Position numbers and translations under genes: made by a program
The notes under the pieces: generated by a model
The model's database searches: none
Told to the model about the DNA's origin: nothing
Seen by the model: only the letters and a program-made list of their open reading frames with translations
DNA from: a virus
Length of the DNA stretch: 20,224 nt
IMG/VR virus record: IMGVR_UViG_3300003322_000591
Location: 1-20,224 of that record
Direction: 5' to 3' (one strand)
Shown: one piece after another, positions 1-20,224 of the stretch
How the letters are laid out: the number at the start of each line of letters is the position of its first letter
Position numbering within the stretch: the first letter of the stretch is position 1

Positions 1-616
1 AGGCGCCCTCCCCCGGACAGATCGCGCGTTCGATCCGGTCCAGGTCGCCTTTGCTCATCCGGCCCGCGGCACAGGCGCCCACAGCCTCGAAGGCGTCGAT
101 GAGGGTGACCTCCTTCTCGGACCCGTCCTCCAGACGCACCCAGCCGGGCATGATGGAACCCGCATAGAGGAAGACGCTCGCCAGATCCAGGCGCGCGGCG
201 GCCATCAGCATTCCAGGGAGGGACTTGTCGCAGCCGGCGAGGAGCACCGAGCCGTCGATCCGCTCGGCCTGCATCACCGTCTCCACCGAATCCGCGATCA
301 CCTCGCGGGAGACGAGCGAGAAGTGCATCCCGTCGTGCCCCATGGAGATCCCGTCCGAGACCGAGATCGTGCCGAACTGCATCGGGAACCCGCCTCCGGC
401 GTGCACGCCCTCCTTCACCGCCAGGGCGAGACGGTTGAGCGACAGATTGCACGGGGTGATCTCATTCCACGAACTCGCGACGCCGATCTGCGGCTTCGCG
501 AAGTCCTCGTCACCCATGCCGACGGCACGGAACATGCCGCGCGCCGGGGCCGCGTGGATGCCGTCCGTCACCACCCGGGAACGCGGCTTGATGTCTGGAG
601 TGGGTTCTGCGGTCAT
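1..616 (-). CDS. ilvD: Dihydroxy-acid dehydratase, N-terminal 205 residues (cut by window edge)
   Basis: This is the start of the enzyme that dehydrates dihydroxy acids to 2-oxo acids in valine, isoleucine and leucine synthesis; it is a cytoplasmic Fe-S enzyme. The translation shows the family's opening block ([13 protein letters not shown], about residues 21-33), [10 protein letters not shown] with Cys56, the [10 protein letters not shown] block near 86-94, and [10 protein letters not shown] with Cys129 followed by Lys130, the usual Fe-S ligand and metal-site lysine. Cys200 (AICPG) would be the third cluster ligand. The ATG at 616 is preceded by GGAGG with a 5-base gap. The rest of the gene lies beyond base 1. 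It is a chromosomal housekeeping gene, divergent from the tRNA, and marks the left host flank of the prophage. Confidence 0.97.
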
Positions 617-813
617 GGCATCCTCCGTCGCTCGGGAGCCAGGGCCCAGCGGGCAGGCCCGGCACGTTGCGGCCAGTCTATGACGTGCCTCACAGAATGA
701 CACCGGACGGGTTCCTGGCGGTCTGATTGCGACAGCGCACGCCATCCACTCCCCCGGAAAACCGGGCCGGAAGGGCCTGCGGGACCGCTCCGAGGCGCCC
801 CGGAGGCCCCGAT

Positions 814-842
814 TTCACTTTTGCGGAAAACTCCAGTAGAGT
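814..842 (+). promoter_or_regulatory. Likely promoter of the tRNA-Lys gene
   Basis: TTCACT (814-819) and TAGAGT (837-842) are separated by 17 bases and sit about 60 bases upstream of the tRNA. The spacing and the TAnnnT -10 box fit a primary sigma factor promoter. The rest of the 617-902 interval between ilvD and the tRNA shows no convincing gene. Confidence 0.5.
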
Positions 843-902
843 TCTTACTCGTTGCGGGGAACGCAGACGGGAAGAAAAGCCCGGCTGAGAAGCCACAACG
901 AT

Positions 903-978
903 GCACCTCTAGCTCAACTGGCAGAGCAATTGACTCTTAATCAATGGGTTCCGGGTTCGAGTCCCGGGGGGTGCACCA
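903..978 (+). tRNA. tRNA-Lys, anticodon CTT, with encoded CCA
   Basis: The 76-base gene folds as a cloverleaf. The acceptor arm GCACCTC pairs with GGGGTGC (one G-U), then A and CCA. The anticodon stem ATTGA/TCAAT encloses the loop CTCTTAA, giving anticodon CTT (reads AAG, lysine). The T arm CCGGG-TTCGAGT-CCCGG is canonical. The prophage is integrated in this gene: bases 942-978 are the attachment core, repeated at 17032-17068, so the integrated element leaves an intact tRNA. Confidence 0.97.
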
Positions 979-1261
979 CATTCGATGAAACCCCTTCGCC
1001 TCCGGGCGAGGGGGTTTTGTCGTTAACCGGCTCCCCCGTTTCGAGCCACGCGAACGGCGCGCCCGTACGAAGCGCCCACAGCCTGAGCGACTGACGGCTG
1101 GGCACGATCCGCCCATTGATCCAGTTACTAACCGTGGTCCGCGATACGCCCAGGTACTCAGCCATGTCCTGAACGCTCACGTCAGAGACGCGAAGCGCTC
1201 GACGCAGGCGGTCCGCTAGGTCGAACTCCCAAACTTGCACATGTTCCGGTTGTTGGCTCAT
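941..1261 (-). CDS. XRE-type HTH repressor; prophage form truncated at attL
   Basis: This 106-residue protein is the probable lysogenic repressor. Its DNA-binding domain spans residues 14-65, with the helix-turn-helix around 28-50 (VQDMAEYLGVSRTTVSNWINGR), followed by a Pro/Gly linker (80-95) and a tail PPGLEPGTH that is simply the tRNA core read on the opposite strand. The stop TGA (941-943) uses base 941, which is tRNA sequence outside the core. In the circular phage the same codon would be TGG and the frame would continue W-L-R-V-A-A before a stop. I chose the ATG at 1261; an upstream ATG at 1315 would run through the control region, and neither start has a good ribosome site. It is transcribed divergently from the early genes. 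The HTH call is secure; the repressor role is inferred from position. Confidence 0.88.
   Translation of the reverse strand: MSQQPEHVQVWEFDLADRLRRALRVSDVSVQDMAEYLGVSRTTVSNWINGRIVPSRQSLRLWALRTGAPFAWLETGEPVNDKTPSPGGEGVSSNVVHPPGLEPGTH
942..978 (+). repeat. attL core, 37-bp repeat within tRNA-Lys 3' half
   Basis: The 37 bases from CAATGGGTT to the terminal CCA of tRNA-Lys are repeated exactly at 17032-17068. Identity ends abruptly on the right (CA versus AC). On the left it decays through the anticodon loop: 7 of 10 bases match between 932-941 and 17022-17031. This is the signature of tyrosine-integrase insertion into a tRNA 3' end. Confidence 0.95.
988..1018 (+). terminator. Rho-independent terminator for tRNA-Lys, supplied by the phage
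   Basis: A 13-bp stem (988-1000 with 1005-1017, one G-U pair) with a 4-base loop is followed by TTTT on the plus strand. It lies 9 bases after the tRNA and inside the 3' part of the leftward repressor gene, where it encodes the repressor's Pro/Gly-rich linker. On the minus strand the hairpin has only a short T run, so it should act mainly rightward. Confidence 0.8.
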
Positions 1262-1383
1262 GCGTCGATCATTGCACGTTGAGCAGGCATAACGCAATGA
1301 ACGACGCGCATACATTGTGACTTAGACACGCCGAACGAAGCGCGTTGCACATTGCAAAGTGCACCTTGTGCAACGCTTTATCC
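1262..1383. promoter_or_regulatory. Divergent control region with clustered operator-like palindromes
   Basis: This intergenic region separates the repressor from the rightward early genes. TTGCA-CAT-TGCAA (1345-1357) and TGCAC-CTT-GTGCA (1360-1372) are perfect short palindromes 15 bases apart. Both lie between the arms of a perfect 9-bp inverted repeat (1342-1350 GCGTTGCAC with 1368-1376). Further TTGC half-sites occur at 1271-1277 and 1293-1298, and TGCAAAGT recurs at 1353 and 1385. I could not assign confident -35/-10 boxes for either direction. Confidence 0.65.
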
Positions 1384-1587
1384 ATGCAAAGTCACTCCAT
1401 CCCCAACGAGCCGCGCATGGTGGTACCGGCCGACTTGATCGGCGTCGATGTCGCCTCCGAGATTCTGGGCATTAGCCACTCGGCAACCGTCCGCCGAGCC
1501 AAGAGCGGCACCATCCCCCTTCTCGCCCTCGTAGGCCGCTCCGGCGTGATGGTCTTCGACCGCTCCGACATCGAGGCGGTGAAGTAG
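1384..1587 (+). CDS. Small HTH DNA-binding protein, excisionase/Cro candidate
   Basis: This 67-residue protein is the first rightward gene after the operators. Residues 20-65 resemble the helix-turn-helix of the excisionase/MerR-like family: a DVASEILGISHSATVRRAKSG recognition segment, split here as residues 22-31 and 32-42, then a short hydrophobic wing (VMVFDRSDIEAV). The ATG at 1384 was chosen because the palindromes end just before it. There is no Shine-Dalgarno sequence, so the message may be leaderless; ATG at 1417 is an alternative. Position suggests a Cro-like antirepressor or recombination directionality factor. Which of the two cannot be decided from sequence. Confidence 0.7.
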   Translation: MQSHSIPNEPRMVVPADLIGVDVASEILGISHSATVRRAKSGTIPLLALVGRSGVMVFDRSDIEAVK

Positions 1588-1655
1588 TGGAAGCCCTCGC
1601 AATCGCCGTAATCGTGTTCGTTGCCGTCCGCGAACTGCGGAAGGCCGCCCGGTGA
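1587..1655 (+). CDS. Possible 22-residue hydrophobic miniprotein
   Basis: A GTG at 1587 overlaps the previous stop (TAGTG), and the frame ends in a TGA that overlaps the next GTG start. The product is one short hydrophobic segment (ALAIAVIVFVAV) followed by a basic end (RELRKAAR). It fits exactly between two coupled genes, which favours translation either as a peptide or simply as a coupling leader. No family can be assigned. Confidence 0.35.
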   Translation: MEALAIAVIVFVAVRELRKAAR

Positions 1656-1813
1656 GCCGGTTCGTCTCCCCTGCTGTCGCCGCCGACCTCCTGGGGGTCC
1701 ACGCCGACACCCTGCGCCGCTGGGACGCTGACGGCAAGCTCCCCCACACTCGCCGGACCCCAGGCGGTCAGCGCCGGTTCCTCCTGGATGATCTGCGGGA
1801 GGCTACGAAGTGA
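1652..1813 (+). CDS. MerR/BldC-like minimal HTH protein, excisionase (RDF) candidate
   Basis: This 53-residue protein starts at GTG 1652, overlapping the preceding TGA, and ends overlapping the next gene (GTGA at 1810). It is almost entirely a winged-helix DNA-binding module. VSPAVAADLLGVHADTLRRW (residues 5-24) is the helix-turn-helix, and TPGGQRRFLLDDL is the MerR-type wing (compare GGHRRY). Proteins of this size and fold in phages bend DNA at att sites as excisionases or act as small regulators. The phage needs such a factor to leave the chromosome, and this gene is one of two candidates for it. It shows no effector domain. Confidence 0.8.
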   Translation: MSRFVSPAVAADLLGVHADTLRRWDADGKLPHTRRTPGGQRRFLLDDLREATK

Positions 1814-2478
1814 GCTTCCAGGCCATGACATGGGCCATGGAGGTAGGCAAGACCTACGACCTCCCATCACCCACGCGATTCGTCCTCCTGGCTATGGCGA
1901 ACTATGCCGACCAGCGCGGCAACAACGTGTTTCCCTCGCTCGCCACGTTGCAGGAGGACACGGGCCTTTCCGAGAACACCGTGCGCTCCCATATCCGCCG
2001 CCTGAAGACACTGCGGCTCGTGGAGCGCGGCGACACGTCCTACGTCAACGCCGTGATCCGCCGAGGCGGCTACCAGCCGAACGTCTATCGACTCTGCATG
2101 GGGGACGAACCCCTGGTGAAGAAGCTTCCCCGGCCTGTGGATAAGACCGATTCGAGGGGTGCAACAGATGAGGCCCTCAGCTCTGAGACCCCTCAGAACT
2201 GCGGGGGCAGGGGTGCAACGAGGGGTGCAGGAGATGCACCCGAACCAGAGAACCAGTCAATAGAACCAGCGCCCGCCCAGCCGACCACCTCAGCCGAAGC
2301 GGCCGAGCCTGTGGAAAGCCACACGACCCACGGGCCGGACACCGTGGCCTGTAGCTCCTGCCGGACGCCCACCCCGACCCAGGACATCGACCTTCACGGA
2401 TGGTGCCCCGCCTGTGTCCGAGGCGCTGAGTTCCGAGAGCAGATCAAAGCACGGCGACTCCTGAAGGCGGTGCCATGA
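1810..2478 (+). CDS. Replication-initiator-like HTH protein with C-terminal zinc ribbon
   Basis: This 222-residue protein starts at GTG 1810, coupled to the previous stop. Residues 1-95 form a winged helix of the HTH_36 type: PTRFVLLAMANYAD, then PSLATLQEDTGLSENTVR, then HIRRLKTLRLVERG, typical of phage and plasmid replication proteins. A low-complexity Pro/Ala/Glu linker (110-175) follows. Residues 181-202 hold a zinc-ribbon pattern with Cys181, Cys184, Cys199 and Cys202. The linker DNA contains three copies of a GGGGTGCA repeat (2155-2230), recalling lambda O, whose origin iterons lie within the initiator gene. No helicase or polymerase gene accompanies it, so replication must rely on host machinery. 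The HTH is secure; the replication role is inferred. Confidence 0.7.
   Translation: MSFQAMTWAMEVGKTYDLPSPTRFVLLAMANYADQRGNNVFPSLATLQEDTGLSENTVRSHIRRLKTLRLVERGDTSYVNAVIRRGGYQPNVYRLCMGDEPLVKKLPRPVDKTDSRGATDEALSSETPQNCGGRGATRGAGDAPEPENQSIEPAPAQPTTSAEAAEPVESHTTHGPDTVACSSCRTPTPTQDIDLHGWCPACVRGAEFREQIKARRLLKAVP
2155..2230 (+). repeat. Iteron-like repeats in the initiator gene, candidate replication origin
   Basis: AGGGGTGCAAC occurs at 2155-2165 and 2209-2219, and GAGGGGTGCAG follows directly at 2220-2230. A GGGTGCA half-site in inverted orientation lies at 2234-2240. Between the first two copies is a small inverted repeat, CTGAG-ACCC-CTCAG. In protein the repeats read RGAT within a non-conserved linker, so they may be kept for DNA reasons. 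Confidence 0.4.
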
Positions 2479-2546
2479 GCTGACGCACTCACCCAGGCAC
2501 CCATCACCTTCACAAGCAGGCTTAAGACGAAAAGAGATCAACCACC

Positions 2547-2864
2547 ATGGAACGCATCATCACCACGGGCGGCACGTCCATTACGAACGCCAGCGTTCGG
2601 AATCTTGACGAAGCCGTCACCTCCGCCTACGTCTCAGGGCGGTCCGACTACGCTGGCTGGCCCATCGACGGCGACGCACCCGCACGGTTCGACGCGGGCA
2701 ACGGGTACAACGTCCTCGCCAACTACTCCCCCGCCTGCGACGCCCGGAAGTGCCAGCCGGACGAAGAGCACACCGACTGCAACGGCCGGGCCTGGGACTG
2801 GGAAGTGGATGAGTCCGTGGACTGCGAGTGCTCGTGCCACGGCGTCAACGAGGTGTGCTCGTGA
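2547..2864 (+). CDS. Hypothetical early phage protein, cysteine-rich C-terminus
   Basis: This 105-residue protein is not assignable to a known family. The first 60 residues are mixed and polar, with a GYNVLANYSP segment. The last 40 contain Cys66, Cys71, Cys80, Cys94, Cys96, Cys98 and Cys104 plus His residues, a pattern that could bind a metal. It is acidic overall. The ATG at 2547 follows a purine-rich but weak ribosome site (AAAAGAGA), and a 68-base gap with no recognisable promoter separates it from the initiator gene. Its stop overlaps the next GTG. Location among early genes suggests a small host-takeover or accessory role, which is inference only. Confidence 0.75.
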   Translation: MERIITTGGTSITNASVRNLDEAVTSAYVSGRSDYAGWPIDGDAPARFDAGNGYNVLANYSPACDARKCQPDEEHTDCNGRAWDWEVDESVDCECSCHGVNEVCS

Positions 2865-3094
2865 GCGCCCGGGCAACGGAACGCGAGCTGGCACACGCCC
2901 GCTACGAAGAGGCCCGAGGCGTTGAGGCCGCGTTCAACTCCCAGGTGATCAAGCGCCGGAAGGCATGGAAAGACAACCGCGACCCGGCCAAGTGCCGATC
3001 ACTGCGGGTCCGACTGGCCGAGGCCGTCGCCCAGCACGAGGCGGCCAAACTCCGAGTGCAAGCGACGTGGAAGGACTGGCATGCACTTCAGTGA
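2861..3094 (+). CDS. Hypothetical helical basic protein
   Basis: This 77-residue protein starts at GTG 2861, overlapping the preceding TGA (GTGA), and its end overlaps the HNH gene by 14 bases. It is rich in Ala, Arg, Lys and Glu, with heptad-like spacing through ATERELAHARYEEARG and LAEAVAQHEAAKLRVQ, so it should be mostly alpha-helical and perhaps coiled-coil. No domain is recognisable. Its position directly upstream of the HNH nuclease and terminase is typical of small uncharacterised actinophage genes. Confidence 0.75.
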   Translation: MSARATERELAHARYEEARGVEAAFNSQVIKRRKAWKDNRDPAKCRSLRVRLAEAVAQHEAAKLRVQATWKDWHALQ

Positions 3095-3452
3095 CCAAGA
3101 CTCCCTGTTCGACCTCCCAGGCCGGGAGAGCGGCGGTTACGGGCCGGGGAACGGGCGCAAAGCCTGGGGCGGGAACGACAGCACCAAAGCCCGGGCAAAG
3201 TGCCGGGCCATGCTCCCCTGGCCCTGCAAGTCCTGCGGCGGCCTGATCACGGCCGACGACCCGGAAAGCACATGGCACGCCGGGCACGTGATCGACCGAG
3301 TAGCAGGCGGCACGGACGACGACGTGGAACCGGAGCACGCGAAGTGCAACACGTCCAGCGGCGGCCGCATCGGCGCGGCCATGACGAACGCCAAGAAAGG
3401 CCGGGGACGCCCGGCACCCATCCAACGAGAGAGGACCCCGCAATGGTGGTAG
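3081..3452 (+). CDS. HNH endonuclease
   Basis: This 123-residue protein carries a classic HNH nuclease core. CKSC (Cys49, Cys52) and the later CN (Cys89-Asn90) form the zinc site. WHAGHVIDR (66-74) supplies the first histidine block and VEPEHAKCN (82-90) the H-N pair, followed by GRIGA. HNH proteins encoded next to the large terminase are widespread in siphophages and in several cases are needed for terminase cleavage of cos DNA during packaging. The location just before the terminase fits that role. The 45-residue N-terminus is glycine-rich and probably disordered. Confidence 0.88.
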   Translation: MHFSDQDSLFDLPGRESGGYGPGNGRKAWGGNDSTKARAKCRAMLPWPCKSCGGLITADDPESTWHAGHVIDRVAGGTDDDVEPEHAKCNTSSGGRIGAAMTNAKKGRGRPAPIQRERTPQWW

Positions 3453-3664
3453 CAGACAAGCAAGGCGCGGACGTGAGGTGCGACGGATACAGCATCGCGG
3501 CCGCGCCGTGCACGAACACGCTGGGGTTCGGCTGGCCCTCGGGTCAGGCCGCGCCCCGGTCGCAGGCCGAAGCTGAGCGCAGTGCACGACGCATTGCGAA
3601 GACGAAAGGCTGGAAGTTCACGTCCGGCTCCGACCTGTGCCCGCGGATTCACTCGGGCGGATGA
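3443..3664 (+). CDS. Small zinc-finger-like protein, actinophage type
   Basis: This 73-residue protein starts at ATG 3443 after GAGAGGA and overlaps the HNH stop by 10 bases. Cysteines at 13, 23 and 66 and a histidine at 70 (RCDG, PCT, DLCPRIH) outline a possible zinc-binding module around a helical, basic centre (QAEAERSARRIAKTKGW). Short proteins with RCD...GW...DLCP signatures are common in actinobacterial phages, but their function is unknown to me. It is the last clear gene before the terminase. Confidence 0.7.
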   Translation: MVVADKQGADVRCDGYSIAAAPCTNTLGFGWPSGQAAPRSQAEAERSARRIAKTKGWKFTSGSDLCPRIHSGG

Positions 3665-3772
3665 TCATGAGCCGAGTTTTTCAGGAAACCGTCAAAGCCC
3701 ACGCCTGCCGTCCACTCCGTTTGCGTGCGTGCGAGGTGGGGGAAGTGACCATGAACAGGGAGGTGATTTTGC
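3665..3772 (+). other. Short gap before terminase, with its ribosome site
   Basis: The gap holds the near-perfect ribosome site GGGAGGTGA (3758-3766), which fixes the terminase start at GTG 3773. A 41-codon frame from ATG 3667 to 3792 runs into the terminase gene; its protein looks like no family and it is not called as a gene. A small terminase is expected here in many phages but is not seen. The stretch is also a natural place for a packaging site, though I see no diagnostic sequence. Confidence 0.5.
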
Positions 3773-5326
3773 GTGACCGCACCCGTCGTTGAGCAACTGC
3801 CGGCCGACTACGAATCTCAGATCGGCGCGGCCGTGGACCGCGTGTTCGCGGAGAAGGGCCTGAGCTTCGCTATCGAGCCGCGCTACTGGTCCCCGGCGCC
3901 GATGCTCACGGACATCACGGCCGCGATCCGTGGCGCTGAACTCATGGGTCTGCCTATGACACCGCAGGGCATCCAGACTGCCCGGGTGTTGGAAGCCAAG
4001 TCCGACGAACTGGACCCCGTGTCCGGCCGGTACCGGCCGCTCTACGAAGAGTGCGCCGTGCAGGAACCGCGCCGCTCGACCAAGACGACCATCATTCAGA
4101 TGATCCTCCTAGGCCGGTGCGCCACGATCCCCGGCTACCGTGTCGTCTCCACGGCGCAGGACGGCACCCGCGCGTCCCAGTTCTTCATGAACATGGTCCG
4201 GATGATCGAGGCGGCCATGCGCCGCCGAGGCCCGGACGTTGAGCTGGCGGACCTGGGAATCGAGCAGATTTACCGCTCACAGGGCCGCGAGTACATCCAG
4301 TTCGCCAACGGCTCCCGCTGGTGGGTCGTCAAGCCCGAATCGGGCGCGTTCCGTGGCGACGCCGCCGACTGCATGTGGTTCGATGAGGCCGGAGAGCTGG
4401 ACGCCACGAAGTCCGAGGACCTCGTGGCCGGTGCGTTCCCGCTCATGGACACCCGGCCCCTCGGTCAGATCATCATTTCCGGGACTCCCGGCATGGCCCG
4501 TGCGGGCATGTTCTGGGACGCGCTGGCCTCCGGCCGCCGCAAGCCGGACGAGTACGGCATCGTGGACTACTGCGCCGAGGACACCGCCGACATCACGGAC
4601 GAGGCCGTATGGTGGCACACCCACCCGGGCCTTGCCTGCGGGCTGACGACCATCGAGAAGATGCGCCGCAACTTCGCCAAGCTGGGGGCCGTCCAGTTCG
4701 CGCGAGAGTACCTGTGCATCTGGCCCCCGGACACCACCGTCTCCGCCCTGGATTTGAAGAAGTGGCACGCGACGACCGTTGACGCCTTCGAGTCCATGCC
4801 CGAGGGCCTGCCCTGGGGCATCGGCTACGACGTGGACCGCTCCGGAACGGTCGCGGCCGTCGCCGTGGCCTGGATCGACGCATTCGACGCACCGCACGTG
4901 CAGATCATGGACCACCGCGCCGGGGTCGCGTGGCTCACCACGTACCTCGCCCGGGCGATCCGGAAACACCCCCGCGTTCCCGTGGGCTATGACAGCATCG
5001 GGGAGAACATCAACACGGCCAACTCGCTCGCGCGTATGGGGAACCTGAACACGAAACACGTCAAGTCCCTGAACGTCAAGGCCGTGGCGGCCGCAACCGC
5101 CCTGATCAGTCAGTCCGTGGAGGCCATGACGATCCAGCACGCCCGACACGGCGGGCTGGACACGGCCGTGGAGAACGCCACGTGGCGCGACTCGGCCGGG
5201 TCGCGCCTGTTCCAGCGCGGCAAGGGCGTGGAAATCACGTGTCTTCTGGCCGCTGTGGCCGCTCTCGGCGCGGTCGCTGACGAGAAACGCCGGTCCTCGG
5301 TCTCGATCCCGGCACCCGCGACGTAG
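3773..5326 (+). CDS. Terminase large subunit (ATPase-nuclease packaging motor)
   Basis: This 517-residue protein threads DNA into the prohead and cuts it. The N-terminal ATPase has a degenerate Walker A, PRRSTKTT (residues 99-106), and a Walker B, CMWFDEA (200-206), with the catalytic Asp-Glu pair. ISGTPG (235-240) is the usual coupling motif. The C-terminal RNase H-like nuclease begins at GIGYDVDRSG (349-358), with a second acidic strand VGYDS (404-408) and a later aspartate near D473. The Walker A lacks the standard glycine before Lys (STK instead of SGK), a tolerated variation. A strong ribosome site precedes the GTG start. A hairpin and repeats follow its stop. No small terminase gene is visible. 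Confidence 0.93.
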   Translation: MTAPVVEQLPADYESQIGAAVDRVFAEKGLSFAIEPRYWSPAPMLTDITAAIRGAELMGLPMTPQGIQTARVLEAKSDELDPVSGRYRPLYEECAVQEPRRSTKTTIIQMILLGRCATIPGYRVVSTAQDGTRASQFFMNMVRMIEAAMRRRGPDVELADLGIEQIYRSQGREYIQFANGSRWWVVKPESGAFRGDAADCMWFDEAGELDATKSEDLVAGAFPLMDTRPLGQIIISGTPGMARAGMFWDALASGRRKPDEYGIVDYCAEDTADITDEAVWWHTHPGLACGLTTIEKMRRNFAKLGAVQFAREYLCIWPPDTTVSALDLKKWHATTVDAFESMPEGLPWGIGYDVDRSGTVAAVAVAWIDAFDAPHVQIMDHRAGVAWLTTYLARAIRKHPRVPVGYDSIGENINTANSLARMGNLNTKHVKSLNVKAVAAATALISQSVEAMTIQHARHGGLDTAVENATWRDSAGSRLFQRGKGVEITCLLAAVAALGAVADEKRRSSVSIPAPAT

Positions 5327-5340
5327 GCCGCCGACACGGG

Positions 5341-5370
5341 AACCTGCGTAAACCTACGCAAACCTATGCA
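5341..5370 (+). repeat. Three tandem 10-bp repeats before the portal gene
   Basis: AACCTGCGTA, AACCTACGCA and AACCTATGCA lie head to tail in the terminase-portal gap. The first two also form a small hairpin, TGCGTA-AACC-TACGCA. A 10-bp period equals one helical turn, so a protein could bind all three on one face. Confidence 0.6.
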
Positions 5371-5407
5371 TGGCCCCGGCTGGATACCCAGCCGGGGCCA
5401 TTGTTTT
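5370..5407 (+). terminator. Strong hairpin with T tract between terminase and portal
   Basis: A perfect 14-bp, very GC-rich stem (5370-5383 with 5388-5401) with a 4-base loop is followed by TGTTTT. It has the form of an intrinsic terminator and ends five bases before the portal start, so it may also control portal translation. Confidence 0.7.
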
Positions 5408-5411
5408 ACCC

Positions 5412-6485
5412 GTGGGATTCTTCGACCGCGTTCGCGCACTCTTCGACTTCAGCCCGGTATCCGGGTTCCCGGAACCTAACCTGTCCTCGCCCTGGTCCAC
5501 CGGGACGGGCCTGTCTCCGATCCTTGCCCAGGACCTCGGCCTCTCCGGTGCCGGTCAGCCCGTCACGATCCGCGAGGCCCTGGAATGCCCGCCCGTCTGG
5601 CGTGGCCTGTCCGCGCTGACGACGCTCGCCGCTCAGCTCCAGTTCACCTACGATGACGGCTCCGAGCTGTCCGAGGATGACGCCTGGCTCAACAGGGCAG
5701 TCGGCTCGATCACGGCTGGCCAGCGCCTCGCGGCCATGATCCAAGACCTTGCCCTGGTCAGGGACTCCGTGCTGTGGGTCGAGCGCGACGGCGAGAAGAT
5801 CGTGCAGGCGATCAAGCTCCCCCGCGAGCTGTGGGGCCTGGACCCGGCTGGCAACGTCATCATCAACGGCAAGGCCGCCCCGGACCAGTCCCAGTTCATC
5901 TACATTCAGTCCCTTATGCCGCTGGGGCTGTGCGAGGCGGCCGCCGAGACGATCCGCCATTACCACGACCTCCGGAACACCGTCCGCCAGCGCGGAAGGA
6001 ACCCGATTCCGCTTGTGGAGCTGAAAGTCACCGAAGAGTGGTACGGCACGGACGAGGAGCTGCTAGAGGCTCAGACGAAGTGGAACGCGGCCCGAGCCGC
6101 CGAGGGTGGCTCGACGGCGGTCACGCCTCGCGGCCTGGACGTGAAGACGCACACCGGGGCCACCGGGGAGGACTACCTGACCGGCGCGCGGAACGCCCTG
6201 CGCCTGGACGTGGCGAACTTCCTCAACCTCAACGCGGCCCTCCTGGAAGGCGCGAACGGCACGTCCGGCACCTATGAGAACACCCTTCAGGCCAAGGACG
6301 AGCTGATCACGCTCTCTCTCGAACAGTGGCTCCAACCCATTGCTCAGCGGCTCTCTCAGTCCGACGTGACCGCCTCCGGCAAGCGGATCGTGCTCTCTAC
6401 CAAACCCCTCACTGAGAACGCCGTCACCTCCGCCCGGGGGAACGTCGGCACCGCCACAACCCAGCAAGGAGAACTCTCAGCATGA
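5412..6485 (+). CDS. Portal protein
   Basis: The portal is the ring at the capsid vertex through which DNA enters and to which the neck and tail attach. The GTG at 5412 gives the family's usual opening, MGFFDRVRALF, and a length of 357 residues, short for the HK97-type family. Other recognisable blocks are IREALECPPVWRGLSALTTLA (split at about 45-54 and 55-65), a central acidic region, and RLDVANFLNLNAALLEG near 256-272 with the LEQWLQPIAQRLS helix (304-316). An upstream ATG at 5370 lies inside the hairpin stem and is not preferred. No Shine-Dalgarno sequence is visible at 5412. Its stop overlaps the next start (ATGA). Confidence 0.9.
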   Translation: MGFFDRVRALFDFSPVSGFPEPNLSSPWSTGTGLSPILAQDLGLSGAGQPVTIREALECPPVWRGLSALTTLAAQLQFTYDDGSELSEDDAWLNRAVGSITAGQRLAAMIQDLALVRDSVLWVERDGEKIVQAIKLPRELWGLDPAGNVIINGKAAPDQSQFIYIQSLMPLGLCEAAAETIRHYHDLRNTVRQRGRNPIPLVELKVTEEWYGTDEELLEAQTKWNAARAAEGGSTAVTPRGLDVKTHTGATGEDYLTGARNALRLDVANFLNLNAALLEGANGTSGTYENTLQAKDELITLSLEQWLQPIAQRLSQSDVTASGKRIVLSTKPLTENAVTSARGNVGTATTQQGELSA

Positions 6486-8173
6486 AATTCGGACTCCTGG
6501 GGGCCAAGCTCACGGCCTCCAATCCCGCCGCCCGGACCCACACCTTCGACCTCCTGCACTTCGGTGAGGCCGGTCTGGTGTCCTGGCATGAGCCGGACGG
6601 CACCGTTCGCCCGGCCCGCGTCACCGCCGCCGCTGGCGCGCTGACCATTCCGGCCGGTCCGCTCCCGGTCAACGAAGAGCACGATGCGTCCAAGCCGCGC
6701 GGCGTCATGTCCGTGACCGAGCAGGGCGACAAGCTCGTGGCCTCCGTCGCGTACTTCGACACCGCCGAGGGCCGGAAGGCGTGGCAGGACGCCACGGACG
6801 GCACCCGCGCCGGAATCTCCGTGGAGATCGACAAGCCCGTGGTCAAGGCCGGTGCGTTCATCGGCGGCGTCCTGGAAGGTGCCGGTCAGGTCAAGGTCCC
6901 CGCGTTCCCGTCCTCCAAGGTCACCGCCTCCGAGGCCGAGCCGGTCCCAGACACCGCCCCTGACGGTGAAGGCGACGCGGCCGACGCCGCCCAGCCCGTC
7001 ACCGCCGAAGACGTCCAGTCCGCCATTGACACCCTCAAGTCCATTCAGGACACCCTCACCGAACAGGAGAACTCCACCATGGGCGTTACTGCCTCCGCCT
7101 CCGCACCCGCCGCAACTGACAAGGTGCTGGCCTCCCTGGCCAACATGTTCGCCGCCAAGGACGAGCAGACTCAGGACGAGGGAGCCAAGGCAACCGCCGG
7201 GCTGTCCCTGACGGACTACGTGTCCACCGTCCACAACATCCGGTCCGGCCTGCTTCAGGGCGAGAAGCTCACCGCCGCCCTCGCCACGGTCACCGAGACC
7301 GATGTGCTCAGCCCGGCCGCCGTCCCGGCGTTCCTCGGAGAGCTGTGGGACGGCACCGAATACTTCGAGCGCTGGGCCGATCTGGTCACCCACGACGACC
7401 TCACCGCCCTGACCTACAAGGGCTGGGAATGGGTCGAGGGCCTCGGCCCCATCGTGGACGACTGGGACCCGGCATTCACCCAGGGCGACTACGACGCCAC
7501 CCCGCCCACCCCGTCCGCCATGAACGACATTCCCTCCCGCGAGGTGCAGGCCGTCGCTCGTGAGTGGACCGCCCGCCGTATCGCTGGTGGCAACCGCTTC
7601 GACCGCGCCGTGAACGACTTCCCCGTCCCCGGTCAGATGGAGTCCTACCTCCGCGAGCAGACGGACTACATCAAGCGCCGTCGCGACGCCCGCGTCCGCG
7701 AACACCTCCTGAACGTCGCCCGCCCCATCGTCGGCACCGGCGCGGACATCTCCACCACGTGGCGACGCGTCATCCTCGGCGCACAGCACGTCATGGAAGA
7801 CGCCGCCCCCACCTACGCCCTCCTGGGTAACGACATCTACCGCGACCTCCTGGGGTCCGACATGCTCGAAAACCTCGCCCTCCTGGAAGTCTCCCTGGGC
7901 CTGAAGGAAGGCACCCTGGCCGGGTTCAAGATTCGCCCTGCGTCCATCACGGACACCGCCATGAACGGCCGTGTCGTCGTCGGTTCCGGCAAGGTCACCC
8001 ACCTGCACGAACCGTCCGGCTCCCCGATCCGCGTTGACACCCAGGAACTCAGCAAGGGCGCGGTCGATAAGGCCGTCTTCAGCTACTACCTCCTGCGTAC
8101 CAACCTGGTCCACAAGTCCGGCGACCCGCTGGACGGCAAGGCCAAGCGCGGCATCGTGGAAGTGAAGGCGTAG
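6482..8173 (+). CDS. Capsid maturation protease fused to major capsid protein
   Basis: This 563-residue fusion builds and matures the head. Residues 1-145 are an S78-like (HK97 gp4 type) prohead protease with probable catalytic His67 (NEEHD) and Ser113 (AGISVEI). Residues 146-200 are an acidic, Ala/Pro-rich and helical linker resembling a scaffold (delta) domain. Residues from about 215 to the end look like an HK97-fold capsid protein, with AAVPAFLGELWDG, a WVEGLGP strand region, and a C-terminal AVFSYYLLRTNLVHKSG. An in-frame ATG at 7079 (Met200) with its own ribosome site could give a separate capsid subunit of 364 residues. Tiny Arthrobacter-type phages are known for this fusion. It overlaps the portal stop by 4 bases. 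Confidence 0.88.
   Translation: MKFGLLGAKLTASNPAARTHTFDLLHFGEAGLVSWHEPDGTVRPARVTAAAGALTIPAGPLPVNEEHDASKPRGVMSVTEQGDKLVASVAYFDTAEGRKAWQDATDGTRAGISVEIDKPVVKAGAFIGGVLEGAGQVKVPAFPSSKVTASEAEPVPDTAPDGEGDAADAAQPVTAEDVQSAIDTLKSIQDTLTEQENSTMGVTASASAPAATDKVLASLANMFAAKDEQTQDEGAKATAGLSLTDYVSTVHNIRSGLLQGEKLTAALATVTETDVLSPAAVPAFLGELWDGTEYFERWADLVTHDDLTALTYKGWEWVEGLGPIVDDWDPAFTQGDYDATPPTPSAMNDIPSREVQAVAREWTARRIAGGNRFDRAVNDFPVPGQMESYLREQTDYIKRRRDARVREHLLNVARPIVGTGADISTTWRRVILGAQHVMEDAAPTYALLGNDIYRDLLGSDMLENLALLEVSLGLKEGTLAGFKIRPASITDTAMNGRVVVGSGKVTHLHEPSGSPIRVDTQELSKGAVDKAVFSYYLLRTNLVHKSGDPLDGKAKRGIVEVKA
7065..7081 (+). promoter_or_regulatory. Internal ribosome site and in-frame start for capsid protein
   Basis: AGGAGA (7065-7070) lies 8 bases before ATG 7079-7081, in frame with the fusion gene at Met200. 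This is exactly where the linker ends and the capsid domain begins. It is a better ribosome site than the fusion's own start has. Confidence 0.6.
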
Positions 8174-8175
8174 AC

Positions 8176-8556
8176 ATGGGCGCACAGATCCTCCGCACCT
8201 CGGACCTGGAAGACCTCGCCGTCATGGTCGCAGACCTCGTGACGGAACGCATGGCCGCCACCGCCGCCGAGCGCGCCGCGACCCTCGGGAACGACCCGGA
8301 CCGGGCGTTCGTGTCCCGCGCCGAACTCCGCGAAACACTGGCCTCCGCTGGGGTGGAACTCCCCGAGGCGGAACAGCCCGCGGACAGTGCAGATGCACAG
8401 GAAAACGGCGAGCCGGCTCAGGCGGATGCACAGTCCGACCCGGACCCCGAGCCGGTGGCCGAGGTTCCCGCCCCGGCCCCGGCGAAGACGGCCAAGGCCA
8501 AGGGGAAAGGTCAGACTGACCTCCTGGGCCTCGGGGACGAAGAGGACGACGAGTGA
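8176..8556 (+). CDS. Hypothetical protein in head module
   Basis: This 126-residue acidic protein follows the capsid gene. Residues 1-65 look helical (DLEDLAVMVADLVTERMAA), residues 66-105 are a Pro/Ala/Glu/Asp low-complexity stretch, and the end combines a lysine patch (KTAKAKGKG) with an acidic tail (GDEEDDE). Its position between capsid and connector is where decoration or head-completion proteins are found, but no family is recognisable. The ATG at 8176 lies 2 bases after the capsid stop; its stop overlaps the next GTG. Confidence 0.75.
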   Translation: MGAQILRTSDLEDLAVMVADLVTERMAATAAERAATLGNDPDRAFVSRAELRETLASAGVELPEAEQPADSADAQENGEPAQADAQSDPDPEPVAEVPAPAPAKTAKAKGKGQTDLLGLGDEEDDE

Positions 8557-8888
8557 AGCGCGTCGGCTGGATCGACACCGACCCGGAGGGCGCGGACCTC
8601 GCGGACTGGGCCGACGTCCCCGAGCCGGAGACCGTGGAGTTCCTGGCCGAGGTCGCCTTTGAACGGCTCGTGGAGTGGGCACCCAAGCCCCTCCCCGAGC
8701 CGGACAAGGCCCCCGCCTCCTACCGGCTGGCGCAGGTGCTCCTCACCCAGCACCTCGCCGCCCGGAAGTCTGCCGGGGACGACGTGTCCCAGGGCGTGGA
8801 CGGCCTCATGACCCGCACGTGGCCCCTCGTGCGGGAAGCCTACGACTGCATCCGGCCGCGCCGGTCAGTGTTCGCGGGGATGCTGTGA
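8553..8888 (+). CDS. Probable head-tail connector (adaptor) protein
   Basis: This 111-residue protein starts at GTG 8553, overlapping the preceding TGA. It is predicted mainly helical, with YRLAQVLLTQHLAARKSAG in the middle, matching the helical hairpin of gp6-like (HK97) adaptor proteins that dock on the portal. The assignment rests on length, helical pattern and gene order (capsid, hypothetical, this gene, tail terminator-like gene); sequence motifs alone are weak. Its stop overlaps the next GTG. Confidence 0.6.
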   Translation: MKRVGWIDTDPEGADLADWADVPEPETVEFLAEVAFERLVEWAPKPLPEPDKAPASYRLAQVLLTQHLAARKSAGDDVSQGVDGLMTRTWPLVREAYDCIRPRRSVFAGML

Positions 8889-9292
8889 ACACCGACACCC
8901 CACGCGGACAGCTCGCCGCCCAGATCAACGCCGACAACCCCGGCTGGCAGGTAGACCCGTTCCCGCGCGTTCCCGAGCGGGTCACGAAGGGAAAGCCCGT
9001 CGTCTCGGTCTGGCGCTCCGACACCCGCCCCGGGGCGAGCACCACCACGATCACCCACGTGATCACCATCCATCTCTACGCGGCCAAGGGCGTGACCGAG
9101 GCCGGAGAGAACGAGCTGGACGAGTACCTGGACGCGCTCATGCTCAGCATCGAGCGCGCCAAGGGCTACACCAACACCACGTCCCAGCGGGCCACGTTCG
9201 CGGACGACACCCTGTCCGGACTCATCATCACCACCGAATGCCAGTCATCCAACGTCTGGCGCGAAACGATCCAGAAAGAGAGGTCCATCTAA
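8885..9292 (+). CDS. Probable tail terminator / head-tail joining protein
   Basis: This 135-residue protein begins at GTG 8885. An N-terminal helix is followed by alternating strands (KPVVSVWRSD, THVITIHLYA), a helix (NELDEYLDALMLSIERAKG) and a final strand (LSGLIITTECQSS). This mixed alpha/beta order and the position directly before the tail tube gene match tail terminator proteins of the gpU/HK97 gp10-11 group, which cap the tail at the head end. It shares one base with the next start (TAATG). The assignment is by context and fold pattern. Confidence 0.6.
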   Translation: MNTDTPRGQLAAQINADNPGWQVDPFPRVPERVTKGKPVVSVWRSDTRPGASTTTITHVITIHLYAAKGVTEAGENELDEYLDALMLSIERAKGYTNTTSQRATFADDTLSGLIITTECQSSNVWRETIQKERSI

Positions 9293-9708
9293 TGGCCCTG
9301 GCACCACACTCCCCCCGCATCATCGAAAACTGCACGCTCACCCTCGGCGGCACCGAGTTCTCCACCGCCATTGATGAGGCGAAGCTCACGCCCGCCGTCA
9401 CGAAGACCCGGTGGAAGCCGATCAACGGCAAAAAGATCACCATCACCTCCAAGGCGGACTGGACCCTGAACCTGAACCTCGGGCAGGACTTCGACACGAC
9501 CTCCCTTCAGGCGTACCTCAGCGAACACCACGGCGAGGTCGTGCCGTTCGAGCTGAAGCCCGAAGGGAGCACGGGCGGCGCTGGTGCGACCGGCTCCGTG
9601 ACCTGCGAGGCCACCGACTTCGGCGGCAAGGGCGACGAACTCGCCACCGCTGGCGTCGCGCTCGACGTGGCCGGGGAACCGGATTTCACCTGGGCACCCG
9701 CCGCCTGA
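9292..9708 (+). CDS. Major tail tube protein (probable)
   Basis: This 138-residue protein is beta-rich: CTLTLGGTEFSTAIDEAKL at the start, KKITITSKADWTLNLNLGQDF (two strands) in the middle, and a final immunoglobulin-like half (VTCEATDFGG, LDVAGEPDFTW). Length and strand pattern fit small siphophage tail tube proteins, which stack as rings around the tape measure. It sits after the terminator-like gene and ahead of the tape measure. AGAGAGG before the ATG at 9292 is a good ribosome site, as expected for an abundant protein. Confidence 0.75.
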   Translation: MALAPHSPRIIENCTLTLGGTEFSTAIDEAKLTPAVTKTRWKPINGKKITITSKADWTLNLNLGQDFDTTSLQAYLSEHHGEVVPFELKPEGSTGGAGATGSVTCEATDFGGKGDELATAGVALDVAGEPDFTWAPAA

Positions 9709-9709
9709 C

Positions 9710-10228
9710 ATGGCACGGTTTGTAGCGCCCAGCGCGACCAGTAGCCGCACATTTCGCGCGGTCGCGCTGGCGCTCAAACTGATCCCCCGCGAGGTGCGCA
9801 ACGACATCAACCGCACCACCCGCGCCGTAGCGAACCCCATGTGGCGCGAGGCCGTCAACGCCCGCGCCGTCACCCCCACGGACAAGAAAGTCCTCGCCAA
9901 GGGCGCACGCGTCGCCCCGGGCAACCCCCTGACCTTCATTGCCGCATCCTCCCGGCGTCCCCTGTCCGGGGGCCTCGTACCGGACGCTCAGGCCCGGGTG
10001 TTTGAGTTCGGCACCGCCGACCGGGAAAAGGTCACCGAGTACGACCGGTCCGGCCGTCGCTCCCAGGCCCACAAGGTCAAGCGGCACACCCGCCGACAGC
10101 TCCCCCGCTACACCGACAAGGGCCGGGTGATCTATCAGGCGGCCGCCGACGTCGCCCCGCGCATCACCTCCCTGTGGGTCCAAACCATCGTCCGCCGTAT
10201 CTACGAAGCACACGAGAAAGGCCAGTAG
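9710..10228 (+). CDS. HK97 gp10-like basic tail/neck component
   Basis: This 172-residue protein is strongly basic. LIPREVRNDINRTTRAVANPMWREAV (as two adjoining helical pieces, residues 24-49) followed by a VFEFGT segment resembles the HK97-gp10-like group of neck proteins, which usually lie before the tail tube gene. Here it sits after the tube gene, in the slot where a frameshifted pair of tail-assembly chaperones is normally found. Chaperones are therefore missing or replaced. Its stop overlaps the next GTG (TAGTG). Confidence 0.55.
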   Translation: MARFVAPSATSSRTFRAVALALKLIPREVRNDINRTTRAVANPMWREAVNARAVTPTDKKVLAKGARVAPGNPLTFIAASSRRPLSGGLVPDAQARVFEFGTADREKVTEYDRSGRRSQAHKVKRHTRRQLPRYTDKGRVIYQAAADVAPRITSLWVQTIVRRIYEAHEKGQ

Positions 10229-12159
10229 TGGCAATCAAAATTGACGTCATTACCGACGTCGCACAGGCCGTCTCCGGCACCGGCAAACTCGCGGACAAGT
10301 ACAACGACGTCTCCGATGCCCTCATGGACGTAGCCCGCGACGGCGACACCGCCGGAGACAAGATTGAGGCGGCATTCCGCGACGGCGCGAAAGACGTCAC
10401 GAAGACCGAACGAGCGCTCAAAGACGCCGGACGGGAAGGCACCCGCGCCGGAGACAAGATCGAAAAGGGCCTCCACGAAGGCACCACCGAAGCCCGCAAA
10501 ATGGACGACGCCCTGGACGCCCTCGGCAAGTCCGGCACCAAAGCCGGACGCGACATCGGGGACGGCATGGACAAGGCGTCCCAGGAGACCGGGGAATCGT
10601 TCAAGACCATCAAGGAAGAGGCCCGATCCAACCTCTCCGAAACGGTGTCAAGCTTCCGGGGCGACGCCGAGGACATCGGTCAAATCTTCCAGGATATCGC
10701 CGGTGGCGTCGTGGCCGACCTCGGCCCGACTGGCCTGGTCCTCGGCGCGGGAATCGCCGCCGGAATCGGCGTGGGCATTGCCGCCCTTCAGGGCTTCTCC
10801 GAGCAGGCCACGGCCGACAAAGAGGAGATCATCGGCATTGCCCAGGCGATCCGCGAGCACGGCGGCACGTTCGCCATGGAATCGGCGATCAAGGGCATGG
10901 ACGACTACGGCGACTCGATAGCCGACACCAAAGAGTGGTGGGAAATCTTCCAGCAGGAGGCATACTCCGGCTGGGAAGTGCTCCGCGACCAGGCGAACAA
11001 AACGGGCCTGAGCATGTCGGAGATGTTCTCCGGCCGGTTCGGCAATGACACCGCCCTGGCCGAGCGCGCACTAGCCAAGGTGGAGGACCGTCTGAAGTCC
11101 TACACGTCCGAGGTGGAGAACTCCCGCCGCGCCCAGCGCGAACAGGGCGAGCGGGTGACCATCACCACGAAGACCATGGAAGACCAAATCCGGGTCACGG
11201 AAGAGACTCGCGACAAGATCAAAGACCACATCAAAGAGATTCGCGCCGCCGAAGAAATCGAGCGCGCCCGCCGCGAGGCGATCAAGGGCACCACCGAAGC
11301 AATCAAGGAAAGCCTTGACGCCGAGCGGGAAAAGACCTCCGGCGCATCCAGCGTGATCGACGCCCAGCAGGACCAGATTCAGACCCAACGCGACCTTGCC
11401 GACGCGATCAAGGAAGAGGGTCGCTCGCGCGACATTTCGACCGAGGCCGGATCGAAACAGGTGGACCTCTGGCAACAGCTCGTGGCGGCCAAGAATGACG
11501 AAATTGACGCCATGATCCAGTCCGGCGCGACCGCCCCGGAAGTGGCATCCAAGTACAACGCCATGTACTCGTCAATGCTCTCGCAGGCCCAGAACACCTA
11601 CGGCCTGTCCAAGCAAGCGGCCGCCGACTGGCTGACTCAACTCGGCCTGGTCCCGCCCGAGAAGGTGACCGAGCTTCGCGTGTCCGGCAAGGACAAAGCC
11701 ATTGCCGACGGCAAAGAGGCCGCGAAGAAGGAAGAGAAGCCGGTCGATCTGACCGTGACCGGCGCGGACGGGGTACAGAAGCAAATCGCCTCACTCCCCT
11801 CGGACGTGCCCGTGCACGTCGGGGTGACCGAGCAGGGCACCGTGGGTATGACTCAGGCCGCTATCGACTCGATCCACGGTCACGACGTGCGAGTCGGTGC
11901 CACCGAGGAAGGCACCGCCCGAATGACTCAGGCGACCATCGACCGGGTTCGCGGGCATGACGTGCGAGTCGGTGCCACAGAGCAGGGCACGGCCCGGCAG
12001 ACCCAGGAGACCATCGACCGCATCCACGGCAAGGACGTTCCTATCCGCGCGCGGCTCGAAAACTACTGGGAGATTCGTCAGTTGCTCGACCAGCTGTCCG
12101 CGCCGCGCTCCGTGTCCGTGACCGTCAACGAAGTACCCGGAAGGAGGGTTGACCATTGA
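10228..12159 (+). CDS. Tape measure protein, short, with C-terminal repeats
   Basis: This 643-residue protein sets tail length. The first 155 residues are charged helix with Asp/Lys/Gly-rich repeats (DKIEAAFRDG, DKIEKGLHEG). A hydrophobic segment (about 166-189, glycine- and alanine-rich) is typical of tape measures and may act in membrane passage. A long coiled-coil region (290-440) and three 25-residue repeats (528-602) follow. It is short for the family; at the usual rise of about 0.15 nm per residue it predicts a tail near 100 nm. The GTG at 10228 shares a base with the previous stop; the next gene begins in its stop. Confidence 0.88.
   Translation: MAIKIDVITDVAQAVSGTGKLADKYNDVSDALMDVARDGDTAGDKIEAAFRDGAKDVTKTERALKDAGREGTRAGDKIEKGLHEGTTEARKMDDALDALGKSGTKAGRDIGDGMDKASQETGESFKTIKEEARSNLSETVSSFRGDAEDIGQIFQDIAGGVVADLGPTGLVLGAGIAAGIGVGIAALQGFSEQATADKEEIIGIAQAIREHGGTFAMESAIKGMDDYGDSIADTKEWWEIFQQEAYSGWEVLRDQANKTGLSMSEMFSGRFGNDTALAERALAKVEDRLKSYTSEVENSRRAQREQGERVTITTKTMEDQIRVTEETRDKIKDHIKEIRAAEEIERARREAIKGTTEAIKESLDAEREKTSGASSVIDAQQDQIQTQRDLADAIKEEGRSRDISTEAGSKQVDLWQQLVAAKNDEIDAMIQSGATAPEVASKYNAMYSSMLSQAQNTYGLSKQAAADWLTQLGLVPPEKVTELRVSGKDKAIADGKEAAKKEEKPVDLTVTGADGVQKQIASLPSDVPVHVGVTEQGTVGMTQAAIDSIHGHDVRVGATEEGTARMTQATIDRVRGHDVRVGATEQGTARQTQETIDRIHGKDVPIRARLENYWEIRQLLDQLSAPRSVSVTVNEVPGRRVDH
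11809..12033 (+). repeat. Three 75-bp tandem repeats in the tape measure gene
   Basis: Residues 528-552, 553-577 and 578-602 are imperfect copies of a 25-residue unit with the core VRVGATEEGTARMTQ and a closing IDRIHGH. The DNA copies are in frame and differ mostly by substitutions. Adding or losing a unit would change tail length in 25-residue steps. Confidence 0.85.
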
Positions 12160-12917
12160 GCACCGTTGTTCTCACGCCCCTGCCCGCTATCGGCGCGATC
12201 CGCCTTTCGATCACCCCGCCGGCCGGTGGTGCGATTCTTCAGGTCCAGCGGACCGACGTGAACGGGACCGCCGTCGTGCGGACCCTGACCGGCCAGCTCC
12301 CCTACAGCGGGACGACTCCCCTGGTCCTGGACGACTACGAAGCCGCTACCGGTCAGGTCACCTACACCATCGGTGCGACCGGCCAGCCCGGCCCGGACGT
12401 CGTTACCACCTCGTTCGACCTCGGGGAAGAGCCGTGGCTTGGCCTGCCGGTAACGCCCCAGTATTCCGTGCAGGTGCCCGCGACCATCGACTACGACGCC
12501 GCTATCGAGGCGCGCACGGTGGTCCACGAGCCGGTGGGGTCCCGCTTCCCCATCGTGGTCTCGCAGGAGGCTTCCACGCGGCGCGGGCAGATGACCGTGT
12601 TTGCAGGGTCCTACGCGGTGGGCCTGTCGATCCTGCGCATGTTCCAGCGCGGACAGGTCGCGTTCCTCCGACAGGACGTGCCCGGCATGGACATGTATTT
12701 CTCGATCACCACGGCCTCACTGCGAACCCTTGTCACCGAGCCGTTCACGGTGTCCGTGGACATCTCCTACATCGAAGTGGGCCGCCCGCAGGGTCCGCTT
12801 GCCGGTGCTCTCGGCTGGACCTGGACCTCCCTGAAGAACTCCCTTGCCACGTGGGCCGACGTGACCGGCACCTACGCCACGTGGGCCGACGTGAGAACGG
12901 ACACCAAACGACCATGA
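12156..12917 (+). CDS. Minor tail protein, probable distal tail (Dit-like) protein
   Basis: This 253-residue protein starts at TTG 12156, supported by an excellent AAGGAGG site 8-9 bases upstream; no ATG is better placed. It is beta-rich, with an N-terminal fibronectin-like pattern (AIRLSITPPAGGAILQVQRTD) and a central RFPIVVSQEAS segment. The first gene after a tape measure normally encodes the distal tail protein that joins the tube to the tip. Near the C-terminus ATWADV appears twice, ten residues apart, encoded by a 19-bp direct repeat (12846-12864 and 12876-12894). Its TGA overlaps the next ATG. Confidence 0.65.
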   Translation: MSTVVLTPLPAIGAIRLSITPPAGGAILQVQRTDVNGTAVVRTLTGQLPYSGTTPLVLDDYEAATGQVTYTIGATGQPGPDVVTTSFDLGEEPWLGLPVTPQYSVQVPATIDYDAAIEARTVVHEPVGSRFPIVVSQEASTRRGQMTVFAGSYAVGLSILRMFQRGQVAFLRQDVPGMDMYFSITTASLRTLVTEPFTVSVDISYIEVGRPQGPLAGALGWTWTSLKNSLATWADVTGTYATWADVRTDTKRP

Positions 12918-13993
12918 CCGCCCCCTACCTGCCCGAGACCATCGAACTCGTGAGGGGCAGTCACACCCAGCGCGTGACCATCACCCTCACCGACGGCGTA
13001 ACGACCTGGACCGCCCGGGCACTGTCCGGCACCCTGACCTACGCCGAGGACTACAGCCCCGGTGTTCGACTGTCGGCCGCGATCCCGAACAACTTCACTC
13101 CGGCCGAGCTAGCCAAGCTCGACCCTCGGAACCGTGCGGTGACCGTGACCGTCGATGCTGGCTACATCTGGCCCGACGGCACCGAAGACATCCACACCGT
13201 GTTCACCGGCCAGCTCGATAACCGAGTAGCCCGGACCCCCGGCGCCGTAGTCGACATCAACGCATCCTCCGCCGAGACCCTGACCCAGGAGAGCGGCTGG
13301 ATGGGGGATGAGGTGTTCCAGACGTACAACGGCGTGAGGGAGGCCGTCACCGCGTGGCTGGCCTACGCACTCGGTAAAGCACCCCTGGTCACCACCACCA
13401 TCGCCTACGGCACCCGCCCGGACCTCGTGACCGGTGTGCAGGTCTCCACCGGCACCGACATGTGGTCACTGATAGATCAGGTCACCAACGCCGCCGACCT
13501 CCGCGTGTACGTCGACGACGCGGGGGCCTGGCACCTGGAAGCGAAACCCCGCGTCGCGGGCGTCACCTCCGCGTTCCTGTCCATGGGTAACGGCGGCATC
13601 GTCACCGACTCCACCGACACCCTGTCCCGAGACGGCTACTACACCTCCGCCGTGCTGGTCTACGAGTGGACCGACGCCGGAGGCACTGACCGAAAGGTCA
13701 TCGGCAAGTACGGCGCGGCCGCCGGAAAGACGTACTCGGCCCGCCTGACGATCCCGGTCACCCAGGCCGTCGCCAACGCCGCCGCCCTGGTCCGAGTCCG
13801 GAACCTCTCGACCCGTGGCGCGGGCTACCAGCTCACCGGCGTCCCGTGCTGGTGGCTCCGCCCCGGTCACACCGTGGAGGTCAGTCTTGCCAACGGCTCC
13901 CAGGCCCGCCACATCGCCCGCGAAATCACCTTCGACCTGACCGGCGCGACCATGACCGTCACCACCCGCGAACCCGCCAACCTCGGCACCTGA
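12914..13993 (+). CDS. Minor tail protein (tail hub/tip)
   Basis: This 359-residue protein begins at ATG 12914, overlapping the previous stop. The start is MTAPYLPETIELV. Its strand-rich N-terminal half (VTITLTDGVTTWTARALSG; FTGQLDNRV) and its position second after the tape measure fit actinophage minor tail proteins of the hub type (DUF5047-like). The C-terminal part (LRPGHTVEVSLANG, then ITFDLTGATMTVTTRE) resembles hub proteins that end in a beta domain. Such proteins form the baseplate core and guide the tube to the cell surface. Apart from position, the assignment rests on general similarity. Confidence 0.68.
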   Translation: MTAPYLPETIELVRGSHTQRVTITLTDGVTTWTARALSGTLTYAEDYSPGVRLSAAIPNNFTPAELAKLDPRNRAVTVTVDAGYIWPDGTEDIHTVFTGQLDNRVARTPGAVVDINASSAETLTQESGWMGDEVFQTYNGVREAVTAWLAYALGKAPLVTTTIAYGTRPDLVTGVQVSTGTDMWSLIDQVTNAADLRVYVDDAGAWHLEAKPRVAGVTSAFLSMGNGGIVTDSTDTLSRDGYYTSAVLVYEWTDAGGTDRKVIGKYGAAAGKTYSARLTIPVTQAVANAAALVRVRNLSTRGAGYQLTGVPCWWLRPGHTVEVSLANGSQARHIAREITFDLTGATMTVTTREPANLGT

Positions 13994-14018
13994 CCGCCCC
14001 TGACCCGAAAGGACCACC

Positions 14019-14501
14019 ATGCCAGCCACCGAACGCGGGTTCGTCTACCCGTCCCCCACGGACGCCCCGGACGGCCCCTACAGCTTCCAGCGCCTCGCCG
14101 AAGCCATGGAAGCCCACATGGACAGCTTCACCCGCACCACCTACCCGCTCAACGCCGCCCCGAACGGATACTCCGCCAGCGGCGGCGTTGTCGTGGACCG
14201 CAACCCGGCAGGCGGCCGCGCCGCGCTGTCCATGGCGATCACCCGCACCGGGGCCAACATCGCTCTCACCGCCTCCGCCTCACTCTCCGGCCTCGGCACG
14301 CTCCTCCCCACCGAAGTCCGCGTCCCGGGCCTCGCCCAGTACAAGGGCGCGGTGTTCTCCGGCGCGGGCATGAACAACAACGCCCACGTCTATCTCGACA
14401 TCGCGGGCGGCATCATCCAGTTCCGCGTCCAGGAGAACTTCTCCTGGAACCAAAACGGAACCCTCTACATCTACTCAGATTGGAGCCTGCCCACACCATG
14501 A
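14019..14501 (+). CDS. Tail tip protein, receptor-binding candidate
   Basis: This 160-residue protein follows AAAGGA and the ATG at 14019. The first 45 residues (ERGFVYPSPTDAPDGP, then a helix to HMDSF) resemble the base-binding part of phage tail-tip proteins. The rest is a small beta-rich domain ending in GTLYIYSDWSLPTP. It is the last tail gene before the lysis genes, the usual place for the host-recognition protein, so it may fix host range. No carbohydrate-binding family is identified. Confidence 0.55.
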   Translation: MPATERGFVYPSPTDAPDGPYSFQRLAEAMEAHMDSFTRTTYPLNAAPNGYSASGGVVVDRNPAGGRAALSMAITRTGANIALTASASLSGLGTLLPTEVRVPGLAQYKGAVFSGAGMNNNAHVYLDIAGGIIQFRVQENFSWNQNGTLYIYSDWSLPTP

Positions 14502-15223
14502 GCTACGAGTACCACGAGGAATGGGACGCCCCGTCCTACACCCCCGGGCCTACCGTCAAAACGTCCATCACGATCCATTGGTGGGGTCAGCCCATTGGGC
14601 AGACCTTCCAAGGCACCGTTGACTGGTTCCGCTCCGGCCCGGGCACGAGCGCCCACTACGTCGCATCGGCCGGTCAGGTCGCGTGCCTGGTCTCGCCGTC
14701 GGATATCGCATGGCACGCCGGGAACTGGAACGGCAACCTCACCTCCATCGGGATCGAGTGCAACCCGCGCGGAAGTGACGCCGACTACGCCACCGTGGCC
14801 GAACTGGTCCGGAACCTCCGCGCCATGTACGGGGACCTGCCCCTACGCCCGCACAAATACTGGACGTCCACCGAGTGCCCCGGCACCTACGACCTCGCCC
14901 GCATCGACCGTCTCGCCCGAGGTGTCCCTGCGCCGCCGAAGCCCGCCAAGCCGAAGCCGACACCCGCGCCGAAGCCGAAGCCCAAACCGACCCCCAAGCC
15001 GACCCCGGCCCCAACCCCCATCAAGGAGGACGAAGTGAACCCCGTCTACATTCGCACCAACCCCCAGGCGTCCGTCTACGCGCTCAACACCGTCACCGGC
15101 AAAAAGCGCATCATCCCCCGGGAAGAGTGGTCCGGCCTGCGCGCCGCATGGGCCGCGTCCGGCCAGCCCATGCCCCTCGGGCAGGTCACAGAGGCCGAGC
15201 TGAAGGCGATCCCGAATGGCTGA
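14498..15223 (+). CDS. Endolysin: N-acetylmuramoyl-L-alanine amidase with C-terminal binding domain
   Basis: This 241-residue enzyme cleaves the bond between muramic acid and L-alanine in peptidoglycan at lysis. The Amidase_2 domain covers residues 5-142, with likely zinc ligands His27 (ITIHWWG), His119 (RPHK) and Cys127 (ECPG), and the SIGIECNPRG strand (83-92) typical of the family. Residues 145-176 are a Pro/Lys linker. Residues 180-241 form a small separate domain, presumably wall-binding. There is no signal peptide, so export depends on the holins. The ATG at 14498 overlaps the previous stop. A second in-frame start at GTG 15035 has its own strong ribosome site. No lysin B is present, consistent with a host without mycolic acids. 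Confidence 0.93.
   Translation: MSYEYHEEWDAPSYTPGPTVKTSITIHWWGQPIGQTFQGTVDWFRSGPGTSAHYVASAGQVACLVSPSDIAWHAGNWNGNLTSIGIECNPRGSDADYATVAELVRNLRAMYGDLPLRPHKYWTSTECPGTYDLARIDRLARGVPAPPKPAKPKPTPAPKPKPKPTPKPTPAPTPIKEDEVNPVYIRTNPQASVYALNTVTGKKRIIPREEWSGLRAAWAASGQPMPLGQVTEAELKAIPNG
15023..15037 (+). promoter_or_regulatory. Internal ribosome site and start for endolysin binding domain
   Basis: AAGGAGG (15023-15029) stands 5 bases before GTG 15035-15037, in frame at Val180, exactly between linker and C-terminal domain. It would make a free 62-residue binding subunit. This is one of the strongest ribosome sites in the prophage. Confidence 0.6.
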
Positions 15224-15425
15224 TCACGAGGCACCCAGCCAGCCCCGCACCATCGGCCCCGTCACCACGGCGGCCATGGTCGGCGCGGCCGTCGCTGAGA
15301 TATCCATCTGGGCCACCGAGACCGCCGCGCACATCGACATACCGACGCCGATTGAGGGGTCTATCTCGGTCGTGTTCGTCGCGGTGTTCGGCTACCTCGT
15401 CCGACCCCGAAAGGCGACCGAATGA
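15216..15425 (+). CDS. Holin
   Basis: This 69-residue protein overlaps the endolysin end by 8 bases. It has two hydrophobic segments, about residues 14-33 (PVTTAAMVGAAVAEISIWAT) and 48-63 (SISVVFVAVFGYLV), and a charged C-terminus (RPRKATE), the layout of a small class II-type holin. It would form membrane lesions at the set time to release the amidase. Its stop overlaps the next start (ATGA). Confidence 0.8.
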   Translation: MADHEAPSQPRTIGPVTTAAMVGAAVAEISIWATETAAHIDIPTPIEGSISVVFVAVFGYLVRPRKATE

Positions 15426-15646
15426 GTATGCGCCGGACTATCGTGGAACAGCTCGCTGCACTCACCGCGACCATGGAGGGCTACGCGAAAGACACCAACA
15501 GGCGCTTGTCGACCGTAGAGCGCCGACAGGACCTCTATGAGGAACGTACCCGCCCTAAGCCGCCCACGCCCTGGTGGCAGCCCGCGGCCGCCGTGACGGC
15601 GGGGCTGGCCCTGTTCCTCACCATTGCTGACCGCCTCTGGAAGTAG
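15422..15646 (+). CDS. Second holin-like / lysis-associated membrane protein
   Basis: This 74-residue protein has an N-terminal helical, coiled-coil-like part (residues 3-42, EQLAALTATMEGYAKDTNRR then LSTVERRQDLYEER), a Pro/Trp hinge (PKPPTPWW) and one C-terminal membrane helix (52-70, AAAVTAGLALFLTIADRL). Proteins of this plan commonly follow the holin in actinophages and are thought to be partner holins or antiholins. It is the last gene of the rightward operon; the terminator begins 14 bases later. Confidence 0.75.
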   Translation: MSMRRTIVEQLAALTATMEGYAKDTNRRLSTVERRQDLYEERTRPKPPTPWWQPAAAVTAGLALFLTIADRLWK

Positions 15647-15660
15647 CCGACTGACCTGGG

Positions 15661-15704
15661 CAAACAAGAAACCCGCACGGGATCCCGTGCGGGTTTCTTG
15701 TTTG
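15661..15704. terminator. Perfect 44-bp palindromic bidirectional terminator
   Basis: Every base from 15661 to 15704 pairs: two 22-base arms with no designated loop (about 20 pairs after a turn of four). The GC-rich centre is flanked by AAGAAA/TTTCTT and CAAACAAG/CTTGTTTG, so both strands give a hairpin with a T-rich 3' side. It separates the convergent late operon and the minus-strand integrase operon. Confidence 0.92.
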
Positions 15705-15709
15705 GCCGG

Positions 15710-15889
15710 CTATTTGCTTCCGAGGCGTTCAATGACTGAGAAAGCCCGCTGGATAGCCGCGAGGATGAGGAACGCGCCCAGCAGTCCCGGCACGAGCCAC
15801 GCGACCCACACAAGCCCGCCGATCCATGCCAGCCAAGCGACGACGAGCAAAAAGACGCCCGCCGGGAAGTAGTCAGTAGCCTTGTTCAC
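15710..15889 (-). CDS. Small two-helix membrane protein, possible lysogenic-conversion or exclusion gene
   Basis: This 59-residue protein has a GTG start at 15889 after AGGGGGAG. Two membrane segments cover about residues 9-30 (PAGVFLLVVAWLAWIGGLVW) and 31-48 (LVPGLLGAFLILAAI), with a charged tail (RAFSVIERLGSK). It lies 35 bases downstream of the integrase on the same strand and ends at the shared terminator. No family is recognised. Small membrane proteins in prophage integration modules often block superinfection, which is inference here. The membrane character is plain. Confidence 0.72.
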   Translation of the reverse strand: MNKATDYFPAGVFLLVVAWLAWIGGLVWVAWLVPGLLGAFLILAAIQRAFSVIERLGSK

Positions 15890-15924
15890 GGCTCCCCCTG
15901 TTCGTATGCGAATGACGGTTCATC

Positions 15925-16755
15925 CTAGCTCGCCGCCGCCAGCACGGCGTCCCACGCGTCGTCGTCCTCAACCTCCGTGTAAATGGCCGTGGTCTCCGGC
16001 GTCGTGTGTCCCAGGAGGTCTTGCACGGCACGAATATTCTTCCCTCCCCGGTTGAAGGCGGCCGACGCGAACCTGTGCCGGAGCTGGTGGCCCGTGGTGC
16101 CCGTGCCGAGCGCTTGAGAGAGCCGCTTTGAGACCGTCGCGGCCGCTAGGTGGCCGTCGATCTGCCCAGGGAAGAGATAGCCCCCTGCGGAACGGATGAC
16201 GGCCGCCAGACCATCCGGACACGGGAGCACGCGGACATGCCCGCCCTTGCCCTGAACGCGGAGCTTCCACCCGCGGATGGACTGCACGAGGTCGTCACTG
16301 TGCACCCGGGATATCTCCACGCACCGGAGACCCATCTCCGCGCCGAGGCGGATCATGAGCGCGTCCCGCTGGTCCGCATGGTCCCGGGCGTACTTCCATA
16401 CGCCCTCACGGGCTGGACGCGGGCGGCCTCGCTTCGCCCTCACGCTGGGCAGTGCGGCCGCTGGGGCGTCACTGGTGCGCCCGGTGGCCTTCCCCCAGTC
16501 GTAGAAGCTCCTGAGCGCGCTCCTGTGGCTCCTGATCGTGGTTGAGTCCCAATCATGCGAGCCAATCCACGCGGCGAGTTCATCGCCGGTCATGCTCCAC
16601 GGCGACCGGTCCGGGAACTCACGTGCTAACCGGTTGATCTGAGTGCGCCGGAGGTTAAGCGTGGAAAGGGGACGCGCGGCGGCTCGGAGCCAATCGAGCC
16701 ACGCCAGCACGTCCCCTGACCATGCGTCCGGAATGGGTGTCTTCTGGACCTTCAT
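15925..16755 (-). CDS. int: Tyrosine-type site-specific integrase
   Basis: This 276-residue recombinase integrates and excises the phage at tRNA-Lys. The core-binding domain (about 15-95) has the SAM-like helical pattern with TIRSHRSALRSFYDWG. The catalytic domain shows all active-site residues: Arg144 (MGLRCVEI), Lys170 (VQGKGGHVR), His223 and Arg226 (HQLRHRFA), His250 (LLGHTTPETT) and nucleophile Tyr259 (AIYTEV). The N-terminal arm-binding domain is reduced or missing, making it short for phage integrases. The ATG at 16755 follows AGGGGAATC. The C-terminus, LAAAS, is close to but not an ssrA-like end. A weak promoter-like pair (TTGTGC/TATCAC, 19-base gap) precedes it on the minus strand at 16802-16772. 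Confidence 0.95.
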   Translation of the reverse strand: MKVQKTPIPDAWSGDVLAWLDWLRAAARPLSTLNLRRTQINRLAREFPDRSPWSMTGDELAAWIGSHDWDSTTIRSHRSALRSFYDWGKATGRTSDAPAAALPSVRAKRGRPRPAREGVWKYARDHADQRDALMIRLGAEMGLRCVEISRVHSDDLVQSIRGWKLRVQGKGGHVRVLPCPDGLAAVIRSAGGYLFPGQIDGHLAAATVSKRLSQALGTGTTGHQLRHRFASAAFNRGGKNIRAVQDLLGHTTPETTAIYTEVEDDDAWDAVLAAAS

Positions 16756-16803
16756 GATTCCCCTGGGTCAAGTGATAGTTGAACCTTCCACCACTAGCAC
16801 AAG

Positions 16804-17016
16804 TCAGAAAAACTCCACGTCACGCGGGTGCACGTAGTCACTGGTGAAGTCATCCCAGAGCACCTTGAACCCCTTGTCATTGACTCGGGTGATCTTCGCG
16901 CACCGGCCGTCGCGGTACCGCACCCTCTGACCGACGATGGAACGGCGGTTCGCTTCTGCCTCTCCAACGAGGTCAAGCCATGTGAGCCACGCACCCAAGG
17001 GCGTCCCGGCGCTCAT
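16804..17016 (-). CDS. 70-residue protein adjacent to attR, SH3-like
   Basis: This is a small protein of unknown function. The ATG at 17016 lies 8 bases after AAGGG. Residues 26-70 (VGQRVRYRDG, CAKITRVNDKGFKVLWDD, YVHPRDVEFF) have the strand pattern of an SH3/KOW-like barrel. The start lies 16 bases from the attR core. In the excised circle the extended repressor frame would end exactly here, with its TGA overlapping this ATG (ATGA), so the gene belongs to a repressor-to-integrase operon that integration splits. A longer frame running back to 17277 crosses host DNA and the att core and is not the gene. Confidence 0.75.
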   Translation of the reverse strand: MSAGTPLGAWLTWLDLVGEAEANRRSIVGQRVRYRDGRCAKITRVNDKGFKVLWDDFTSDYVHPRDVEFF

Positions 17017-17031
17017 GCCGCAACCCTTAAC

Positions 17032-17068
17032 CAATGGGTTCCGGGTTCGAGTCCCGGGGGGTGCACCA
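17032..17068 (+). repeat. attR core, 37-bp repeat of tRNA-Lys 3' half
   Basis: The 37 bases equal 942-978 exactly. The sequence to the left is phage DNA that only partly mimics the anticodon loop (CCCTTAAC for CTCTTAAT), so no second tRNA is formed. To the right begins host DNA with the displaced tRNA terminator. Confidence 0.95.
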
Positions 17069-17071
17069 ACG

Positions 17072-17116
17072 AGTCCCGCTCGATCTGCTGAAAGGCAAGA
17101 TCGGGCGGGACTTTTT
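17072..17116 (+). terminator. Original chromosomal terminator of tRNA-Lys, displaced by the prophage
   Basis: A 15-bp stem (17072-17086 with 17098-17112, one G-U) with an 11-base loop ends in TTTTT. It starts 4 bases after the attR core, where the tRNA terminator would lie before integration. The following stretch to 17312 holds no convincing gene. Confidence 0.88.
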
Positions 17117-17312
17117 CGTGCCCGGTCCTGGTCAGCTCCCACGGAAATGCCACGGAAATCCGAAGGGGTTCGAGGAAGGTCCCAACACCCCAGGCTGCCG
17201 GGAGGAGGCGGGCCCGCAGTCACCTTTGACTGAGTCCCCAACGAACACTTGAGCCACTGCCAGCGGCTCCACGTCACACCGGCGCCCTCGGCTGAGCGTC
17301 GATCACGGGGCG

Positions 17313-17738
17313 TCAGGCCGCCCCGGGTTGGTCCTGGATGGAGAACGCCGGCTTGTCAGGCACTGCAGGGGTTTCCAGGCCAGCGCCGAACCCGTTCACC
17401 GCACCGATGATGACGCCGGCGATGATCACCACCGAGGAGACGATGATCGCCGTGGTCTTGTAACGCCCGTAGCCGCGGAGCTTGAGCCCTTGCTTGTCGG
17501 TCTGCTCATCCCCCAGGACAAGAAACAGGTCGATCAGGATCCAGATTCCGAAGCCGCCGAGCGTGATGAGTTTGAGGATGCCCGTACCGGCCTTGCCGAG
17601 ATAGAAGCGATCCGCTCCAACACCACCCAGGACGAGAGCAAGGAGCCACGTGATGACGAAAGACTTCGGGCCCACGGGGTGATCGTGTTCCGCCGGCCCA
17701 CCGTGGGCATGCGGCGGCTGGGGCTGTGGATACTGCAT
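17313..17738 (-). CDS. TM2-domain membrane protein
   Basis: This 141-residue chromosomal protein has a Pro/His-rich cytoplasmic N-terminus (1-24). A TM2 domain follows (26-78): KSFVITWLLALVLGG as the first helix, GADRFYLGKAGTGILKL as the signature loop, and GGFGIWILIDLFLVL as the second helix. A third hydrophobic segment, TAIIVSSVVIIAGVIIGAV (96-114), and a short polar tail complete it. TM2 proteins are widespread in Actinobacteria; their function is not settled. AAGGA precedes the ATG at 17738. It appears monocistronic. Confidence 0.9.
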   Translation of the reverse strand: MQYPQPQPPHAHGGPAEHDHPVGPKSFVITWLLALVLGGVGADRFYLGKAGTGILKLITLGGFGIWILIDLFLVLGDEQTDKQGLKLRGYGRYKTTAIIVSSVVIIAGVIIGAVNGFGAGLETPAVPDKPAFSIQDQPGAA

Positions 17739-17882
17739 CGTGGTCCTTCAGGGGTCGAGCGAGGTGGCTGGTGTTCCCGTACCGGCCGTCCTGAAATCAT
17801 AAGGGTGCGTTCGCAGGATGCAGGGCTGCACCCGCTCGATGGACTTCGTCCCGGCCTTAAGCCGCAGGGGGCAGCAAGCAGA

Positions 17883-17916
17883 AGCACCCCCGGTCCAGCG
17901 ATAGACCGGGGGTGCT
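17883..17916. terminator. Stable hairpin, possible terminator
   Basis: A 13-bp perfect stem (17883-17895 with 17904-17916) contains five consecutive C-G pairs and has an 8-base loop. The flanks lack a long T run on either strand, so termination would be weak or factor-assisted; a structured RNA end is an alternative. Confidence 0.45.
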
Positions 17917-18040
17917 ATGGCAGTATCTGGCTCAGCTGGGTTGCCGCAGGGAGAACAGTCGAGTCGAGATCGCCCATCCAGCAAGGAGGTCGGACCGAAA
18001 CCCGAGCACCAGCCCCTGAGCAGGACAGAATGAAACCAGC

Positions 18041-18082
18041 ATTCCGCAGTTACTTGACAGTGTTGCGAATGCGGAATTGCAT
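18041..18082 (+). promoter_or_regulatory. Promoter-like element with flanking inverted repeat
   Basis: A consensus -35 box TTGACA (18054-18059) is followed after 17 bases by TTGCAT (18077-18082). Perfect 8-bp arms ATTCCGCA (18041-18048) and TGCGGAAT (18070-18077) bracket the -35 box and touch the -10 box, as expected of a repressor operator. The next clear gene is the small membrane protein at 18304. Confidence 0.5.
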
Positions 18083-18303
18083 GACACTTGTTTGAGCAAC
18101 ATCTGCTGTGACTCCACACGAGGGCAGGACAGCGGCTTCACTCGTTGCTGCTCCTCGTCATCCGCCAGGGAGCCGCGGCGCCTGTCGCCGGCGAGAGGCT
18201 GCCCCCCGTCACAGCGCGATGAAACGTACGCATCTCACGATCAAAGGCCGGGCACACGTGTTTCTCGCTCCGGCCGCCACACCAGCGAGACAGGATTGAA
18301 GAC

Positions 18304-18432
18304 ATGGGTGGAGTGCAGGGACAGGACGTCATGGCATGGAGCATTCTCGGGACTTTCATCCCGGCGCTCCTGCCGACCATCACCATCATCATCGTGGGGG
18401 TCCTCATCCTGCGGCGCTTGCCCAGGAAATAG
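18304..18432 (+). CDS. Small membrane protein, 42 residues
   Basis: The frame encodes a short polar N-terminus (GGVQGQDVMAW), one long hydrophobic helix (about 13-36, ILGTFIPALLPTITIIIVGV) and a basic end (RRLPRK), a positive-inside single-pass protein. AGGA lies 8-9 bases before the ATG at 18304; ATG 18331 after GGACAGGA is an alternative start giving 33 residues. It lies downstream of the promoter-like element at 18041-18082. No family is recognised. Confidence 0.55.
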   Translation: MGGVQGQDVMAWSILGTFIPALLPTITIIIVGVLILRRLPRK

Positions 18433-18543
18433 CCCAGCGACGACGACGCATTCACGTCGTCTCCCGGGATCTCTCACCCTGCCGACTGAGGGCTTCCTCA
18501 AGTCGGAGTCTCTGCCGGGTCAGGACCACGGCGATCGACAGCC

Positions 18544-18996
18544 TCACCCCGCGTGCGCCCGCACCAGGTCCGCTTCCTTGACCAGCACTCCGTTCTCCGC
18601 GCTCGTCAGGCCGTACAGCATCGTCCCCGGCGCGGCGTCGACGGCGAGCGCCTCAACCTCGTCCCATAACGGCCGGCACGTCCGGCACTCCCCGTGCGCG
18701 AGATAGTCCGCCGGGACCCAGAAGGACACGAACGGATCGTCCGCGAAGCGGACCTTCAGCAGGACGCCCGCCGTGTAGGGCGACGACGCGGAGAACTGAC
18801 CGAGGAACTCCACTTGCGGGCTCATCCCCCGGTCCGCTGCGGTCCGGTGCCCGAGCCGAGCGAACGGCAGGTACACCGCTCCCCCGGACAGGATGTGGTC
18901 GACGGCGGCCAGCACTTGGGGACTGAGTCCGTCGCGATGGTCGCCGGTGAGGCGATGCGTCGACGGAAGACGGTCGATGAAAGAGAGGGTGCTCAC
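18544..18996 (-). CDS. Hypothetical chromosomal protein
   Basis: This 150-residue soluble protein is not recognised. It begins STLSFIDRLPSTHRLTGDHR and has a mixed alpha/beta pattern, with PYTAGVLLKVRFADD and FVSFWVPADYLA segments and a CRTC pair (about residues 106-109) that could bind metal or form a disulphide. The GTG at 18996 was chosen because AGAAGG stands 9 bases upstream. ATG 19035 would add 13 residues and has a poorer ribosome site. The end, VLVKEADLVRAHAG, is charged. It may share a minus-strand transcript with the membrane protein at 19083-19283. Confidence 0.65.
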   Translation of the reverse strand: MSTLSFIDRLPSTHRLTGDHRDGLSPQVLAAVDHILSGGAVYLPFARLGHRTAADRGMSPQVEFLGQFSASSPYTAGVLLKVRFADDPFVSFWVPADYLAHGECRTCRPLWDEVEALAVDAAPGTMLYGLTSAENGVLVKEADLVRAHAG

Positions 18997-19082
18997 GGTG
19001 TGCCGCCTTCTGGTGTGGTCCGGATCGATATGCATGGATTCGGAGCCCCGCCTGAAAGCGGATTGGAAACACCTGGTCTCCG

Positions 19083-19283
19083 CTACATCCGGGCCGAGCC
19101 CCGCGGCGGTGGTTCGCGACGGTCGCGCCAGAGCCAGCCCGCGATGACCACGACGGCCATCACCGAACTCGCCGTCACCAGCCCGATCTTCCATCCCGGG
19201 CTGTGGTCCGACAGCGCGTTGGTCACCGCCAGGAAGATGAACAGTGAACCTTGCCAGAATGCGACTTTCTTGCAGTAGCTCAT
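19083..19283 (-). CDS. Small two-helix membrane protein
   Basis: This 66-residue protein has an ATG at 19283 preceded by AAAGGA. Two membrane segments, about 9-24 (FWQGSLFIFLAVTNAL) and 33-51 (IGLVTASSVMAVVVIAGWLW), are followed by a basic, proline-rich tail (RDRREPPPRG). No family is recognised. Its frame extends far upstream without a stop only because of high GC content. It lies 87 bases upstream of the hypothetical gene on the same strand. Confidence 0.65.
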   Translation of the reverse strand: MSYCKKVAFWQGSLFIFLAVTNALSDHSPGWKIGLVTASSVMAVVVIAGWLWRDRREPPPRGSARM

Positions 19284-19607
19284 CGTGGTCCTTTCGTCAT
19301 CAGCAACACAGCAGTCTCCCCCTGACTCTCCGGCCGCGCCCACTCCGGGGCGTGGCGCTTTCCGCGCGTCGTGTGCATGGCGGCCCGACGGCGTCGTGCG
19401 CACGGTGCAATGTCCTGACGTGGTGCGCTGTCCTGACGTGAACCGTCCTCCGATCCAAGCACGCCACCGTGACGGGCGGTAGTCACAGACCACGGCGCGC
19501 ATTCGCCCCGGGATGCGCCCCGCAGCGAGAGCGTGCAACGATCTGTGGGGAAGGCACGGAGCCTGACACCCGCCTCCTGAGCGACGACACCTGAGAAGGA
19601 ACCCCGC
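19284..19607. other. Intergenic control region before the permease
   Basis: This 324-base stretch separates divergent genes and shows no credible coding frame. It contains two direct copies of TGTCCTGACGTG (19411-19422 and 19429-19440), 18 bases apart. The permease ribosome site AGAAGGA is at 19594-19600. No clear promoter boxes could be assigned. Confidence 0.5.
19411..19440 (+). repeat. Two 12-bp direct repeats, possible regulator site
   Basis: TGTCCTGACGTG occurs twice with an 18-base period, about 170-200 bases upstream of the permease start. The period is not a whole number of helical turns, which weakens a cooperative-binding reading. Confidence 0.35.
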
Positions 19608-20224
19608 ATGAGTGAGACCCCTGCGCTGGCACGCCGTCTCGACACCGTCGACGCCGTGCTGATCGGGCTCGGGTCCATGATCGGCGCGGGCGTGTTCGCC
19701 GCCTTCACCCCGGCGGCCGCCGCCGCGGGTTCGGGTCTGCTGATCGGGCTGCTCGTGGCCGCATTCGTGGCCTTCTGCAATGCGAGTTCGTCGGCGCAGC
19801 TCGCCGCGGCGTATCCGGCCTCGGGCGGCAGCTACCTCTACGGCAGGGAGAGGATCGGACCGTGGGCCGGATTCCTGGCCGGCTGGGGGTTCGTGATCGG
19901 CAAGACCGCGAGCGCCGCCGCCATGGCCATGACCTTCGCCGCGTATGTCGCCCCGCCGGGCTGGGAGCGCCCTGTGGCCATCCTGGCGGTGATCGCACTG
20001 GCCGCGGTGAACTACCACGGCATCACCCGGACCGCTCGGCTGACCCGCATTCTCATGGTCCTCGTCCTGGCCGCGCTGACCATCATCGTCGCCGCCTGTT
20101 GGACGGGTTCCTCCCCCGATCCGGGCAAGATCGCCGGAGAGGGACTCCTGGCACACGGGTGGTACGGCATCCTGCAATCAGCGGGGCTGCTGTTCTTCGC
20201 GTTCGCCGGATACGCCCGGATCGC
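19608..20224 (+). CDS. APC-superfamily amino acid permease, N-terminal part (cut by window edge)
   Basis: The first 205 residues of a cytoplasmic-membrane transporter for amino acids or polyamines, driven by an ion gradient or exchange. After a short charged N-terminus, the first helix carries the family hallmark GSMIGAGVF (residues 22-30), the unwound substrate-binding segment. Further helices follow near 42-58, 87-113, 120-138 and 144-162, with the conserved SSSAQLAAAYPASGGSYLY stretch between helices 2 and 3 (about 60-78). AGAAGGA stands 7 bases before the ATG at 19608. The C-terminal half is outside the window. Substrate cannot be told. Confidence 0.93.
   Translation, partial: MSETPALARRLDTVDAVLIGLGSMIGAGVFAAFTPAAAAAGSGLLIGLLVAAFVAFCNASSSAQLAAAYPASGGSYLYGRERIGPWAGFLAGWGFVIGKTASAAAMAMTFAAYVAPPGWERPVAILAVIALAAVNYHGITRTARLTRILMVLVLAALTIIVAACWTGSSPDPGKIAGEGLLAHGWYGILQSAGLLFFAFAGYARI

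Follow-up and report, generated by a model that had tools for sequence, protein, structure and literature searches.

A probable integration-dependent immunity switch in a tiny prophage at tRNA-Lys of an Arthrobacter-like host

The prophage and its two repressor forms

The window, as we call the stretch of DNA analysed here, corresponds to an IMG/VR virus record of 20,224 bases and consists of a 16,090-bp prophage bounded by 37-bp att cores, with host DNA at both ends. We call the host Arthrobacter-like because the protein encoded by ilvD in the left flank is 94% identical to its Arthrobacter counterpart. The tRNA-Lys(CTT) occupied by the prophage matches, at 76 of 76 positions, many of the tRNAs found close to ilvD in several Arthrobacter genomes. 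The prophage gene set comprises terminase, portal, capsid, amidase endolysin, replication initiator, tyrosine integrase, and repressor, and it corresponds to those of BlueFeather, Berka, and Rahul, which are tiny actinobacterial siphophages. Every coordinate in an initial annotation of this DNA was reproduced to the single base when we re-derived it from the window sequence. The features used below are as follows.

2-616, minus strand: host ilvD, partial; 94% amino-acid identity to Arthrobacter spp.
903-978, plus strand: host tRNA-Lys(CTT), complete (ARAGORN), its 3' half forming the att core; 76/76 identical to Arthrobacter tRNAs
941-1261, minus strand: immunity repressor (ORF), prophage form, 106 aa, with TGA 941-943 completed by the host base; PHROG 2328, HTH_3
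942-978, plus strand: attL 37-bp common core (exact repeat); the preceding base, 941, is T, from the host, at tRNA position 39
983-1022, plus strand: hairpin with T-rich tail that closely follows the tRNA 3' end, on the strand opposite the repressor linker; proposed tRNA terminator carried by the phage
1384-1587, plus strand: small divergent HTH gene, Cro/excisionase-like; HTH_17 E 3.6e-4 (below the Pfam cut-off) and a weak match to PHROG 66 excisionase/regulator
15925-16755, minus strand: tyrosine integrase, 276 aa, C-terminus ...VLAAAS; Phage_integrase E 3e-16
16804-17016, minus strand: 70-aa ORF that separates repressor from integrase in the viral form; start codon overlapping the viral repressor stop (ATGA, 17013-17016)
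17013-17033, minus strand: segment holding the viral repressor stop (17013-17015), from comparison of att repeats and ORFs
17032-17068, plus strand: attR 37-bp common core (exact repeat); the preceding base, 17031, is C, from the phage
17071-17112, plus strand: the host's own tRNA-Lys terminator hairpin, moved to attR by the prophage; -33.6 kcal/mol for 17069-17125

A homologue of the divergent HTH gene adjoins the repressor in contig L152 and others. At the far end of the rightward genes, the last of which spans 15422-15646, a palindromic hairpin at 15668-15697 scores as a terminator on both strands.

In the integrated state, the repressor ORF runs on the minus strand from ATG at 1261 to TGA at 943-941 and encodes 106 residues. 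Profile searches place its product among the transcriptional repressors of PHROG 2328 (E 3.9e-24) and in HTH_3 (2e-8), and tblastn matches it to annotated immunity repressors of Mycobacterium, Gordonia, and Brevibacterium phages. The stop falls where the initial annotation had put it, with T941, outside the 37-bp core, completing the TGA, and the prophage repressor is thus shortened by a bacterial stop at attL. When phage side is joined to phage side, this codon becomes TGG and the frame continues as ...GTH-W-L-R-V-A-A-TGA to a stop at 17013-17015. The attP core therefore lies within the repressor coding sequence, and the joined sequence agrees with the read-through previously claimed, at 112 residues in the viral form vs. 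106 in the prophage.

In the viral form the tyrosine integrase follows the repressor, with one ORF between them. For this 70-aa ORF, profile searches returned no family above cut-off, and it had no phage match. Repressor endings of the ATGA type also occur in GMA5, Rahul, Dmitri, and Danyall. The overlap would couple translation of the ORF to the viral repressor only, and this coupling would vanish in the prophage. The core is long, the repressor stop overlaps the downstream gene as ATGA, and relatives show the arrangement again; these three points exclude chance as its source. The integrase itself is 42-46% identical to integrases of small Gordonia phages. Its C-terminus (15925-15930, minus strand) reads ...VLAAAS; several relatives' integrases end in AA or VA, and the integrase of mycobacteriophage BPs is reported to carry a C-terminal proteolysis signal (PMC4557955).

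Three sequence hallmarks define integration-dependent immunity (PMC9934374): the attP core lies within the repressor ORF, bacterial sequence supplies the stop at or near attL, and the viral form ends in an ssrA-like tag whose last two residues are alanine. As far as sequence can tell, all three hallmarks are present in the window, where the likeness to the tag is confined to the final AA. The tail had been called ssrA-like in the initial annotation, and this description holds for its two terminal alanines; the remainder of RVAA is unlike the host tag, as the related Arthrobacter tmRNA tag (AESKRTDFALAA or ANSKRTDFALAA) ends in ALAA and agrees with the tail only in the last two residues.

Among small temperate actinophages, 9 of 10 attP-containing repressors end in AA, compared with 6 of 105 coding sequences in four small phages. 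The endings are VAA in the window, Emperor, McGonagall, and Coeur, WAA in EricDab, AAA in GMA5, TAA in GRU3, SAA in SallySpecial, and HAA in Rahul, with Barebow (RAS) as the exception. The AA end is thus not universal, the read-through tail of the prophage in genome G238 being SRRA and that of Barebow RRAS. The prophage repressors of G417, G013, G012, G014, and G017 end at stops that lie within, or border on, sequence of the tRNA anticodon arm. Two further repressors, from tiny phage relatives in contigs L157 (5977-6258, minus strand) and L158 (1736-2143, minus strand), end in SLAA and ALAA where neither integrase nor tRNA core was detected, and they look as if permanently of the unstable form.

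We consider it very likely that the window system works as integration-dependent immunity. As long as the phage DNA is packaged or present as the infecting circle, the repressor gene would run through attP and end in ...WLRVAA, and this long form would be unstable, being degraded via its C-terminal AA signal to permit lytic gene expression. The tyrosine integrase would then recombine attP into the host tRNA-Lys, where T39 would convert TGG to TGA, and the repressor, now without its last six residues, would be stable and confer immunity. Integration would also put the 70-aa gene and the integrase out of reach of the repressor promoter, which may silence the integrase.

The loss of six residues could act by routes other than proteolysis. 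The two forms might instead differ in oligomerization or promoter contacts, an idea that draws on the suggestion for BPs that the longer form may activate and that mixed tetramers may form (PMC4557955), as well as on the relatives whose tails end other than in AA. However, AA ends are strongly enriched in this phage group and the long form of BPs was shown to be degraded (PMC4557955), and we regard this reading as improbable beside proteolysis.

Host and phage bases at tRNA position 39

The switch turns on a single base, and its origin on each side can be traced in relatives. Micrococcaceae tRNA-Lys(CTT) genes near ilvD carry A31/T39; two tRNA rows that instead read G/A reflect a one-base shift in the gene call. 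In a pattern search for the C39 version across 395 Micrococcaceae genomes, more than 100 one-mismatch copies were recovered, every one with T39, and the sole exact C39 copy was the attR of the prophage in G238. The initial annotation had taken the T at 941 to be the host base, and every comparable host tRNA-Lys gene examined carries T39.

The C in attR had likewise been judged likely to come from the phage, and three relatives bear this out. In G238, the C39 copy lies 39.5 kb from a T39 copy adjoining a repressor, repeating the window's pair of T at attL and C at attR. Its joined repressor reads ...RPPGLEPGTH-W-LRAG..., beyond the codon where its prophage form stops, and is 38% identical to the window's; the G238 element is a second, independent Micrococcaceae prophage at tRNA-Lys. 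Virion genomes of the Gordonia phages Coeur and Rahul have TGG as the equivalent codon (GLEPRTR-W).

The C could alternatively have arisen after integration, as a mutation in a functionless remnant, with the true attP carrying T and one TGA serving both forms, leaving no switch. The attR copy no longer encodes a tRNA and may drift, and attP is represented here by an inferred junction. Yet the same C is present in the unrelated prophage of G238, the equivalent base is found in packaged Coeur and Rahul DNA, and a C brings the repressor stop exactly onto the ATG of the next gene. We therefore set post-integration mutation aside as highly improbable.

The allele at position 39 also follows the reading frame of the core. 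The host base is retained in six phages that translate the tRNA-Lys core in a different frame (DSNPEPAD), and C39 is found where read-through requires it in 4/4 cases vs. 0/6 elsewhere (Fisher p 0.005; counted by lineage, 3 vs. 4, p 0.03). With T from the host and C from the phage, strand exchange must therefore occur 3' of base 941, within 942-978. Had exchange taken place in the anticodon loop, C would have to come from the host, which the host tRNAs contradict. Searches of IMG/VR found no contig with an exact match to the predicted attP sequence and no close relatives of the window's repressor. C-terminal repressor matches in G396, G375, and G172 were discarded, as they are mostly antisense readings of host tRNA and terminator.

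The hairpin opposite the repressor linker

Integration rebuilds the tRNA and moves its own terminator to the far end of the prophage, where the displaced hairpin at 17071-17112 matches in position the terminators that follow tRNA-Lys in relatives. Just past the rebuilt tRNA, opposite the linker of the repressor, the sequence from 979 to 1030 folds at -31.4 kcal/mol, similar in strength to the -33.6 kcal/mol of the displaced terminator, and a terminator scan matches 998-1015. Only 0.1% of background windows in this phage have a comparable terminator score.

Among loci whose repressor holds attP, 19 of 20 have a comparable hairpin, and 20 of 21 when G238 is added, usually 3-12 nt past the tRNA end; in this 20-locus comparison, the Cluster G phage Hope is without it. 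The stem sequences vary among phages, with compensating changes. An unbiased count of wobbles found 21 G-T on the tRNA strand and 1 A-C (p 1e-5, ignoring relatedness), a bias that makes sense if the tRNA-strand transcript is the RNA that functions. This count replaced perfect-stem length as our measure of the hairpin, since the latter fails at G-T pairs; the perfect-stem test reached significance at roughly half of the loci but not in the window itself (p 0.72).

These observations lead us to favor, with some reserve, a double role for the hairpin, as a tRNA terminator carried by the phage and as a protection of the repressor from antisense transcription. An intrinsic terminator opposite the linker would substitute for the one displaced from the tRNA, and it would halt strong tRNA transcription before this enters the repressor in antisense. 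We lean to a similar degree towards the general form of the proposal, that phages with attP in the repressor encode in its linker an antisense intrinsic terminator for the rebuilt tRNA.

The linker must also encode protein, and the hairpin might be a by-product of a conserved linker peptide with no terminator at all. Synonymous-codon shuffles gave z of only -1.3 to -3.1 per locus, from which we conclude that peptide composition accounts for part of the hairpin. These individually modest values and the window's perfect-stem p fit such an origin, as does the recurrence of SPDGDGA-like peptides in the linker. Integrase-less relatives bear on the same point, as 4 of 6 are without a strong hairpin and the remaining two, L157 and L158, have a linker hairpin without a tRNA core. 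However, the hairpin is kept despite different peptides and sequences in EricDab, Barebow, Cracklewink, G012, and G238, the wobbles and the T-rich tails both favor the tRNA side, and the strength of the fold is like that of the host terminator it would replace. A pure by-product of the peptide is therefore, in our judgment, rather unlikely, though less so than the alternatives weighed above.

If the hairpin is a terminator, about 100 bp would serve as protein linker, tRNA 3' half, recombination core, and insulating terminator, and the terminator would be a general, hitherto unremarked component of integration-dependent immunity. Confirmation would explain how a strongly transcribed tRNA gene is kept from silencing the repressor gene that faces it. 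Our literature searches, whose scope stopped short of the full text of Broussard 2013, found no description of a terminator inside the attP of such phages.

Comparison with known systems

The mechanism of integration-dependent immunity is established for BPs (PMC4557955). Like the window prophage, BPs and phages of Clusters G, I, N, and P (Broussard 2013; PMC4557955) have attP in the repressor gene, a viral form of the repressor that is longer than the prophage form, and an adjacent tyrosine integrase. The window's repressor is homologous to gp33 of the Cluster G phage Hope, in whose record an AttP is annotated within gene 33. Unlike the window prophage, these are phages of 41-50 kb that use other tRNA sites; the tail removed in BPs is 33 residues vs. 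6 here, and experimental proof comes from the BPs group alone.

The initial annotation knew of no report of this logic in a tiny actinobacterial siphophage, a claim that does not survive the literature. Gordonia Cluster CW phages, of 17.1-17.7 kb, are temperate and have integration-dependent immunity, and their 37-bp attP at tRNA-Lys is identical from one phage to the next (PMC5559632). The switch type in the window is thus already known from small Gordonia phages and is not unprecedented. Cluster CW (Jeanie, McGonagall, GMA5, and GRU3; PMC5559632) shares with the window phage a small genome (16-17.7 kb), a tyrosine integrase, attP in the repressor, the 37-bp attP at tRNA-Lys, and an AA-ended repressor, and in GMA5, too, an additional ORF with an ATGA overlap separates the repressor from the integrase. 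By contrast, the window's host is Arthrobacter-like, its integrase is 42-44% identical to theirs, and the core is read in another frame, so that the window phage needs C at tRNA position 39. A megablast search of 50,697 phage records found no DNA match to Cluster CW or to other phages.

Closer in frame are Coeur and Rahul (Coeurvirus, 16.2 kb), which have a tRNA-Lys attP in the same frame as the window's, TGG for the host TGA, and an AA end. They differ in their Gordonia host and longer tails, and the Rahul repressor is 43% identical to the window's. The closest structural and replication genes are instead in the IMG/VR contig G417 (L152), with 91% identity in the terminase and 95% in the replication initiator, and there too the prophage repressor terminates at a tRNA-derived TGA. 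However, the G417 integrase is only 27% identical, its repressor 54%, and its tRNA site is another one. The switch module appears to have been exchanged between the window phage and G417 (L152, L163, L164), with repressor, att site, and integrase traveling together.

Among Arthrobacter phages, a 2017 survey of 46 found Galaxy alone to be likely temperate, without this arrangement (PMC5513430), and our literature search found, in the papers it covered, no later report of such immunity in them. Galaxy is probably temperate and has its integrase and repressor arranged as in such systems, but its attP lies outside the repressor and a degradation tag was not recognized (PMC5513430). The window would add a tiny prophage from an Arthrobacter-like host to the systems with integration-dependent immunity, one in which a single nucleotide, at tRNA position 39, determines whether the repressor retains its tail and the phage allele follows the reading frame of the core.

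What the first reader, a model, noticed from the sequence alone, without database searches (positions are those of the whole stretch)
16804..17068. Repressor, 70-residue gene and integrase form one operon only in the excised phage
In the reconstructed attP the extended repressor frame ends in TGA that overlaps the ATG of the 70-residue gene (17014-17016) as ATGA, the coupling used at many other junctions of this prophage. Such an exact join across an att site is unlikely by chance and is independent support for the viral repressor form. Integration would cut the integrase operon off from the repressor promoter about 16 kb away, shutting off integrase after use. This matches the repressor-attP-integrase order of BPs-type phages. 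The 70-residue protein sits at the hinge and could take part in the decision.
Basis: partly seen in the sequence, partly recalled or inferred. Interest (0 to 1): 0.75.

Follow-up and report, generated by a model that had tools for sequence, protein, structure and literature searches.

The report
Phage repressor-integrase operon split by integration
A small actinobacterial virus carries its DNA-insertion site inside its repressor gene, so that inserting into the host cuts off the repressor's self-destruct tail and separates the repressor from a small gene and the integrase; this is a known type of switch, seen here with an extra gene slot and a hairpin, probably a terminator, hidden inside the repressor gene.

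Summary
The window is a 16.1-kb prophage in a tRNA-Lys(CTT) gene, with attL at 933-978, attR at 17023-17068 and a 37-bp identical core. Joining the ends at attP turns the prophage repressor (ending ...EPGTH*) into a longer form ending ...GTHWLRVAA*. Its TGA overlaps the ATG of the 70-residue gene as ATGA, and the integrase follows.

Four of six reconstructed prophages with a truncated repressor show it (P about 3e-4). Viral genomes with an intact attP show it directly.

The mechanism is integration-dependent immunity, described for BPs and for the 17-kb Gordonia cluster CW phages. GMA5 already has a gene between repressor and integrase. This is a new member of a known kind.

Two features extend the picture. 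The gene between repressor and integrase is a variable slot holding largely unrelated small ORFs, nearly always ATGA/GTGA-coupled to the viral repressor. A strong hairpin lies about 5 nt past the tRNA end inside the repressor ORF (22 of 29 relatives), probably a replacement tRNA terminator. A decision role for the 70-residue protein is not supported. How integrase is expressed for excision is unresolved.

The parts
903..978 (+). host tRNA-Lys (CTT), restored across attL
   Evidence: ARAGORN
942..978 (.). attL: 37-bp identical core (the repeat extends to 933 with two mismatches)
17023..17068 (.). attR: core 17032-17068; phage-specific bases C17025 and C17031
941..1315 (-). prophage form of the immunity repressor (HTH_3/CI-type; likely start M at 1261); stop TGA completed by host base 941
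   Evidence: phrog_2328 E=5e-24
17013..17031 (-). [quoted passage not shown]
16804..17016 (-). 70-residue gene, ATGA-coupled to the viral repressor; C-terminal part predicted as a small SH3/tudor/KOW-like beta barrel (low confidence); no relative found
15925..16755 (-). tyrosine integrase, 276 aa, ends ...LAAAS
15710..15889 (-). 59-aa membrane-protein-like ORF after int, last gene before the terminator
   Evidence: reading of the sequence
15658..15707 (.). bidirectional terminator-like inverted repeat (25-nt arms) between the late genes and the int operon
985..1024 (+). hairpin (18-bp stem, 4-nt loop) inside the repressor ORF, 6 nt past the tRNA 3' end; probable replacement tRNA terminator
17073..17113 (+). 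the host's own tRNA-Lys terminator-like hairpin with T run, displaced to the attR side
   Evidence: reading of the sequence
1342..1376 (.). palindrome GCGTTGCACA-N15-TGTGCAACGC between the divergent rep and xis-like genes; candidate operator
1384..1587 (+). HTH_17/excisionase-like gene, divergent from the repressor

Best explanation
This is an integration-dependent immunity switch of the BPs / cluster CW kind. In the infecting phage one leftward operon is predicted to run repressor (long form, with an AA C-terminus of the ssrA-like kind) - 70-residue gene - integrase - small membrane ORF. The repressor stop codon overlaps the 70-residue start, so the small gene is expected to be translated by coupling. 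Integrase recombines attP, which lies inside the repressor gene, with the tRNA-Lys gene. That replaces the viral tail by a stop codon completed by the first host base, giving a shorter repressor expected to be stable, and moves the 70-residue gene and int 16 kb away from the repressor promoter. Shown: anatomy, sequence joins, homology, recurrence. Inferred: transcription from one promoter, proteolysis of the long form, integrase silencing. The 70-residue gene is most likely accessory cargo expressed only in the unintegrated state, not a conserved switch part.
For: attL/attR/tRNA geometry. The repressor's best PHROG is phrog_2328 and its relatives are the repressors of Rahul, Phayonce, GMA5, BPs-group Taheera and others. 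The integrase is closest to EricDab, Emperor, GMA5 and BPs-group phages. The viral repressor tail -VAA is matched by many relatives ending -AA. Independent about 16-kb prophages in Microbacterium, Cellulomonas, Leifsonia and Bifidobacterium have the same split: the attL stop is formed at the phage/host boundary and the longer frame returns at attP. ATGA or GTGA coupling is seen directly in viral genomes: GMA5, Gusanita, AGM1, Hedwig, PensacolaC28 (a gene in the slot); Angel, Taheera, Hibiscus (int directly); L139, L143, L162, L174 and others. The literature describes the same mechanism, including a host base completing the stop codon (PMC9262239, PMC8092301).
Against: No expression data. No attP copy of this phage was found in the virus collection. 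No sigma-70-like promoter was detected for the repressor or for int, so cotranscription is by analogy. A strong hairpin lies between the repressor promoter region and int, inside the repressor ORF, and could attenuate the transcript if not unfolded by ribosomes. The integrase ends AAAS, not AA. An AAGGG sequence 8 nt before the 70-residue ATG (17030-17024 on the minus strand reads TTAAGGG) could allow independent initiation.
Confidence: 0.87

Rival explanations
1. The 70-residue gene and integrase have their own promoter near attR, so integration does not shut integrase off; the ATGA join only couples translation of the 70-residue gene.
For: Integrase is needed for excision from the prophage, where Prep is 16 kb away. 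A host minus-strand ORF (17738-17313) points toward attR and could read through. An integrative element with state-dependent int promoters is known (ICEKp1, PMC13023037).
Against: No sigma-70-like promoter found between 15600 and 17300. In BPs the repressor and integrase are reported as one Prep transcript (PMC9262239).
Confidence: 0.25
2. The 70-residue protein is a working part of the lysis-lysogeny decision, for example by modulating integrase or the long repressor.
For: It sits between repressor and integrase and would be made only before integration.
Against: The position is empty in many relatives and filled by largely unrelated proteins in others. No relative of the 70-residue protein was found in viral contigs or phage records.
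Confidence: 0.12
3. The ATGA join at attP is a chance reading and the viral repressor simply ends a few codons past the core.
For: For this window alone the chance level is 1-7%.
Against: Four of six reconstructed prophages show it (P = 2.8e-4), and intact viral genomes show the same overlap directly.
Confidence: 0.04
4. The hairpin in the repressor ORF is a DNA-level site (integrase arm site or repressor operator), not a tRNA terminator.
For: Long palindrome next to the core; the T-rich tail is modest in several relatives.
Against: Arm sequence differs among relatives while position (median 5.5 nt from the tRNA end) and stem are kept. T residues are biased to the tRNA direction (3.6 vs 2.0 per 9 nt). 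The BPs type is reported to need no arm sites (PMC9262239).
Confidence: 0.2

Closest known systems
Gordonia cluster CW phages (GMA5, GRU3, McGonagall, Jeanie)
   Same: About 17-kb genomes, tRNA-Lys attB, reported 37-bp attP core inside the repressor gene. GMA5 gp18 lies between repressor and integrase with a 4-nt overlap (PMC5559632).
   Different: Integrase only 42-44% identical; no DNA match of the prophage in the phage collection; the 70-residue protein is unrelated to GMA5 gp18.
BPs / Angel / Taheera (cluster G) integration-dependent immunity
   Same: attP inside the repressor gene, repressor-int overlap by 4 nt, host base completing a TGA at attL (PMC9262239).
   Different: No gene between repressor and integrase, tRNA-Arg site in BPs, repressor tail KAS rather than AA, no comparable hairpin.
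Brevibacterium AGM1 and Arthrobacter Berka/Gusanita
   Same: Repressor followed by a 4-nt-overlapping small MSA-/VSA- gene; AGM1 has the same core peptide VHPPGLEPGTHWL.
   Different: The small proteins are unrelated by sequence; the annotated AGM1 integrase ORF is only 198 nt and no integrase is annotated next to the repressor in the Berka stretch read.

Membership tests
Integration-dependent immunity system | attP lies within the repressor ORF | tested here: met
   core 942-978 is inside the repressor frame in attL and the frame continues at attP
Integration-dependent immunity system | prophage repressor is shorter than the viral form, stop at the phage/host boundary | tested here: met
   GTH* versus GTHWLRVAA*, TGA completed by host base 941
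[quoted passage not shown]
   ends LRVAA; relatives mostly AA. Degradation itself not testable
Integration-dependent immunity system | integrase downstream, same strand, cotranscribed with the repressor | tested here: inconclusive
   order and strand met; cotranscription not testable
Integration-dependent immunity system | integrase carries an ssrA-like tail | tested here: not met
   ends LAAAS; not universal in the family (PMC8092301)
Integration-dependent immunity system | short repressor confers immunity, long form does not | not testable with these tools
   needs phage and host
Gordonia cluster CW phages | nucleotide similarity and shared gene content | tested here: not met
   no megablast match to any phage record; integrase 42-44% identical

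The most novel reading that the evidence does not exclude
Many members of this switch family carry two further layers. First, a hairpin terminator for the captured host tRNA is written antisense inside the repressor coding sequence right after the tRNA end, shielding the repressor from tRNA read-through in the lysogen. Second, there is a variable cargo slot between attP and integrase whose genes are coupled to the viral repressor's stop codon, so that they are expressed only while the genome is unintegrated.
Probability: 0.5. Interest if true: 0.55.

Novelty: new member of a known kind. Interest (0 to 1): 0.4.

Why it matters
It extends integration-dependent immunity to a 16-kb prophage family in Micrococcales-type hosts, and shows that independent lineages keep the same exact join at attP. 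The variable coupled slot and the embedded hairpin make specific predictions: genes expressed only before integration, and a tRNA terminator encoded in a repressor gene. Both are simple to test and were not described in the papers I could read.

Tried and rejected
Homologues of the 70-residue protein: none in viral contigs or phage records and no BLASTP alignment to GMA5 gp18. Its fold was predicted from a single sequence (pLDDT 75; only one of five models good); Foldseek gave only weak SH3/tudor/KOW-type matches (best E 0.03), so no function is drawn from it. Other copies of this phage's att flanks in viral contigs: none. Repressor relatives by pattern in viral contigs: none. Exact host: not found. 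The ilvD flank is at best 83% identical (Cellulomonas) and the right flank at best 76%, so the host is an Actinomycetales-type actinobacterium not closely held. A loose chance test that allowed GTG/TTG starts gave 20% and was replaced by an ATG-only test. L096 (Labedella) was examined and left out of the reconstructed set: its frame is not shortened at attL.

Full report
Observation. The window is a provirus record of 20,224 bp. A tRNA-Lys(CTT) gene at 903-978 is restored at the left end of a 16.1-kb prophage. The repeats 933-978 and 17023-17068 differ at two bases, and 942-978 is an identical 37-bp core. The minus-strand repressor ORF (HTH_3/CI-type; phrog_2328) ends in the prophage as ...VHPPGLEPGTH*. 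The last base of its TGA is host base T941. At the joined attP the phage base gives TGG, and the frame reads ...GTHWLRVAA* with its TGA in ATGA, the start of the 70-residue gene; integrase follows 48 nt later.

Is it more than chance? I kept the repressor plus core and joined it to every position of the same phage. An ATGA join to an ORF of 60 aa or more occurs at 1.0% of positions on the integrase strand and 6.6% on the other for this window, so one case alone is not strong. Six prophages with a shortened repressor at attL could be reconstructed: this window; Microbacterium L083 and L084; Cellulomonas L088; Leifsonia L090; Bifidobacterium L103. Four of them (window, L084, L088, L090) show the join, P = 2.8e-4. 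Phage genomes and viral contigs with attP intact need no reconstruction and show the same 4-nt overlap (ATGA or GTGA). A gene sits in the slot in GMA5, Gusanita, AGM1, Hedwig, PensacolaC28, L139, L143, L162 and L174. Integrase follows directly in Angel, Taheera and Hibiscus, and apparently in L145. Petra gp38 is an exception: it starts 8 nt after the repressor stop.

What it is. The literature describes the same design. Rep and int are cotranscribed from Prep, attP lies inside rep, the viral form carries an ssrA-like tail, and a host base completes the stop codon at attL (PMC9262239; PMC4557955; PMC8092301). [quoted passage not shown] GMA5 is noted as deviating by one extra gene of unknown function between repressor and integrase (PMC5559632). 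The original description (Broussard 2013) is not held in the library. The window's integrase and repressor are closest to this group, but no phage record matches the prophage at the DNA level.

The slot. Proteins encoded between attP and integrase are mostly unrelated to each other: the window's 70-residue protein (weak SH3/KOW-like model), a zinc-ribbon-like protein in L084, an HNH-like sequence in L088 (read by eye), and DUF6362-like helix-turn-helix proteins in GMA5 and PensacolaC28, with a similar one by eye in L143. Many relatives have nothing there. This argues that the 70-residue protein is accessory cargo and not a conserved decision component. Expression only in the unintegrated state is an inference from the coupling.

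The hairpin. Inside the repressor ORF, 6 nt past the tRNA 3' end, the window has an 18-bp stem. Across relatives, 17 of the 21 loci first tested have a hairpin in the most stable 1% of local 44-nt windows. In 22 of 29 loci a strong stem starts a median 5.5 nt from the tRNA end, with T residues biased to the tRNA direction (3.6 against 2.0 per 9 nt). The encoded peptides differ, for example PSPGGEGV in the window, QMIEGLSS in L083, ILDGLNP in L084 and LVGEVDD in L090, so the structure and not the peptide seems to be kept. The host's own tRNA terminator-like hairpin is displaced beyond attR (17073-17113). The simplest reading is a replacement tRNA terminator that also shields the convergent repressor gene. 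Many of these phages are related, so the counts are not independent; Angel and Taheera lack a strong one. The only held paper with both 'integration-dependent immunity' and 'terminator' is a genome announcement that I did not read further. The hairpin also lies on the path from the repressor promoter to integrase and could attenuate that transcript unless the repressor is being translated.

Limits. No transcripts, no stability data, no induction data, and no attP molecule of this phage was seen. How integrase is made for excision is open. The candidate operator GCGTTGCACA-N15-TGTGCAACGC at 1342-1376 is untested.

Verdict. Observation confirmed; interpretation right in kind, overstated in its chance argument and unsupported for the 70-residue gene's role. 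It is a new member of a known kind of switch, with a slot and a hairpin that are worth a systematic survey.

Noticed in passing
window 985-1024: Strong hairpin inside the repressor ORF just past the captured tRNA end; recurrent in 22 of 29 relatives and probably a replacement tRNA terminator.
   Followed up: yes
window 17025 and 17031 versus 935 and 941: The two phage-specific bases outside the core each have a plausible role: C17031 changes the TGA stop to TGG in the viral frame, and C17025 turns AAGAG into AAGGG 8 nt before the 70-residue start.
   Followed up: partly
window 1342-1376: Perfect 10-bp inverted repeat GCGTTGCACA/TGTGCAACGC between the divergent repressor and xis-like genes; candidate operator.
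   Followed up: partly
window 11811-12035: Three tandem 75-nt copies (68-72% identical to the first) inside the 661-aa ORF 10174-12159.
   Followed up: no
window 15658-15707 and 15710-15889: Bidirectional terminator-like repeat with 25-nt arms and a 59-aa membrane-protein-like ORF after integrase; several Gordonia relatives have a short ORF at the same place.
   Followed up: no
L083, L084, L088, L090, L103: About 15-17-kb prophages in Microbacterium, Cellulomonas, Leifsonia and Bifidobacterium; in the first four the restored tRNA ends match the window's tRNA-Lys.
   Followed up: partly
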